From a bacterium ADurb.Bin236 (GTDB taxonomy: Bacteria > UBP15 > UBA6099), in assembly GCA_002069885.1 (NCBI GenBank), contig MWCD01000007.1, positions 1 through 64,000 of the forward strand: 64,000 bases of DNA. Direction: 5' to 3'. The translations under genes and the position numbers were made by a program. Of the stretch, positions 1 to 64,000 are shown in pieces (positions within the stretch are counted from its first letter, which is position 1; each line of letters starts with the position of its first letter). Below the pieces are notes generated by a model. The model was not told the origin of the DNA, searched no databases, and saw only the letters and a program-made list of their open reading frames with translations.

Positions 1-150
1 CAGGTTTGCATTTAAGCGAATGCCACTTGTCCGCAATGAACGAATAATGACTATGAGGGCGCTTCCGGTTTGACTGCCCGATATCGATATGGTAACATGA
101 GCAAATAATTTTGCTGGGCAAAACCCGGCGCGCGAACATGGAGAGGCGCA

Positions 151-1080
151 ATGACGCTTGAAGAAATCGAACGGCAGGAGACGGCTCTTGATGAAACGCT
201 CGAAGTCGAGGAAGAAGAATACGCGCTTCCCGCGATGAAAATCGGGCTTGACGAGTGGTGTTTTCACAACTCGATGCTGTTAGGCAAGATGACTCTGATG
301 GATGTGGTCGCCAAAGCCGCCGAATTGAAGCTAGACGGCGTGGGTTTCGACTATTTCATGATGAAGCGGGAAATGCGAAAGAATCCCGAGGAGATGAGAG
401 ACAGGCTGAGGGAATCCGGTCTCGAGCTGGTTTTCGGATTCGGATTGCCGTTCTCGCTGCCTGAAGTGATATTTCAGGCGATGGAAAAGATGAAAAACGA
501 GATGTTCGACCTCGCGCACGAGTTCGGAGCGGACATCGTAAGAGTTTACGGCGGGCTTATCATCCCTAACATGTTTCACAAGCCGTTTCATCTGGTGACG
601 GACCGAGAAGCGGAAATAAAAGAGGTGTCGCGAAGGTTGAAGTTGTTCACGAGGGACGCGTCGCTTGAAGGGCTGACCGTCGCTTTGGAGAATCATTCGG
701 ATTACACGATGAGGGAAATGCTGCAGATAGTTCACTCAGTGGACAGCGAAAGGTTCAGGGTGACGCTGGACACAGGGAACGCGCTATTTCTCGGCGAGGA
801 CCCCGTGCTGACTGCAGAGAGGCTGGCTCCATACGCGGCATACACGCACATAAAGGACTTGAAGCGCTCAGGGCCGATGGTTCTGGGATCGCCCCTCGGA
901 CAGGGCGAAATAGACATCCCGAAGATAGTGGAGATACTCAGGGACAGAATGTATGACGGCCTGTTCTCTATAGAGTGCAACCTGCCGCCTTGGCAGGTTG
1001 AGCGGGAGGAATCGGCTGTCAATGAGAGCGTAGAGTTCCTTAGAGGGCTGGAAAGCGAAGCGCGGGAGCGCGAAGACTGA
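151..1080 (+). CDS. Sugar phosphate isomerase/epimerase-family TIM-barrel protein
   Basis: The protein has 309 residues. After an acidic N-terminal extension of about 28 residues it reads like a xylose-isomerase-like/AP-endonuclease-2-type TIM barrel: MKIGLDEWCFH opens strand 1, TVALENHSDY and RVTLDTGNALF are the usual metal-binding strands (Glu, His, Asp), and THIKDLKR and LFSIECNLPPW close the barrel. These proteins isomerise or epimerise sugars or related polyols using a divalent metal; the substrate cannot be read here. The start follows a GAGAGG Shine-Dalgarno; an internal ATG at 235 would remove the acidic tail. The next gene begins close behind, so the two are probably cotranscribed. 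The family call is solid, the reaction unknown. Confidence 0.8.
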   Translation: MTLEEIERQETALDETLEVEEEEYALPAMKIGLDEWCFHNSMLLGKMTLMDVVAKAAELKLDGVGFDYFMMKREMRKNPEEMRDRLRESGLELVFGFGLPFSLPEVIFQAMEKMKNEMFDLAHEFGADIVRVYGGLIIPNMFHKPFHLVTDREAEIKEVSRRLKLFTRDASLEGLTVALENHSDYTMREMLQIVHSVDSERFRVTLDTGNALFLGEDPVLTAERLAPYAAYTHIKDLKRSGPMVLGSPLGQGEIDIPKIVEILRDRMYDGLFSIECNLPPWQVEREESAVNESVEFLRGLESEARERED

Positions 1081-1139
1081 AAATGACGCTTGATGCGGCG
1101 CTGCGGCGTCGGGTTAAAAATCAACAGGGCGGTTGCATA

Positions 1140-2309
1140 ATGGCTGATGATAAGAGTAAAAGCGGGAATACCAAGAATAAATCGAAGAACAAGGAATGCA
1201 AGAACTATCAAGGGCGAATGATAGAGCCGTTGGATGTTATGGGGAACGGAAATGTGAAGGCGTTCATCGATGAAGTGTTCGGCGCGTCCGGATACAACGC
1301 CAGAAGGCTTGGAGAGGCGTGCGACATTTATACGCGAATGGCGGAGAGCGGGGCGACGATAGCGCTGACGTTGGCGGGAGCTATGACTCCCATAGGGATG
1401 AGCGGCCCGATAATAGAACTAATGAAGCGAGGCCTTGTGGATGTGATAATTTCCACCGGCGCGAATCTCTATCATGATTTTCACAGGGCGTATAATTTTC
1501 CGGTCATTCAGGGATCGCCTCATGTGGACGACGCTCTACTGAACAAGCGCGGTATCGCAAGGATATATGACACTTACATAATGGACGACGACACGTTGCT
1601 GCCCACCGACGCGATGGTTTTGGACGCGTCGTTCGAGCACAAATTCAAAGGCCCTGTTTCGTCCGCTTCTCTGCACAAACTGTTGGGAGAAAAAGTTCTG
1701 AAAGACGCGCCGTTCCCGGAAAAATCGCTGGTTGCCCAAGCGGTCAGATACGGCGTGCCCATCTACACTTCATCCCCCGGAGATTCCTCCATCGCTATGA
1801 ACATGATACTGCCGTATTTCATGGGGAAAAGGATTGTAGTGGACCCCGTGATGGACATTGTGGAGACGACGGCGATAGTGAGGCAGGGAAAGAAGAACGG
1901 AGTAGTTATAGTGGGCGGAGGGTCGCCGAAGAATTTCTATCTCCAGACACAGCCCACTTTGTGGCAGATACTCAAAGACGACATAGGCGGACACGACTAT
2001 TTCATCCAGCTTACGACAGACACGCCGCAGTGGGGCGGCCTATCGGGAGCCACGCCTCAGGAGGCGAAATCTTGGGGCAAGGTGAAGGGGCACACCGTCA
2101 ACCAGACGGTGGTTTACTCATGCGCCTCTATTACGTTCCCCCTGTTGAGCAGATACGTGATGGAAAGCGTCGGGGAGAAGCCGCTTAAAAGGCTGTTGGA
2201 CAAGAGGGATTCGCTTGCCGCAGAGTTGAAGCGGAACGCTCTGGCTAATCCGGAGTTGAAAAAGCTGCGCGGCAAGAAAGCCCCCAAAAACTCAAAACAA
2301 AAGAAATAG
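1140..2309 (+). CDS. Deoxyhypusine synthase-like protein
   Basis: A protein of 389 residues from the ATG at 1140; the frame is open back to 1083, but the upstream stretch looks non-coding. The first 25 residues are Lys/Asn-rich. The body matches the deoxyhypusine synthase family: an NAD-binding STGANLYHDFHRA segment, GGGSPKNFYLQTQP, and the LSGATPQEAKSWGK block whose lysine (residue 314) corresponds to the lysine that forms the enzyme-butylimine intermediate in eukaryotic DHS. Known bacterial relatives transfer the aminobutyl group of spermidine to putrescine (homospermidine synthesis) or have unknown acceptors, because bacteria lack eIF5A. The neighbour is a TIM-barrel sugar isomerase-like gene 60 bp upstream. 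The fold call is strong; the acceptor is unknown. Confidence 0.85.
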   Translation: MADDKSKSGNTKNKSKNKECKNYQGRMIEPLDVMGNGNVKAFIDEVFGASGYNARRLGEACDIYTRMAESGATIALTLAGAMTPIGMSGPIIELMKRGLVDVIISTGANLYHDFHRAYNFPVIQGSPHVDDALLNKRGIARIYDTYIMDDDTLLPTDAMVLDASFEHKFKGPVSSASLHKLLGEKVLKDAPFPEKSLVAQAVRYGVPIYTSSPGDSSIAMNMILPYFMGKRIVVDPVMDIVETTAIVRQGKKNGVVIVGGGSPKNFYLQTQPTLWQILKDDIGGHDYFIQLTTDTPQWGGLSGATPQEAKSWGKVKGHTVNQTVVYSCASITFPLLSRYVMESVGEKPLKRLLDKRDSLAAELKRNALANPELKKLRGKKAPKNSKQKK

Positions 2310-2431
2310 TTCGCGTTTCTCGAATGAGAAATCCGTAATAGCCAAATTTCTTCGCGGTTGAATTTGAACGCGGGTTGAAATGTGTCGACGCTTGTATGTC
2401 GAGCGAGTTTGATTATATCGCGGTCTTCTGG

Positions 2432-3415
2432 TTATTTTCCCAGAACATATTTTTTATATGAATCTTCCCAGCCTCCGGAGACAGCATCTCTGTGCAGGTC
2501 GATCCATGGTTTAAGATCATCGTGCGAGACGTTCGTCCACATTCCTTTTGATATTTTAAAGTAATGACGAAGGCTCTTGAAGGAGCCGTAGTTGTGCATG
2601 TTGGTCAGAACCAGCCGCAGAGATTCCACCAATCGTTCATCCATGTCTTTTCTATAGACGATGATGACGTTCGGCAACGGTTTAGAGCAGGCGAGCGGGA
2701 CGATGCCGTCGGCCAGAGGTTTGTGGCCGGAGACGATGTGTTTCAGATACTCCGGTTCTAGAACGATGGCGTCAGTGGTTTTGAACATAAGAGCGCGGGC
2801 GGAGGACTCCCTGTTCAGAACTTTGAAGCCGGAGAAAAAGACAGTCGGATCGATTTTATATTTGGATAGTTCGGGGTCGTCCGCGAAAATGCCGTTGAGG
2901 ACGGCCCAAGCGGATTCATCCGGCAGATGGACGCGGCCAGCCATGATATCCTGCATGTTCTTGTGTCCGGCGTCTTTCCTGACGTAAATGCAGGAAGGCG
3001 ACCTGATCGATGAGCCGGTTTTATAAATCGCCAGAGGACGGATGGAGGATTTCGGATTGAAATACCGCGCTCGCGCGTAGTAGTAAGGCGGCATCCATGC
3101 CACGTCCGTGTGCTCGGTTTCAAGCCGCGCTATAACCTTGTCCCAAGAGTCAGCGTCCGTGACGAACTTGATTTCCATCTCTGCTTCAGATTTTAGCGCG
3201 GCTTGAAATTCTCTGAGATGTTTATTAATCAGGGAAGAGCCTTCGCCTAGAAGAGAAGTGGGCAGGGGAAAGTCGAAAGAAATCTTATCAGTGTCCGCAG
3301 CGGCAGAAGACGCTGTAAAAAACAAAACCGCCGCTGCCGCGGCCAGCGCACGCCTTATAGTTCCTGCTCTTATGGATGCCGCGCAGATTCCGAACATTCC
3401 GTCTCCGCCGCGCAA
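2432..3415 (-). CDS. PhnD-like periplasmic substrate-binding protein
   Basis: 327 residues with an N-terminal signal peptide (basic start, hydrophobic AAAAAVLFFTASSAAA). The mature part resembles the PhnD/SsuA/transferrin-like binding-protein fold: DVAWMPPYYYARA, PSCIYVRKDAGHKNMQDIMAGRV, and a C-terminal WEDSYKKYVLGK. Members bind phosphonates, phosphite or other small anions for ABC importers. No permease or ATPase lies nearby. It is divergent from an orphan sensor histidine kinase across 150 bp, so a role as a periplasmic ligand sensor is possible (inference). An alternative start is the internal Met seven residues in (MFGICAA). Three distant paralogues lie at 37.6-40.5 kb. Confidence 0.75.
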   Translation of the reverse strand: MRGGDGMFGICAASIRAGTIRRALAAAAAVLFFTASSAAADTDKISFDFPLPTSLLGEGSSLINKHLREFQAALKSEAEMEIKFVTDADSWDKVIARLETEHTDVAWMPPYYYARARYFNPKSSIRPLAIYKTGSSIRSPSCIYVRKDAGHKNMQDIMAGRVHLPDESAWAVLNGIFADDPELSKYKIDPTVFFSGFKVLNRESSARALMFKTTDAIVLEPEYLKHIVSGHKPLADGIVPLACSKPLPNVIIVYRKDMDERLVESLRLVLTNMHNYGSFKSLRHYFKISKGMWTNVSHDDLKPWIDLHRDAVSGGWEDSYKKYVLGK

Positions 3416-3445
3416 GAGATGATTTGCGTTCTCGTATTCTCATAT

Positions 3446-3474
3446 ATTTTACAATTAGGGGGGCGCCGTGTAAA
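3446..3474 (-). promoter_or_regulatory. Predicted sigma70 promoter of the PhnD-like gene
   Basis: On the minus strand TTTACA, a 17-nt spacer, then TAAAAT, about 30 bp upstream of the PhnD-like start. No equally good promoter was seen for the divergent histidine kinase. Confidence 0.5.
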
Positions 3475-3565
3475 CTAATATTACGCTTAAAAACGTCCGC
3501 GTGGTTGACATGCGGCAATGAGCGCCGGGACGTTTCCGGCGTGGAAATGAGACGGCGGTTCGCGC

Positions 3566-5422
3566 GTGAACGATACGAGAGTAAAAAGAGTCAGGCTCGC
3601 CACGGCGACGCGGTTGTTCGCTCTATTCGGAGTGGTTGTGTTTTTAGCCGCTGCGATTGTGTATAAGGGCGTAGACATGAGGACGAGGAGGATGTGGCTG
3701 GAACAGAGAGAGGGAAGCGCCAGAATCCTTGCGGCGTCCATCTCGCATGGGATGACGAACGTGATGGTGTCCGCCGGGCAGGAAGAGAGGGCGGCGCTTG
3801 TGGCAGAGGGTTTGTTGCGGGGAGCGGTCGAGTCGGGGGCGGCTCTTTCAGGTTGCGATATCAGGAACGCGGACGGCGCGATGGTTTACACGTTCAGGAA
3901 GAGTCCCGGCGACGATGAAAAGAATTTGAGAAGCGTTGTGGCGAAAATTGAATCGGAAGGGGTCGGGACAGGGGAGGTCGAGGTGTATTTCGATCCCCGG
4001 CCCGCGCTGGAAAGCGAGAATACCGAGCAGTTGCTCGTTCTCGGATATGCGGTAGCGGCGCTCGCCGCGCATCATCTTGCCGAGGAGGATTTTTTCCAGA
4101 TCGAACTGATGGTCAGGAAGATGATTGAAGAGGCTCCTGACGCGCTGTACGCAATCGTGACAGGCCCTGCCGGCGAGGTCTATTACGAATACAGGACGGA
4201 TGAATTTAAGGAATACATCACTGATGAGCTGGCTGCGGGCGCGGCGGAAGTCAGCCTATTGAGGCCGTTCATCGTTCAGGAGATAGGAGAGAATAAGGAA
4301 CGAGGCAGGATGGTGGAAGTCTCGGCGCTGGCCAGAGATGGGAACACGGCGCTGGGCGCGGTCCGCATAGGGTATTCGATGAAATCGATAACGAAATCGG
4401 CAGAGCGCACGCGGGAGCTGTTCGGGCTGATTATTCTGGGGTTCACAATCGCGGCGGCGGCGGCGGGGGTTCTGACGGCGCGGAACATGACAAGACCGCT
4501 CGCTCTGATAGCGCAGACTGCTTCGAGCGTGTGGGAGATGAAAGCTTCGGGCGAGTATTCGAGCATCGAAGAGGCCAGCGAGGACATGAGCAAGCTTCGC
4601 TCTTCTTTCGAAAATCTGCGGAACAAGTTCGCGCGTCGCGGAGACGAAATAGGGGATTTGTCGGAATCCTTTCTGAACATGACGACTAGACTGGAAACGC
4701 GGCTCAACGAAATAAAATCGCTTTATCAGAGGATGGCTGTGGCGGACAGGTTCCAAGCGATGGGACAGTTGTCAGCAGGCATCGCTCACGAGATAAACAA
4801 TCCTCTCGCTATTATTTCAACGTATGTGCAGTTGATTTTGCGGCGCGAGGGGCTGGACCCGGAGTTGAGGGCCGAAGCCGAAATTATTCTCGAGGAGTTG
4901 GACAGGATTGCGGAGAAAGTTAACGACCTGATGTCGTTCGCAAAAGAAAGAGACTATGTTTTCGAGCAAGTAGACGCGGGCGAGATTGTGTCGAAAACCG
5001 CCGCGCTGCTCAGGCATCAGTTCAAGAACGCGGGAATATCGTTCGAACCGGACTACTGGGAGGGCGGACCGTTGATTGTCAGCGCGGACGAGAATAAGCT
5101 TCGTCAGGTATTCCTGAATGTCATGCTGAACGCCTCTCACGCTATGCTGGATTCTGAACGGAAGGTATTGAAAGCGTCGACCCGGCTTGCTCAGAACGAA
5201 AACAATGTTGAAATCGTAATCGAAGACACCGGCTGCGGCATAAATCAGGAAGATCTATCAAAAATCTTCAACCCGTTTTTCACAACCAAACAGTCCGGCG
5301 TCGGAACAGGGATGGGGCTTGCGATAAGCTACAATATCGTGGCCGCGCACGGTGGAAAGATAACCGCTGAGTCCGAACCGGGGTCGGGATCGCGGATAAG
5401 CATATTCCTTCCCAGAACTTAA
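3566..5422 (+). CDS. Membrane sensor histidine kinase (orphan)
   Basis: 618 residues from a GTG start that lacks a strong Shine-Dalgarno. Order: TM1 (about 12-30), a roughly 250-residue extracytoplasmic sensor region, TM2 (about 286-306, LFGLIILGFTIAAAAAG), a HAMP-like linker, a coiled-coil region, then a HisKA domain with the phospho-acceptor His408 in SAGIAHEINNPLA. The HATPase domain follows, with N box VFLNVMLNASHAM, G1 DTGCGI, F box NPFFTTK and G2 GTGMGLAIS. This is the NtrB-like subtype by its H box. No response regulator is adjacent. The divergent PhnD-like protein is a plausible ligand-sensing partner, but only by position. Confidence 0.9.
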   Translation: MNDTRVKRVRLATATRLFALFGVVVFLAAAIVYKGVDMRTRRMWLEQREGSARILAASISHGMTNVMVSAGQEERAALVAEGLLRGAVESGAALSGCDIRNADGAMVYTFRKSPGDDEKNLRSVVAKIESEGVGTGEVEVYFDPRPALESENTEQLLVLGYAVAALAAHHLAEEDFFQIELMVRKMIEEAPDALYAIVTGPAGEVYYEYRTDEFKEYITDELAAGAAEVSLLRPFIVQEIGENKERGRMVEVSALARDGNTALGAVRIGYSMKSITKSAERTRELFGLIILGFTIAAAAAGVLTARNMTRPLALIAQTASSVWEMKASGEYSSIEEASEDMSKLRSSFENLRNKFARRGDEIGDLSESFLNMTTRLETRLNEIKSLYQRMAVADRFQAMGQLSAGIAHEINNPLAIISTYVQLILRREGLDPELRAEAEIILEELDRIAEKVNDLMSFAKERDYVFEQVDAGEIVSKTAALLRHQFKNAGISFEPDYWEGGPLIVSADENKLRQVFLNVMLNASHAMLDSERKVLKASTRLAQNENNVEIVIEDTGCGINQEDLSKIFNPFFTTKQSGVGTGMGLAISYNIVAAHGGKITAESEPGSGSRISIFLPRT

Positions 5423-5450
5423 ACGCCCGACAATAAACAATCGTCGACCG

Positions 5451-7124
5451 TCATTTCAATCCGATTATGGCTTCAGCTATGTTGTGGGAGTGGGATCGGA
5501 TTTTCTGAAAAGCTGTGAGAATGTCATTGTACAAAAGTCCGGGGACGACGTCGCATTCGCCTTTGTTAAGTCTTTCGACATGGTCGTCCTTCAATCTTTT
5601 TATTGTTTTCTGAAGGGATTTGCTTCTTGAGTCGGCCTCGTGTCGGTTGCGCGCTTTTTCTTCTATGAAACAAAGCATGCACATCTCAAGGTATTCGAGC
5701 AGTTCTCTATGCGAATCCAGCAGTCCTTGAGAGGCGCTTTCAGTGAAAACCACATTCTGCTGTTCTTTGCGGACGCAGTATTTTGCCAACTGTTCGCAGT
5801 AGTCGCCGATAGATTCCAATTCGTCGGTAACTCTGAGGTATCTGCGAGCTTCTTCCGCGTGATCGGGGCCGGGGCTGCTCTGAAGAAGTTGCGCGAGGAA
5901 CTTCGAGATTTCAGCCTGAAGAGAGTCGGTGATATTTTCGTATTTGAACAGTCGCTCTACCTTGTCGTGGTCTAGCGCGGGAGTGACGAGCATCTCCGAG
6001 TTCCATTTGAACATGTCGATGACCATGCCGGACATCTTGATGATTTCTTTTTTCGACTGGCCGAGAGCGATCGCCGGCGCGGATATGAAGCTGTAGTCGA
6101 TGTATTCGAGTTTGTGATCGGATTTATCTTTGTCGCCGGGGATAAGCCATGTCACCAACTTGATGAGAAGCCCTGCTGCGAAGAGAAAAACTAGAGAGTT
6201 GAAAATATTGAATACGGAATGTCCGGCTGCGATGTGCGCGGCGATATACGGGCGCGTGCCGTCCGCAGCCACATGGTTCATTCCTCCCGGAACAATATAG
6301 TCGATTAGTCTAATATAAAACGGAAAAATAAAGACCATGTATGTGACGCCGATGACGTTGAAGAGCGTATGAATGCGAGCGGCTCTTTTTGCTGAAATGT
6401 TGGCGCCTATGGAAGCGAGTTCCATGGTGATGGTGGTTCCGATGTTTTCGCCGAGCACGAGAGCGGCGGCGGCCTCGTAGGTCAGCAGCCCCTGATTCGC
6501 CAAGGCGATGGTTATGCCGACCGTCGCCGAACTGGACTGAACGATCATTGTAAGCAGCAGACCGGCGAGGACGCTTTTTAGAATTTGAGAAAAGCTTCCG
6601 GCTCCGAACTGCGCGAAGAACGATATGAACTGCTCATTCTCTCTCAACGGCATGAACGCCGTCTCCATGAGTTTAAGCCCCATGAAAAGAAGTCCGAAAC
6701 CGAGCAGCGCTTCGCCCCATGTCTTCACGCGTTTATTCTTTGAGAAAAGTGCCAGAATCGCGCCTATGCCGACTATGGGCATCGCGTAGCGCGTTATTTT
6801 TATCACTATTATCCATGAAGTGATGGTCGTTCCGATGTTCGCGCCGAGTATGATGCCCACAGCGCTGGACAGTTCCATCAGCCCGGCGTTGATGAATCCC
6901 ACAATCATCACCGTCGTGGCAGAGCTTGACTGTATCAGCGCTGTGACTGAAAGTCCGACCAGCAGTCCGACGAACCGGTTGTTTGTCAGCTTGTCGAATG
7001 TCCGCTTTATTCGATTCCCGGCGAGCTGCTGCATCCCCGACGACATGGTTTTGATGCCGAAAAGAAAAATGCCAAGTCCGCCTAGCAGGTTGAAGACTAT
7101 GTGGGACCAATCTATCTGGTTCAT
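5451..7124 (-). CDS. Na+/phosphate symporter with C-terminal PhoU-like domain
   Basis: 557 residues. The two inverted Na/Pi cotransporter repeats each carry the signature QSSSAT (LIQSSSATTVMIVG and IVQSSSATVGITIAL), within about eight to nine membrane segments up to residue 330. The C-terminal 200 residues are a helical PhoU-like domain (ITDSLQAEISKFLAQLLQ, ESIGDYCEQLAKY). This is the NptA/YjbB architecture: inner-membrane sodium-driven phosphate transport, with the PhoU part probably regulatory. It converges with the histidine kinase upstream (28 bp apart) and is divergent from the FAH-family gene. Confidence 0.9.
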   Translation of the reverse strand: MNQIDWSHIVFNLLGGLGIFLFGIKTMSSGMQQLAGNRIKRTFDKLTNNRFVGLLVGLSVTALIQSSSATTVMIVGFINAGLMELSSAVGIILGANIGTTITSWIIVIKITRYAMPIVGIGAILALFSKNKRVKTWGEALLGFGLLFMGLKLMETAFMPLRENEQFISFFAQFGAGSFSQILKSVLAGLLLTMIVQSSSATVGITIALANQGLLTYEAAAALVLGENIGTTITMELASIGANISAKRAARIHTLFNVIGVTYMVFIFPFYIRLIDYIVPGGMNHVAADGTRPYIAAHIAAGHSVFNIFNSLVFLFAAGLLIKLVTWLIPGDKDKSDHKLEYIDYSFISAPAIALGQSKKEIIKMSGMVIDMFKWNSEMLVTPALDHDKVERLFKYENITDSLQAEISKFLAQLLQSSPGPDHAEEARRYLRVTDELESIGDYCEQLAKYCVRKEQQNVVFTESASQGLLDSHRELLEYLEMCMLCFIEEKARNRHEADSRSKSLQKTIKRLKDDHVERLNKGECDVVPGLLYNDILTAFQKIRSHSHNIAEAIIGLK

Positions 7125-7230
7125 ACTGGCTTCCGGATGAATCTCATCCTAAAAGATTTGTCGCCACTATTTTTATCATGAGAAGGATGGATAATCAATA
7201 CGCAGCCGAAATACGGATGCGGCGCGGGTG

Positions 7231-7259
7231 TTGTGCGGCGCAGGGATGTGTGGTATATA
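7231..7259 (+). promoter_or_regulatory. Predicted promoter of the FAH-family gene
   Basis: TTGTGC, 17-nt spacer, TATATA. Transcription would begin near 7266, downstream of the ATG codons at 7178, 7190 and 7262, which supports the TTG at 7289 as the true start. Confidence 0.45.
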
Positions 7260-7288
7260 AGATGTGCGCTGCGCGCGGGAGGGGCAAC

Positions 7289-7918
7289 TTGATTAGAGAA
7301 TACAAAGACAAGCCGGGGAAAGTTGTGGCGGTTGGATTGAACTACAGAGACCACGCCACGGAGTTTAACATGCCGTTGCCGCAGGAGCCGATTTTGTTTA
7401 TAAAGCCGTCCACGGCTGTCATCCACGACGGCGGCTTAATCGTCTATCCGAAGGGAGCGACTCGGGTGGACTACGAGGCCGAGTTGGGCGTTGTGATAGG
7501 ACGAGACTGCAGGAGAGTCCGCGCCGAAGACGCTATGGACTTCATTGAGGGTTTTACCTGCGTCAACGACGTGACGGAGAGGCATATGCAAGGAAGGGAC
7601 GGGCAATGGACGCGGGCGAAAAGTTTCGACACTTTTTGCCCCATCGGCCCAGTGGTCACGGACGAGATAAATCCCGGAGCGGTTGGCGTGAGATGCTATC
7701 TGAACGGGGAGCAAAAACAGAAATCGCATACGGGCAACCTGATATTCACAGTGGAAAAAATAATCGAGTTCGTCAGCGGCGTGATGACGCTTGAGAAGGG
7801 CGACGTCATCGCGACTGGCACTCCGTCAGGCGTCGGCCCGATGTCGCCGGGAGACAAGGCGGCAGTCGAGATAGACGGCATTGGGCGGCTCGTCAATAGA
7901 GTCGTCGCAGAACAATAA
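7289..7918 (+). CDS. Fumarylacetoacetate hydrolase-family protein
   Basis: 209 residues if translation starts at the TTG at 7289, which follows GGGAGGGG by five bases. The frame is open from 7178, but that part lies upstream of a predicted promoter and is not conserved-looking. The fold is the FAH C-terminal catalytic domain: VVAVGLNYRDHATEF at the start, DYEAELGVVIGRDCR and EGFTCVNDVTER supplying acidic metal ligands, and TGTPSGVGPMSPGD near the end. Length fits YcgM-type acylpyruvase/oxaloacetate decarboxylase or 2-hydroxyhepta-2,4-diene-1,7-dioate isomerase relatives. Substrate not determinable. Confidence 0.85.
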   Translation: MIREYKDKPGKVVAVGLNYRDHATEFNMPLPQEPILFIKPSTAVIHDGGLIVYPKGATRVDYEAELGVVIGRDCRRVRAEDAMDFIEGFTCVNDVTERHMQGRDGQWTRAKSFDTFCPIGPVVTDEINPGAVGVRCYLNGEQKQKSHTGNLIFTVEKIIEFVSGVMTLEKGDVIATGTPSGVGPMSPGDKAAVEIDGIGRLVNRVVAEQ

Positions 7919-7935
7919 AACCCGCTATTCGGTAA

Positions 7936-8394
7936 TCACTTGACCGGCTCGAACCTGTCTATCTGCAACATCGTGTTGACGGCTTTGTCGGCGAACACCG
8001 CTTTGACTTTCATTCCTATTTTCACCGAGTCGGGGTCTACGCCGTCGAGGATGTGCGCGATGGGAGTGTCCGCGCCGCCGAGCTTTATCATGGCAAGAAC
8101 ATAAGGCGCTTTTCGCGGATGATGCTTGTCGTCGGTTCTCACAACGGTGAAGTTGGTCACTTCGCCTTCGTTGGAAAGCTCGACCCATTTTTCGGAGATA
8201 TCCTCGAAGCAGCGTTCGCAAGTCTTGCGCGGGGGGATGAACACTTTGCCGCACTTTTCGCACTTCACGCCGAGGATTTTCTTTTTGTCGCGAAGCGAGA
8301 CAAGGAACTTGCTGCCGATGCGACCTGCAAAATACTGGTAGGGCAGGGCGAGCTTGCCCTCTTTTATGTAGCAATGCTTGTTTTCTTCAGTCAT
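7936..8394 (-). CDS. DUF35 zinc-ribbon/OB-fold protein (acyl-CoA associated)
   Basis: 152 residues. A rubredoxin-like zinc ribbon (CEKCGKVFIPPRKTCERC) around residue 45 is followed by an OB-fold (VELSNEGEVTNFTVV through to KVKAVFAD). This is the ChsH2/DUF35 family, which binds acyl-CoA and works as the partner of thiolase-fold enzymes (for example Ltp2-ChsH2, or archaeal acetoacetyl-CoA thiolase/HMG-CoA synthase). It is the last gene of a four-gene minus-strand operon and has an AAAGGAG Shine-Dalgarno 26 bp after the SCP2-DUF35 gene. It is probably paired with one of the two thiolase-fold proteins upstream. Confidence 0.9.
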   Translation of the reverse strand: MTEENKHCYIKEGKLALPYQYFAGRIGSKFLVSLRDKKKILGVKCEKCGKVFIPPRKTCERCFEDISEKWVELSNEGEVTNFTVVRTDDKHHPRKAPYVLAMIKLGGADTPIAHILDGVDPDSVKIGMKVKAVFADKAVNTMLQIDRFEPVK

Positions 8395-8420
8395 GGCCGT
8401 TGCTCCTTTCGGAATGCTCG

Positions 8421-9581
8421 TCAGTCTCTGATTCTTTCAAAGTGAATAATATCGTGAACGGAGCCGACTCGGTTGTCGCTCCAAACGGGGCGCACGCGGT
8501 CGCCTTTTTTGGTGTCCGCGAGGTCCTCGTTTTTCAGCAGATGCCAGAATGTTTCTTCCTTGCCGATGCCGTCCAGCAATATGTGCACCTGAGCGTAAGG
8601 AGTCTCGCGGGTTTCGCCCGTGAGCGGGTCGGGGCTGGAGTAGTAAATAATCTCGATGAGGGTTATCGTGCCCGACGGCCCGACCTCTATCATGTCGCCC
8701 GCCCAGCAGCGGCATTCCGCGCACACCTCGCGCGGCGGAACCTGCATGCGGCCGCACTTCGGACACTTGTTCGCGAGTATCTTCTTTTCGATAAGCCCCT
8801 CGAAGAACTTGCCCATCACCGGCCCGGTGGAATACTTCATGTCAACCGATATATTTCTCTTTATGACAATCAGTTCCTGCTCTTCCTCTTCCTTGGGCGG
8901 CTCGAACTTGGCGAATATTTTCGGCAGTTGCATCGCCACGTTCATATCGCCTTTAAGTTTCAGCCTTCCAGATCCCATTGCCACCATCGGGTCCAGTTTG
9001 CCGAGGATCAAATCGATGTAGTCTTTGGCCTTCACGCTGTTGACGACGGCGCAATTGTCGCGCAGCCCGGTTTCGAGCGCGCATTTGCCGTCTTTTAAGA
9101 CGGCGGTCCACTGTCCGCCGCCGTCGCCTGTGATGTCGTATCCCACCGAGATATCCAGTCCGGCTGCGTTTTGCGGCTGGAAACGCGCCACCAGAGTGTC
9201 GAATATTCCCTGAACGGTGACGGCGCTTTTCTTGGGCAGGGAATATCTGGTGAACATTTTGGCGGACGCGGCGACCAGCGCCATGTCGCCCTCGATCTTT
9301 ATCTTGCCGGACATAAAAGCTTGCGTTCCGTCGATCTTGCCGATGTTCACGCCGACGAAAGTCTCCGCGTCGGCTGACGTTTTGACGGAGAAGCCGGATA
9401 GGTCGTCAGTCTTGGCGACTTTCACGGAGTCGTCGCGGACTTCCACCAGCCATTTTCCGCCGCCGTCGCCAGAGATATCGTACGCGAGGACGGCGTTGAC
9501 GCCCTTCGCGCCTTCGACGCGGAAACGGGCTTCCATTGTGTTGAAAATATCTTCCACGCTTACATCAAAGTATTTGGCCAT
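8421..9581 (-). CDS. Tandem SCP2 - DUF35 fusion protein
   Basis: 386 residues. Two consecutive SCP2 sterol-carrier-like domains (about 1-113 and 118-228), each with an IFDTL/IFNTM start, a YDISGDGGGKW or YDITGDGGGQW turn and a SGKIKIEGDM or SGRLKLKGDM end, are followed by a DUF35 zinc ribbon (CPKCGRMQVPPREVCAEC) and OB fold. The start at 9581 has AGGAGG nine bases upstream and sits 2 bp after the preceding thiolase-like gene; a start at 9617 would overlap that gene. SCP2 domains bind lipids or acyl-CoAs; DUF35 domains pair with thiolase-fold enzymes. The fusion suggests handing a hydrophobic acyl chain to the thiolase-like partner (inference). Confidence 0.9.
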   Translation of the reverse strand: MAKYFDVSVEDIFNTMEARFRVEGAKGVNAVLAYDISGDGGGKWLVEVRDDSVKVAKTDDLSGFSVKTSADAETFVGVNIGKIDGTQAFMSGKIKIEGDMALVAASAKMFTRYSLPKKSAVTVQGIFDTLVARFQPQNAAGLDISVGYDITGDGGGQWTAVLKDGKCALETGLRDNCAVVNSVKAKDYIDLILGKLDPMVAMGSGRLKLKGDMNVAMQLPKIFAKFEPPKEEEEQELIVIKRNISVDMKYSTGPVMGKFFEGLIEKKILANKCPKCGRMQVPPREVCAECRCWAGDMIEVGPSGTITLIEIIYYSSPDPLTGETRETPYAQVHILLDGIGKEETFWHLLKNEDLADTKKGDRVRPVWSDNRVGSVHDIIHFERIRD

Positions 9582-9582
9582 G

Positions 9583-10788
9583 TCACTCAGCCTCCTGCCA
9601 GTCAAGGTCTTTTTCAAGCATGAACAGAACGGTCCAGAAAGTGCCTCCGAAACCGGATGCGAGGGCGTGTTTCACCTCGCGCGGGATCTGATGCGCGCCG
9701 GCGTCGCCTCTCACCTGAAGGGCCGCTTCGGCCACTCTCAGCGCCGCCGTCGCCCCGATAGGATTCGTCGATATGACTCCCCCCGACGGGTTCAGCGGGA
9801 ACGAGCCGTTTATTGACACCTCGTCGTTTTCCACCATCTTGAGGTGTTCGTCTCCTTCGAGTTGGAGGAACTCCCTCAGCCAGTCCAAGCCCCACCACGA
9901 GGACGGGTCGTACATCTCGAACACGTCGAAATATTCCCTCGGATTAGTTATGCCGTTGCGGCCGAATAGCTTGCGCGCCGCGTTGTGGTGGGTGACTTCC
10001 TGATTCTCGTTGATGCCGAACATGTTGAAAGTTTCTTCTCTATGGACGGTGACATGGTCGCGTATCCATACGGGTTTCTTGGATATTTTTTTCGCTTTTT
10101 CCTCGCAGGCGAGGATGATGGCGACCGCGCCGTCGCTCTGAGAGCACATGTGGATAAGTCGCAATTCGCCGACAAGCTGCGGGGAGTTGACCATGAGGTC
10201 GTCAATCTGGTCGTAGTCAAGTCCGAAGTTGCGGTGCGCGTGCGGGTTGAGCGATGCGTGTTTGTCCAGAGTAACGCGGAGCCTCATAGCGGCGCGCTTC
10301 GCTCTGTCCGCGCCGAACTCGTTGATTGTTTTTTCCGCGGTGGCGCCTGTCAGCGCTCCGGTCTGCAGGTTGCGCGCCCAGAGCGGGTCCGCCATATTCG
10401 TTATGCCGCCCGTGGTGTGCCCCTCCTGCTGCTTCTCAAACCCGATGATCATAACTATGTCATGGAGTCCTGAAGCCACGATATTGTCTCCGACGCCTAC
10501 GATAGTGGCTCCGGTCGTTCCTCCGGTGGTGACGCGGTAGCAGGCCTTGCCGTAGCCGCCTGTGCCGATGACGTGCCATAGGTCGGGCTGGTGCACCATC
10601 TCAAACAATTCCATGTTGCCGTGAACCAGAGCGTCCACGTCTTCGATGCCGATTCCGGCGTCCTTCAGAGCCAGTTCCACCGCTTCGTGGATCATCTCCG
10701 GCTGATTGACGTCTTCACGGTGGCTCGAGTGGTGAGTCTGCCCGATTCCGACTATCGCCACGTTTCTGTTCTTTTTATGTTTCTTCAT
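9583..10788 (-). CDS. Thiolase-fold protein lacking catalytic Cys and His (Ltp2-like)
   Basis: 401 residues from the ATG at 10788, preceded by GGGAGGTG; a GTG at 10797 would overlap that site. Sequence landmarks are those of SCPx/lipid-transfer-type thiolases: MIIGFEK, NPSGG and AALRVAEAALQVRG. Measured from GFEK, the position of the thiolase nucleophile (CATG in SCPx) reads GTTG, so Cys is Gly; the GHP motif reads TNP, so His is Asn. Claisen chemistry is therefore unlikely. The best-known Cys-less relative is Ltp2, a retro-aldolase that works with the DUF35 protein ChsH2. Two DUF35 genes follow immediately, which fits that model. Confidence 0.85.
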   Translation of the reverse strand: MKKHKKNRNVAIVGIGQTHHSSHREDVNQPEMIHEAVELALKDAGIGIEDVDALVHGNMELFEMVHQPDLWHVIGTGGYGKACYRVTTGGTTGATIVGVGDNIVASGLHDIVMIIGFEKQQEGHTTGGITNMADPLWARNLQTGALTGATAEKTINEFGADRAKRAAMRLRVTLDKHASLNPHAHRNFGLDYDQIDDLMVNSPQLVGELRLIHMCSQSDGAVAIILACEEKAKKISKKPVWIRDHVTVHREETFNMFGINENQEVTHHNAARKLFGRNGITNPREYFDVFEMYDPSSWWGLDWLREFLQLEGDEHLKMVENDEVSINGSFPLNPSGGVISTNPIGATAALRVAEAALQVRGDAGAHQIPREVKHALASGFGGTFWTVLFMLEKDLDWQEAE

Positions 10789-10804
10789 GGGTTTCACCTC
10801 CCGC

Positions 10805-11950
10805 TCAGTTTTCGAGAATCATGACTGCTTGATGTTGTCCGGCAGGGCCGGTCGTGCCTTGAGCGACAGCGCGCTTGGCTCCGGCGACCTGCCTTTCGCC
10901 CGCCTCGCCGCGCAGTTGAACAACCGCTTCTGCCGCTCTCGCCAACCCGCCTATCATTATCGGGTTGCCCGCCAGCATTCCCCCGGACGGGTTGATTTTC
11001 CCTGTTTCAAGAATGCCGCTTTCTATCCATTCGCCGCCTTTGTTCTCGTCGCAAAGGCCGAGGCCCTCGGCCCACATTGCAAGTTGATACGCGTAAGCGT
11101 CGTTTATCTCGACAACGTCGAACGCGCCCTTTGCGTCGGACACCCCGGCCATCTTGCATGCGGCGGCGGACGCTTTTTTCAGAGAGAAATTCGACGCAAG
11201 GTCCCTGTCTCCGAAGAAATAGCTGTCCATGCAGTTCGACCAGCCTGTGAGCCAAACGGGCTTATCCGTGTATTCCTTGTATTTGTCTTCGGCGGCCAGC
11301 AGCATAGCGACGGCCCCGTCGGAAACCGGGTACGCGTGGAGTGTCCGGATCGGGTCGCACAACATTGGAGAATTGACGACTTGTTCGATTGTGACCAGTT
11401 CCCGCGCGTTCGCGAGCGGATTCTTGGCGGCATTGCGCCTCGCGTTGACAACAGCTTTTGCAAGTTGCGTTTCGGATATTCCCGATTTCAGCGCGTAGGC
11501 TCGGGCTTGGAGCGCCGCGCCTTTCTCGAAGTCTAGCCCCAGATCCCTGCAGTAGAACGGGTCGAACGCGAGGTTAGAGCACATGTTCCGGCTTTCGGTT
11601 TGAGATTCTTTCGTGTGGCCCACAACGAGAACGACATCGTCATGGCCGGACATGATGCACGCCATGGCGTAAGCGATGGCGTTGATGCCGTCCTGAGCCG
11701 TTTTCTCCTCGCCCCTGAAATGCGCGCCAACGGCGTCCGTTATTCCGTTGTCCGATATGGTGCGCGCGTCGAAAACGTCGTCGGAACATGTCACGATGTT
11801 TCTGATGCCCGTTTCCTCATTCCAGTCGACGCCAGTCTGTTTGACAATGCTTTCGACAGTCTCGAAGCACATCTGTTGGAAACGCTTTTGCCACATGTTG
11901 GAAACGAACCCTGTCTGCGCCACAGCGCAAACGGCAACTCTTCTTGCCAT
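10805..11950 (-). CDS. Second thiolase-fold protein lacking catalytic Cys and His
   Basis: 381 residues, first gene of the operon, with GGAGGTGAAAT before the ATG. Family landmarks: VVLVVGHTKES, FDVVEINDAYAY and NPSGGMLAGNP. Aligned on VVGH, the nucleophile position reads AQDG (Cys to Ala), and the usual GHP is GNP (His to Asn). It is clearly a paralogue of the next gene and has lost the same two catalytic residues by different substitutions. The pair may form a heteromeric complex with the two DUF35 proteins downstream. Function could be aldolase-type C-C bond cleavage or a structural subunit; this cannot be settled here. Confidence 0.82.
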   Translation of the reverse strand: MARRVAVCAVAQTGFVSNMWQKRFQQMCFETVESIVKQTGVDWNEETGIRNIVTCSDDVFDARTISDNGITDAVGAHFRGEEKTAQDGINAIAYAMACIMSGHDDVVLVVGHTKESQTESRNMCSNLAFDPFYCRDLGLDFEKGAALQARAYALKSGISETQLAKAVVNARRNAAKNPLANARELVTIEQVVNSPMLCDPIRTLHAYPVSDGAVAMLLAAEDKYKEYTDKPVWLTGWSNCMDSYFFGDRDLASNFSLKKASAAACKMAGVSDAKGAFDVVEINDAYAYQLAMWAEGLGLCDENKGGEWIESGILETGKINPSGGMLAGNPIMIGGLARAAEAVVQLRGEAGERQVAGAKRAVAQGTTGPAGQHQAVMILEN

Positions 11951-12060
11951 ATTTCACCTCCGGATGTGCGGGCGCGACGCGCGCCCAAATCTCTGAAAGT
12001 AATCTATTAATAACTTGCCGGGTCGTTCCGGCTAGACTACTTTACTCTACCGGGCGAAGA

Positions 12061-12089
12061 ATTATCAAGCGTTTTGTGAAATTTGTCAC
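12061..12089 (-). promoter_or_regulatory. Predicted sigma70 promoter of the thiolase/DUF35 operon
   Basis: Minus strand GTGACA, 17-nt spacer, GATAAT, about 110 bp before the first gene. The leader contains two GC-rich hairpins (12018-12033 and 11970-11986, the second with a perfect 7-bp stem), which could influence transcript stability. Confidence 0.55.
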
Positions 12090-12125
12090 CAGCGCGCAGC
12101 GAATTTGGAAAGGAAGGCAAAGGAA

Positions 12126-12159
12126 CAAAAAAAAAGCCCCCGCTTAGGGGGGCTTTTTT
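12126..12159 (-). terminator. Rho-independent terminator of acs
   Basis: Stem GCCCCC/GGGGGC flanked by a long A run on one side and T run on the other. Read on the minus strand, it lies 33 bp after the acs stop codon and ends in nine T residues. It separates acs from the promoter of the thiolase operon. Confidence 0.9.
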
Positions 12160-12191
12160 GTTTTTAATGTTGTCCGCTTGCGCGGGCCGCG

Positions 12192-14156
12192 TCACGGTCT
12201 TTCGGACACGAGTTTGTCAACGACTGTCGGGTCAGCGAGAGTCGAGGTGTCGCCCATGTCGCCAATGTCGTTGGCGGCGATCTTCTTGAGGATGCGGCGC
12301 ATGATTTTGCCCGAGCGTGTCTTGGGCAGCGCGTCGGCGAACTGGATGACGTCCGGAGTGGCGATCGGGCCGATCTCCTTGCGAACCCAGTTGCGAAGCT
12401 CTTTCAGGAGGTCTTCGCTCTTCTCGATGCCAGCTTTGAGAGTGACGAAAGCGTAGATTCCCTGTCCCTTGATGTCGTGAGGCATCGGGACGACTGCCGA
12501 TTCGGCGACTTTCTCGTGAGCGACGAGCGCGGACTCGATTTCCATCGTGCCGAGCCTGTGGCCGGAGACATTGATGACGTCGTCGACGCGGCCCATGAGC
12601 CTGAAGTAGCCGTCAGCGTCCTTGATGGCTCCGTCGCCTGTGAGATATTTGCCGGGATAAGTTCCGAAGTAAGCGTCTTTGAATCTTTCGGGGTCTTTGT
12701 AAATCGTGCGCATCATGCCGGGCCATGGCTGATTGATGCAGAGATATCCGCCTTGGCCTGCGCCGACTTCTTCGTTGCTCTCGTTGACGACGATCGGATC
12801 GACGCCGAAGAAGGGCAGTCCGGCGGAGCCGGGCTTCTGGACATCCGCGCCGGGCAGTGTGGCGATCAGGATGCCGCCGGTTTCAGTCTGCCACCACGTG
12901 TCCACTATCGGGCATCTCTCTTTGCCGATAACGGTGTAGTACCACATCCACGCTTCCGGGTTGATGGGTTCGCCGACCGAGCCGAGGAGGCGAAGCGTGC
13001 TTAGGTCGCGTCCGTTCGGCCACTGGTCTCCGTCTCTCATCATCGCGCGCAGAGCGGTGGGGGCGGTGTAGAATATGGAGACTTTATATTTCTCGACAAC
13101 CTGCCAGAACCTGTCCGGCTGCGGATAGTTCGGCACGCCTTCGAACATGATCGAGGAGTTTCCGATGCCCAGCGGGCCGTACACGATGTAGCTGTGTCCG
13201 GTGACCCAGCCGATGTCGGCGGTGCACCAGTACATGTCTTCGGGCTTCATGTCGAAGATGTACTTGCAGGTCATCATGACGTACAGCAGATATCCGGCCT
13301 GCGAGTGTAGAACGCCTTTCGGTTTCCCTGTCGAGCCGGAGGTGTAGAGGATGAACAGCGGGTCTTCGGAGTCCATCTGTTCGGGAGCGCATTCGACGGA
13401 GGCTTTCGCCATCGCGGCATCCCACCACAGGTCTCTTCCGTCCTGCATGTTGATTTCGTTGCCTGTGCGCTTTACGACGACGCAATTCTTGACCGACGGG
13501 GACTGGCTCATCGCAGTGTCGGCGTTGTTCTTCAGCGGGATGGTCTTTCCGGAGCGGAAGGAGCCGTCGCTGGTCACGAGTACGCTGGCTTCGGAGTCGA
13601 TGAGTCTGTCGCGCAGAGCTTCAGCGCTGAATCCGCCGAACACTATCGAGTGGATAGCTCCGACTCTGGTGCAGGCGAGCATTGATATGGCCAGTTCGGG
13701 GATCATGGGCATGTACAGGCAGACCCTGTCGCCCTTTTTCACGCCGAGGCCTTTGAGCACGTTGGCGAATTTGCTGACTTCGTCCAGCAACTGCTTGAAG
13801 GTGTATTTCTTCGCGTCGCCTTCCGGCTCGCCTTCCCATATCAGGGCCACATTGTCGCCCTTGCCGTTCTTCACATGCCTGTCGAGGCAGTTGTAGGAAA
13901 CATTCATCTTGCCGCCGATGAAGTATTTCGCAAACGGGGCTTCCCATTCGAGAACCTTTGTGAAGGGCTCGAACCAGTCGATCATTTCTTTCGCTCTCTC
14001 GCTCCAGAACGCTCCCTGATCGGTGATCGAAGCTTTCCACAGCTTGTCGTACTCCTCGCGGGATTTCACGCGCGCTTTCGCCACAAAATCGGCGCTCGGA
14101 GCAAATGTCCTCTGTTCAGTTAATACTGAGTCAAAACCTTTCTTTTCTTCTGCCAT
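12192..14156 (-). CDS. acs: Acetyl-CoA synthetase, AMP-forming
   Basis: 654 residues, the normal length for Acs. It activates acetate to acetyl-CoA through acetyl-AMP. Seen: the N-terminal ACAS domain ([17 protein letters not shown]), ATP/AMP signature [12 protein letters not shown] near residue 270, [17 protein letters not shown], and the C-terminal [13 protein letters not shown] near residue 620, where the lysine is the usual acetylation-controlled catalytic residue. It is a single-gene transcript with a near-consensus promoter at 14310-14338 and a strong terminator. Confidence 0.97.
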
Positions 14157-14309
14157 TCCTTGACCTCCATTTATCCTTGAGTTTTGAACGTTGCCCTTGT
14201 CATCAGTGGGCGGCAGCTTTTTTGCTCTTGCGACTCGCCGTCCCGCTTGTCGTTTTGAAACGTGCCAAAATCGGCTTTATTAATACATTACCTATTCAAC
14301 AGCAGAGTT

Positions 14310-14338
14310 ATTCTAATTGCGGAGGTATGGGGTGTCAA
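14310..14338 (-). promoter_or_regulatory. Strong predicted sigma70 promoter of acs
   Basis: Minus strand TTGACA (perfect -35), 17-nt spacer, TAGAAT. It gives a leader of about 145 nt before acs. Confidence 0.7.
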
Positions 14339-14540
14339 GGCAATGTGAATAATTTCTCAAACTGTCTTTTCGCACCTAATCAATAGTCTCCAAACTCAAA
14401 TCGAGCGGCTATGAGAACGATGCGTCGATCTTGGAGCTTCCTGCTTGAATTCGGCATTGCGGCGCAGGCATTATCTGTTTTTATGTTTGATTTTAATCCG
14501 AGCTGGAAGTTTCTGTAGTTCGTTTTTTGCTGATTCCGTC

Positions 14541-14569
14541 TTGATTATTATTTATGTTTTTACTATAAA
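14541..14569 (+). promoter_or_regulatory. Predicted sigma70 promoter of the CoA-transferase gene
   Basis: TTGATT, 17-nt spacer, TATAAA, about 57 bp before the ATG at 14626. Confidence 0.65.
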
Positions 14570-14625
14570 TTGGTTGCTCCGGCCTCGAAATAGGCCGTCC
14601 ACGCTCAGGGGAGGCTCCAATAACC

Positions 14626-16812
14626 ATGGAAAAACAGATGCCGAAAATGTACGACCAGATATCGCCTTGCATCGACGATATCATGTCAAAAATTGGAAAA
14701 CATGTGACGCTCGGCCTGCCGATCGCGGTAGGGAAGCCGACTCTGGTGGCAAACGAGTTCTATAGACGCGCAAAGGCTGATCCTTCAATGACTCTGCTCA
14801 TCATGAGCGGCCTGAACCTTGAAAAACCAAAGGGAAAAAGCGAGTTGGAACGCCGTTTCCTCGGCCCTCTCGTCGCGCGTCTGTTTCCGGACTATCCCGA
14901 TCCTGAATACATGATCGATTCGGCCAAAAACGCTCTGCCGGACAATGTTTCGCTGAGAGATTTTTATGTGACTCCGGGCGGATACTTGAACAACCAGTAC
15001 GTTCAGCAGGGCCACATATCGTCGAACTACACGCACGTGCCGAGGGACGTGAAGAACTACGGCCTGAACGTGGCGGCGGTAATGGTGCGCAGGGGCATGG
15101 CGGACGGGCAGGAGGCGTACAGCCTCAGCAGCAACGCGGACGCTCCGGCTGACATGATTGCCGAACTGCTCGGCGAACGAAGAAAAGGGGCTGAGGGCAG
15201 GAAAGTCGCCGTCCTCGGTCAGGTCAATCAGAACCTTCCCTTTATGTACGGCACGGCGAAGGTCGAGCCGGAAGCGTTCACCGAAATAATTGATAATCCG
15301 AACTTCTATCACCAGTTGTTCGGCCCGCCCCGCGAGCCTGTGACGGTCACCGACTACTTCGTCGGCGTCAACACTTCTCCGCTCATCCTCGACGACGGAT
15401 GCATCCAGATCGGCATCGGCTCTCTCGGCGACGCCCTCTCGTATGGCCTCATGCTCCGCCACAGCCACAACGACACTTATAAAAAGTTGCTGAAAGAAAC
15501 TGGCCTTCTCGCTAACCATGCGGACACTATAGCCGCCGCTGGCGGGCTTGAGCCTTTCAAACACGGCTTGTCCGTCTGCACCGAACTTGTCATCGACGGG
15601 TTCCTTCGCCTGATGGACGCCGGAATTATCAAGCGCAACGTCTATGAAAACCTTCCTCTTCAGAGGCTGCTCAATCAGGGCAGGATTACGGAGGAAGTGA
15701 GCATAAAAACCATCGAGGAACTGCTGGCCGACGGCGCTCTATCCGCCAAACTCACAGAAGCGGACTTCAAGTTCCTGTCGGAGTTCGGAATCCTGCGCGA
15801 CGGGGTGTCGTTCTCGAACGGTTCCATAGTTACAGCGGACGGCGCGTCCATCCCGGCGGATTTCTCGGTAGGCGCGAACATGGACGCCATCGCCAAGAAC
15901 TGCCTCGGCTCCAAACTGCGCAACGGATTGAACGTGCACGGCAGTTTCTTCCTCGGCCCGCAGAGCTTCTACAAAGCCCTCAACGATATGACTCAGGAAG
16001 AGCGTAACAGGATAAGGATGCGCGAGATAAGCTTCACCAATCAGCTTTACGGAGACGAAGAACTGAAACGCCTCCAAAGGAAGAACGCCCGGTTCGTGAA
16101 CGTCTCTCTGATGACGACCATCCTTGGCGCCGCTGTTTCCGACGCGCTTGACGACGGCAGAGTGGTGAGCGGCGTGGGCGGGCAGTACAACTTCGTGTGC
16201 ATGGCCCACGAGATCGCCAACGGCAGGTCGGTCATCATCCTCCGCAGCACGAGAGGCGCGGGCGAAGAGACCATCTCAAATGTGGTGTTCAACTACGGGC
16301 ATGTCACCATCCCCAGACACCTCAAGGACATCATCGTCACCGAATACGGCATAGCGGATGTGCGCGGCCGCTCGGACAGCGACTGCGTGCGCGCCATCCT
16401 GAATATCGCCGACTCCAGATTCCAGAACGACCTGCTTGAAAAGGCGAAGAAGAGCCTGAAAGTAAGGAAAGACTATAAGATTCCCGACCAGTTCAGGAAC
16501 AACTATCCGGAGAGGCTGCAAGCCGCCATCAAGCCGTACATCAAGGAAGGGATGTTCCAGCCGTTCCCGTTCGGCACTGATTTCACTCCCGAAGAGATAA
16601 AGCTGGGCAAGGCCCTCCGCGGCTTGAAAGCCGTCATGGAGAAAAAAGAATTCAAGCTTGCCAGCATACCGTCGGCTCTTAAGGCGCTGACTCCGCCGGC
16701 CGCCTCCAAGATTTATCTTGAGCGGATGGGGTTGGACAAGCCGAAATCGCCGAAGGAAACAGTGATGCAGAAACTGGTTCTTTTCGCTCTCGCAAACGAC
16801 GGCGTTATCTGA
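14626..16812 (+). CDS. Acetyl-CoA hydrolase/CoA-transferase family protein (long form)
   Basis: 728 residues, well above the roughly 430-550 of classical acetate CoA-transferases, and matching the long subgroup with an extra middle section. The C-terminal half carries the AcetylCoA hydrolase/transferase signature: VGGQYNFVCMAHEIANG, ILRSTRGAG, and TEYGIADVRGRSDSDC. It moves CoA between acetate (or another carboxylate) and an acyl-CoA, or hydrolyses acyl-CoA. The start is supported by GGGGAGG eleven bases upstream. It is divergent from acs and followed by acetyl-CoA acetyltransferase, so it belongs to an acetyl/acetoacetyl-CoA module. Confidence 0.85.
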   Translation: MEKQMPKMYDQISPCIDDIMSKIGKHVTLGLPIAVGKPTLVANEFYRRAKADPSMTLLIMSGLNLEKPKGKSELERRFLGPLVARLFPDYPDPEYMIDSAKNALPDNVSLRDFYVTPGGYLNNQYVQQGHISSNYTHVPRDVKNYGLNVAAVMVRRGMADGQEAYSLSSNADAPADMIAELLGERRKGAEGRKVAVLGQVNQNLPFMYGTAKVEPEAFTEIIDNPNFYHQLFGPPREPVTVTDYFVGVNTSPLILDDGCIQIGIGSLGDALSYGLMLRHSHNDTYKKLLKETGLLANHADTIAAAGGLEPFKHGLSVCTELVIDGFLRLMDAGIIKRNVYENLPLQRLLNQGRITEEVSIKTIEELLADGALSAKLTEADFKFLSEFGILRDGVSFSNGSIVTADGASIPADFSVGANMDAIAKNCLGSKLRNGLNVHGSFFLGPQSFYKALNDMTQEERNRIRMREISFTNQLYGDEELKRLQRKNARFVNVSLMTTILGAAVSDALDDGRVVSGVGGQYNFVCMAHEIANGRSVIILRSTRGAGEETISNVVFNYGHVTIPRHLKDIIVTEYGIADVRGRSDSDCVRAILNIADSRFQNDLLEKAKKSLKVRKDYKIPDQFRNNYPERLQAAIKPYIKEGMFQPFPFGTDFTPEEIKLGKALRGLKAVMEKKEFKLASIPSALKALTPPAASKIYLERMGLDKPKSPKETVMQKLVLFALANDGVI

Positions 16813-16968
16813 CGCGCGGAATTCAGCAGTCTCTCAGCGAGGCGTCTTCAACTCGGTTCCGCGCCGCGACAGGAAATGTTTTTCGCTCGGTTTTCCACTG
16901 GCGCATTCTTCGGAATGCAGGCGATACTGTGTCGCTATCTTCCGGTTTGCTCTGCCTTCTGAAAAGGG

Positions 16969-16997
16969 TTGCGAATTGGGGCGGATGAAACTAGAAT
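16969..16997 (+). promoter_or_regulatory. Predicted promoter of the acetyl-CoA acetyltransferase gene
   Basis: TTGCGA, 17-nt spacer, TAGAAT, with transcription expected about 25 bp before the start codon. Confidence 0.55.
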
Positions 16998-17027
16998 CTC
17001 GTTCAAGTTGTTTATGGAGGACACATC

Positions 17028-18227
17028 ATGAAAAGAGAAATTAACAAAAGAGACGCTGTGATTGTGAGCGCGTGCAGGACGGCGCTTGGAGGTTTCAACG
17101 GCGGGCTGTCCGGCGTCGAGGCCACAACGCTCGGTTCTCTTGCCATAGACGAAGCGATTAAGCGGGCCGGTCTGGCCAAGGAAGAAATCGAAGAAGTGAT
17201 AATGAGCCAAGTGCTTCCGTGCGGGTGCGGACAAAACCCGGCGCGGCAGGCGATGGTCAAGTCGGGTCTTCCGTGGGATACGGGAGCCACAACCATAAAC
17301 AAGGTTTGCGGCGGCGGGCTGAAAGCCATCATGTTGGCAGCTCAGGCCGTGCGTTGCGGAGATGCGGACATAACAATCGCGGGCGGCATGGAGAACATGA
17401 GCCGCGCCCCTTATTACTTGGACAAAGTAAGAGGCGGCTGCCGCATGGGCAACGCTCCTCTTATCGACCACATGGTTCATGACGGCCTGTGGGACATAGT
17501 GAACGATTTCCACATGGGAATCAGCAACGATCTTATCTGCGATAAATACGGAATCAGCCGCGAGGATCAGGACAAATACGCGGCCAGAAGCTACGAACGC
17601 GCGATGAAAGCTATCGCCGCCGGAAGATTCGACGAAGAGAAATTCCCGGTGATGATACCTTCCAAGAAGGGCGAGCCTGTAGCCATGACGACGGACGAGG
17701 GCGTTAGAGAAACGCCCTACGAGGCTCTTGCGGCGATGAAGCCGGCGTTTAGGAAAGACGGCTACGCCACCGCCGGGAACGCGTCGATAATAGCTGACGG
17801 CGCGTCCGCCGTCTGCGTGATGTCCCGCGAAGCCGCCGAGCGCAAAGGGATCGCCCCGATGGCCCGCATTGTCGCTTACGGCTCATCCGGGCTTGACATG
17901 AAATACGTCCTCATCGCTCCCATTCTGTCGATACCGAAAGTATTGAAGATTGCCGGGCTGAATTTGAAGGACATAGAGTTGCGGGAAGTCAATGAGGCTT
18001 TCTCCGGCTCCACAGTCTGCGCTATCAGGGAGCTTGGCTTGGACGAGGAGACGACGAACGTGAACGGCGGCTCGGTGGCGCTTGGGCATCCGATAGGCTG
18101 TTCTGGCGCGCGCGTGCTTACCACTCTTCTCTATGAGATGAAGAAACGGGACGTCAAGCTGGGCGAGGCTTCCCTCTGCCTCGGAGGCGGAGAAGCCGTC
18201 ACCATGATAGTCGAGCGCGAAAACTGA
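17028..18227 (+). CDS. atoB: Acetyl-CoA C-acetyltransferase (thiolase)
   Basis: 399 residues with all three catalytic elements of biosynthetic/degradative thiolase II: nucleophile Cys94 in NKVCGGGLKA, His in GHPIGCSGA, and the second Cys in CLGGGEAV. ASIIADGAS-type and NVNGG motifs are also in place. It condenses two acetyl-CoA to acetoacetyl-CoA or runs in reverse. A GGAGG lies ten bases before the ATG. It contrasts with the two Cys-less thiolase-fold proteins at 9.6-11.9 kb. The symbol is by function; phaA or thlA would describe it equally well. Confidence 0.93.
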   Translation: MKREINKRDAVIVSACRTALGGFNGGLSGVEATTLGSLAIDEAIKRAGLAKEEIEEVIMSQVLPCGCGQNPARQAMVKSGLPWDTGATTINKVCGGGLKAIMLAAQAVRCGDADITIAGGMENMSRAPYYLDKVRGGCRMGNAPLIDHMVHDGLWDIVNDFHMGISNDLICDKYGISREDQDKYAARSYERAMKAIAAGRFDEEKFPVMIPSKKGEPVAMTTDEGVRETPYEALAAMKPAFRKDGYATAGNASIIADGASAVCVMSREAAERKGIAPMARIVAYGSSGLDMKYVLIAPILSIPKVLKIAGLNLKDIELREVNEAFSGSTVCAIRELGLDEETTNVNGGSVALGHPIGCSGARVLTTLLYEMKKRDVKLGEASLCLGGGEAVTMIVEREN

Positions 18228-18317
18228 AACTGGCGTTTACTCTGGGAAAATAGAAATTCAAATAGCTTTATCAGCTTTTATATTCTTGAATAAAACTTTC
18301 CTGCGCTTGGCTCAATA

Positions 18318-19115
18318 TTAGGGCAGATTATTCTTAACTGGAAAAGTCTGCTTGTAAGCGTTCGCTGTGGCGCAGGCGCAAACCGGAATCGCAACCAGAA
18401 TTCCCACGCCTAGAGCCAATGCTCCGGCAAGGACCACCAGAAATAGAAGCAGCGCCAGCACGAAAAACGACATCCATTGCCTTTTGAGTTCAGCCATGCT
18501 CGTTGTCATCGCGTCCCAGAATCCCATCCCGCCATCAATAACCAATGGCAGAGCAAGCATGTAACATATCGCAAGGTAAACGCCGGGAGCTATACAAAGA
18601 ATAAAGCCTAAACCGACGAATATCCCGGCAACAAGTTGTACGAGCAGGCAGTCCGCGAACCGTTTGTAACCTGAAAAAACATCGGAAATTTCCGGAGTCG
18701 AGCCGTTCATCGCCTTGAATGCCATTATTAAAAGTCCCGCGTTGAGCGGCATCAGGAATATTGAGGCGATTTGCCCAACAAACGGAATGAAGGATATCGC
18801 CGCATTAATCGCAAAAACAATAATCGCTCCTAAGATGAATATTCCGAGATTAGATTTTACTATATTCCATCCGAAGCGGATGCATTCCATAGGGTCGAGC
18901 ATCCCAGTTGAATCGCCGAGCATAGGCGCGCTTTCCGGCATTGATTCAGTTCGGCCATATTGCTGATGAGGCTCTGGAGAAATTGGGGGAGGCGTGGGCG
19001 GGGGCGGGGAAGGCCGGGGAGCCTCGGCAGCTCCCGCGCTGTCCGTTTTGGCTCCGCACTTAGAGCAGAACTTCGCGTTGTCGTTCAGTTGTGTTCCACA
19101 GTTCGGACAGAACAT
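18318..19115 (-). CDS. Zinc-ribbon membrane protein
   Basis: 265 residues from the ATG at 19115, which has AAGGAG upstream; the longer frame to 19190 covers the promoter. An N-terminal zinc ribbon (CPNCG and CSKCGAK) is followed by a proline-rich linker (PSPPPPTPPPISPEP) and, from about residue 95, at least four hydrophobic helices (LGIFILGAIIVFAINAAI, VAGIFVGLGFILCIAPGVYLAI, FFVLALLLFLVVLAGALALG). This resembles DUF4013/DUF975-like integral membrane proteins. Function unknown; the ribbon faces the cytoplasm by the usual topology. Confidence 0.75.
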   Translation of the reverse strand: MFCPNCGTQLNDNAKFCSKCGAKTDSAGAAEAPRPSPPPPTPPPISPEPHQQYGRTESMPESAPMLGDSTGMLDPMECIRFGWNIVKSNLGIFILGAIIVFAINAAISFIPFVGQIASIFLMPLNAGLLIMAFKAMNGSTPEISDVFSGYKRFADCLLVQLVAGIFVGLGFILCIAPGVYLAICYMLALPLVIDGGMGFWDAMTTSMAELKRQWMSFFVLALLLFLVVLAGALALGVGILVAIPVCACATANAYKQTFPVKNNLP

Positions 19116-19143
19116 AGCGTTTCTCCTTTTTGATTGACGCTTA

Positions 19144-19172
19144 AATATAACACAGAATAAAAAACTGTTCAA
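19144..19172 (-). promoter_or_regulatory. Predicted promoter of the zinc-ribbon membrane protein
   Basis: Minus strand TTGAAC, 17-nt spacer, TATATT, 29 bp upstream of the ATG at 19115. Confidence 0.5.
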
Positions 19173-19272
19173 TCCGCCGCGAGGGAACACAAAACCTTGT
19201 TGTAAAGCAGTTTTTTATTAAATTTTGGAAATATTAGATGATTTTATCGGATTTTAATAACAAAAGGGCTTG

Positions 19273-19301
19273 TTTACTTTAGCGGCTCACTTGAATAAAA
19301 T
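19273..19301 (+). promoter_or_regulatory. Predicted promoter of the TPR lipoprotein gene
   Basis: TTTACT, 17-nt spacer, TAAAAT, 39 bp before the ATG at 19340. Confidence 0.45.
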
Positions 19302-19339
19302 GTTATTGATGTGAATACACGCGCGGGGTAGGAACCAAT

Positions 19340-19852
19340 ATGGCAAAAAAAAACAGCAGTGTGGCGCTTGTAGCGGTCATCATATTGATCGGGGCATTGG
19401 CCGGATGTCAGAAAAGTCACATCCAAGTGCTTCAGGAACAGGTCAAGAAGAACCCCAACGACGTCAAAGCGCATACGGATTTAGCCTATCAACTCACTGA
19501 GATGAAGAGATATGAAGAAGCTATAGAGCATTACGATATCGCCATTTCGTTGAGGCCGGGCGATTTTATGGCCACGAACAACAAGGCCCATGTGTATTAT
19601 GAAATGGGAAAATATGACAAGGCTCTAGAGATATTTATGAGCCTTATTAAGGACGATCCGAAAAACTCCCTGCTATACAGCAATGTGGCGATGTGTTTTC
19701 ACAACATGAAGAAGTATAACGACGCTTATATTGGGTACATGAAAGCTCTGGAGCTTAATCCGAAGAACGGAAAAGCCGCTGACGGATTCAAGATACTTGA
19801 GCAGGACATGAAGTCGGAAGGTTTGCCGTTTCCGCCCGCGCCGCCTAAGTGA
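19340..19852 (+). CDS. TPR-repeat lipoprotein
   Basis: 170 residues. A lipoprotein signal peptide ends in the lipobox LAGC (Cys23). Three TPR units follow (VKAHTDLAYQLTEMKRYEEA, FMATNNKAHVYYEMGKYDKA, SLLYSNVAMCFHNMKKYNDA), each with the typical Gly/Ala and Tyr/Pro spacing. It is probably anchored in the outer membrane or periplasmic face, serving as a protein-protein adaptor such as a PilF- or BamD-like factor. No partner is evident next to it. Confidence 0.85.
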   Translation: MAKKNSSVALVAVIILIGALAGCQKSHIQVLQEQVKKNPNDVKAHTDLAYQLTEMKRYEEAIEHYDIAISLRPGDFMATNNKAHVYYEMGKYDKALEIFMSLIKDDPKNSLLYSNVAMCFHNMKKYNDAYIGYMKALELNPKNGKAADGFKILEQDMKSEGLPFPPAPPK

Positions 19853-19892
19853 CGAGCGGCAGTAGGCGAATCATTTTTTCTAATAATAACAG

Positions 19893-20849
19893 CTATTTTT
19901 CCAGTCCGGCCGCCCATCGGGCGAAGTAGACGCATGCGTCGAGGTTGTTGGCGATTTCCTTTTCAGCTTCAGGGGCGTTGCACCATGCGTACATGTTGAG
20001 CCATGTCGCAGGGTCTTCAAATCTCAATCCGAGTTTTCCTACTTCGAGAAGGAACGCGAAAATGCCGTGTTCCTCATAAAGCCAGTCGTCAAGGTCGCCG
20101 CTGGTGGGCAGATATGTGAACTCGCTGCCGACGCGGTACTTGAAGAACGGCTGGCGGGCGCGCATGGCGTCTGCGATTGCGCGCATTTCTTTGCTGTGAG
20201 GACAGGGCGCGTTCGTGTGGCAGAAAGGATAACCGATGAACCTGCCCGGACTATGTATCGCGAGGGAGGCGCGCAAGGGGGTCTTCTCGACGAAATCTCT
20301 GAACGCTCTCGATTCCGGTTCCGAAAGCGGGCCTTCGCCTCTGTAAACCAGAGTGAACGGCAGGTTCGACGCCATCACCGGACTGCCCCCTTCGGGGTAG
20401 AAATGCGCCGGGAAATTGCGGTTAAGGTCAACACCATTAGCATTCTTGCGCGCGAACGACACTCCGTACTTCCTCAATTCTCTGTGCGCGCGCTCGTTGG
20501 CGTCCGGGTTTGCCACAGGAAGGAAATGCGCCCGCGCGCGAGATAGCATCTCTATTGAAGCGTCGCGGTTTTCAGGCGACAGGAACCATCTCAGAACATC
20601 AAGGCACATGTCGCCCGCGACGAACTCATGGCCGTGCGTAAGCGAAGAATAAAGGACGCCGGGCGCCGAAGGGTCGGCGTCGCCGAGGCTGACCGTCCAT
20701 ATCGCGCGGCCTTCAACGCTTTCGCCGATTTTTGATATTTCAGCGGGAACTTTCGCATTTTCGCACAGCGCAAGAAAATGGTCTTCAAAGTCTTTGTAAC
20801 CGGAGAAGTTTTTGAAACGCGCTTTTGCCGCGCCCGCCGTGGTTGCCAT
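19893..20849 (-). CDS. M14-family zinc carboxypeptidase
   Basis: 318 residues from the ATG at 20849. The frame is open to 21083, but that part overlaps the start of the divergent C39-like gene. Zinc ligands are seen as HxxE in LTHGHEFVAG and a later His in LAIHSPGR; the catalytic Glu is in FLLEVGKLGL; ANGVDLNRNFP is the family's substrate-binding Asn-Arg block. No signal peptide is evident, so it may be cytoplasmic, acting like other bacterial M14 enzymes on peptidoglycan or gamma-glutamyl peptides. Substrate unknown. Confidence 0.88.
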   Translation of the reverse strand: MATTAGAAKARFKNFSGYKDFEDHFLALCENAKVPAEISKIGESVEGRAIWTVSLGDADPSAPGVLYSSLTHGHEFVAGDMCLDVLRWFLSPENRDASIEMLSRARAHFLPVANPDANERAHRELRKYGVSFARKNANGVDLNRNFPAHFYPEGGSPVMASNLPFTLVYRGEGPLSEPESRAFRDFVEKTPLRASLAIHSPGRFIGYPFCHTNAPCPHSKEMRAIADAMRARQPFFKYRVGSEFTYLPTSGDLDDWLYEEHGIFAFLLEVGKLGLRFEDPATWLNMYAWCNAPEAEKEIANNLDACVYFARWAAGLEK

Positions 20850-20985
20850 AACGCCGATTATTATAGCGGCGGGGCGGGCAAAAGAAACTGTTTTTGTGAA
20901 AAAACGGCGGCGCTCCGCGCGTCTTTCTGCTATGATGATTGCGTTGTCGGAAGCGTTATGAGAACGCTCGGCGCGGGAGACGAGA

Positions 20986-21567
20986 ATGATGGGAAAAACA
21001 TCGACGACGGCGGGTTTCCGCCCCAAGGACCGGGTGGTCGAACTGACCGGGTTTCCGGTGTATAAACAGGAAACGGACCACACGTGCGGGCCGTGCGCGG
21101 TCAGAATGACGCTAGAATATCTCGGCCTGAAGGTGGACGAGGCGACAATCGCGCGCAGGTCTATGACTCATCCTGCCGGCACTCTCCCGTGGACGCTGGC
21201 GCCGGGATTCAACAGCTTCCTTTCGCAATTGGGCAAAAAAGCGGCGATTGTCGGGGACGCCCCCGACGCTTACGAGCGGATAGTCTCCGATTTGCAAAAG
21301 GGGATTCCGACGATATTCATCTATGCGGTGACGGACGCTTTTCATCCGCCCAAAAAGGTTACCCACTACGGAATCGCTGTTGGAATCGACGAACCGGGGG
21401 GGATTATAACCGTGGCCAACCCGTTCGGCACAATGGATAAGATGCCTCTGCAAGAATGGTGGGACAGGTTTTCAATAGCGGACGAATACGCACCTGCGGT
21501 GGAAGGGCTGGCGGTCAGGCTGGGCATACTCAAGCCGAGAACGGCGATTTTCATAAGCGACAGATAA
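20986..21567 (+). CDS. C39-like papain-fold cysteine peptidase family protein
   Basis: 193 residues. Catalytic pattern of the peptidase C39-like family: Gln28 then Cys34 in TCGPCAVRM, a His in THYGIAVG, and an Asn in ANPFG. The length is a single domain with no signal peptide and no ABC transporter parts, so it is not a bacteriocin-processing transporter. It is likely a cytoplasmic thiol peptidase or an inactive relative. The following HAD gene starts 36 bp later on the same strand. Confidence 0.75.
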   Translation: MMGKTSTTAGFRPKDRVVELTGFPVYKQETDHTCGPCAVRMTLEYLGLKVDEATIARRSMTHPAGTLPWTLAPGFNSFLSQLGKKAAIVGDAPDAYERIVSDLQKGIPTIFIYAVTDAFHPPKKVTHYGIAVGIDEPGGIITVANPFGTMDKMPLQEWWDRFSIADEYAPAVEGLAVRLGILKPRTAIFISDR

Positions 21568-21603
21568 GGGGGAGCGCGGCGGGCCAGCCGCGCGGCGCAG
21601 CGC

Positions 21604-22470
21604 ATGAAAAAAGAACTGAGCTCCGAAAGAGCGTTTCTCGCAAGCAAACCTCTTGAAAAGATGAGCGCCGCAGCGCGTTCCCGCGTTCGATACGTGCTGA
21701 CAGATATTGACGGAACTCTGACAGGGCCGGACGGACGGCTCCCCGCGAAATCGTATTCCGCGATGGAGCGGCTTCGCGCGGCGGGCATAAAGGTCATTCC
21801 AATCACAGGCAGGCCCGCCGGGTGGTGCGACCACATCGCCCGCATGTGGCCCGCGGACGGCGTTGTGGGCGAAAACGGAGCTTTGTTCTACATGCGCGAC
21901 GACTCTTCGGCGAAAATGATAAAAATCTACAGCGAGCCTTCTGCCATCGTCAGGGAATCTAACATGAAGCGCCTCCTCTCGATGTACTCGGCGGTCAAAC
22001 GGAAATTCCCATCCGTCGAACCGGCTTCCGACCAGAATTTCAGGGAGACGGATGTCGCTATTGATTATTGCGAAGACGTGAGGCCGCCTCTCACTGTCGC
22101 TGATGCCTTTGAAATAAAAAAATTCTGCGAGAGCCGGGGCGCCACCGCAAAAGTCAGCAACATCCACGTCAACGCATGGTTCGGAGACTACACAAAACTG
22201 AAGATGTCGAAAAGGATATTGAAGGATGTTTTTGGCGAAACAGACGACTCAATGTTGGAGAAAGCCGTTTACGCCGGGGACTCCGACAACGACTCGGAGA
22301 TGTTCGGATATTTCAAACTGTCTGTGGGGATGGCGGACATCAAAGCGTACGCCGCCTCAATGCCCGCGGAATTCCATCCTAAATATGTCGCTCCGTTGAG
22401 AGGCGCGGACGGCTTTAGCAGGCTGGCGTCAGCCGTTCTCCAAGGCCGAGCGCCAAAGAAAATACGGTAA
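21604..22470 (+). CDS. HAD-superfamily (Cof/IIB type) phosphatase
   Basis: 288 residues. HAD motifs are complete: motif I LTDIDGTLT, motif II IPITGRPAG, and motif IV AGDSDNDSEMFGYF; the C2B-type cap lies between about residues 115 and 215. Closest types are Cof-like sugar phosphatases, mannosyl-3-phosphoglycerate phosphatase and sucrose-phosphate phosphatase. The specific substrate cannot be read. Probably cotranscribed with the C39-like gene upstream. Confidence 0.85.
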   Translation: MKKELSSERAFLASKPLEKMSAAARSRVRYVLTDIDGTLTGPDGRLPAKSYSAMERLRAAGIKVIPITGRPAGWCDHIARMWPADGVVGENGALFYMRDDSSAKMIKIYSEPSAIVRESNMKRLLSMYSAVKRKFPSVEPASDQNFRETDVAIDYCEDVRPPLTVADAFEIKKFCESRGATAKVSNIHVNAWFGDYTKLKMSKRILKDVFGETDDSMLEKAVYAGDSDNDSEMFGYFKLSVGMADIKAYAASMPAEFHPKYVAPLRGADGFSRLASAVLQGRAPKKIR

Positions 22471-22520
22471 TTCAACCTCAAGTTTCCGCCGCCGTTGGCG
22501 CGGCTCGTAAAATCACCTTT

Positions 22521-22543
22521 AAAATCCGATATTGCCGGATTTT
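22521..22543 (+). terminator. Possible weak terminator hairpin
   Basis: AAAATCCG and CGGATTTT form an 8-bp stem with a 7-nt loop, 50 bp after the HAD gene. The T run is part of the stem, so this is only suggestive. Confidence 0.3.
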
Positions 22544-22553
22544 CGTCCGGCAG

Positions 22554-22582
22554 TTACCATTGGCGCCGGTTGCGGGTAAAAT
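22554..22582 (+). promoter_or_regulatory. Possible promoter of the glycyl radical enzyme gene
   Basis: TTACCA, 17-nt spacer, TAAAAT, 45 bp before the ATG at 22628. Confidence 0.35.
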
Positions 22583-22627
22583 AGGCTTATGAAGCCGGGC
22601 CGGGGCTGAAAGCGCGGAGTTTGCTAT

Positions 22628-25597
22628 ATGTCGATTATCAACGGAACGAACCTGCTGACGCACGGTTTGTTGCAGCTAATGGCGGCGAGTTTCAATTTCC
22701 GTCCCCGGATTCGCGCGCTGTTGCGCAGCGCGGACGGATGGATGAACTTCACGGTGGGAGTTCGCACCGAGGACGGCTCGACTGCCCAATCCATAAGGTT
22801 CGTCAACGGATTCGCGTTCGCTATTCCGGACGCGCCGCCGGATGCTGACGCCACTCTTATTTTCAAAGACGAAGAATCCCTCCGGCTGATGCTCGACCGC
22901 ACGCCCGACGAAGTAATGAGGATGCTGCTCACAAGCGAATTGCGCATTGCGGGAAATCTCGCCACGATGAGCAAGTTCAACTATTTTCTGTCTGTTCTTC
23001 TCGAAAAGAAGCACCGCGCGCTTGCCGAGAAAGCCAAACAGGAAGAAAAGAAACTCGCGGAGTTGGAAACCGGGGGTTCCGAGACTGACGCATGCCCGCG
23101 CAGGATATCAGCCCGCTCAGGACCTCGCCTCAAATCGCAGCCGTCGGACGCCGTAAAGTTTCTCGAAGACCCGTATCTTTCCGAATACTCGCTGGACGAT
23201 TTTCCGAGACTGAGGAATTTTCTGGATATTCATTTCACCGTAAAACCTGAGATATGCCACGAGCGGGCGAAACTTTTGACTGACTGGTTCAGGCGCAATG
23301 GTTTCGAGGCAGACGCCAAGGGCAGGCCGTGGAACCCCGTAACACGGCAGGCGGCGGCTTATAAACATTTAATGATGAATCGCCGTCCGATAATCCGCAA
23401 AGACGACCTAATCGCCGGAACGACGACGACCAAAGAAATAGGAGTAGTTCTCTATCCAGACACGCACGGCACGATGATCTGGGGAGAACTGTTGTCCGCG
23501 CGGCATCGCGCGCTAAATCCATACGAGATTTCGGACAAGACCCGGAGGATACTCCACTCGGACGTGTTTCCGTACTGGGAGAAAAGGAATGTGCGGGAGT
23601 GGACGAGAGAGAAGCAGGGAAATCCGCTGTGCCAGCAGCTTGACGAGAGGTTCGCAGTCTATTTTCTCTGGAAAACTGCGGCGGTATCCCACACGATTCC
23701 CGATTTTCCAAAATTGCTGCATCTGGGCGCGGACGGCATTATAGCCGAGTTGCGCGAATCAATGGAGGCGGAGGACTGCGGGGAGGAAAAACGAGCGACG
23801 CTCGAAGCGATGGCGGAATGTCTGGAGGGCGTGGTCGCGTACGCGGAGAATCTGTCGGCGAAAGCGGCGGAAGAGGCGAAAGTTGAGAGCGGTCCGGCCC
23901 GCGCGTATGAGTTGGAACGGCTCAGCGAAATATGCGCGCGCGTCCCGCGACTTCCCGCCCGGACTCTTGATGAAGCGGTCAATTCGCTCTGGATATCTTG
24001 GGTGGCGCTCCACATGGAGAACACCAACGCCGGGCTTTCTCTCGGCAGATTGGATCAGGCGCTCCAGCCTTTCTTCGAAGCGGATATGTCGAAGATTGAA
24101 GACGCGGCGGAGCGCGAGACGTATCTGCGGCGCGCAATCGAGCTTGTCGGTTGCTTCTATATGCGCTGCGCGGACCATCTGCCGCTCATCCCTGACATAG
24201 GCAACTTCCTGTTCGGCGGCAGTTCGTCTGATCAGGCGATAACTCTCGGCGGGCTGACGTCGGACGGCAAATCAGCCGTCAACGACATGACATATATATT
24301 TCTGAAAGTCACCGAGATGTTGAGCGTCAGGGACCCGAACGTGAACGCCAGATACGCTTCGGGAGTAAATTCGGACGCGTACCTGAAAAGGCTTTGCGAG
24401 GTGAATCTCGCGACCGCCGCCACGCCGTCCATGCACAACGACGATGCTGTTATCGCGTCGCTTGGCGAGTTCGACTATCCGATAGAGCACGCGCGGGACT
24501 GGTCGGCCACCGGGTGCGTCGAGCCGACCATTTCAGGCAGGCACAACGGACACACCAACTGCATGATGATGAACATGGTCGCGGCTCTCGAAATGGCTAT
24601 GAACAACGGACGCCATCCGCTTCTCAATGTGGACGCCGGCCCGAAGACGGGAGAAATAGACGCCGGAGCGTTCGAGACTTTCGAGCAGTTTTTCGACGCG
24701 TACTGCCGACAGTTCGAGTTCCTCGTAGCGCAGGCGGTCGAATACAACAATATGCTCGCAGAGGCGCACTCGGTCATACGTCCGACGCCGTTTCTATCGT
24801 CGCTGATCGAAGGTTGCGCTGAGAAGGGCATGGACATGACCATCGGCGGCGCGAAGTACAACTCGTCCGGCATAGCCTGCATAGGGCTGGCGGATGTGTC
24901 GGACTCTCTGCTCGCAGTGAAAAAAACGGTCTTCGACGACAGAAAGACGTCCATGAGGGAGTTGAAGCGCGCTCTTGACCGCAATTTTGAGAACGACGCC
25001 GAACTGAAGGCATATCTTGTGAATCGCGCGCCGAAGTTCGGCTCCGGAAACCCGGAGGCTCTGGAACTTACAGGGCGCGTCGCCAGATTCACTCACGACA
25101 CAATTGCTTCCCATACGAATTTCAGGGGAGGGCGGTACACGACCGGGTTCTGGTCGATGTCGAACCATGTGGCGTTCGGAAGCCTCGCCGGGGCTTTGCC
25201 ATCGGGCCGTCCCGCCGGAAAACCTTTTACCCCCGGCCTTACGCCTGAACCTTGCGCCTCTGACAACCTGCTCGACCCGATCCGCGATGTGGCCTCCCTC
25301 GACCCCAGATTCATGAACAACAATATCGCGTTCAATGTGAAGGTCGTGCCGGGCGCGTCGGAAACTCGCGCTGTCACCGTCGACCATATGTTTTCTTATG
25401 TGAAGACATATTTTGATATGGGCGGCATGCAGATGCAGATGAACGTCGTAACGACTGACATGCTAAGGGACGCGATGAAAAACCCGGACAACCATCGAAA
25501 TCTGATAGTCCGCATATCCGGTTACAACGCGTACTTCGTGACCCTCAACAGGCAGATGCAGATGGAGCTTATCGAACGCGCCGAATATCAAGTGTGA
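22628..25597 (+). CDS. Glycyl radical enzyme with N-terminal SCP2-like domain
   Basis: 989 residues. Residues about 25-125 look like an SCP2 domain (DATLIFKDEESLRLML then LTSELRIAGNLATMSKF). From about 160 onward it is a pyruvate formate-lyase-like glycyl radical enzyme: the catalytic thiyl Cys630 in SATGCVEPTISG with Glu632 two residues on, GGAKYNSSG, and the glycyl radical site Gly965 in VRISGYNAYF near the C-terminus. The C-x-E pattern is that of the PFL2 group (diol/glycerol dehydratases, choline and isethionate lyases, hydroxyproline dehydratase). The SCP2 fusion suggests a hydrophobic substrate. No radical-SAM activase lies in the window. Oxygen-sensitive chemistry implies anaerobic life. 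Confidence 0.9.
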   Translation: MSIINGTNLLTHGLLQLMAASFNFRPRIRALLRSADGWMNFTVGVRTEDGSTAQSIRFVNGFAFAIPDAPPDADATLIFKDEESLRLMLDRTPDEVMRMLLTSELRIAGNLATMSKFNYFLSVLLEKKHRALAEKAKQEEKKLAELETGGSETDACPRRISARSGPRLKSQPSDAVKFLEDPYLSEYSLDDFPRLRNFLDIHFTVKPEICHERAKLLTDWFRRNGFEADAKGRPWNPVTRQAAAYKHLMMNRRPIIRKDDLIAGTTTTKEIGVVLYPDTHGTMIWGELLSARHRALNPYEISDKTRRILHSDVFPYWEKRNVREWTREKQGNPLCQQLDERFAVYFLWKTAAVSHTIPDFPKLLHLGADGIIAELRESMEAEDCGEEKRATLEAMAECLEGVVAYAENLSAKAAEEAKVESGPARAYELERLSEICARVPRLPARTLDEAVNSLWISWVALHMENTNAGLSLGRLDQALQPFFEADMSKIEDAAERETYLRRAIELVGCFYMRCADHLPLIPDIGNFLFGGSSSDQAITLGGLTSDGKSAVNDMTYIFLKVTEMLSVRDPNVNARYASGVNSDAYLKRLCEVNLATAATPSMHNDDAVIASLGEFDYPIEHARDWSATGCVEPTISGRHNGHTNCMMMNMVAALEMAMNNGRHPLLNVDAGPKTGEIDAGAFETFEQFFDAYCRQFEFLVAQAVEYNNMLAEAHSVIRPTPFLSSLIEGCAEKGMDMTIGGAKYNSSGIACIGLADVSDSLLAVKKTVFDDRKTSMRELKRALDRNFENDAELKAYLVNRAPKFGSGNPEALELTGRVARFTHDTIASHTNFRGGRYTTGFWSMSNHVAFGSLAGALPSGRPAGKPFTPGLTPEPCASDNLLDPIRDVASLDPRFMNNNIAFNVKVVPGASETRAVTVDHMFSYVKTYFDMGGMQMQMNVVTTDMLRDAMKNPDNHRNLIVRISGYNAYFVTLNRQMQMELIERAEYQV

Positions 25598-25670
25598 CAT
25601 TTTGCGCGGCGCGATGCAATCGGCAAAATCGGCGAATATCAAATATGACACGCGCATAGTGGAATAACGA

Positions 25671-25699
25671 AAAGAGCCTCCCTTTTGAGGAGGCTCTTT
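25671..25699. terminator. Bidirectional rho-independent terminator
   Basis: A perfect 11-bp stem (AAAGAGCCTCC/GGAGGCTCTTT) with a 7-nt loop, between the convergent glycyl radical enzyme and PpiD/SurA-like genes. It can serve both. Confidence 0.9.
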
Positions 25700-25730
25700 G
25701 ATGTTCGATTAATCACATTAAAGAATCAAG

Positions 25731-27554
25731 TTACTTCTTCTTTTTCGACTCAGGGACGAGGTATTCGCTTTCCTGCTCGACAGGTTCTTCTCCCGTCTGT
25801 TCGCCGGCTGCGGCGTCGTACGGATCAACCTCAAGAGCATCAAGCTCTTTGAGAAGCTTTTCGACCTCAACGAGGGTTTTCTTAACCTTCGCGTCGGACT
25901 GGTACTTGGCTAGTCCGTCCCGTATCTGGGTGAGGGCCGCTTTCTCTCCGACGGAAAAATCAACAGCTTCCGTGAAGGTTTCGACAGCGAGTTTTTTGTT
26001 GTTTAGCGACTGAGCGACTCTCGCCACTGGCAGCATAAGCATTGAGTTGTACTCATACTTGTCGTCGGCGATTTTCTTAGCCTGTTTGTATGCTTCAAGA
26101 GCTTCTTTGAGGTATTCGTTCGGGTCGGCTTTGGCTGATTTTGCGGCGGCGGCTTTCTTAGTCTTCGCCGTGTCGCCTTCCTCGGATTTGATTTCAACCT
26201 GTTTAGTCTTATCAGGCGACGCGCCGTCGGCATCGGATGTCTCTTTGTCCATTGCGCTCGCGTACGGGTCGTCTGCTAACGCCCGCATAGCCGATTCAGC
26301 GTTTTTCTGCTCGTAAACGGTTCCTAGCTGATAATAAAGCCACTGGTTGTTCGGGTTCGCCTTGATGGCTTCCTCATAAAGCTTGATCGCCTCGTTCAGG
26401 TCAGGGGCAGCGGTTCCGGGCTCGAAATACTGGCGCATGAGATATCTGTAAGATTTTAGTTCGAGGTCGAGTATTTCGACTTTATGCTTGCCGTCCGCCA
26501 TCTGTTTTCTGACCCATTCCTGAGCCAGTTGCTGGGCGTCCTTGTTCCTGATAAGGATGTGGGCGGGCAGAATGGATTCGTACTCTTTTTTAATCTCGGC
26601 TTCGGTAGGCTTGTATTTGCCGTCTTTCTTGGCGGCAATTAGCCTTGCCACAATCTCCGGCTTTTCAGCTTCGAATTCTGGGCCGGAAGCCGTCTTTTTA
26701 TCAATGAGCTTGATTATGTGGAATCCCAACTGTGTTTCAACAGGTTTCGGGGCGAGCTGTCCGGGAGCGAGCGAGAAAGCCGCTTTCTCGAACTCCTCGA
26801 AAAGCGTTCCGCGTTTTATCCATCCGAGTTGACCGCCGGTTTCGCGGGTCGATTCATCCTCGGAGAACTGGCGGGCCAGATTCTCGAACGGCTCTCCAGT
26901 GTTCACTCTGGTTATCATGTCCGCCGCGCGTTTTTCCAGATTGCCTTTTTCCTTCTTCGCGAGTTCTTCTCCGATGGCTTGAGATGTTTTACGCTGGATG
27001 ACGTCCTTCATCATCATGTCTTTGTAAATCTCGTATGTGACGCCCATTCTCAAGAGGTAGCTTCTAAACTCGTCTTCACGCTCTTTGTCGGCGGCCACGC
27101 TGAGAAATTTCGCCTTGGCCCCTTTGTCCTTCGACTTTCTTTCAGGGCCTACTATACGTTCTTTTTCTTCATTTATCGCTTTTGTTATCTCCGCGCTGTC
27201 TGCGGTGATGTTGCGTTTCTTCGCTTCCTGAAGGAACAACTCTTGGCTGACGAAGATGTCTACGGCTTGGGTTCTCAGGAAGAGGTCTGCGACATAGTTG
27301 TTCATGCGCTGCCCGGTCTGAGCTTCGTAGTTCTGCTTGAACTGGATATACTTGTAGTTGAATATCTCGGAAGGCACGTCCACTCCGTCAATGCGCATCG
27401 TGTTCGCCAAAGGCTTTGCGTCTTTGCGCGACTGGTCGGGCTTCAGGCCGGGGGCGAAAGCTCCATAGGTGAAGAATACTCCGAAGATAAGGAATATCCC
27501 GAGGAACGCCCACACGATAATAGATGTGTTCTTTCTCAAATATGAAATAATCAT
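25731..27554 (-). CDS. PpiD/SurA-like peptidyl-prolyl isomerase with TPR region
   Basis: 607 residues from the ATG at 27554, which follows AAAGGAG; a GTG nine bases upstream would overlap that site. One N-terminal membrane anchor (IIVWAFLGIFLIFGVFFTYGAF), a SurA-type N domain, then a parvulin PPIase domain (GEPFENLARQFSEDES, GGQLGWIKRGTLFEEFEKAAF, TQLGFHIIKLIDKK). The C-terminal third has TPR-like repeats (NNQWLYYQLGTVYEQKNAE) and a low-complexity Lys/Ala stretch. Predicted inner-membrane-anchored periplasmic chaperone for exported proteins. It ends a long minus-strand gene run. Confidence 0.88.
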   Translation of the reverse strand: MIISYLRKNTSIIVWAFLGIFLIFGVFFTYGAFAPGLKPDQSRKDAKPLANTMRIDGVDVPSEIFNYKYIQFKQNYEAQTGQRMNNYVADLFLRTQAVDIFVSQELFLQEAKKRNITADSAEITKAINEEKERIVGPERKSKDKGAKAKFLSVAADKEREDEFRSYLLRMGVTYEIYKDMMMKDVIQRKTSQAIGEELAKKEKGNLEKRAADMITRVNTGEPFENLARQFSEDESTRETGGQLGWIKRGTLFEEFEKAAFSLAPGQLAPKPVETQLGFHIIKLIDKKTASGPEFEAEKPEIVARLIAAKKDGKYKPTEAEIKKEYESILPAHILIRNKDAQQLAQEWVRKQMADGKHKVEILDLELKSYRYLMRQYFEPGTAAPDLNEAIKLYEEAIKANPNNQWLYYQLGTVYEQKNAESAMRALADDPYASAMDKETSDADGASPDKTKQVEIKSEEGDTAKTKKAAAAKSAKADPNEYLKEALEAYKQAKKIADDKYEYNSMLMLPVARVAQSLNNKKLAVETFTEAVDFSVGEKAALTQIRDGLAKYQSDAKVKKTLVEVEKLLKELDALEVDPYDAAAGEQTGEEPVEQESEYLVPESKKKK

Positions 27555-27619
27555 TCCGCACACTCCTTTAAGGATGAAGGCCGCGGGTCGCGCGGCGGTA
27601 TTATGACAGCCTCTGCTTG

Positions 27620-28435
27620 TTATTTCTTTTTAAAACTCGGGACGGCGGTCAGCGCTTTCCCGTCTTGCGCGCCTGGCGAGAAATCCCGCCATTCGATAGT
27701 CCTTTTGAATAAATACTCTTTGCCCTTTTTGACGAACAAGTCCTGTCTGGCGAGCATTGCGGGATTCCCTGAGAAGTAGTTCACGGTGCGGCTCAGTTCT
27801 CCTGTCACCTGCATTACGTGGGAGCCTGTCGCAGGAAGGAATTCGAAGACAACTTCGTTCTGGGACTTCGAGCCTTCGACGTGGGCGCTGACGGAGCCGG
27901 CTCCATCTATCGAAGCGCGCAGGTTTTTCAGAAACATCCTGTAGTCCGCTCCCGGAATATCTCTCACTCTCGGGTCGCTCTGCGGCAGGGTGGTAAGCCC
28001 TGCCGGCTTATAAACATAATATTTATAATCTCCGGCTTTTGCGTCTTTTTTATGAACAACTACTGTGTTCTGGTGGTGCCCGCGCAGAGCTTCAAGCCTC
28101 ATGAGCCAGCCGTCATCTTTTTCGACATATTTCATCGTGAACTCGTTGCGCAGCGCTTCTCTCTTTTCATCGTCGAGTTTTTTTGCGGGTTGAAGCGGTT
28201 GAATCAGGCTGAAACTAAGCGAGTATTCCTTAACCGGCTCCACGTAAGAGAGGATGGAATCCAAGAATTCAGCGGGGGAGGGCGGTTTGGGCGCGGGTTG
28301 TTCCGCGGCGGCCTTAGCGGGCTGTTCTTCGGCTGATGTGGCCGCAGGCGTAGGGGTGGCCGTGCTTTGAGCGAGCGCGGCTCCGAAGGACGCGAATAGA
28401 ATTGAAACGATTATTGCGGCAAATAGCTTTTTCAT
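27620..28435 (-). CDS. Secreted protein, LolA/DUF1571-like
   Basis: 271 residues. A clear signal peptide (KKLFAAIIVSILFASFGAALAQ) is followed by a Pro/Ala-rich linker. The mature domain has the feel of LolA/LppX-like beta sheets (EYSLSFSLIQPLQP, EFTMKYVEKDDGWLMRL, NEVVFEFLPATGSHVMQV), similar to DUF1571 proteins. Probably periplasmic and lipid- or envelope-related; this is only an impression. It starts 16 bp after ruvB, and the PPIase follows after 65 bp. Confidence 0.6.
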   Translation of the reverse strand: MKKLFAAIIVSILFASFGAALAQSTATPTPAATSAEEQPAKAAAEQPAPKPPSPAEFLDSILSYVEPVKEYSLSFSLIQPLQPAKKLDDEKREALRNEFTMKYVEKDDGWLMRLEALRGHHQNTVVVHKKDAKAGDYKYYVYKPAGLTTLPQSDPRVRDIPGADYRMFLKNLRASIDGAGSVSAHVEGSKSQNEVVFEFLPATGSHVMQVTGELSRTVNYFSGNPAMLARQDLFVKKGKEYLFKRTIEWRDFSPGAQDGKALTAVPSFKKK

Positions 28436-28451
28436 AAAACGTGTCGGCGGC

Positions 28452-29495
28452 CTATTCTTTCCAGAGATCGGCCTGCCGGTTCTCCCTTCCCGGTTTGATA
28501 TTGAGATGCTGGTAGGCGAGGTCTGTTGCGACGCGGCCTCTCGGCGTTCGCTGTATGAAGCCGAGTTTCGCTAGATAAGGCTCGTAAACGTCGTTTATTG
28601 TGTCCTGTTCCTCGCTGACTACGGCGGCAAGCGTGTCGAGTCCGACGGGGCCGCCTTTGAATTTTTTTATTATCGCCTCTAGGATGAGGCGGTCCATTTT
28701 TTCGAGGCCGACGGAATCGACTTCAAGCATGGATAGCCCCTCGGCGGCTAGAGATGGAGTGATCGAGCCGTCGCTTTTGACCTGAGCGTAGTCGCGCACC
28801 CGTTTGAGCAGCCGGTTGGCAACGCGCGGCGTGCCTCTGGAGCGTTTGGCAAGCTCTTTGGCCGCTTCTACTTCGATAGTTATGCCGAGCACGCCCGCCG
28901 CTCTTAAAATGATTTCCGTCAGGTCTCGCTCCTCGTAAAAGTCCATGCGGTGGGCGATGCCGAAGCGGTCGCGGAGAGGGGATGTCAGGAGCGCGGCGCG
29001 CGTGGTCGCTCCCACGAGGGTGAAACGCGGAAGGTCGAGCTTGATGGAGCGCGCGCTGGGGCCTTCCCCGATTATGATGTCCAGTTTGAAGTCTTCGAGC
29101 GCGGGATAAAGAGTTTCCTCGACGACTCTGTTCAGGCGGTGCACTTCGTCGATGAAGAGGACTTCCCTGTCGGCGAGGTTGGTGAGGATGGCGGCTAGGT
29201 CTCCCGCGCGTTCGATTGCCGGGCCGGAAGTCGATCTGACGCTTACGCCGAGTTCGGCAGCGATGATATTTGCGAGGGTGGTTTTTCCGAGTCCGGGCGG
29301 GCCGTGAAGCAACACGTGGTCCAGAGGCTCGCCCCTTTCGAGGGCGGCTTTGATGGATATCTCCAGATTCTCTTTTACCCGATCCTGTCCTATGTATTCG
29401 GCCAGCCTCGACGGTCGAAGCGAGTTCTCCGACTTCTTTTCGTCGTCGGCGGGTCTGCCCGATACAATGCGGTCCGGCCTGTCCGATTCTCTCAT
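28452..29495 (-). CDS. ruvB: Holliday junction branch migration helicase RuvB
   Basis: 347 residues. Walker [12 protein letters not shown], Walker B FIDEVHRL, sensor [18 protein letters not shown] carrying the arginine finger, and the C-terminal winged helix ([16 protein letters not shown]). It forms the hexameric motor that drives branch migration with RuvA. ruvA and ruvC are not in the window; instead ruvB follows argF by 6 bp, an unusual location. Confidence 0.97.
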
Positions 29496-29501
29496 TTTAT
29501 G

Positions 29502-30449
29502 TTATTCGCCAATAAGCAGCGCCATTACGGCTTTCTGCGCGTGAAGCCTGTTCTCAGCCTGATCTATCACTATGGAGCGGTCCCCGTCCATGACGTCGGG
29601 GTGGACTTCTTCGCCTCTGTGAGCCGGCATATCGTGCATGAAAAGCGCGCCGTGCGCCGCTAGCGACATCAATTTCGGCGTCACCTCGTATCCTGCGAAC
29701 GCCTTTTTCCTTCGTTCAGTCTCTCCCTCATCGCCCATGCTTATCCAGACGTCAGTGTAAACGATGTTTGCGCCCCTGACCGCGTCCTCCGGATTTTTGA
29801 ATACCTCTATCCGCGCTCCGCTCTTTTTTGCGTCCGCAAGGGCGGCGCTCATCACGTCCTGCGAAGGCCCGTAACTCTCCGGACATCCCAGCGACACGTC
29901 TATGCCCACTTTCGCCAGAACAATTGTGAGAGAAGAAGCGACGTTGTTTTCCGCGTCGCCGATGTACGCCACCTTGGTTTTTACACCCCGGCCTCTGTGC
30001 TCGTAGATGGTCAGCAGGTCGGCGAGCGCTTGGCAGGGATGCGCCTTGTCGCATAGCGCGTTGATAACCGGAGCCCCGCTGTGCTCCGCCATCTCTTTGA
30101 CGTCCTCGTGGTTGTACGCGCGGTACACGATTCCGTGAATATATCGCGAAAGCACCCGGGCGGTGTCCATCAGAGGCTCTCCGCGCCCGGAGTGGGTGGA
30201 GCCGGAATTTATGAATATCGTCTGTCCGCCGAGTTGGTGAATCCCCACCTCGAACGAAACCCGCGTGCGGAGCGACTGCTTTTCGAAGTATAGGGCGATT
30301 GATTTCCCGGCAAGCGGCAGCCGGGCATGGCGCCCAGCGTCCTTCAACTCGCTTTTAAGCGCCGACGCTACGGATATTATTTCCTGTATCTCAACCGCCG
30401 TATAGTTCTTCAGGTCGATTAGGTCGCGGCCTTTAAGCGAGACTGTCAT
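29502..30449 (-). CDS. argF: Ornithine carbamoyltransferase
   Basis: 315 residues. Carbamoyl-phosphate site SLRTRVSFEVG, HPCQALADL, and ornithine-loop DVWISMGDEGE are all present. The usual HCLP motif near the C-terminus reads HDMPAHRGEEV, so the ornithine-contacting Cys is Asp. It converts ornithine and carbamoyl phosphate to citrulline. The start overlaps the argD stop by four bases (ATGA), showing translational coupling. Confidence 0.93.
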   Translation of the reverse strand: MTVSLKGRDLIDLKNYTAVEIQEIISVASALKSELKDAGRHARLPLAGKSIALYFEKQSLRTRVSFEVGIHQLGGQTIFINSGSTHSGRGEPLMDTARVLSRYIHGIVYRAYNHEDVKEMAEHSGAPVINALCDKAHPCQALADLLTIYEHRGRGVKTKVAYIGDAENNVASSLTIVLAKVGIDVSLGCPESYGPSQDVMSAALADAKKSGARIEVFKNPEDAVRGANIVYTDVWISMGDEGETERRKKAFAGYEVTPKLMSLAAHGALFMHDMPAHRGEEVHPDVMDGDRSIVIDQAENRLHAQKAVMALLIGE

Positions 30450-31660
30450 TTTTCTTTCTCCGAGCCGGCGCGGGCGCGGAGGAACTCCTCCAGCAGCCTC
30501 GTGAACTCGCCGGCTTGTTTCTTTTCGATTATGAACGGCGGAAGTATCCTTATGATATTGCTTCTTATGGCGTTGATTAAGACGCCGTTCCGCATAAAGA
30601 ACGCCGCCGCGTCAGCCGCGATATCGTTTTCAAGCTCGACCGCGAGCATCAGTCCCTTGCCCCTGACTTCGCGGATGCCGAGACCGGTTCTTCGAAGCTT
30701 CTCCACATCGGCGGTTATCAGTTCGCCCATTGCTTTCACATTGTCCAGCAGTTTCTTTTCTTCCACCTCGTCGAGAAACGCGTTTGCCGCCGCGCATGCG
30801 ACAGGGCCGCCCCCGAAAGTCGTCGCGTGCGCTCCCGGCGCGAATCCTTCGGCGAGTTTTCCCCGCGCCATCATGACTCCCAGCGGCAGGCCTCCGCCTA
30901 TCGGTTTCGCCAGAGTCACCGCGTCGGGCCTGACACGGTAATGCTCGAACGCGAACCACGTCCCCGTTCTGCCCAATCCGCACTGCACCTCGTCGAATAT
31001 CAGTTGAATCCCGTGTTTGTTCCGGAGCGTGGCAAGCCCTCGCATGAATTTCGGGGACGCCGGGTATATTCCCGCTTCGCCCTGCACCGGCTCAATCATG
31101 ATAGCGGCTGTCTTTTTGGTTATCGCTTTTTCAACAGACGCGATGTCGTTGAAAACCGCGTGTTTGAATCCGGGAGCCAGCGGGTCGAAGCCCTTTTTAT
31201 ACACGTCCTGTCCGGTGGCGGTCAGAGTCATCAGCGTGCGACCGTGGAACGAGTTCTTGAAGCAGATTACCTCATAGCGTCCGTCTTTGAGGACTTCGGA
31301 GTGGAACCTGCGGACAAGCTTGATAGCCGCCTCGTTAGCCTCGGCGCCGCTGTTGCAGAAGAAAGCCTTGTCCATGCCGGACAGTGAGGTCAGCCGTCCT
31401 GCCAGCCTGAGCATCGGCTCGGTGTAGTAAAGGTTGGAAACGTGGGACAGCTTGCGCGCCTGCGCGCTTATCGCCGCCGTCACTCGTTTGTTGCAGTGGC
31501 CCAGCGCATTCACCGCAAGCCCTGTCACGAAATCCAGATAGCGGTTCCCGGAATCGTCGTATACGTATACGCCGGCGCCGCGGTCGAGCATAAGCGGCGT
31601 CCGCCGGTACGTTTGAAACACATGTTTTTTGTCCAACTCAGATGCTTCCGAGAATTTCAA
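30446..31660 (-). CDS. argD: Acetylornithine aminotransferase
   Basis: 404 residues, class-III PLP aminotransferase. NSGAEANEAAIKLVR, FHGRTLMTL, and LIFDEVQCGLGRTG are followed by the PLP lysine in LAKPIGGGLPLG. It acts in arginine biosynthesis between ArgC and the deacetylation step carried out by ArgJ. It sits 12 bp after argJ and overlaps argF. Confidence 0.95.
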   Translation of the reverse strand: MKFSEASELDKKHVFQTYRRTPLMLDRGAGVYVYDDSGNRYLDFVTGLAVNALGHCNKRVTAAISAQARKLSHVSNLYYTEPMLRLAGRLTSLSGMDKAFFCNSGAEANEAAIKLVRRFHSEVLKDGRYEVICFKNSFHGRTLMTLTATGQDVYKKGFDPLAPGFKHAVFNDIASVEKAITKKTAAIMIEPVQGEAGIYPASPKFMRGLATLRNKHGIQLIFDEVQCGLGRTGTWFAFEHYRVRPDAVTLAKPIGGGLPLGVMMARGKLAEGFAPGAHATTFGGGPVACAAANAFLDEVEEKKLLDNVKAMGELITADVEKLRRTGLGIREVRGKGLMLAVELENDIAADAAAFFMRNGVLINAIRSNIIRILPPFIIEKKQAGEFTRLLEEFLRARAGSEKEK

Positions 31661-31672
31661 AATCCGCTCCCG

Positions 31673-32911
31673 TCACGTCGTATATTCGGCGTTAATCTTA
31701 ACATAGTCGTAAGATAAATCACAAGACCAGAAGCGGGCTGAAGAGCGACCCGCTCCGGCGTCCAGCCTAATTGTCACTTCCTTGCCCTTGAAAATGCTGT
31801 CCGGGGCATCGGCAATCCGGCCCTTGTCGTACACCCTGAGACCGTCGATATCCAGCCGCGCTTTTGCCGGGTCGAGCGCTGCTCCGCTTGTGGCCGCCGC
31901 TGAAACGATTCTTCCCCAGTTGGGGTCGCCTCCGAAGATGGCGGTTTTGACAAGCAGCGACTCCGCGATCCCTCGCGCCATCCGCCTCGCGTCCGCTTCC
32001 GACGCCGCTCCGGCTATCTCAATGGAGACCAGTTTTGTGGCTCCTTCGCCGTCTCTTGCGATTTCCCGCGCGAGCGCTCCGGCCACAAGACAGAGCGCTT
32101 CTCTGAACCTCTCGCGTCCGCCTGTGTCTTTCGCGTCCAGCTTCACCCCGCTCATTCCGTTGGCCATTACCAGCACAGTGTCGTTAGGACTCATGTCGCC
32201 GTCGACCGACACCGAATTAAACGTGTCGTCCACGCAGTCTGCCGCTACCGAGCGCAGCATCGAGAAAGGGATGTCGATGTCGGTAAAAATGAAAGCGAAC
32301 ATCGTTGCCATGTTGGGAGCGATCATCCCGGAGCCTTTCGCGACTCCGCCAATGTGATATTTTTTTCCGCCTTGTTTGACGGAGACCGCGAACATTTTTT
32401 CTCGCGTGTCAGTGGTGAGGATGGCGCGCGCCGCTGAGAGCGCTCCGTCTTTTGAAAGCGACGCCACGAGAGAGTCCAGACCGCCGCTTATCAGGTCTAC
32501 CGGCAGCGGCCGGCCTATTACTCCGGTCGAGCAGAAAAGTGACATCTCCGGCGGAACACCAAGCTTGGAGGCGAGAGCGGCGGCCACCGCGAGGTTGTCC
32601 CTCTCTCCCTTTTCGCCGGTGGCGCAGTTCGCGTTCTTGCTGTTAACCAACAGCGCGCGGCATCTGTTCCGGCTGGCCTTGAGTGTTTCCCTGAAGACGG
32701 GGATGTGAGCTCCGAGGAGTTTATTTGTGGTGAAGAACGCGGCGGTTTTGCAGGGTTGTTCCGACACGAAGAGGGCGCAGTCCGGCGCGCCGTTCGGTTT
32801 CAGGCCGATGTGAGCGCCCGCGCAGGAGATTCCCTCCACCGCGCACGGCCCTCCGTCTACCGCCTCAAGATATGATTTCCGCGTAACTTCGCTATTGAAC
32901 GCTTCCGTCAT
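31673..32911 (-). CDS. argJ: Bifunctional glutamate N-acetyltransferase / amino-acid acetyltransferase
   Basis: 412 residues. The self-cleavage and nucleophile Thr sits in the canonical KGSGMIAPNMATMFAF. GVSCAGxxxGLK-type start (GISCAGAHIGLKPNG) and the NSKNANCATG block are also present. ArgJ recycles the acetyl group from acetylornithine to glutamate, so the pathway here is of the cyclic type. It begins 3 bp after argC. Confidence 0.96.
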   Translation of the reverse strand: MTEAFNSEVTRKSYLEAVDGGPCAVEGISCAGAHIGLKPNGAPDCALFVSEQPCKTAAFFTTNKLLGAHIPVFRETLKASRNRCRALLVNSKNANCATGEKGERDNLAVAAALASKLGVPPEMSLFCSTGVIGRPLPVDLISGGLDSLVASLSKDGALSAARAILTTDTREKMFAVSVKQGGKKYHIGGVAKGSGMIAPNMATMFAFIFTDIDIPFSMLRSVAADCVDDTFNSVSVDGDMSPNDTVLVMANGMSGVKLDAKDTGGRERFREALCLVAGALAREIARDGEGATKLVSIEIAGAASEADARRMARGIAESLLVKTAIFGGDPNWGRIVSAAATSGAALDPAKARLDIDGLRVYDKGRIADAPDSIFKGKEVTIRLDAGAGRSSARFWSCDLSYDYVKINAEYTT

Positions 32912-32914
32912 TTC

Positions 32915-33973
32915 TCACGGCATCCACGGCGCGGCGAGCAGCCCGGATGTCTCTTCCAGACCGAACACTATGTTCATGTTCTGAATCGCCTGTCCCGCGG
33001 CTCCTTTGATAAGATTGTCAATCGCCGATACTATTTTAAGAATTCGCTGTTCGGAATCGTAGAAAACATTCATAAGGCATACGTTCGTTCCGACAACCTG
33101 CTTAACTGACGGGATGCGTCCCGGCGCGGCCACCACCGCGAACGGCTCTCCGGGGTAGAAGCTTTCGTATGTTGTGCGTATCTCTTTCTCAGTTATGCCG
33201 CCTTCGAGGGGGACGCATATCGTGGTAAGTATTCCGCGCGATACCGGTATCAGGTGCGGCGTGAAAGTCAGCCTCGGAACTTTTCCGAGCGCGGCCGCGG
33301 TTTCCTGCAACATCTCCGAGGTGTGCCGGTGGCCCACCACGCCGTAAGGAGCGAACTCATTGGTCGCCTCGCAGAAAAGCAGGTGCGGCTTCAAGCTGCG
33401 CCCCGCTCCTGAATAACCTGATTTCGAATCGATTATAATCGGTCCGGCAACATAGTCCTTGATCTTCGACAGCGGACGAGTCGCGAGAGCCACGCTCGTC
33501 GGGTAGCATCCGGGGTTAGCAACCAGCCGCGCCCCTTTGATCTTTTCCCTGTAGGCCTCGCAAAGCCCGTAAACGGCCGTCTTCAGCAACTCGGGTTTCG
33601 GGTGTTTGTAGCTATACCATTTTTCATAGTCTGCCGGATCGTAGAGCCTGAAGTCCGCGCTGATGTCGATGACGACGGCGGTTTCCAGCAAGGCTTCGAC
33701 TATTCCGTATGATTCGCCGTGGGGCAGGGCGAGGAAAAAGACGTCCGCGTCTTTGAAATCCGGCGCGGCGGAGTGGGGCGAGTATTTCAGCCCGCGCGGC
33801 GCCCGCGTCTGCGGAAACGTCTCGGACACTGATTTTCCGTTGTAAGTGTTAGACGTGGCAAAAACGACCTCGGCGTCCGGTCGCGTTGAGAGCAGCCTCA
33901 GAACTTCAAGGCCCGCATATCCGGAGGCTCCGACCACGGCGCATCTGATTTTTTCAACTCTTGCCTCAGCCAT
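32915..33973 (-). CDS. argC: N-acetyl-gamma-glutamyl-phosphate reductase
   Basis: 352 residues. N-terminal NAD(P) motif VVGASGYAGLEVLRLL, catalytic Cys in VANPGCYPTSVAL, and GYSGAGRSLKPH. First gene of argCJDF; argB (N-acetylglutamate kinase) is missing from this cluster. There is a 194-bp gap after rpsI, so the arg genes may have their own promoter. Confidence 0.96.
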   Translation of the reverse strand: MAEARVEKIRCAVVGASGYAGLEVLRLLSTRPDAEVVFATSNTYNGKSVSETFPQTRAPRGLKYSPHSAAPDFKDADVFFLALPHGESYGIVEALLETAVVIDISADFRLYDPADYEKWYSYKHPKPELLKTAVYGLCEAYREKIKGARLVANPGCYPTSVALATRPLSKIKDYVAGPIIIDSKSGYSGAGRSLKPHLLFCEATNEFAPYGVVGHRHTSEMLQETAAALGKVPRLTFTPHLIPVSRGILTTICVPLEGGITEKEIRTTYESFYPGEPFAVVAAPGRIPSVKQVVGTNVCLMNVFYDSEQRILKIVSAIDNLIKGAAGQAIQNMNIVFGLEETSGLLAAPWMP

Positions 33974-34167
33974 CGGTTATCATCGCCTTTCGACCGAAAA
34001 TCTGAAATCGCGAATTGAATTCAGCGGTCTCCAAAACACAATCGGGAGCCGGCTGAATATAAAAGCTGAACCAGCGAACCGGCTTGATGAAATCGTAATG
34101 TCTCCTGAATGCCGGGAGCCTGAGAGTGACAGGAAAGCCGGTGTCCGCGCGCGAAGCGCGGTGCGCG

Positions 34168-34566
34168 TCAGCGTTTCGAGAACTGGAAACGTTTGCGAGC
34201 GCCGGGCTGCCCGTATTTCTTGCGTTCTTTCATTCTCGGGTCGCGGGTGAGGTGTCCGTACTGGCGGAGCCTCTTGCGGAGTTCCTCGTTCATCTCCAGC
34301 AACGCGCGGGCCACGCCGAGCCTTATGGCTCCAGCCTGTCCCGACACTCCGCCGCCGCATGTGACCGCTCTGACATCCAACTGCCCTTCGAGAGCCGTGT
34401 CTTTCAGCGGCCCGAGAATCTCTTTCAGATGCGTTGCGCGGGGGAACCGTTCCTTAACGTCCTTGCCGTCAACGATGAACCTTCCGCTGCCGGGCATAAC
34501 CCATACTCTCGCCACAGCTTCTTTCCGCCGTCCGGTTCCGTAATATTTCTTTATCGCTTCCGACAC
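34168..34566 (-). CDS. rpsI: Ribosomal protein S9 (uS9)
   Basis: 132 residues with the conserved YYGTGRRKEAVARV start, the VSGQAGAIRLGVARAL centre, and the basic GARKRFQFSKR tail that reaches into the P site. It follows rplM by 14 bp, the usual L13-S9 pair. Confidence 0.98.
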   Translation of the reverse strand: MSEAIKKYYGTGRRKEAVARVWVMPGSGRFIVDGKDVKERFPRATHLKEILGPLKDTALEGQLDVRAVTCGGGVSGQAGAIRLGVARALLEMNEELRKRLRQYGHLTRDPRMKERKKYGQPGARKRFQFSKR

Positions 34567-34580
34567 TTGTGTGTTCCCCC

Positions 34581-35015
34581 TTAATCGTTCAGATTCACTT
34601 TTATCGGTTTTTGTGACGCGTGCGGATGTTCCGTTCCCGTATAAACTTTCAGTCTGCGGATCATCACTCTGCCGAGCTTGTTGTGCGGCAGCATGCCTTC
34701 GACTGCCTTGCGCACCGCGAACTCGGGTTTTTCTGCCATCAGTTTCTTGTATTGGGTTGCTTTTATGCCGCCCGGATACCCTGAGTGCGAGTAGTGATAC
34801 TTGTCCTCAAGTTTGTTCCCTGTCAGGGCCACCTTGTCGGCGTTGATCACGATTACGAAATCGCCAGTGTCCACCGCCGGATGGAACGTCGGCTTGTGTT
34901 TTCCTCTCAGGATTGTCGCCGCGCGAACGGCCAGTCTGCCTAGCACGAGTCCTTCCGCGTCGAAGATATAAAACTTCTTCTCCGCAGGCTCGCATTTCGG
35001 ATACGTTGTTTTCAT
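34581..35015 (-). CDS. rplM: Ribosomal protein L13 (uL13)
   Basis: 144 residues, normal length. Landmarks: IFDAEGLVLGRLAVRAATILRGK-type start, VDTGDFVIVINADKV, and AVEGMLPHNKLGR. Transcribed from a perfect-consensus promoter at 35080-35107 and cotranscribed with rpsI. Confidence 0.98.
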   Translation of the reverse strand: MKTTYPKCEPAEKKFYIFDAEGLVLGRLAVRAATILRGKHKPTFHPAVDTGDFVIVINADKVALTGNKLEDKYHYSHSGYPGGIKATQYKKLMAEKPEFAVRKAVEGMLPHNKLGRVMIRRLKVYTGTEHPHASQKPIKVNLND

Positions 35016-35079
35016 TTCCTTGTTCTCCGCTGCCGCCGTTTTGTTCTTAATCTCCGGCGCGCCCCTTTCAAAACATCTT

Positions 35080-35107
35080 ATTATAGCAACAAAAACTGCC
35101 CTGTCAA
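35080..35107 (-). promoter_or_regulatory. Consensus sigma70 promoter of rplM-rpsI
   Basis: Minus strand TTGACA, 16-nt spacer, TATAAT: both hexamers match the consensus exactly. It lies 65 bp upstream of rplM. Confidence 0.85.
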
Positions 35108-35191
35108 TTCATGTTTTTTTATTTATTCGTCACGCCCGCCGACCGTTAAATATAGCAGATTCCTTCAGTTTTTCAAATAAAAAATAATTCA

Positions 35192-35220
35192 TTGACTCAA
35201 TTTCTGTTTATTAATACATT
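35192..35220 (+). promoter_or_regulatory. Possible promoter of the ADP-forming acetate-CoA ligase gene
   Basis: TTGACT, 17-nt spacer, TACATT. The expected transcription start falls on or next to the A of the ATG at 35228, which would make the transcript leaderless. Confidence 0.4.
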
Positions 35221-35227
35221 ATTTCCC

Positions 35228-37429
35228 ATGTCTGAAAACAACAAAAACAACTATCGCGTTAATCTGGACCCGCTGTTCAAACCAAGCAGGCTCGCTTTCA
35301 TCGGCGCATCCAACAGCAAAATGAAATGGGGCTACATCATCCTCGGCAACATCCTGTCGGGGAAATTCAAAGGCGAGATATGCCCGGTAAGCCTCAACGC
35401 CGACGAAGTGCATGGAATAAAAACCTATAAAACAATCGCCGATGTGCCGAAACCGGTTGATTTGGCGATGGTCGTCACGCCAGCGAAGACTGTGCCGGGA
35501 GTCATTGAGGAGTGCGCGGCGGCTGGTGTAAAGTCGGTCATAGTGGTCACAGGCGGCTTCGGCGAGATCGGGGAGGAAGGCGCGGCGCTTCAGCGCGAGA
35601 TTGCCGCCTCTGCGGCCAGATGCGGGCTGCCCGTAGTCGGCCCCAACACTATGGGCATTTTCAGCGGCGCTCCGACACTCTATGCCCTCATGCCTCCCGT
35701 TCGCCCGGCTCCGGGTCACATCGCATTCGTGGCTCAGAGCGGAAACCTCGGCACTCAGCTTATGGGGCTGGGTCAGGCGCGCGGCATCGGCTTCAGCAAG
35801 TTCGCCTCAAGCGGCAACGAAGCCGTCCTCGCTTGCGAAAACTACATTGAGTATTTTGGCAAAGACCCGGAATCGAAAGTCGTCATGGCGTACATAGAAG
35901 GGTTGTCCCGCGGGCGCGAGTTCATTGACGCCGCGATGGGCGTGTCCGGCGAGAAACCTCTCATTGTGTTCAAAGGCGGCAAGTCGGGCGCGGGCGTGCG
36001 GGCCGCAAAATCTCACACCGGCTCTCTCGCCGGCGTTGAAGCCATATACGACGGCGTTTTCAGACAGGTCGGAGCCATTCAGGCCTCCACCCCTGACGAG
36101 ATGCTCGACATCGCGCGCGCCATGTCCGAACTGCCGTTGCCGCCCGGCAACCGCGCGGGAATATTCACATGGGGCGGCGGTTGGGGCGTCGTCGCGGCGG
36201 ACGCCTGTGAAAGCGCCGGCCTCGTCGTTCCTCCTCTCTCTACTGAAACGGTAGCCTCCATAGACAAACTTCTTCCTCCTTACTGGAGCCGCAACAACCC
36301 GATAGACCTCGTCGGCACTCTTGACCGCACCGCCCACATGAAATGCCTTGAAGCCCTCGTGGCCGATCCGGCCATCGATTCCGTGCTCGCTCTCGGCATT
36401 GTCGGAACCGCCGGCGTCTTCAGGATTTACGCCGACACACCGGACGGCGTCTCCGAGGAATTCAACGTCTATGTGAAGATGTTCGAACAGGCGGACGAAA
36501 TGTTTGAGAATCACATCCTGAGCCTCATTGAAAAATATGGAAAACCCATCATCGGCGTTACGATGGATTCATACTACAACTTTAAGAAGGACGGGAAACG
36601 TCGGCCTGTAGTGTTCAATGACCCGCACCGCGCCGCTCACGTGCTTGCCCGCATGACGGACTATAAAAACTACCTCGACTCGATTTCAGGGGCTCCGAAA
36701 TCATCTTGCGTTTACGCCGGCTCGAACGGGCGCAACGGCGCTGCGGTCAAAGCCGATTTCCTCGACGCCGCGCTGGCGCAGGGCAGGGACGCGCTGTCCG
36801 AGTATGACTCCAAACGGCTGCTCGCTTCGTACGGAGTGCCCACCGCCCGCGAAACACTCGTCCGCTTCCGCTCACAGGCTGCCGACGCTGCGGAAGCTAT
36901 CGGCTTCCCAGTCGTCCTTAAAGCTTGCCACCACACGCTCAAACATAAAACCGGCCTCGGCCTCATTGAGCTTAATGTGTCTGACAAAGCCGAAACCGAA
37001 GCGGCTTACGACAGAATCATGGCAAACGTGAAGGGCGAGATAGACGGCATTTTGGTTCAGGAAATGGTGACGGGAGGCAGGGAGCTTCTCGCCGGGATGG
37101 CCAGAGACGCCACATTCGGCCCGTGCGTCATATTCGGCCTCGGCGGCATAATGGCGGAGGCGTTGCGGGATGTGGTTTTCAGGGCGGCTCCGCTCTGTGA
37201 GCGCGATCTGGCGGATATGATTTCCGAACTCCGCGCAAAAGACGTCATCGGAGACTTCAGAGGTTCGGCAACTGCGGACATGGCAGCTCTAGGCTCCGCT
37301 CTTCAAGCCGTCGGCAGAATCGGCCTCGAACATCCGGGCGTTTCGGAGATAGACGTCAATCCACTCATTCTCCGTCCCGACGGCACAATCGTCGCCGCAG
37401 ACGCTCTTGTGACGCTCAGCGAAATTTAG
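35228..37429 (+). CDS. Acetate-CoA ligase (ADP-forming), fused alpha-beta
   Basis: 733 residues from the ATG at 35228; an in-frame TTG at 35192 coincides with the promoter -35 box, and no Shine-Dalgarno is seen before either. Order: CoA-binding domain (about 15-110), succinyl-CoA-ligase-like domains with the phosphohistidine His263 in AAKSHTGSLAG, then a C-terminal ATP-grasp domain (from about 510: YGVPTARETLV, GLGGIMAEALRDVVFRAAPL, EIDVNPLIL). It makes ATP from acetyl-CoA or other acyl-CoA plus ADP and phosphate during fermentation. It is complementary to AMP-forming Acs elsewhere in the window. Confidence 0.93.
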   Translation: MSENNKNNYRVNLDPLFKPSRLAFIGASNSKMKWGYIILGNILSGKFKGEICPVSLNADEVHGIKTYKTIADVPKPVDLAMVVTPAKTVPGVIEECAAAGVKSVIVVTGGFGEIGEEGAALQREIAASAARCGLPVVGPNTMGIFSGAPTLYALMPPVRPAPGHIAFVAQSGNLGTQLMGLGQARGIGFSKFASSGNEAVLACENYIEYFGKDPESKVVMAYIEGLSRGREFIDAAMGVSGEKPLIVFKGGKSGAGVRAAKSHTGSLAGVEAIYDGVFRQVGAIQASTPDEMLDIARAMSELPLPPGNRAGIFTWGGGWGVVAADACESAGLVVPPLSTETVASIDKLLPPYWSRNNPIDLVGTLDRTAHMKCLEALVADPAIDSVLALGIVGTAGVFRIYADTPDGVSEEFNVYVKMFEQADEMFENHILSLIEKYGKPIIGVTMDSYYNFKKDGKRRPVVFNDPHRAAHVLARMTDYKNYLDSISGAPKSSCVYAGSNGRNGAAVKADFLDAALAQGRDALSEYDSKRLLASYGVPTARETLVRFRSQAADAAEAIGFPVVLKACHHTLKHKTGLGLIELNVSDKAETEAAYDRIMANVKGEIDGILVQEMVTGGRELLAGMARDATFGPCVIFGLGGIMAEALRDVVFRAAPLCERDLADMISELRAKDVIGDFRGSATADMAALGSALQAVGRIGLEHPGVSEIDVNPLILRPDGTIVAADALVTLSEI

Positions 37430-37544
37430 CCGCCCGTTAAGCTTTCCGCCGGAGATTATTTTTTTGACCGGTGTCAGAAGAATCTTCTGTTTTTCATATA
37501 TATGTGATTACAAATCGCGCGGGTGGCGGATTTAGCGCGTTTTG

Positions 37545-37553
37545 TGATAGAAT
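37545..37553 (+). promoter_or_regulatory. Possible extended -10 promoter of the PhnD-like trio
   Basis: TG-A-TAGAAT, an extended -10 element about 43 bp before the first gene. No good -35 is present at the expected distance. Confidence 0.35.
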
Positions 37554-37595
37554 TTGAACAAGTCATGCGTTCAGGAATCGCGGAGGAGCTAAACA

Positions 37596-38522
37596 ATGAG
37601 AATTAACGTTGCGATAGTGTTAGCGGCGTTGACGGTGTTTTTTTTCGGCTGCGCGAAGCAGGCAGGCGCGCAGGCCAGATACACAGTCGGCATTCCTGTC
37701 GTTGCAGGCATGGAAAACACTCAACTCGCTCCTCTGTTTCAGGAATTAGTAAAAGTGGTCGGCGATAAGCTGGGCGTCAAGGCGGAGACCAAACTGATTA
37801 TCTACGAACAGGGCGACGATATCCTGAAAAAAGTCCTCTCCGAGGTTGACTCGAAGAAGGTGGACATCACGCTTCTTTTCGGACAGGAGTATTCTGAGTT
37901 TCAGGCTACCGGACGAACGGACCTTATTCCCATCGCGACGTTGTCTGCGGCGGGACAGGCAGTGCTTTCCAACTGCCTATACGTGCGAAAGGGCGAATTC
38001 AAAAGTTTGCAGGAGTTGCGCGGCAAGAAATGGGCGGGGGCTAGTTACAGACCCACCAGATATCTTCTCTATAAAAAAGGAATAGACGAACCTCTCGACA
38101 AGTTCTTCGGCTCGATCGATTACGCCAATGATTCTCCGATAACTTTGATAGTGAAAGGTCTCGAAGAAAAACAGTATGACGCGTTTGCGTCTTACGACAG
38201 CTTTGTGAAGATTTCCGGCATGATGACGAAAAAGGACGTGTTCTTCGAGCCGCTCGTCTGCGAGAAATACGACCATTCATGGATATTTGTTGCCCGGAAA
38301 GAAATACCGGCCGCGACCATCGAGCAATTCAGAAAAGTTCTCATGGGCGCCGCAAAAGACCCGGACTTCGGGAAGTTCCAATTCGCTTTTCAGATGGTGG
38401 CTGGCAAATTTCAACCTGTAAAAGCTGATGATGTGAAATTCGTGCGCCAGATATTCGACTTAGGCATAAAGAGCGGATGGCGCAAGGAAGAAAACGCGTT
38501 TTTTAAAAAATACAAGCCGTAA
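37596..38522 (+). CDS. PhnD-like binding protein, first of three tandem copies
   Basis: 308 residues. The signal peptide ends in VFFFGCAK, which may be a weak lipobox. The mature protein belongs to the PhnD-like (phosphate/phosphonate/phosphite-binding) class II periplasmic fold: DITLLFGQEYSEF, NCLYVRKGEFKSLQELRGKK, LYKKGIDEPLDKFFGSI, HSWIFVARKEIP and SGWRKEENAFFKKYKP. The downstream two genes share these blocks, so the array arose by duplication. No permease or ATPase gene is nearby. Ligand unknown. Confidence 0.8.
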   Translation: MRINVAIVLAALTVFFFGCAKQAGAQARYTVGIPVVAGMENTQLAPLFQELVKVVGDKLGVKAETKLIIYEQGDDILKKVLSEVDSKKVDITLLFGQEYSEFQATGRTDLIPIATLSAAGQAVLSNCLYVRKGEFKSLQELRGKKWAGASYRPTRYLLYKKGIDEPLDKFFGSIDYANDSPITLIVKGLEEKQYDAFASYDSFVKISGMMTKKDVFFEPLVCEKYDHSWIFVARKEIPAATIEQFRKVLMGAAKDPDFGKFQFAFQMVAGKFQPVKADDVKFVRQIFDLGIKSGWRKEENAFFKKYKP

Positions 38523-38578
38523 AAAGCGGCTGATGATGCATGTGGCAAGATAAAACGAACTGAATAGCGGAGGAAAGA

Positions 38579-39538
38579 ATGGAAAGACAAACCAAGCACA
38601 GGTTTCTAGTGGCGGTTGTTGCCGTGGTAGCGGCGGCATTGCTCGCGATCCCGGCGGTCACGCAACAGCCCGCAGAAAAATACAATCTTGCCGTGCCTAT
38701 GATAGAAGGTTTCGAGCAGACGAAGTTCATTGAAATGATACAGCAGATGGGTGTCGCTCTCGGAAAAAAAATGGGATGCGACATCAAGTCCCAACCGCTG
38801 GTTTTTAAATATGGCCAGAGGCTGATTGACCTTGTCAGGAGCGGCGTCAAGGCTGGCAAAATAGATGTCTCATATATCAACGGACTTGAACACGGAGAAG
38901 CGCTTCTTGCGGGCGAATCCGACCTGACTCCGGTTTTCATCCTCGGCATGCAGAAATCGACCGTGGAGAAGGCTTGTTTCTTCGTCCGAAAAGGTGAATT
39001 CAAAGACATATCAGAATTGAGAGGAAAAAAATTCAAGGCATCCCATCCGCTGTTGTCGCGGGCCATTCTATATAAAAATGGGATAGACGAACCGCTTGAT
39101 AAGTTTTTCGGCTCGGTAGGCTATGCCACCGATTCGCCTCTCAATCCCATGATGGAAGGGCTGGCGAACAAAAGCATAGACGTTTTCGGAACCTATCTGC
39201 ACACTGTCTGGCTCGCCGGAGAACTCACGAAAAAAGACTCGATTGTCCAAGCCCTCGGATGCGAGGATGTGGAGAGCCACTGGGTGTTCGTTGCAAGAAA
39301 AGACATGCCGGAACAGAGGAAGGCGCAACTCATCAAAGCCGCCACCACCGCCCACAAAGACAAGGAATTTGCTCAATTCCAGTTTGCGTTCACTATGATC
39401 AACGGCCACTTCATGCCCGTGGATGATAAAGCGATTAAGATCAACAAGGAGTTCGCTTCGATGGTTAAAAAAGGCGGATGGCGCAAGGAAGAGGCAGAGT
39501 TCTTCAAAAAATATCATCCGGGCTACAAAGGCAAATAG
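38579..39538 (+). CDS. PhnD-like binding protein, second of three tandem copies
   Basis: 319 residues with a signal peptide (FLVAVVAVVAAALLAIPAV). Shares with its neighbours the blocks ACFFVRKGEFKDISELRGKK, LYKNGIDEPLDKFFGSV, SHWVFVARKDMP, and the C-terminal GGWRKEEAEFFKKYHPG. It starts 56 bp after the first copy with a GGAGG upstream, so the three are probably one transcript. The residues around the ligand pocket differ between copies (GQEYSEF here becomes NGLEHGE), which suggests different ligands. Confidence 0.8.
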   Translation: MERQTKHRFLVAVVAVVAAALLAIPAVTQQPAEKYNLAVPMIEGFEQTKFIEMIQQMGVALGKKMGCDIKSQPLVFKYGQRLIDLVRSGVKAGKIDVSYINGLEHGEALLAGESDLTPVFILGMQKSTVEKACFFVRKGEFKDISELRGKKFKASHPLLSRAILYKNGIDEPLDKFFGSVGYATDSPLNPMMEGLANKSIDVFGTYLHTVWLAGELTKKDSIVQALGCEDVESHWVFVARKDMPEQRKAQLIKAATTAHKDKEFAQFQFAFTMINGHFMPVDDKAIKINKEFASMVKKGGWRKEEAEFFKKYHPGYKGK

Positions 39539-39559
39539 CCCGACGGGGGTTGGCTGACT

Positions 39560-40501
39560 ATGAGAAAAACTTGTTTCATCGTTGCGATCGCAGTCGCTAT
39601 TAGCGCTGTTTCACAGTGCGTTTTTTTCACCGAGCGCTCGGAAGCGCGGGAGAAGTATGTCCTGAAACTCCCAGTGATTGAAGGTTTCGCCACAGATAAA
39701 TTAATGACGATGTTTCAGGACATGGCAAAAGTCATAAGCCAGAAAATCGACGCGGACATCACGGTTGATAAACTCACCTTCAGGCACGGCGACAGAATGG
39801 TCGCAGTTCGCGACCTCGAAACCGGCGCGGCGGATTTCGCATATCTAAACGGGATGGAGTTCGCGGAATACCAGAAATCCGGCAAGAAAGACCTGATGAT
39901 GCTTTTCACATTGTCGATGAATAAATCAACGATACTTAACCAATGCTTGTATGTGAGGAAAGGCGAGATAATGACAGTGGAAGCGTTGCGGGGCAAGAAA
40001 TGGGGGGCTTCCCAGTTGCTTCCCACACGGTTCCTGCTATACAAAAAAGGGATCAACGAGCCGCTTGAGAAGTTCTTTTCATCCGTGCGGTTCGTGTCGG
40101 ACGCGCCTATACCTAACATAGTTGGCGCGCTCGACGCAAAGGATATAGACGTGTTTTCAGCCGCCGAATCCGCAGTGAGGCTTTCCGGCGAATTAAACAA
40201 AAAGTCAGCTACATTCGCCCCCTTGTATTGCGAACCTTTCGAGAGCACGTGGGTATTCGTCGCGCGTTCGGGAGTTCCATCTCCGGTGGCTCTGAAACTG
40301 CGGGACATAATGACGACGGCGCACCGAAACCCGGAATTCAACGGCTTCAAATTCGCGTTCGCAATGATAGATGGCAACTTCACCGCGCTCGACGAAAGGG
40401 CCAAGAAGCTGAACGAGACAACATACGAGTTGGTCAGGAAGAACGGCTGGCTCAAGGAAGAGGACGCGTTTATCAAGAAGCACATGCCCCGCGCGAAGTG
40501 A
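39560..40501 (+). CDS. PhnD-like binding protein, third of three tandem copies
   Basis: 313 residues with a signal peptide (CFIVAIAVAISAVSQCVFF). Same plan: AYLNGMEFAEYQ, QCLYVRKGEIMTVEALRGKK, LYKKGINEPLEKFFSSV, STWVFVARSGVP and NGWLKEEDAFIKKHMP. Starts 21 bp after the second copy. A terminator-like hairpin follows at about 40584. In the absence of transporter genes these may feed a distant ABC permease or act as extracytoplasmic sensors. Confidence 0.8.
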   Translation: MRKTCFIVAIAVAISAVSQCVFFTERSEAREKYVLKLPVIEGFATDKLMTMFQDMAKVISQKIDADITVDKLTFRHGDRMVAVRDLETGAADFAYLNGMEFAEYQKSGKKDLMMLFTLSMNKSTILNQCLYVRKGEIMTVEALRGKKWGASQLLPTRFLLYKKGINEPLEKFFSSVRFVSDAPIPNIVGALDAKDIDVFSAAESAVRLSGELNKKSATFAPLYCEPFESTWVFVARSGVPSPVALKLRDIMTTAHRNPEFNGFKFAFAMIDGNFTALDERAKKLNETTYELVRKNGWLKEEDAFIKKHMPRAK

Positions 40502-40583
40502 TGAATCGGTTCGGCAATCCGTCACCCGCCGGTACTTATTTTGTTGATGAGAAATTTCGGATGATTTTTTTGAGCAATTAAAA

Positions 40584-40611
40584 AGGGGACGTTTCGCGAG
40601 AAACGCCCCCT
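40584..40611. terminator. Terminator between the PhnD trio and the SWIB gene
   Basis: AGGGG-A-CGTTTC / GAAACG-C-CCCCT stem with one mismatch and a GCGA tetraloop, with an A run before and a pyrimidine/T run after. It suits both convergent genes. Confidence 0.75.
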
Positions 40612-40658
40612 CCTCTTTTCTCCGTTATTTATTCAAGTCGACGCGTTTATTCGGCGCA

Positions 40659-41030
40659 TCAGGAAGCGTGCGCTTTGATGTATTTGCCCAGCTCGAACAT
40701 GCTGGCCTGTTTCTTTCCGCCGAAGAACGCCTTGAGCTTGTCGTCAGCGTTGATCATTCTTTTGTTCTTCGGGTCCTGAAGGTTGTTCTTCTTGATGTAC
40801 TCCCAGAGTTTCTTTGTGATCTGGGTGCGGGGCAGGGGTTTTGTGCCCACGAGGGCGCCGAGGATGGCGTCCGGCTGCACGGGTTTCATGAATTCCGGGT
40901 TCGGAGCCCTTTTGACTTTCTTAACAACTTTTTTAACGACTTTCTTCGGCGCCGCTTTTTTGGCAACCTTTTTCACGACTTTCTTTGCTGCCGCTTTTTT
41001 GGCAACCTTCTTCACAACTTTCTTCGCCAT
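40659..41030 (-). CDS. SWIB-domain protein with histone H1-like lysine-rich tail
   Basis: 123 residues. Residues 3-41 are three 13-residue repeats of the type KKVVKKVAKKAAA, similar to bacterial H1-like proteins; residues about 46-123 are a SWIB/MDM2 domain (LPRTQITKKLWEYIKKNNLQ, INADDKLKAFFGG, MFELGKYIKAH). Such fusions are known in Chlamydiae and some candidate phyla and are thought to bind DNA or organise the nucleoid. The gene has a strong promoter and GGAGG site, so it is probably abundant. Confidence 0.9.
   Translation of the reverse strand: MAKKVVKKVAKKAAAKKVVKKVAKKAAPKKVVKKVVKKVKRAPNPEFMKPVQPDAILGALVGTKPLPRTQITKKLWEYIKKNNLQDPKNKRMINADDKLKAFFGGKKQASMFELGKYIKAHAS
40908..41024 (-). repeat. 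Three 39-bp imperfect tandem repeats inside the SWIB gene
   Basis: They encode three 13-residue lysine/valine/alanine units at the N-terminus. The third unit has diverged (Val for Ala). Slippage could change the copy number. Confidence 0.8.
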
Positions 41031-41063
41031 ACACGCCTCCTTGAAAAAGTTTTGTTGTGTGCG

Positions 41064-41092
41064 ATTGTATCATTGTGAAAATGGGGTGTCAA
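41064..41092 (-). promoter_or_regulatory. Strong predicted sigma70 promoter of the SWIB gene
   Basis: Minus strand TTGACA (perfect), 17-nt spacer, TACAAT, 33 bp before the ATG. It shares the 12-mer TTGACACCCCAT with the acs promoter. Confidence 0.75.
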
Positions 41093-41111
41093 TAGAGGAG
41101 GGAATATATTT

Positions 41112-41140
41112 CATAGGGAAAACGTCATGTTTTCCCTATG
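41112..41140. repeat. Perfect 12-bp inverted repeat
   Basis: CATAGGGAAAAC and GTTTTCCCTATG around a 5-nt loop. There is no T run, so it is not an obvious terminator. It lies between the divergent SWIB promoter and the FliG-like gene and could be an operator or a stable hairpin. Confidence 0.7.
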
Positions 41141-41241
41141 AAAAAGAGCGCCCGGAAACGGGGGCTGGCGCGCAAAGGCTTGAAAGGTGTAGAATATGTC
41201 CGTCAGGAAGGCCCGCCGAGGCGGGCGCGAGGGAGGCGCGG

Positions 41242-41523
41242 ATGGGCGATTTCTTTCAGTTTCTCTCTGTTTATGAAGACGCTCAGGTTGCGGACATCTT
41301 GAGCGAGGAAAGCGCGGATGTCGCCGCTGCCGCTCTTGGCAATCTTCCTCCTGATAGGGCCGCCGCCATTCTCAGACGCCTGCCGAAAAAAGATTCGGCG
41401 GAAGTGTCTCTGAAGCTGGCCCGCGCTGAAAACGTAGACCAATCCGTCATGGCCGCAATGGAGCGCGCCCTGCGAAAGAAGTTCTTCAGCGTTATCTCCG
41501 GCGCGCCCAAAGCGGTAGAATAG
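41242..41523 (+). CDS. Small stand-alone FliG middle-domain-like protein
   Basis: 93 residues with GGGAGG five bases before the ATG. The sequence follows the FliG_M pattern: FFQFLSVYEDAQVADILSEE, then LGNLPPDRAAAILRRLPKK, EVSLKLARAENVDQSV and MERALRKKF. FliG is the flagellar switch protein; here the N-terminal FliF-binding and C-terminal torque domains are absent, and the EHPQ motif of genuine FliG is EESA. The MgtE N-terminal domain is similar in design and is an alternative reading. A GC hairpin (41211-41226) lies just before the ribosome site. The flagellin gene 1 kb away makes a flagellar link attractive but unproven. Confidence 0.65.
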   Translation: MGDFFQFLSVYEDAQVADILSEESADVAAAALGNLPPDRAAAILRRLPKKDSAEVSLKLARAENVDQSVMAAMERALRKKFFSVISGAPKAVE

Positions 41524-41593
41524 ACGGCGGCGCGATGAAACAACGTCGTTCCGTTCTCTCTGCAATTTCTTCGGATTGCTCTAGAAAAACGAA

Positions 41594-42058
41594 CTATCTT
41601 CCGAAAGTTCCCATTAGTTGAGTTTCCGCGATGGACAGTTTTTTGACGACCGCCCAGACATTTTCGATGCTTGCGGCAGGCGGAAGCCCGGACGGTTCTG
41701 ACAGCGCGAATAGTTTGAAGAAGTATCTGTGAACGAGGCCGGGAGGAGGGCATGGGCCGCCGTAGCCCGTCGTCCCATAGCTCGTCAATCCCTGCGCCGC
41801 GTTAATCGAAGCGACCCTAGCTCCTCTGTCCACGTTCTCCGGCAGCGACATCGTGTCAGGGCTTATCCCGTAAATCGTCCAGTGCGTCCAAGTCCCCATC
41901 GGAGCGTCGGGGTCGTCCATTATCAGCGCAAGCTCGACAGTCCCGCTTGGGGGCGCGCTCCAATGCAATTCAGGAGACACATCAACGCCCTTGCAAGTGT
42001 GCCTGTCGGGTATGCGCTGATTTTCACTGAATGCGGGGCTGCTCAGTGTCCAGCTCAT
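41594..42058 (-). CDS. YbhB/YbcL-type PEBP protein (Raf kinase inhibitor-like)
   Basis: 154 residues, family length. The phosphatidylethanolamine-binding protein signatures are present: LIMDDPDAPMGTWTHW, GYGGPCPPPG and HRYFFKLFAL. Cytoplasmic (no signal peptide). Bacterial members have no firmly established role. It is preceded by a 295-bp gap with no gene. Confidence 0.92.
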   Translation of the reverse strand: MSWTLSSPAFSENQRIPDRHTCKGVDVSPELHWSAPPSGTVELALIMDDPDAPMGTWTHWTIYGISPDTMSLPENVDRGARVASINAAQGLTSYGTTGYGGPCPPPGLVHRYFFKLFALSEPSGLPPAASIENVWAVVKKLSIAETQLMGTFGR

Positions 42059-42353
42059 GTTCCCTCTTTCCCCGGCGGCCGCGCGGGCTTTATGCCGCCT
42101 TCACTGTGTCGGCGAGTTCGCCGCTCCGCGACGGGTCTGGAGAACGTTGTCGGCTGAGTCGTTTCCGATTCCGCGTCTGACATCTCCTGTGGCTCGGCGC
42201 CCGGCCTTGACCGCCGCTCACAACCCGCGCGTCTCCCGCGCTTTTTTCAAGTTTCGATTGCGCTTATTCTATCATTATGACGCGCGCGTTCAACACTTCG
42301 ACAAAAAAACAATTAGTTTGAGACGCCTGAGAAACAAGCTTCATCATGAAACA
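42059..42353. other. 295-bp non-coding gap
   Basis: Lies between the PEBP gene and the flagellin 3' end. I see no gene and no clear terminator. Confidence 0.5.
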
Positions 42354-44015
42354 TCAGGCTAATGACATATCGATCAAATCTAACACCGTCGAGCCGTTGA
42401 TGGACGAGCTTTGTGCGAGAACCGAAGTCGCGCTTTGTGCGAGAATGTTTTCTTTGGTCAAAGAGAGAGCTTCGCTAGCGATGTCCGCGTCAAATATCGC
42501 GCTCTTAGAGTTTTCTATGCCGATTATTTGGGCCGCAGTGTCGTTTGCGATATGATTGAGAACTCGTTCCTGTCTTCCGATGATAGAAAGGGCGTTGCTC
42601 AGAGCTCCGATAGCTTTGTCCGCTACGGAAATCGAGCGTTGAGCCGAATCCGCGTTAGTGACGTCCACGAAGAGCAGGTAGTCGAGAGCGCCGCCGACTC
42701 CCCAAGGGGTCTGCGCGTCTTTTCTGAAACTGTCCCCGTTATCCGCGCCAACCTGCAGATACCATGAATTCGACTGAACCTCATTGGGAGGGTTGGATGT
42801 CCATGCCATGCCGTTCGTGTCGACCGTGAGATGTTTGCCGTTGTTTATGTAGTCGGTGGACCAAGCGTCCGCCGCCGTTTCGAAATCTGCGAAAGATGCG
42901 TATGTGTCGGCAAGAACGGTTTCTACGGCTGTGTCGAAGTCGGAGCCGTTGATTACTTCCTGAGCGATTTCGCGCATGCGGCTTGCGCCGAATTTTTCTA
43001 CGATGAATTTTCCGGCTAAGGCCGCCTCGGCGTATTGATTAGAGTCAGCCGGGGCGGATGTCAGCCCGCCGCCGATTGCGGCGAGAACTCCGGCCTCATT
43101 GCCAGTTATGCGCCTGTCAGCTTCTCCCGACACCATAGCGGCCAGCATCTCTTGTCCCCAAGCCGAGCCGCCTCCGCCTCCTAGAGCTATAAACACCGCG
43201 TGTGTCATCTCATGGACTACGACCATCTCCATCGTGAAACCGTGAACAGCCGGGTCGTAACCGAGAAGTTCTGACAACGGACCCGGCCCGTCGGGATCGA
43301 GAAAATCTTCCACGTCGAAGTTCATGACCATGTTGCCGGGAGCGCCGCCGCCGGTCGCCAGCGCGCCTCCGTTGCCGTCGATCTGGCTGAAGTTTATCGT
43401 AAGATTGAAAGTTTCATCAGGCGAAATGCCCAACATGCCGAACACTTTCTCCATGGCGCGGTTGGTCATCCTGACCACCCTGTCCGCCATTTCATCGTAT
43501 TCGGCGTCTCCGGGAGCCGCCGGCGGAGCTGGCCCGGCCCATGTATGGTTGACTGTGGTCGAATTTAAATTCGTCGTTACCGAATTCTGGCCTTCATAAT
43601 TTGAAGTCACGCTCTTCGTGTTGAATTTGGTGGCTTGTCCCGTCCGGTTAATTTCATTCTTTAGTGATTCGATTTCATTTTGTATTTTTGTTAGGTCGGC
43701 AACTGTAAGAGTCGCTTCATTCGCGCCTCGCACGCAAAGGTCTCGGATTCTTTGAGTCATATCTGATATTTCTCTAATGCCGCCTTCCGCCGTGCGCAAC
43801 ATGTTTATTCCGTCCTGAATATTATGCATGCAGACGTTCAGGCCGCCGATCTGCGCTCTCATGCCGCTTACTATGGCGAGTCCGGACGGATCGTCAGCCG
43901 CCCGGTTTATCCGAAGCCCGGAAGACAGTCTTTGCATCGCGACCGCAGCCGCGCTATGCCTTGAGTCAATGTCATTCAAGGCTCTCATCGCGGCGATGCT
44001 TGTGTTTATAATCAA
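42354..44015 (-). CDS. Flagellinolysin: flagellin with inserted zinc metallopeptidase domain
   Basis: 553 residues. The N-terminal 135 residues (MQRLSSGLRINRAADDPSGL, NIQDGINMLRTAEGGI) and the C-terminal 100 (GRQERVLNHIANDT, ENSKSAIFDADIASEALSLT) are ordinary flagellin D0/D1. In place of the variable domain sits a gluzincin-like peptidase: His268-Glu269-Met-Thr-His272 in VVVHEMTHAVF, probable third ligand Glu289 in AWGQEMLAAM, and SGEADRRI. This matches the described flagellinolysin family, whose filaments digest protein. The start is a TTG preceded by AAAGGAAA; the MIINTSIAAM beginning is typical of flagellin. Cys62 and Cys94 in the D1 helices are unusual. No other flagellar structural genes lie nearby except a FliG-like fragment. 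Confidence 0.93.
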   Translation of the reverse strand: MIINTSIAAMRALNDIDSRHSAAAVAMQRLSSGLRINRAADDPSGLAIVSGMRAQIGGLNVCMHNIQDGINMLRTAEGGIREISDMTQRIRDLCVRGANEATLTVADLTKIQNEIESLKNEINRTGQATKFNTKSVTSNYEGQNSVTTNLNSTTVNHTWAGPAPPAAPGDAEYDEMADRVVRMTNRAMEKVFGMLGISPDETFNLTINFSQIDGNGGALATGGGAPGNMVMNFDVEDFLDPDGPGPLSELLGYDPAVHGFTMEMVVVHEMTHAVFIALGGGGGSAWGQEMLAAMVSGEADRRITGNEAGVLAAIGGGLTSAPADSNQYAEAALAGKFIVEKFGASRMREIAQEVINGSDFDTAVETVLADTYASFADFETAADAWSTDYINNGKHLTVDTNGMAWTSNPPNEVQSNSWYLQVGADNGDSFRKDAQTPWGVGGALDYLLFVDVTNADSAQRSISVADKAIGALSNALSIIGRQERVLNHIANDTAAQIIGIENSKSAIFDADIASEALSLTKENILAQSATSVLAQSSSINGSTVLDLIDMSLA

Positions 44016-44165
44016 TGGCTTAACGTTTCCTTTCGCGCATAATTAGAACGCACACAACACCAGACACCATGCAAACGACAATATCGTTTACATGTCCGAC
44101 TTCGCGAACAATACAATTACTAATCCAACGCGTCCGCGCACTATCCGAACGCGCCTATGGTTCAT

Positions 44166-44192
44166 TTATCGTCGATATGGAGAAAACCTTAA
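44166..44192 (-). promoter_or_regulatory. Predicted sigma28 (FliA) promoter of the flagellinolysin gene
   Basis: Minus strand TTAA, 15-nt spacer, GACGATAA, one base from GCCGATAA at -10. It gives a leader of about 140 nt before the TTG start. No competing sigma70 promoter was seen between it and the tRNA. Confidence 0.65.
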
Positions 44193-44235
44193 CGATACGC
44201 AAAAAACATTATTTTTTGACTTATTAAAGATGGTA

Positions 44236-44311
44236 TCGGAGTGAGAGGATTCGAACCTCCGGCCTCTGCGTCCCGAACGCAGCGCTCTAAGCCATGCTGA
44301 GCTACACTCCG
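44236..44311 (-). tRNA. tRNA-Pro (anticodon CGG)
   Basis: 76 nt cloverleaf: acceptor CGGAGTG/CACTCCG, D arm GCTC/GAGC, anticodon stem CTGCG/CGCAG with loop TTCGGGA (anticodon CGG), and T arm GGAGG-TTCGAAT-CCTCT. The discriminator is A, and CCA is not encoded. It has its own sigma70 promoter just upstream. Confidence 0.96.
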
Positions 44312-44322
44312 TCAACGGATAA

Positions 44323-44351
44323 TTTATAATATTTTCAGGCCCGGTTGTAAA
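44323..44351 (-). promoter_or_regulatory. Predicted sigma70 promoter of tRNA-Pro
   Basis: Minus strand TTTACA, 17-nt spacer, TATAAA; transcription would begin about 5 bp before the tRNA. Confidence 0.7.
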
Positions 44352-44492
44352 GCGCCGCGCGGAATTACCGCAAAATGACGCTCTTCAGCGCGTCGCGCGT
44401 CGTCAGGGGTTTGAAATGAAAGCCGGAAAAGCGCTAAAGTGAGAGGCGCGGAGCGCCGACAACGAAGTCGCGGCGCGTTAGGTTTTTTCGGA

Positions 44493-45428
44493 ATGAAGCT
44501 TACACATATTCTTATAGGGATAGTATCCGTGTTGCTCAGGGTTCTGCCTTCGCGCGCTCAGGAGTCTCTTGCGGACTTTTTCGGCTCGTTGTTCGTCAGG
44601 GTCTATCCCCGGAGCATGAATCTGATGCTTAGCAATCTGAGGCGCGCTTTCAAGGACGAGTATTCCGATGATGAATTGAGGGAGATAGCAAAACGCTCAA
44701 TCCAGAACCTCATTAAAAGCATGTTCGAGTTTTTGCGGTTTCCGGTTTACGACGAAAAGGCTCTTGAACGGATGGTCTCCATAGAGGGGACTGAGCATCT
44801 TGCCGCCGCGTTGAAGGCGGGCAAAGGCGCGGTTGTTATTTCGTCGCATTACGGCAACTGGGAGCTTCTGGCGTGGAAACTTGCCGTCTGCGGCTATCCT
44901 CTGACCGCTGTGGGCCGCGAGCAGGATGACGGCGTAATCAACGACATGATTGTGAAGCTGCGAACAAGCAAGGGCACAAAGCACATACCGCGCGGTGTCC
45001 CGATGTTTCAGCATATAACGGAACTGCTGGCGGCAAATCAGTGCGTAGGGCTGGTCTCTGACCAGAACGCCGGAACAAGGGGTATATTCGTGGACTTCTT
45101 CGGCTCGAAGGTCTCCGCCTTCAAAGGGCCGGGACTGTTCGCCGTCCGGTGCGGTTGCCCGGTTATCCCTCTTTTTATTGTCAGGGAAGGTTATGAGAAG
45201 CATCATGCGGTGATTTTCCCCGAGGTAGTTATCAAAAAGACTGGAGACGCGGGAAAGGATATCGCCGCTTACTGTCAGGGGTACACCTCGGCGATAGAGG
45301 AATTCGTGCGAAGGCATCCCGACCACTGGTTCTGGATACATAAAAGATGGAAGACGCGCCCTCCGGGGGAAGAGGAACCCGGAGGAACAAATAATGGCGT
45401 GATATCAAACAGGGAGATTGATGAATGA
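44493..45428 (+). CDS. LpxL/HtrB-family lipid A acyltransferase
   Basis: 311 residues from the ATG at 44493; the frame is open to 44439, but the added residues are Arg-rich and not family-like. The first helix (THILIGIVSVLLRVLPS) anchors it in the inner membrane. The catalytic H-x4-E motif is in VISSHYGNWELLAW, with later family blocks DQNAGTRGIFVDFFG and HPDHWFWIHKRWKTRP. It transfers an acyl chain from acyl-ACP to a lipid A precursor, so the organism probably makes LPS. Its stop overlaps the next start (ATGA). Confidence 0.92.
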   Translation: MKLTHILIGIVSVLLRVLPSRAQESLADFFGSLFVRVYPRSMNLMLSNLRRAFKDEYSDDELREIAKRSIQNLIKSMFEFLRFPVYDEKALERMVSIEGTEHLAAALKAGKGAVVISSHYGNWELLAWKLAVCGYPLTAVGREQDDGVINDMIVKLRTSKGTKHIPRGVPMFQHITELLAANQCVGLVSDQNAGTRGIFVDFFGSKVSAFKGPGLFAVRCGCPVIPLFIVREGYEKHHAVIFPEVVIKKTGDAGKDIAAYCQGYTSAIEEFVRRHPDHWFWIHKRWKTRPPGEEEPGGTNNGVISNREIDE

Positions 45429-47494
45429 AATCTAAAAAAGCGAAGACGATAGTAATTGTCGTGGCGGCGGCCGCATTGGCGCTTGTGGTTGTCGTGAAAG
45501 TGGTTATAGACGTCAAATTCGGAGTGAAAGCGGATAAATGGAAGCCGAAGGAAGGTACTCCGGCGTGGTCGAGTTCCGCGCCCGTCCCCGACATTCAGAG
45601 GACGACCCCGGAGGACTCGACATTCGAGGAGCGCAGGGCGAAAACTCTGGCGGTTGCGGCGAATCCGGAGGCGAATTCTCTGTTGGAATCGTTGCTTGCG
45701 GTGCGCGCCGGGCTGCTGGAAAAAATTCCAGACGAGATAGTGGAGGAGAGCGCAAAGATTCTCGACACCCGGGACGACTGCGCGGACTTCACCATGATAC
45801 GGGTCGTGCGCGCGCTGTACGAGCATTCGGCGTCGCCTGTTCTGACGAGCGAGCAATACGCCCGGCTCAAGGGCGCGGCCCTGAACTTCAAATACTGGGT
45901 GGACGAACCCGGCCCGGACAAGATGATTTCTTGGACGGAAAACCACCAGATTCTTTTTCATTCGAGCGAATACCTGATGGGGCAGATGTTCCCGGACGAG
46001 ACGTTTAATAACAACAAGCGCAAAGGGCGCGAACACATGAAGCACGCCGAACCTTACATCCGCAAATGGATAGACAGGCGCGCGCGCTGGGGCTTCAGCG
46101 AATGGGACTCGAATGTTTACATGGCGGAGAACCTTCCGGCGATTCTGGCTCTGGCCGACTATTCGCTGGACCCGGAGATGGCGCGCCTCGCGGCGATGGC
46201 TTACGACTTGATGTTGTTCGATATCGGCTCCGACCTGTACAGGGGCATGTACGCGGGGTCGCACGGCCGCACGTACACGAAAAAAATTGTAAGCGGCAGG
46301 GATGATTCCGTCAGGGGCGTGATTTATCAGGTTTGGGGATACGGGTATCCGACGCCGGGAATGAGTTCGACGGCGCTTGCGATGAGCAGAAGCTACAGGC
46401 CGCCGCAGGCGATTGTAAACGCGGGCCGCGCTCTTCAGGAGGAGTATCTGACTCGCGAACGCCACGGCATCCGACTTCAGGATTTAACTATGCACGGCTT
46501 GGACCCGAAGAATCCGGACGACCTTGTTTTCTTATGGGGAATGAGCGCGTTCACCCAGCATCAGGTGGTGGCTCACACCCTCGCAGCGTTCCACAAATGG
46601 GACTTGTGGAAACACCCGTTCGTGGACTCCGCCCCCAAGGAGATAAAACTGATTCCAGCAAACGGCCTGACCGCTTTCATAACCAGATTCATCACGATTG
46701 AATCCGACAGGGCGCTGCTCTCAGAAGTGAACAAGATAGGATACCGCACGCCGGATTATTTCCTCGGCTCGGCGCTCGACTACATGCCCGGTTACATCGG
46801 GAATCAGCATCATATCTGGCAGGCGATGTTAAGCCCGGACGCTGTGGTGTTCACGTCGCACCCCGGCTCTCCGGTGGACGAGGGAGACCGCACGCCCACA
46901 TACTGGGGCCACAACAGGCTCCCGCGCGTCGCCCAGCACAAAAACGTCCTTGTCGCCGTGTACAACCTGAAAAACACGACCGTGCTCGGCCAGCGCAACT
47001 TCCACGACTACACTCACGCGTTCTTCCCGAAATGGGCTTTCGACGCGGTGGAGACGAAAGGCAACTGGACGTTCGCCAAAAAGGGAGACGGATATGTGGC
47101 GCTGTATTCGAGCGCCCCGACTTTCTGGGCGGAAGAGGGCAGGGACGCGGGAGTGGAGCTTGTCGCGCCCGGCCGCAAGACGATATGGATATGCCAGTTG
47201 GGACGCCGCGCCACAGACGGCTCTTTCGATAGGTTCAAGGCTTCCATCCTCGGAGCGGATTTGAAGACGAATGGATTGAGCGTCAAGTATGACGCTCCGG
47301 GCGTCGGAAAAATCCGCTTCGGCTGGAAGGGCGATTTCACCGTTAACGGAAATCAGGAGCCGATGCGCGGTTTCAAAAGGTTCGACAACCCCTATTGTCA
47401 GGCTGATTTCAACAAGGGCGAGTTCGCGATATCGGCGGGCGCAAGCAAGCTGACGCTGGATTTCGCTAAAGCGGTGCGGCAGATTGAAGACTGA
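45425..47494 (+). CDS. Large membrane-anchored extracytoplasmic protein, possibly polysaccharide-lyase-like
   Basis: 689 residues. A single N-terminal hydrophobic helix (IVIVVAAAALALVVVVKVVI) anchors a large extracytoplasmic part. The middle (residues about 100-430) is helical with WTENHQILFHSSEYLMGQMF, GFSEWDSNVYMAENLPAILAL and HQVVAHTLAAFH, resembling the (alpha/alpha) toroid of heparinase- or alginate-lyase-type enzymes; the last 250 residues look like a beta sandwich (YVALYSSAPTFWAEEG). I do not recognise the exact family. Four-base overlap with the lipid A acyltransferase suggests an envelope role such as surface-polysaccharide processing. Confidence 0.6.
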   Translation: MKSKKAKTIVIVVAAAALALVVVVKVVIDVKFGVKADKWKPKEGTPAWSSSAPVPDIQRTTPEDSTFEERRAKTLAVAANPEANSLLESLLAVRAGLLEKIPDEIVEESAKILDTRDDCADFTMIRVVRALYEHSASPVLTSEQYARLKGAALNFKYWVDEPGPDKMISWTENHQILFHSSEYLMGQMFPDETFNNNKRKGREHMKHAEPYIRKWIDRRARWGFSEWDSNVYMAENLPAILALADYSLDPEMARLAAMAYDLMLFDIGSDLYRGMYAGSHGRTYTKKIVSGRDDSVRGVIYQVWGYGYPTPGMSSTALAMSRSYRPPQAIVNAGRALQEEYLTRERHGIRLQDLTMHGLDPKNPDDLVFLWGMSAFTQHQVVAHTLAAFHKWDLWKHPFVDSAPKEIKLIPANGLTAFITRFITIESDRALLSEVNKIGYRTPDYFLGSALDYMPGYIGNQHHIWQAMLSPDAVVFTSHPGSPVDEGDRTPTYWGHNRLPRVAQHKNVLVAVYNLKNTTVLGQRNFHDYTHAFFPKWAFDAVETKGNWTFAKKGDGYVALYSSAPTFWAEEGRDAGVELVAPGRKTIWICQLGRRATDGSFDRFKASILGADLKTNGLSVKYDAPGVGKIRFGWKGDFTVNGNQEPMRGFKRFDNPYCQADFNKGEFAISAGASKLTLDFAKAVRQIED

Positions 47495-48185
47495 CGCAGG
47501 GAGCCGCGCCACGACGCGAAAAGCGCCCGGCGGCCGCCCGGACGACGGTATCGCCATGCGGATGTACGAGGCGATGTTCGAGAGCATCGGCCCGAGGGGC
47601 TGGTGGCCGGGCCGCACACGGTTCGAGGTCTGCGTCGGCGCGATTCTCACACAGAACACCGCTTGGCGCAATGTGAAACGCGCCATTGCAAACCTCAAGG
47701 CGGCCCGCGCGCTGAACCCCGTCTCTATGCGAGACATGGACGCAGACGCGCTCGCCGAGCTTATCCGCCCTTCCGGCTATTACAACGTCAAAAGGCGCAG
47801 ACTGAAAAATTTCGTGTCCATGCTTTTCGACGACTTCGGCGGCTCCCTCGACAGGCTGTTCGCTCTTCCCGCTCCGGAACTTCGCGTCAAGTTGCTTTCC
47901 GTCAACGGCATAGGCATGGAGACTGCTGACTCCATAACTCTTTACGCGGCGAAAAAACCGGTGTTCGTGGCGGACGCTTACACCCGCCGCATCGGCGGCA
48001 GACACGGCCTTTTCTCCCCGGACGCCGATTACGAGACGATGAGGTTGTATTTCACGCGGAGGCTTCCTGAGGACGTCGCTCTTTTGAACGAATACCACGC
48101 GCTGATTGTCGCAGTGGGAAATAGACACTGCGGCACGACGCCCGACTGCGAAGAATGTCCGTTAAAGGTTTTTCCCAGATATTGA
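47484..48185 (+). CDS. Endonuclease III-family DNA glycosylase
   Basis: 233 residues from a TTG at 47484 that overlaps the previous gene; an ATG at 47556 is an alternative. HhH-GPD core: VGAILTQNTAWRNV, the hairpin VNGIGMETADSI, and the catalytic Asp in VFVADAYTRRI. The GxGxETAD form marks the MIG-like/monofunctional branch rather than EndoIII proper (which has Lys here). The C-terminal Fe-S loop reads C-x5-C-x2-C-x5-P: the fourth Cys is replaced by Pro. It overlaps the next gene tail-to-tail by 24 bp. Confidence 0.88.
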   Translation: MKTDAGSRATTRKAPGGRPDDGIAMRMYEAMFESIGPRGWWPGRTRFEVCVGAILTQNTAWRNVKRAIANLKAARALNPVSMRDMDADALAELIRPSGYYNVKRRRLKNFVSMLFDDFGGSLDRLFALPAPELRVKLLSVNGIGMETADSITLYAAKKPVFVADAYTRRIGGRHGLFSPDADYETMRLYFTRRLPEDVALLNEYHALIVAVGNRHCGTTPDCEECPLKVFPRY

Positions 48186-49079
48186 GATTGAGATTTCTTG
48201 GGCCGAGAGAGAAGGCGGGGCGTCCCCGGATGGCGGCGCGGGCAACTCGACTCTCGCAGCGACCGCGTACTCGCCCGGCTCGTCGATTTCAAACATTGCG
48301 GACAAGTCTATCTCAGCCGTCAGCGAATGTCCGTGATGCAGCAGGAATGCCGCCCCTTTGGGGGGAATCTTCCAGTCGCTCTTTGCTGCGATTTCCCTTC
48401 CGTCTTTGTCCCGAACGCTTATCGCGACCGCGCCTTCAATGTTTTCATACAGCCTGAAAGCGCCGCCGGACTGATTCTTTATGACAATCGACACCTTCGC
48501 GCCGCCGGGTGGGAAAACGGCTTCTTTCCCCGCGTCGATGACCGCCGACACTTTGCCGCGCGCGGCTCCCGGTTTCCCCGTCTCCGCGCGGAGCCGCTCC
48601 AGAAGCGCGTCCGTCGGAATCTCGCTGCCGGAAGAGGGCGACAATGTGGCGAATCTGTCGGCTGCCTCTGAATGTCTCAGGAAAACTACCCGCCTGTCGC
48701 CGGATTTAAATGTCACCGGAGCCGGAATGACCGCTTTTTCCGATTCTGTGAATTCGATGAGGATGAAGTCGCCCTCGACATGGCCCTTGAAGACCTCGAC
48801 CGGGCGCGCCTCGGCGAGCATCGCCGGGCTCGTTTCCCTCCGCGTCGTTTTTCCCTGCGGCTCCTGTTGAGCGTCCGGCCTGACCCCCGTTATCTCTACC
48901 AACGCGACAAGCGAAGCTTCGCTCGCAAGCCGCCCCGTCTTGTCTGTCTCCAACCTATCGGTCACCACCGCCGCCCCGCACGGCTGCGCGCAAACTGCGA
49001 ATATACACAGAATCGCCGCCGCAACGGCGGCCGAACGCGATACTTTTGCCAAACAGTCATCGCGGCGGAACTTAATCAT
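48162..49079 (-). CDS. Secreted protein of unknown function
   Basis: 305 residues with a signal peptide (AAVAAAILCIFAVCAQPCGAA). The first mature domain (ASEASLVALVEITGV to RRVVFLRHSEA) reads like a small beta-rich domain; the second (about 175-300) resembles an immunoglobulin-like domain (GGAKVSIVIKNQSGGAFRLYEN, EIDEPGEYAVAARVELPA). Not recognised. It stands alone, convergent with the glycosylase gene and 92 bp from the DUF401 permease gene. Confidence 0.65.
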   Translation of the reverse strand: MIKFRRDDCLAKVSRSAAVAAAILCIFAVCAQPCGAAVVTDRLETDKTGRLASEASLVALVEITGVRPDAQQEPQGKTTRRETSPAMLAEARPVEVFKGHVEGDFILIEFTESEKAVIPAPVTFKSGDRRVVFLRHSEAADRFATLSPSSGSEIPTDALLERLRAETGKPGAARGKVSAVIDAGKEAVFPPGGAKVSIVIKNQSGGAFRLYENIEGAVAISVRDKDGREIAAKSDWKIPPKGAAFLLHHGHSLTAEIDLSAMFEIDEPGEYAVAARVELPAPPSGDAPPSLSAQEISISISGKNL

Positions 49080-49171
49080 GTCGGCGCTCCTTAATGGTCA
49101 TTCAAGAATATTCTAACACACGCGAATGGACAAGCGCGAAATTTTGCGGAGCGGCCTTCGTAAGCGGCGGG

Positions 49172-50491
49172 CTAGAAAATGTATTTGTAGAGGGCGGAGA
49201 GGGCGAGGCCGAATAGCAGGGTGGCGGCGCAGGGGACGGCTATTTGTTTGTATATCTTGAGAAAATCCGCTTTAAAAAAGTCTTTGGTGACGATGAGGCA
49301 GAGGTGCACGGGGCTTAGCATCATCCCGGCGTATCCCATGACGTATGCGAGGGTGAAATAGGCGAGCCGTTCGGTGGAATCCATAACTCCCGCCGGGAGA
49401 AGGGAAATGACGATGGGAAATGAGGCTCCGACGAACCCGACGGCCAACCCCATCACGAGCGCGGAGATGAAGGGCAGGGCGGCGATGATGACGATGACGG
49501 GGAGGCGGTAGGTGGCTAAGTCGGTCTGGATGTTTTCAAACGCGCCGGCCCGGATAAGCGTTCCCTGAAACACCATGATGGCGGCGACGAGCAGTATCAT
49601 TGGGACTTGAGCGCGGCCGAACAGGGCGGCGGCCACACGGCGGACCCCCGCGCGCCGCGCGACGGCGAGCCATGCTATCGCCGCTGCGGCCCCCGTGATG
49701 ACGGGGATGTATTTGACTGCGGAGCCGTTAAGGCCGGAAGCGCTGAGGGCGGGGCCGAGCGTGTATGTGGTGGCAATCATGATGATTATGGGGGCGCTTT
49801 CGCGGACTGCGGCCCGCATGGCGGCTCTTCGCGCCGGGCCTTGCGGCTGTTCACATGCACCCGCGTTCGCGCCCGGCTTCTGCTTGAACGCGGGCCTCAT
49901 GATGAATATCCATCCGAATGTGACGGCGGCGGCGGTCAGTGGCATGTGTATCAGCATGACTTTCCACGCGGATATGCTGAATAGGATGGTGGCGAGAATG
50001 ATGCCGGGGTACAGCGGCCACCAGTATTCCCATATATGGCGGAACCAGTAGTTGACGGCGGATTTTTGTTCGGGAGACTGGGCTTCGCCGTGGCAGGCCG
50101 CGCGCACGAGCGGGGCGCTGAAGACTGCGCCTCCGGGCATGGGCAGCAGACCGATGAGGGCGGGCAGAGCCGCCGCGCTCCTCGCCGTGCCCCCCAACGC
50201 CGCCGTCAGCCCTTCCACCAGCCGGGACAGCGACCCGGTGTCGTTCAGCAGGTGGCTCAGCCCCAGCAGCCCCACCACGATCAGGCACAGACACAGCGTG
50301 TCCGCCGAGGCTGCGGATAGGAGCATGTTCTTTGCGGTTCCGGCGGCGCCGGCTCCGAACCAAAGCCCTGTCAGCGCGGACGCCGCGAATATGGCAGCCC
50401 ACAGCGGAAGCTTCAACTTATACAGCGTCAGTATCGCCCCGAAGAGTATCAGGACTTTCGCAAGCGACGGCGTGTTCATCAATGTTTCCAC
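49172..50491 (-). CDS. DUF401-family integral membrane permease
   Basis: 439 residues, about ten to twelve hydrophobic segments throughout. Family-like blocks: LIVVGLLGLSHLLNDTGSL, LPALIGLLPMPGGAVFSAPLV, FRHIWEYWWPLYPGIILA and VGFVGASFPIVISLLPAG. DUF401 belongs to the ion-transporter superfamily of GntP/DcuC-like carriers; the substrate is unknown but is likely an organic anion. The start shown uses the first Met; MNTPSLAKV four residues on is equally possible. Confidence 0.82.
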   Translation of the reverse strand: METLMNTPSLAKVLILFGAILTLYKLKLPLWAAIFAASALTGLWFGAGAAGTAKNMLLSAASADTLCLCLIVVGLLGLSHLLNDTGSLSRLVEGLTAALGGTARSAAALPALIGLLPMPGGAVFSAPLVRAACHGEAQSPEQKSAVNYWFRHIWEYWWPLYPGIILATILFSISAWKVMLIHMPLTAAAVTFGWIFIMRPAFKQKPGANAGACEQPQGPARRAAMRAAVRESAPIIIMIATTYTLGPALSASGLNGSAVKYIPVITGAAAAIAWLAVARRAGVRRVAAALFGRAQVPMILLVAAIMVFQGTLIRAGAFENIQTDLATYRLPVIVIIAALPFISALVMGLAVGFVGASFPIVISLLPAGVMDSTERLAYFTLAYVMGYAGMMLSPVHLCLIVTKDFFKADFLKIYKQIAVPCAATLLFGLALSALYKYIF

Positions 50492-50630
50492 AGCGAAAAA
50501 ATAGCAGACGGCAAGGGCTATGTAAATGGAGAATCTATGTTATTGAGTCGCAATGGAAAATGGGAGACTGCGCCGCGCGCGCCCCGGCGATGCCTTTGCC
50601 CGATGTTCTCCCCCAAACGGCGGGCGGCGG

Positions 50631-52124
50631 TCACAGGATATCGATTTTTTTCACTTTTCCGTCGTTGAGGGCAAGCTCGACGCGTTTTCCGACCAGAGAG
50701 TCCGGGGACGCGCCGCCTGTTTCCACTCCCGCGTCGCACAGGTACGCGCAGCCGCCGTTCCGCTTCTTCTCGTCGATCAGTATCCAGTTGTCTTCAAAGC
50801 GGACGGTCTTTGAAATCTCCGCTCTCGCGGCGAATTCGATTTTCGGGGTGAACGCCAGCGCGGCTAGGTATTGCGGATAGTTTGAGATGTCTGACACGCG
50901 GGCGTCGCCGTCTTTGACGGCGGCTTGGGCGACCGCCAGCGCCTCGAACGTCAGCAGCCTGCGGTCAAATGGTTTCGGGATGATGTATCCGGGGCCGAAT
51001 TCGAGTTCCTGTCCGCCGTACGCGCGTTTGACGTCGTCCGGCACGGACTCGCGGGCGAGCCGGGCAAGCCCTTCGGCGGCGGCTATCTTCATGTTCATCG
51101 AGATTCGTTTCGCGCGCACGTCCAGCGCGCCTCTGAATATAAACGGGAATCCCAGAACGTTGTTCACCTGATTCGGGAAATCCGAGCGTCCGGTGGACAT
51201 TATATACGGCTTGTCGCCGAAGACCTCGCGGGCCTCGTCCGGATATATCTCCGGGTCCGGGTTCGCCATCGAGAAAATGCCCGGATAGTGGTTCATCTCC
51301 TTGAGCCATGATGGTTCGCAACTGCGCGAGCCGTCCCGGTTGAACCTGTTGGACACCATGATGGCGAGGTCGGCTCCGGCGAGCGCGTCCCGATGCGTGC
51401 GCGCGGCGGTGTCGACGGCGTACGTTCTTTTGAAGGGATTGAGGTCGTCGCGCCCGGAATGGCACACCCCTTTGGTGTCAATCAGCAATAAATCCTTCAC
51501 CCCGGCGGCCATTATCATCTGCGCTATCCTGACGCCCGCCGCTCCGGCCCCGTTCACCGCCATGCCCGTGATGACGCAGTAGTTTATGACGCCCGCGAGG
51601 GTGATTACGGCTGTTCCCCACTGGTCGTCGTGGAAGACGGGTATGTCCAGCATTTCCTGCAGCCGGTCTTCGACGTCGAAACAGGCCGGAGCCGCTATGT
51701 CTTCAAGGTTGATGCCGCCGTACATATTGGCGATGGCCGCTGTGAACTCGACCACTTTATCGACATCCGTCGGGCCGGAGTTACCGTTCACGCGGGCGTT
51801 CTCAAACGTCACCGGCCACGCGTCCACCTCTCCGAAAGTCCGGAACAGAGCGCATTTGCCCTCCATGACGGGGATGCCCGCCGCCGCCCCGATGTCCCCC
51901 AGCCCCAGCACCGCCGTCCCGTCGCTGACCACCGCCACAAGATTGCTCTTGGCCGTGTGCGAGTACAGCACGTTTCTGTCTTGGACTATCGCCTTGCAGA
52001 CTTCCGCCACACCGGGCGTGTATGCCAGACTCAGCGTCTGGCTGTCGTCGAGCCTCTTTGTGAGTTTTAGCCCGATTTTCCCGCCAAGGTGGTACTCAAG
52101 CGCCATCTCAGGTGTCAGTTTCAT
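50631..52124 (-). CDS. NAD(P)-dependent malic enzyme
   Basis: 497 residues from the ATG at 52124 with AAAGGA upstream; a longer frame to 52298 would run through the divergent ridA promoter. Seen: [14 protein letters not shown], the dinucleotide/malate site [52 protein letters not shown] (usually DDQHGTA, so His is Trp) and [28 protein letters not shown]. It decarboxylates malate to pyruvate. The C-terminal 60 residues are an extra tail without a recognised domain. Confidence 0.92.
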
Positions 52125-52266
52125 CTCCGACCGTCCTTTCCGAACAAGACATGATTTTACGCTTCCGGCGACGACAAGGCAAGGGAGAGCGGCGGAACGC
52201 AGCGTCTGTGGAGCATCAGCCGGGCGCGCCCCGCCCGCAGGGGGGCGTTTTTCGATTCTCTCGATA

Positions 52267-52295
52267 TTGAAGACCCGCTCCTCCGCGTGTAAAAT
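52267..52295 (+). promoter_or_regulatory. Predicted promoter of ridA
   Basis: TTGAAG, 17-nt spacer, TAAAAT, 34 bp before the ATG at 52330. Confidence 0.5.
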
Positions 52296-52329
52296 CATTT
52301 CGGATTATGTTCCTCGGAGGTCATCGCGC

Positions 52330-52710
52330 ATGAAACAAATCATCTCAACCACGGAAGCCCCGGCGGCGGTCGGCCCTTACTCCCAAGCCACAGCAGCGGG
52401 CGGCTTTATTTTCTGCTCCGGTCAGATTCCCCTGAACCCCGCAAGCGGCGAAATGGAAAACTCGGATATCGCCACCGCGACCCGCAGAGTCCTGACCAAC
52501 CTCAAGGCAGTGCTGGAAGCGGCTGGGGTCGGGCTTCAGGACGTCGTGAAGACCAGCGTGTTTCTGTCGGACATGAAGGACTTCGCGGCGATGAACGAAG
52601 TGTACGGCGAATATTTTGCTGAGAACCCGCCCGCGCGCGCGTGCGTGGCTCCGGCGGCGCTTCCCAAAGGCGCTCTGGTCGAAATCGAAGCTGTCGCTTT
52701 CAAGGGATGA
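52330..52710 (+). CDS. ridA: RidA/YjgF enamine/imine deaminase
   Basis: 126 residues. Family signatures [26 protein letters not shown], split by the YSQA and SGQIP motifs, [16 protein letters not shown], and the active-site Arg in [21 protein letters not shown]. It hydrolyses reactive 2-aminoacrylate-type enamines. GGAGGT lies seven bases before the start. The next gene overlaps its stop (ATGA). Confidence 0.95.
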
Positions 52711-53525
52711 CATTGCGGACAGACGAGGAAAACATCGGAGACGCGCAAGCGCAGGCGTTGCGCAGGCTCGCGCGCTACGCGGCGCATGAGGCCGCGCGCG
52801 TCGCAGGCTCCGCCGAAGGCCGTCCCCCCGCGCTCGGCGCGGCGGCGCGGCTGACCGCCATATTCTGCGCTCTGGCGGACCTCGCGGGCACAGCGCGCTT
52901 CGAGGCCGCTTCCGTCCTGACCGGACGCGCCCTCGAACTGTACATCGACATCGTGTTGCTGACCGGCGACGACGATTCCCTGCCCCTCAAACGGCGGGAA
53001 TTCGAGAGCCTGCGAGCCTTCCGCGCCGCCCACAGAATTTCATCGTTCGGGGCGGACGCCGAAGGCGCTACCCCGCTCGACGTTTCCGCTCAGACCGCCC
53101 GCGCTCTGCATGACGGCGGCATAGACTCCGTCAGAAAACGCGTCATAGACGTCTGGGGGCCGGACAACGGCGGCAAACCCAGCTATCCCGTCCATTGGTC
53201 GGGCAGGCAGTGCACGCGCGTCATCGCCCATAACCTCGGCCCCGAGTTCGAGGAACTTTACATCAGGGCGTACTCGATGACGGACTGGCTGCTCGGCCGC
53301 GCGCTCGAAAAGAGCGAAAGCGTCGGTCCCGCAGACGCGGCGGCGGTGTACGACTGGTGCGCCTCCGCGTGCTCGCTCATCGTCCTCGAAGCCCTCCGCG
53401 TCTCCCTCGAATCCGCCGGAGAAACACAGCGCGCGCAACAACTCGCCTACGCCGCCCTCAAACTCAGAAACAACCCCGGAACCCTCCTGTCCCCCGAAGA
53501 CATCGACACCCTGATTTCCCTATGA
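52707..53525 (+). CDS. Uncharacterised helical protein, possibly DUF5677-like
   Basis: 272 residues starting with an ATGA overlap on ridA, so translationally coupled. Arg/Ala-rich and helical. Blocks such as [37 protein letters not shown] and [17 protein letters not shown] recall the DUF5677 family, but this is a visual impression only. No signal peptide or membrane segment. Function unknown. Confidence 0.6.
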
Positions 53526-53734
53526 AAAACCAATCCCGTTAAACAATCAAAAGCAAAACCATTATTCACGATATTTATATAGGTGTAGGGCGGCATCGCT
53601 GTTCAATCATGAAACAGTCAAAAGAGAAAACTTTTACTACGATATCAATCCTTGTGCCGTATTGATTATCGTTTGCATAATCTGTAACAATCTCGTCATG
53701 AAACCCAAACCCGGCCTGAGCCAACCCCCTTGCT

Positions 53735-54508
53735 CTAATTGGCGGCGTTGTTAAGCGAAGGTGAAATCTGTATTTCCGGCCGGGCGTTGTCGGGTATGGC
53801 GTTAAGAATCTCCATAATGTCCGCGTTTTCCATAGCGATGCAGCCTAGTGTCCAGTCAATCGACGTCAGGTTCTGTTCGGTTCTGTCTTTAGTGCCGTGG
53901 AGCAGGATTTGACCGCCAAGCCCGGTGTTCGAAGGCGGATATGTCTTTGCGGTTGTCGCGGCTTTCACTTTCAAGTATGACTTTTTGGAAATGACGCCGT
54001 TTTCAAGTCCTTCGAGGGCGTCTTTCTCGTTAGGGTATGCGATGTAGAAACATCTGCCGAAAGCCGGGCTGGTGTGCTTGATAAGATAGTATTTTCCCTC
54101 CGGGGTGCGGCCGTCTCCCTCCCGGGTTTTGTGTCCTTCAAGGTTCGGACCGAACGCCACGGGATATGTTTTGAGCATTGAGCCGCCTTCGTAGAGCCTG
54201 AGTTGTCTCGCTTTCTTGTCCACCGTAATGCGCGCGTTTTTCAGAGGCAGAGATATTTGTTTCCGCCTGCAAATATCGGCAAGGCCGGCGTCGGCCGCTG
54301 ACTGACCTGACGGGGCGGCAATCTTGCCTTTCGCTCCATAACACAAGGAAGCGACGCACACGGCGCCGAGAATCGCCGCGACTGCCGCCATGACATGCAT
54401 TCGCTTAAGACGACTGATGATTCTTCTTTTGACTGTGGTTATTATTCCCATGCTGTTGTTTGCGCCGATCTTATTGATTGAAAATGTTGTCACGTCGTTA
54501 ACCCGCAT
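53735..54508 (-). CDS. L,D-transpeptidase (YkuD/ErfK family)
   Basis: 257 residues. One hydrophobic segment near residues 38-56 (MAAVAAILGAVCVASLCYG) exports or anchors it; the true start may be one of the internal ATGs. The catalytic domain shows ITVDKKARQLRLYEGG, TPEGKYYLIKHT, HG in QILLHGTKD, and the nucleophile in SIDWTLGCIAMEN (usually S/T-x-G-C). It forms 3-3 peptidoglycan cross-links or attaches proteins to the wall. Confidence 0.9.
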   Translation of the reverse strand: MRVNDVTTFSINKIGANNSMGIITTVKRRIISRLKRMHVMAAVAAILGAVCVASLCYGAKGKIAAPSGQSAADAGLADICRRKQISLPLKNARITVDKKARQLRLYEGGSMLKTYPVAFGPNLEGHKTREGDGRTPEGKYYLIKHTSPAFGRCFYIAYPNEKDALEGLENGVISKKSYLKVKAATTAKTYPPSNTGLGGQILLHGTKDRTEQNLTSIDWTLGCIAMENADIMEILNAIPDNARPEIQISPSLNNAAN

Positions 54509-54969
54509 GTTTTACGCTGAAAACGCGAGTTAAAACATCCTGCTTCGCGCCCGGTGCGACTCCGTGAAAACGAATCGCCCGCTCCGCTCATCATATTCTA
54601 AGTTCTTATGAGATGAATTAAAAGAAACTAACTCTTTGTGACGAAAAAAAAGATGACAGCGAAGAAATAATGTAAAAGAAACAAAGCCGGGCCGAGACAG
54701 ACTGTTGGAAAAATCGTTTTTATCATTGCCGTCATTCCCGCGAAAGCGGGAACCCATTTTTACCCAATATTGCCAATAAGCCCCAACTATAAACTGTCAA
54801 TAATCCCGGCCTGACTCCAATCTTCCATGACTCCAATCTTCCAAATCTTTGCAAATCTTTGTGACCCCAAATCTTTGGTTTGCTGATGATGGGCTGCGGT
54901 ATGAGCACAACAGCTTTTCGATGTTACCTTCCTGTGCGGACCTCTTGGCGACAGGTGGCATCTATCGAT
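54509..54969. other. 461-bp non-coding region with REP-like repeats
   Basis: No gene found. The segment 54729-54880 carries repeats described separately; the remainder (54509-54728) is AT-rich and featureless to me. Confidence 0.6.
54729..54880 (-). repeat. REP-like repeat cluster, left arm (inverted relative to 57189-57528)
   Basis: Contains the palindrome CATTCCCGCGAAAGCGGGAA, then AACTGTCAATAATCCCGGCC, then three copies of TGACTCCAATCTT or TGACCCCAAATCTT. Read on the minus strand, these are the same modules in the same order as the right arm, so the two clusters form a long imperfect inverted repeat around the radical SAM gene. Confidence 0.8.
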
Positions 54970-56562
54970 TCATGTCGCTTTGTTGCGCAGTGAAAGCAGA
55001 TATTTCCATGATTGGATTCTTGTCATGTTGACGAAATAATAGCTGGCAATTTCTTTCCAGAGAACCGTTCGGCTGAAAGAAACATCTATACGCGGCGTTT
55101 CCATGTGCTTGCTTGGAAGCAGGTCCTCGCGCAGTGTTCCATCGTTGTTGTAGAGCCCTTCCTCCGCCTTTTCGAGGAATTCAATGTAAGGGACATAAGT
55201 GGCATGCAATGGATAGTAGTGATGAAACGCCTCTTTGTTCAACCTGTAAAAGCGTCTTTGCGCGGAAGCCATTTCCCTTTGAAGCTCGCTGGGACGCATT
55301 CGGGCGGGATAATGAATCACGAAGTTTCCGGTATAGAACCGCCAGTCGCTGTGTATGAATCTGTGATCCGAAATAACCTGCGGCTGCCCGAGAACTTTTT
55401 CCCTTGAGGGAAAATCGAACAGGCTGCTGAAACCCCAGTTGTAGCATTTATGTTTCAGCACAAGCGCCAGAGCTTTCTCCACACAATTGATATCATCGGT
55501 GTCGGTCCCGAAAACGAACAGGGGCTGAAGCTTGATGTTATAGCGTCCGAAACGATCGAGGCATTCATCTATGTCTCGCAAGGTTTGCTTTTTATTGAAA
55601 ACATCAAGCGCGGACTCTTCCAGAAACTCCACACCCACAATCAGGCAGGCCCTGCCCGCGCGCTCTATCGCGCGCATCATTTCATCGTCCATAGCCGTGA
55701 ATATTCTGGTAAAGAAACACAGATCGATATCCCCATGGAAACGTTGCTCGATCAGCCGAAGCAATTCAAGCGCTTGGGAACGATTCCCCACAAGATCGTT
55801 GTCCGCGAAAAACACATACCTAGTTTTCAGGAGGGACACGGATTGCTCGATCTCTTCCAGAACGAGCTTGGGATCCTTCACTCTGTATTCCTGTCCGGAT
55901 TCATATTTCACAAAGCAGAATTTGCACGCGAAGGGGCAACCTCTCGAAGATTGAACGATAGCGCAGTTGAAACGGAAAACCCCGCGTTTAATCATATCTA
56001 GGAAATACGAGCAGGGGGTTCTGGCTGCATATCCTAGGATATCGCGGGGGTCCGCCACACATGTCAGTTTATCAATGAACCCGGCGGAGGAATTGTGAAC
56101 GGCGAGGCCGTTTTCGTCGATGAATGATACGCCCCCGATCCGTGCCGTGTCGCCGTGGTTTTCCAAGGCGTTGAGAAGCGCCAACAAAGCGGCTTCTCCC
56201 TCGTTCCTGACGACGTAATCGCAATGCCTCAAACAATCCTCGGGCAACACACTCGCATGCGCGCCGCCGATGATGATTGTCGCATCGGGATTGTGCCTCC
56301 TGATGCGATCGGCATACTCATATCCTTTGTGCGAGGAAAAGGACAACAGGGACAAGCAGACAGCGTCGGCGGAGTCGACCACGCGCCAATCCACTTTGCT
56401 CCCCGACGCTTCGCAATAGGCGCGCACGCCGTGCCCGGCGCCTTTGAGCGCGCTGACAATCGGAAACAGCCCGTAACTCGGCATGAACGCCCTGTATGAG
56501 GCCGCCTGCACTGGAATTCTGTCTTCGTGTGGAGATATGACGACAATCTTAAGCTTTCGCAT
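54970..56562 (-). CDS. B12-binding-domain radical SAM protein
   Basis: 530 residues. The N-terminal Rossmann-like B12-binding domain (about 1-150: IVVISPHEDRIP, DAVCLSLLSFSSHKG, ATIIIGGAHASVLPED) lacks the DxHxxG cobalamin-ligand motif. The radical SAM core has the 4Fe-4S motif Cys209-x3-Cys213-x2-Cys216 in RGCPFACKFC, followed by FFADNDLVGNRSQA and VGVEFLEESALDVF. This is the BchE/methylthiotransferase-like family of methyltransferases, cyclases and hopanoid/lipid modifiers; substrate unknown. It is not a glycyl radical activase. It stands alone between inverted repeat clusters. Confidence 0.9.
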   Translation of the reverse strand: MRKLKIVVISPHEDRIPVQAASYRAFMPSYGLFPIVSALKGAGHGVRAYCEASGSKVDWRVVDSADAVCLSLLSFSSHKGYEYADRIRRHNPDATIIIGGAHASVLPEDCLRHCDYVVRNEGEAALLALLNALENHGDTARIGGVSFIDENGLAVHNSSAGFIDKLTCVADPRDILGYAARTPCSYFLDMIKRGVFRFNCAIVQSSRGCPFACKFCFVKYESGQEYRVKDPKLVLEEIEQSVSLLKTRYVFFADNDLVGNRSQALELLRLIEQRFHGDIDLCFFTRIFTAMDDEMMRAIERAGRACLIVGVEFLEESALDVFNKKQTLRDIDECLDRFGRYNIKLQPLFVFGTDTDDINCVEKALALVLKHKCYNWGFSSLFDFPSREKVLGQPQVISDHRFIHSDWRFYTGNFVIHYPARMRPSELQREMASAQRRFYRLNKEAFHHYYPLHATYVPYIEFLEKAEEGLYNNDGTLREDLLPSKHMETPRIDVSFSRTVLWKEIASYYFVNMTRIQSWKYLLSLRNKAT

Positions 56563-57188
56563 TCACCCATCCCGAAATCAACGCATCCGATTTGAACTTT
56601 GACAATCCATATCCCTGCGCCGCCGCCTCGAAACCGCCGCAACATTGATCGCCCGCCAGCGGCTAAATCATATTCTATCAGAAAACGCGGGGCGACGCAC
56701 TCTGAACCGCAAAGCGATCCGATTCAGCGGTTGCTCCGGCCTGTCATGGCAAACAAGCTTATATATCCGGATGGCACGTTGAATTCTTTTGTCCCGCGGT
56801 ATCTCAAAGGGCGGATTCTCAAGCTTTCGACGCAAAACATAAAACAACCGCAACAAAACGCAATAAAATAGCATATTAGCATCTATATTCACAAATGCGG
56901 GATGAACGATATACAAAGAAACAGCATTTAAATATTTGAACAGTTTTTGCGGACGGTTTAAGAAAGGGGCTGAATAGTGAGGCTTATCTATGATCCCAAA
57001 GGCCGCGCACTGGAATATGCGCCACTTGCCGCAAACCTATATGCATCTTGCATGCATGGTTGTCTCTAATGCTATGCTCCAAGGTGTATGCAACGGAACC
57101 GCGAACTTTTTCACACTTGCGCGAACATAAGAAAGGACGCGCTCAAGCTTTTCGCTGCGGACTGCGCCGAATATGAAATAGTAATCAG

Positions 57189-57409
57189 TAATCTAGGGTC
57201 AAGTAATCTAGGGTCAGGCCGCAAGCATAATCTAGGGTCATAATCTAGGGTCAGGCCGTGATTATTGACAGTTATGATGATTGCTGAAAGGCTAATAAAG
57301 CGTTCGTGATGGGTTTAAACAATATGGGTTTCCGCTTTCGCGGGAATGACAGAAAAGTTAAAAATGACGGCACATAATCTAGGGTCAGGCCGCACATAAT
57401 CTAGGGTCA
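57189..57409 (+). repeat. Six copies of a 13-mer TAATCTAGGGTCA
   Basis: Exact copies begin at 57189, 57204, 57228, 57241, 57375 and 57397, most continued by GGCCG. Spacing is irregular, so this is not a CRISPR. Confidence 0.9.
57241..57372 (+). repeat. 132-bp direct repeat, copy A
   Basis: Begins with the TAATCTAGGGTCA 13-mer and contains the palindrome TTCCGCTTTCGCGGGAATGA. Only one base differs from copy B, so the duplication is recent. Confidence 0.92.
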
Positions 57410-57528
57410 GGCCGTGATTATTGACAGTTATGATGATTGCTGAAAGGCTAATAAAGCGTTCGTGATGGGTTTAAACAATATGGGTTTCCGCTTTCGCGGG
57501 AATGACGGAAAAGTTAAAAATGACGGCA
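57397..57528 (+). repeat. 132-bp direct repeat, copy B
   Basis: Offset by 156 bp from copy A, with one mismatch (GACGG for GACAG after the palindrome). Confidence 0.92.
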
Positions 57529-57745
57529 AAGGAATAGAAAGAAATGAGGATGGCGGGAATAAGCGTTCACGGCTTACAATGAAGATGGGAATGAATTCCC
57601 GGAATGGCAAAGCGGCAATGAATTGCAGCGCTCCATATTACCACATTATTAATGACTGTTGTTGAGGAGTCGGCAATCGCTTGTTGGGGGTGGGGTAGAG
57701 GTATAAACGGTGATTGTGAATATTGTCTAAGGTTGTGAATGTTGC

Positions 57746-59737
57746 CTAAAAGAAGCGGATGCGGCAGCCGAGGGAGAGGAGGGCGCGGGCGACGGCGCTG
57801 GGGAAGGAATGTTCGTGTGCCAGAGGCTCGATGGTGAATGATGCGGCGTCGGGGTATTTGTCTCTGATGTCCAGCAGCGCGTTGAGGGCGGAGACGGGAA
57901 CGCGCGACAATGTAGCGCGGGAACATCCACCCCACGGGCCTTTGGATGCGGGGTCTCCGGTGTGATAGAACGCGGAGGGCTGAAATCCTTCAAATGAATG
58001 TAAAAGCCCGTGCGCGGGCGAGCCGACGGACACCATCTGAAGAGAAAACCGGAGCATCGTGTCTGCAAGGGCGCGGAAACGGTCGTCTCCTGTTGCCTCG
58101 CGCAGTTGGAACATCTCAAGGGCGCATTCGGCGGCGGAATCGTCGAACTCAAGGGCGCCGGGGGCTGGAAGCAGTCCGCCCATCGCGCGGAATCCCGCCT
58201 GCGCGAGCGTGGTTCCTTCGTGGAAAGGCACGTCTCGGATATATGTCAACGAATCGACGTATGAAGCGGCGCGTTTGGCTGCGGCCATAAAGTCGGCGCC
58301 GTTGGGTTCGTTTTTCAGGGCAAGGCACATGCGGATGAACGCGCGGGCGTCTGCGGAGGACATCCCGGCGCTTTCAGGCCCCGGAACGATTCTGGCTGTG
58401 AACGCCGGGACGAGTGGAGCCGCCAGAGCGAGGGCGGCGTCAATGTATTTGCGGTCGCCGACGGCGGAGCCGAAGAGGGCAAAAGCGGCGGCGAGTTCGG
58501 CGTCCGCTCGGGCGTTCTCCGGTGTAACGCCGACGATGGCGGAGAGTCCAGCAGGGGCTTCGCCTTCTTCGCTCTCCTGAGGCGCGGCCGCCATGAACTT
58601 GTCGCAAATTCTCCTGCAGGTGAACATCCATCTCGGGTTAGAGTCGGGCCCGGCGGCGGAGTTTAGTTTGACGACCGCCGAAATAATCTGCGCGGCGGCG
58701 GTTCTGAGGGCCGGGGGGTCTTCCGGGCGCGACCATTTTCTGGATGGCGGGCTGTAGTTGACGTAAGGCAACAGTTCTGGGTCGTCGCCGGACAGGAAGA
58801 AGTCCGCCGTGTCGAGGGCGATGCGTTTGAGGCGGCGGTCGTCGGTTTCTGCGGCGACGCGGCAGAGAGCGCGGGCGGCGTCGATGTTGCCGCCCCGGCC
58901 AGCGCCGCGCATGACCGCGCTTGCGGGGAACATCGTCTGCCCGACTGATTCGACGAAGCCGACGCAGTCGGTCCTTTCGATGAAGAAGTTTTCGACGAGG
59001 TGTCGAGCGCGGGCGCGCGCAATCGCGCCCATGTCGGGTTGCGAGTCTGCGGCTGGCGAAGCGATTTCCCGCGCCGCCTCCAGAACTGTTTCCCAGCCGC
59101 CCGCTTTCGGCGGGTTGGACCACAGGTAGAACCTGCGCTCGTAAGTGACCTGACCGTCAACGTCCCATTCGTCGAACTCGATGCTGTGGCCCCTGATGCC
59201 GCTTTTGGCGGGGGTGGCGCCGGGGATGGATATGTTGAATTCGGAATGTTCTTTTGATATGTGGACGGCAAGGGAGGAAAGTTCCTCGACCGATTCGGCG
59301 GGTTGAGCGAAGACGGCGAAAACGCGGTCTGCGGATTGCAGAACGGAGCAGGCAGGGGCGGAGGCGGCTTCTTCGCGGATTGGCCCGGTGGCGGCGGCAA
59401 GCGCAGCCAGCCCTCCGCCTGAAGCGTAAACCACTCCCGGAGCGACCCAAAGCATAGGCTCCATCTTTGCGAACGCCGTGAACATGACGCGCGCGGAAAA
59501 CTTGCCTCTCAGGCTCCATCTGCGGGTGACGCAGACGAGCGGCTCGTGCAGAGATATGGTGTCGGAGATAAGGGTGTCGCCGATGCGGGCCTCGACCCGA
59601 AGCCCGTTCACTTCCAAGCTGTCCGCGAACCAAGCCATGCCGTCAACCACGCACTGGTAGGGCAGCTCGAAAAGAGGGCGGCCGTCCAGCAGTATGGACA
59701 GGAGGTGTTTGTAGGGTTTTGCTTCGAGCAGTTTCAT
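57746..59737 (-). CDS. Uncharacterised six-hairpin-like protein of a carbohydrate operon
   Basis: 663 residues without a signal peptide. N-terminal third is beta-rich (PYQCVVDGMAWFADSLEVNG, YERRFYLWSNPP); residues about 250-663 are helical repeats (VGQTMFPASAVMRGAGRGGN, AALALAAPLVPAF, CALEMFQLREATGDDRFRAL) that look like an (alpha/alpha)6 toroid, common in glycosidases and lyases. Family not recognised. It is the last of three minus-strand genes beginning with a beta-galactosidase-like enzyme, which supports a carbohydrate role. Confidence 0.6.
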   Translation of the reverse strand: MKLLEAKPYKHLLSILLDGRPLFELPYQCVVDGMAWFADSLEVNGLRVEARIGDTLISDTISLHEPLVCVTRRWSLRGKFSARVMFTAFAKMEPMLWVAPGVVYASGGGLAALAAATGPIREEAASAPACSVLQSADRVFAVFAQPAESVEELSSLAVHISKEHSEFNISIPGATPAKSGIRGHSIEFDEWDVDGQVTYERRFYLWSNPPKAGGWETVLEAAREIASPAADSQPDMGAIARARARHLVENFFIERTDCVGFVESVGQTMFPASAVMRGAGRGGNIDAARALCRVAAETDDRRLKRIALDTADFFLSGDDPELLPYVNYSPPSRKWSRPEDPPALRTAAAQIISAVVKLNSAAGPDSNPRWMFTCRRICDKFMAAAPQESEEGEAPAGLSAIVGVTPENARADAELAAAFALFGSAVGDRKYIDAALALAAPLVPAFTARIVPGPESAGMSSADARAFIRMCLALKNEPNGADFMAAAKRAASYVDSLTYIRDVPFHEGTTLAQAGFRAMGGLLPAPGALEFDDSAAECALEMFQLREATGDDRFRALADTMLRFSLQMVSVGSPAHGLLHSFEGFQPSAFYHTGDPASKGPWGGCSRATLSRVPVSALNALLDIRDKYPDAASFTIEPLAHEHSFPSAVARALLSLGCRIRFF

Positions 59738-59759
59738 ACGGCCTAACGGCGGCTCCAGA

Positions 59760-60563
59760 TTAAATTTTCATCAAAGGCGCGAGGGCGAGCAGGATGCGCG
59801 CCCGGCGCGGATAAGGATGAATCACGATCCATTTTCTTGAAGCGAGAGCGGCGAGCGCGCCGAGCGGGCGCGGGTGAGCGATTAGATGCTCCAAACCGGC
59901 GCGGCTCATGAAAATGCCCAGCGCGACCTTGCCGCGAGCGGACTCCATAGCTTTCACGAGCGACGCCGCGTCTCTCGCCATGTCCCCGGTCAGTTCCGGC
60001 CCCGGCCTCAGCGTGTCGGTCGTCGTTATCAAATCCGCTTCTCCGTTTGTAATCCTGACGACGGCTGATGTCCACACATCCTTTCCGTCGAGGACAACAA
60101 CCATCGCCATGAAGTTTTTCGGCGAAAGCAGTTTAAGGATTTTGAGAGCGAAATCCGGGAGCCGGGGCATCGCGGCAAGGATGTCGGGATATATTCTGAC
60201 GCCGGAGCCGAGTTCGCGCCGCAACGGCTCGCGGAGCGACATAACCTGCTCGAAGAGCGTCTGGTCGATGTTGATTTTCGACTGAGCGCCGGCAAGGAGG
60301 CGGGCGGGAGCGTCTCTTTCGACGCACGCCACGAAGTCGACGCCGCATTCGGCGGCCACCGCTTTGAGGTCTCTCGGCGGCCTCTCGCCGTTCATGAAGT
60401 CCGAAGGCCCTTTCACGGTGTCAACCGCGTGGATGACCCTGTTTTCCTCGCAGAAAAGAATGAGCGCGCGGCGCTGCTTTGGCCTTTTGGGGGTCAGAGC
60501 CTCGACCGCCCTCTCAACGTGGTCGGGATGAATGTCGATTATTTGAACGTCTGACGATAACAA
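59760..60563 (-). CDS. Protein of unknown function between two carbohydrate genes
   Basis: 267 residues from a TTG start that follows GGGAGG by about six bases. No signal peptide or membrane helix. Mixed alpha/beta composition with VAAECGVDFVACVERDAP, VVVLDGKDVWTSAVVRI and ALASRKWIVIHPYPR. I do not recognise it. It sits 14 bp after the beta-galactosidase-like gene and 22 bp before the 663-residue protein, so it is part of their operon. Confidence 0.7.
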   Translation of the reverse strand: MLSSDVQIIDIHPDHVERAVEALTPKRPKQRRALILFCEENRVIHAVDTVKGPSDFMNGERPPRDLKAVAAECGVDFVACVERDAPARLLAGAQSKINIDQTLFEQVMSLREPLRRELGSGVRIYPDILAAMPRLPDFALKILKLLSPKNFMAMVVVLDGKDVWTSAVVRITNGEADLITTTDTLRPGPELTGDMARDAASLVKAMESARGKVALGIFMSRAGLEHLIAHPRPLGALAALASRKWIVIHPYPRRARILLALAPLMKI

Positions 60564-60577
60564 TACAGCCTCCCGGG

Positions 60578-62731
60578 CTAAACTTTCGCGGCGGCGGCGC
60601 CGTGTATGTTGAATATCCGCACGGAATATTCTGGCAGATTGATTTTTGCGGCAGGCCCGGCGGCAAGCTCGCCGGTGTCCGCGTCGGAAAGAGTTTCATT
60701 GTCGCCGAGCGAGACGGCGGCGGAGCGCGGCTCTCCGGTGGGGTTGGCAACGAAAAGCAACCTGTCCGGCCCGCGCTCGTGCAAGGCCGTCTCTATCAGC
60801 GGGTCGCTTGAAGTGTATCTAGCTTTCAGTCCGGCGACGGCGGCAATCCGTTTCATTATGGCCGCCAGACCCGGAGACCTGTCGTATCCGGTGTAGTCCT
60901 GAAACATGAAACCCAGATGGATAATGGAGCCTTTTTCCGTGGGGCTGATGTAAGAGCAAACGTCCTGCCCTTCGGAGAGGAAAGGCCGCTTCGGGTTGAA
61001 CAAATCGACGCGCTCGAAAATCATGCCGCCGACCTGCATGCGGTCCCGGTAACCGACAGGCTCGTGCATGTGGGAGGTGAACTTGGTGTCGCGGCGCATT
61101 TTTTCGTCGAACACGGGGATTCTCGGGCCGAGGACAAGCACGCCGCCTTTGAGAGCGTAAACGAGGAGGTTGCGCTGAAGGGCCATGCTCATGAACTCGA
61201 ACGAAGGCGCGGCCACCACCGGGAACTTGTCTAGGACGTAAAGGTCCACCGAAGAGTCCGCCAGAGCGGGAGGGAACCCGGCCTGAGTGAAGCCCATCAT
61301 CATCGCGCGCCACTGACGCCTGTAAAGCATCCCAACCGGCTCTCTCATGCCCGCCGGCGGCTTCGGGTCCGTCAGCCAGTCCCTCGGAACGCCCCCAAGA
61401 AGCCCGGCTTCCACCGGGTGAGCAAGCGACACAATCTGCTCGAACCTTTCGTACTCCCGGACCGAGAGCAGAAGCACGTCGTTTCGCATGGAGAACTCGT
61501 TGAAACGAGTGTCCCGGATAAACCTGTTGAGATTTGCGTAGAAACGGAAACGGGAGGGTCGGGCGGAGCCGTCTCGTGCCATCGGCGCGCCATACCACCT
61601 GTCCCGGTCGGCTATCATGTAAAAATTTACCGCTTTCAACCCGTTCATCAGAGCGGCGCGCGTCGCGAATTCCTGATCCTTCAGGAAAAGAGGTTTCCAC
61701 CACGGCCATATCCCGGAGCCGAACTCAGGCGAGAAAGGCAGCCTGCTAGTTCCGGCGGCGAGCCTTACCGAGTCTCTAATCAACGGGTAGTTTTTTCTTG
61801 ATTCGTACAGGTCGATGCCCGCCGCGTCCACCGCGGTCTCCGTCATCGGGATGTGGAACGGAGAGGAGGACTGGCCGCCCGGAAAGTTGTGGAAGAAGAA
61901 CGCTTCCGAGAGTCCGCGCGCCCTCAGCATGTCGGCGATGCGCTTGATTCCATAATAGAGATAGAATTCCTTGAAGGCGCACCAGTCGAAGTGCCACGGG
62001 AGGGCCGACATCTCGCAAGGCTCGTATCTGCGCGGAGGCATGACGCGGTCGAAGTCCTTGTGGTTGGAGCGGTGAGCGCGGTTGAGCGCGTCGATCTCGC
62101 CCTCGTATTTGTCCCGAAGGAAGCGCCTGAAAAGCCCGATAGCGGGAGCCGAGTAGTCCACGTCGAAAGGAGACGTGCGGAAGAAGAACGACATTTCGTT
62201 GTCCGCCTGAACCCCGACGATGGGGCCGTTGGGATGCGTCCGAGGCTCCAGAATCGGCCTCAGGGCGTCGAAATACACCGCGACCTCGGAGTAGAAATCC
62301 TCGGAGGCGTAGGAAGGAGCCGGGAAGAAGCGGGGCGGGGCGGGGATAATCGCCGGGGTGTCTGACGAAGTGCGCATCAGCAACTCCTCCCGCCTCAGAA
62401 TCCTCTCCGGGTATCCGAAAAACGTGAGTTCCGAGTTGATGTGCGGCCCCGGCCTGACAAGGACGAAAAGGCCGCGCTCGCCCGCCATGTCCACAAACGC
62501 GCCTACATCCTTGCGGGGGTCGGTGTCGCCGAAATCGAAACGGCCTTTTTCAATTTCGTGGACGCTCCAAGGGATATATGTGCAGATGAACTTGAAGCCC
62601 ATCTCGACCACGCCGTCCAAAACGGCAGCCCAATCCTTGCGCTCATGCCGCCAGTAGTGCGCCTCGCCGGATATCAGCGGCAAAACCTTCCCGTCGATTT
62701 CCACTCCGTTGCGCGATATTGAAACGCTCAT
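60578..62731 (-). CDS. Beta-galactosidase-like glycoside hydrolase (GH35/GH42 type)
   Basis: 717 residues, no signal peptide. The TIM barrel is typical: ISGEAHYWRH, MGFKFICTYIPWSVHE, FDFGDTDPRKDVGAFVDMA, VRPGPHINSE, the acid/base Glu179 in QADNEMSFF, and the nucleophile Glu336 in SPEFGSGIW. The C-terminal 300 residues look like flavodoxin-like and beta-sandwich accessory domains. Predicted cytoplasmic enzyme removing beta-linked galactose or a related sugar. First gene of a three-gene operon. Confidence 0.85.
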   Translation of the reverse strand: MSVSISRNGVEIDGKVLPLISGEAHYWRHERKDWAAVLDGVVEMGFKFICTYIPWSVHEIEKGRFDFGDTDPRKDVGAFVDMAGERGLFVLVRPGPHINSELTFFGYPERILRREELLMRTSSDTPAIIPAPPRFFPAPSYASEDFYSEVAVYFDALRPILEPRTHPNGPIVGVQADNEMSFFFRTSPFDVDYSAPAIGLFRRFLRDKYEGEIDALNRAHRSNHKDFDRVMPPRRYEPCEMSALPWHFDWCAFKEFYLYYGIKRIADMLRARGLSEAFFFHNFPGGQSSSPFHIPMTETAVDAAGIDLYESRKNYPLIRDSVRLAAGTSRLPFSPEFGSGIWPWWKPLFLKDQEFATRAALMNGLKAVNFYMIADRDRWYGAPMARDGSARPSRFRFYANLNRFIRDTRFNEFSMRNDVLLLSVREYERFEQIVSLAHPVEAGLLGGVPRDWLTDPKPPAGMREPVGMLYRRQWRAMMMGFTQAGFPPALADSSVDLYVLDKFPVVAAPSFEFMSMALQRNLLVYALKGGVLVLGPRIPVFDEKMRRDTKFTSHMHEPVGYRDRMQVGGMIFERVDLFNPKRPFLSEGQDVCSYISPTEKGSIIHLGFMFQDYTGYDRSPGLAAIMKRIAAVAGLKARYTSSDPLIETALHERGPDRLLFVANPTGEPRSAAVSLGDNETLSDADTGELAAGPAAKINLPEYSVRIFNIHGAAAAKV

Positions 62732-62765
62732 ATAACCAGTCCTTGAATGAAATCTATCCGGACGC

Positions 62766-63278
62766 TCATTCCAGATTGCTCATGACTTCCACTAGTTTCT
62801 TGTGCTTGCCGGCCTCTGCGATTACCTGATCCGTGACAATAGCGCCGCGCGCGAATAGAAGCTCGCCGCTGTTGGAATACACGTCGTCTCTGAGTTTTTT
62901 GCCGAGCATGAAAGAGCGCTGTTTGTCCACCGGGGCGGGCTGTTGAGATGGGGGAGCAAAGACCGAAGGTCGCCGCGGCTCGAACTCCACTGCAGGCGCG
63001 GGCGTCTCTCTCAAATAAGCGGGAGCTTCCTCCGGCATCGACTCTTCCGCGCGCGCTTCAATCGCCGTCTCTATCTCTTCGCTCTTGGCGGCGGGCCTGA
63101 GATCGCTTTGCGATGTCAATATCCCTAGAATGTCTTTGCCCAGAAACCTGTGTTGCCTGCCGATTCGAGTGGACGGCAACCTGCCGTCAGCCAGCATCCT
63201 TTTTATTGTCGGAAGGCTGACTTTTAACAGCTCGGCAACCTCTTTTGTGGTGTAAACTTCGTTTTCGTCTATCCGCAT
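62766..63278 (-). CDS. Excisionase-type HTH DNA-binding protein with C-terminal barrel-like domain
   Basis: 170 residues from the ATG at 63278 (GGTGAG upstream). Residues 1-55 are a MerR/excisionase helix-turn-helix (YTTKEVAELLKVSLPTIKRM then LPSTRIGRQHRFLGKDIL). A proline-rich linker leads to a C-terminal segment (GKKLRDDVYSNSGELLFARG, VTDQVIAEAGKHKKLVEV) similar to the small domain found before HD-GYP domains. Probably a local transcription factor. It lies 34 bp before the beta-galactosidase-like gene on the same strand and may control it. Confidence 0.8.
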   Translation of the reverse strand: MRIDENEVYTTKEVAELLKVSLPTIKRMLADGRLPSTRIGRQHRFLGKDILGILTSQSDLRPAAKSEEIETAIEARAEESMPEEAPAYLRETPAPAVEFEPRRPSVFAPPSQQPAPVDKQRSFMLGKKLRDDVYSNSGELLFARGAIVTDQVIAEAGKHKKLVEVMSNLE

Positions 63279-63340
63279 AGCGCTCACCGTCCCGAGCACA
63301 AAACAACCCGAATCAGCGGGCTTTTCTGCGCAGTTATACA

Positions 63341-63369
63341 ATCATAGCGCCAGCGGGGGATAAATACAA
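63341..63369 (-). promoter_or_regulatory. Possible promoter of the HTH gene
   Basis: Minus strand TTGTAT, 17-nt spacer, TATGAT, 63 bp before the start. Confidence 0.4.
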
Positions 63370-63511
63370 CAGGTATCCGCGAGGATAACTAAGCATCATA
63401 AAGGATAAAATGCGCCGTCGCTCTGAGATTTTGATTAGACAAATAAGACAGGCGAAAAGAGTTAAATATGGATGGCGCTGACATAAGAAACAATTCCGGT
63501 GGAGCAACGCA

Positions 63512-63543
63512 AAACCATCCGCCCGGATAAAGGACGGATGGCT
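63512..63543 (-). terminator. Possible terminator of the SPFH gene
   Basis: CCATCCG/CGGATGG stem; on the minus strand it is followed by TTTTGC, a short T run. A second hairpin (AACCGG/CCGGTT) lies at 63569-63586. Confidence 0.5.
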
Positions 63544-63600
63544 TGTGGTATCGATTTAAAAAGTGATTCAACCGGAGGGCCGGTTAAGAACAAAGCCCGG

Positions 63601-64000
63601 TTAAGACTTGTCGCCCCTCTTGAGGAAGGGTGTCAGCAAATCTATCGGAATCGGGAAGAGAGTGGTCGAGTTGTTCTCGGTGGCTATCTCTGTCAGGGTC
63701 TGTAGATATCTGAGTTGAATGGCAATCGGGTCTGCGGACATGACTTTGGCGGCGTCGGCCAGTTTCTGGGAGGCTTGGAATTCGCCTTCCGCGCTGATGA
63801 TTTTCGCGCGGCGTTCGCGTTCCGCTTCAGCCTGTTTGGCCATAGCGCGTTTCATTTCCTGAGGCAGCTCGACGTCTTTCACCTCGACTGTGGAAACCTT
63901 GATGCCCCACGGGTCGGTGTGTTTGTCGATAATCTCCTGCAGCTTGAGGTTGATTTTCTCTCTCTGGGACAACAGTTCGTCCATTTCGCTTTCGCCCAGC
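63601..64000 (-). CDS. Stomatin-like SPFH/band-7 protein (5' end beyond the window)
   Basis: Only the C-terminal 132 residues are present. [40 protein letters not shown], the [17 protein letters not shown] coiled coil and the C-terminal [20 protein letters not shown] are those of slipin/stomatin proteins. Such membrane-anchored scaffold proteins are often paired with an NfeD protease, which would lie outside the window. Confidence 0.92.

Follow-up and report, generated by a model that had tools for sequence, protein, structure and literature searches.

A flagellin gene with a predicted peptidase in its variable region

The window analysed here, a stretch of 64,000 nucleotides, derives from a bacterium of UBP15 ('Candidatus Lagoxiota'), a candidate phylum described from six genomes that originated from a black smoker, digester sludge and wastewater (PMC11382960). 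Within it lies a gene for a 553-amino acid (aa) flagellin with a predicted metallopeptidase domain (Table 1). A sequence-only reading had drawn attention to this gene and gave no strand; the stop codon ends at 42354 and the gene lies on the minus strand. As that reading held, flagellin D0/D1 segments form both ends of the protein. Flagellin_N and Flagellin_C are both above their Pfam cut-offs, and nothing else in the protein is significant by Pfam. The frame is intact in three other UBP15 genomes (G001, G003 and G006, with 97, 96 and 51% identity), and two same-genus genomes besides the window's own preserve both the TTG start and the upstream AAAGGA.

A sigma-28-like site lies ∼150–180 bases upstream of the gene, with a score that is reached in 2% of shuffles. 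G001 and G003 have TAAA-N15-CTCGATAA at the same place, and a perfect TAAA-N15-GCCGATAA precedes a main flagellin gene on contig C59 of the same genome. The site upstream of the peptidase gene is itself weak and suggestive only.

The gene lies outside any flagellar cluster, and its neighbours are genes for a PEBP-family protein, tRNA-Pro and a lipid A acyltransferase. Other genes in the window include three similar tandem genes (37596–40501), two of which match phosphonate-type periplasmic binding proteins while the one between them lacks any Pfam match at 1e-5, and a gene for a SWIB-domain protein (40659–41030) with a lysine/alanine-rich, histone-like N-terminal tail.

The other flagellar genes on which the sequence-only reading depended are present in the host genome. 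Pfam identifies FlgH, FlgI, FlgK, FlgN and a rod-binding protein. Adjoining these are one flagellin and a FlgL-like protein; the latter is assigned by position, and Pfam sees it only as Flagellin_N/C. At least eight other flagellins are encoded on contigs C59 (three), C16 (two), C20, C48 and C10. On contig C48, a 1993-aa ORF (L068, 9090–15068) stands beside the flagellin gene.

Table 1. Features at the flagellin-peptidase locus, in window coordinates
Feature	Position	Strand	Basis
CDS, 553-aa flagellin with predicted metallopeptidase domain	42354..44015	minus	ORF and translation; TTG start 44015-44013
Flagellin_N (D0/D1 N-terminal core), residues 3-136	43608..44009	minus	Pfam PF00669, 5.2e-31
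Flagellin_C (C-terminal core), residues 463-540	42396..42629	minus	Pfam PF00700, 1.9e-8
Predicted gluzincin peptidase domain replacing the flagellin variable region, ∼residues 170-391	42843..43508	minus	NF033876 match, AlphaFold2 model and fold matches
HEMTH, residues 268-272: two predicted zinc-binding His and catalytic Glu269	43200..43214	minus	H, E, H invariant in 7/7 flagellin-borne sequences
W286-x-x-E289-x-x-A292: predicted third zinc ligand and 'basement' Ala	43140..43160	minus	Alignment with gluzincins
Asp237, which may correspond to the calcium-site Asp206 of C. haemolyticum	43305..43307	minus	Inference from PMC5595980
AAAGGA, ribosome-binding-like sequence before the TTG start	44028..44033	minus	Conserved in three genomes
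Weak sigma-28-like promoter, TTAA-N15-GACGATAA	44166..44192	minus	10/12 matches
Segment missing from the syntenic G002 site, with 83 bp of unrelated DNA instead	42310..44230		Alignment to G002
tRNA-Pro (CGG) bordering the segment missing in G002	44236..44311	minus

Family, predicted zinc site and predicted fold of the peptidase domain

The whole protein matches the NCBIfam flagellinolysin model NF033876 with 84.3 bits (E = 1.1e-23, profile positions 1–273 of 384) and falls short of the curated cut-off of 205 bits. Because NF033876 includes the flagellin ends, we scanned the variable region by itself. It matches the model with 66.3 bits (3.2e-18), and the next family follows at 3.7e-4. The proposal that this is a flagellinolysin thus stands as far as homology of the domain is concerned, but not as membership by the curated threshold. 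Given its score, we regard the protein as a divergent branch rather than a textbook flagellinolysin. These matches support its assignment as a flagellin with a flagellinolysin-type peptidase domain. By chance, a sequence of equal length and composition would contain 0.006 HExxH motifs; this expectation, the match of the peptidase region and the frame kept in three other genomes together exclude chance. Other searches returned little. The match to PF13485 is weak (0.023), Pfam gives no match to Peptidase_M9 at E up to 10 within HMMER's filters, and a PDB profile search gives no collagenase at E up to 10. Sequence search gave no meaningful solved relative, and the defence-system library gave no match.

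The residue numbering of the active-site motifs was verified: HEMTH begins at residue 268, the Glu of QEM is residue 289 and GEADRR begins at 297. Sixteen residues separate HEMTH from Glu289, which lies in W286-G-Q-E289-M-L-A292. We aligned this region with 14 other peptidases, nine non-flagellin gluzincins and five flagellin-borne. The W-x-x-E-x-x-A register is found in all nine of the former and in four of the latter, with gaps of 15–29 residues, and the third-ligand Glu is kept in 13 of the 14, the remaining one having a His. This register makes Glu289 the candidate third ligand and its short gap not unusual; gaps of 15–17 residues are common to several ordinary gluzincins. Glu298 (in SGEADRR) was also considered as the third ligand. 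It is conserved in UBP15 and in the relative from genome G156, but the register favours Glu289. Asp237 is conserved in six of the seven flagellin-borne sequences. The Clostridium haemolyticum flagellinolysin binds its zinc through His233, His237 and Glu262, and Ala265 lies beneath the metal (PMC5595980).

AlphaFold2 models were built on seven sequences. The full-length model is of moderate confidence (pLDDT 62.5). Residues 149–411 were folded alone because flagellin cores filled the VIA-align list for the full-length model, and this domain model reached a pLDDT of 72.5 and a pTM of 0.75. Its elements run in the order of three strands, the HExxH helix and then a helix holding Glu289. The top Foldseek matches are clostridial collagenase peptidase domains (ColH 4arf, E = 2.4e-3, probability 1.00), and the top VIA-align rows contain zinc gluzincins only, with Z of ∼11–13 overall. 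Examples are lugdulysin (M30; Z 12.7), ColH 4ar1 (Z 12.3, 4.3 Å over 220 residues) and M1 aminopeptidases (Z ∼12). Since Z below ∼13 can be common among helical folds, the fold call rests on the agreement of motif, element order and top matches rather than on Z. The peptidase domain is predicted, with moderate model confidence, to have a collagenase-like gluzincin fold. Motif register and predicted fold together support His268, His272 and Glu289 as the expected ligands of one zinc site; these residues and Glu269 lie where the sequence-only reading had placed them.

Distribution, selection and origin of the peptidase cassette

The peptidase gene is present in four of the seven UBP15 genomes sampled (G000–G006), namely G000, G001, G003 and G006. 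It was not found in G002, G004 or G005, and absence is less sure in G002 and G004, which are 88 and 80% complete. A 55% identical domain is encoded in JAGUYV010000098 (DeMMO6_30). Among 386 sampled genomes, 20 match NF033876 at E ≤ 1e-12, mostly through plain flagellin ends; inspection of the matches leaves three flagellin-borne relatives outside UBP15, one per genome in G156, G182 and G275. The gene is therefore rare, as had been surmised. The classes of G275 and G182 yielded nothing new among the 2 and 3 genomes available. The further suggestion that the lineage might be unreported agrees with the open-access papers searched, none of which links UBP15 with flagellinolysin.

In G275, the flagellinolysin frame (L022, 1177–4200) runs without a stop into a second Flagellin_N and then into PD40 propeller repeats, as though a pair of functional flagellins had been joined. 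The flagellin-borne peptidase of G156 (L028, 1174–2826) has His at the third-ligand position (W-x-x-H-x-x-A). The flagellinolysins collected in 2017 were described as having a conserved Glu there without exception (PMC5595980).

G002 belongs to the same genus as the host and has a syntenic site: window positions 40568–42309 and 44231–47806 align on one of its contigs, and the segment that carries the peptidase gene is missing between them (Table 1). That G001 and G003 carry the gene at this site makes loss in G002 somewhat more likely than gain elsewhere. We also considered insertion of a mobile element at the tRNA-Pro gene, which borders the segment, but comparison with the empty site revealed no repeat of the tRNA end at the other border. 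Likewise, a plasmid or phage origin was set aside, the peptidase region having no match in plasmid and phage collections or in viral contigs.

Selection on the peptidase domain is strongly purifying, although the number of changes is small. In three same-genus pairs, dN/dS is 0.06, 0.045 and 0.03 in the peptidase region and 0.175, 0.108 and 0.036 in the N-terminal core, so that the peptidase region is lower in each. These low values are notable because flagellin variable regions usually evolve faster than the cores (PMC7643111).

The UBP15 and G156 proteins share 35–36% identity in the variable region and only 25–27% in the core. We built a tree of 30 flagellin cores, in which the G156 protein forms a long branch. 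The peptidase-bearing core of G156 clusters with the other flagellins of that genome (100/100). A constraint that unites the UBP15 and G156 peptidase-bearing cores is rejected (p-AU 0.006), a weaker test given the long G156 branch; one that unites all seven such cores is rejected much more decisively (p-AU 2e-77). Because the core trees reject a single origin of the flagellin scaffolds, the peptidase cassette has apparently moved between resident flagellins. Transfer of the peptidase domain alone was proposed in 2017 for clostridia (PMC5595980). UBP15 and G156, which is kin to the host only at domain level, are apparently a further case of such peptidase-only transfer, here between distant lineages. 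A broader scenario is tentative, and on balance we lean against it as a whole: UBP15 and the G156 lineage may share a separate clade of flagellin-borne peptidases, in which the cassette moved between unrelated resident flagellins and the third ligand changed from Glu to His in one lineage, with UBP15 filaments built from a kit of functional flagellins (peptidase, beta-propeller and VWA).

A putative catalytic flagellin and its relation to known systems

We consider it highly probable that the gene encodes a catalytic flagellin with a gluzincin peptidase on the filament surface. The D0/D1 ends would pass through the flagellar type III system and polymerise together with ordinary flagellins, probably as a minor subunit among the many others of this host. 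The variable region would fold into the peptidase on the filament surface, with zinc bound by His268, His272 and Glu289, Glu269 as the general base and Ala292 under the zinc. Its role may be to cut extracellular protein, for nutrient release or for loosening of the sludge or biofilm matrix; the sequence-only reading had suggested attack, nutrient capture or matrix digestion, and candidate substrates are nutrients, matrix and the flagella of other cells. Zinc binding, cutting and position on the filament are inferred from the two characterised family members, both of which are active zinc- and calcium-dependent peptidases (PMC5595980, PMC7643111). The C. haemolyticum enzyme is located on the filament (PMC5595980).

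One alternative is a domain that has retained the fold and motif of a gluzincin without being an active peptidase, and that decorates the filament in a structural or binding capacity. The departure from the canonical EGxAE, the score far under the family cut-off and the His in the G156 relative would fit such a role, which we nonetheless consider unlikely: HExxH, Glu289, Trp286 and Ala292 are all retained in the three other UBP15 copies, and constraint on an important active site would produce dN/dS of 0.03–0.06, as could a binding role. Similarly improbable is a peptidase that is mainly secreted unpolymerised through the flagellar apparatus, or that acts on the flagella of other bacteria, rather than remaining filament-bound. 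Flagellin_N and Flagellin_C are both intact, and the C. haemolyticum protein is evenly distributed along filaments (PMC5595980). This must be set against the H. gracilis flagellinolysin, which degrades foreign flagellin and is not encoded in a flagellar cluster (PMC7643111), and against the window's own gene, which is also solitary and beside a tRNA gene. Independent capture of an ordinary Peptidase_MA_2-type gluzincin, with convergent likeness to flagellinolysin, is less probable still, since the variable region by itself matches flagellinolysin far better than any other family and resembles that of the G156 flagellin, even though motif and gap length are common to several non-flagellin gluzincins and PF13485 matches weakly.

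The catalytic flagellin that we favour is of a known kind, flagellinolysin (FlaMP, MEROPS M101; NF033876), exemplified by C. haemolyticum FliA(H) and H. gracilis HgrFlaMP; the novelty lies in its branch, its phylum and its score beneath the cut-off. Like these proteins, it places a predicted gluzincin peptidase between flagellin N- and C-terminal ends and shows HExxH and, three residues before an Ala, a putative third-ligand Glu. Its nearest fold is the clostridial collagenase peptidase domain, and Asp237 is a candidate for the calcium-site Asp. It differs in its UBP15 host, its score, its shorter HExxH-to-Glu gap (16 residues versus 24 in C. haemolyticum, by the latter's numbering) and its EMLAA in place of EGxAE, which lacks both the Gly that normally follows the third-ligand Glu and the acid found at +4. 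The G156 peptidase shares the blocks ILATGGG, EMxVxHEMxHAV and VSGE with the window's protein, but has the His substitution and a core of G156's own type. Peptidase M9, represented by the ColH peptidase domain, provides the best Foldseek matches but only ∼14% identity; the window's protein lacks the collagenase accessory domains, and sequence search does not recover M9. Peptidase_MA_2 and MXAN_6640-type gluzincins have HExxH followed by W-x-x-E-x-x-A at a similar gap, but are not in flagellins and match weakly in sequence.

In the literature we found two characterised flagellinolysins, one from Clostridium and one from a betaproteobacterium. The divergent branch described here, from a candidate phylum that is uncultured, extends the family past the lineages named in 2017, and curated models miss such divergent branches. 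It also provides a clear case of one peptidase domain on different flagellin scaffolds. Moreover, syntenic presence and absence within one genus lets the enzyme's value to its host be asked.

Flagellin-like genes are numerous in UBP15, with 15–21 matches in each of G002, G005 and G006, some of them ∼1000 aa long. UBP15 flagellins with other domains suggest that filaments may serve as a display surface. Several contain beta-propeller repeats (PD40/DPPIV_N) in their variable regions (L118, 1275–3026; L119, 639–2342; L122, 324–3341; L127, 1–2610). Two others (L123, 877–2493; L128, 974–2599) have weak VWA matches in the variable region (4e-4 and 9e-4, below the Pfam cut-off).
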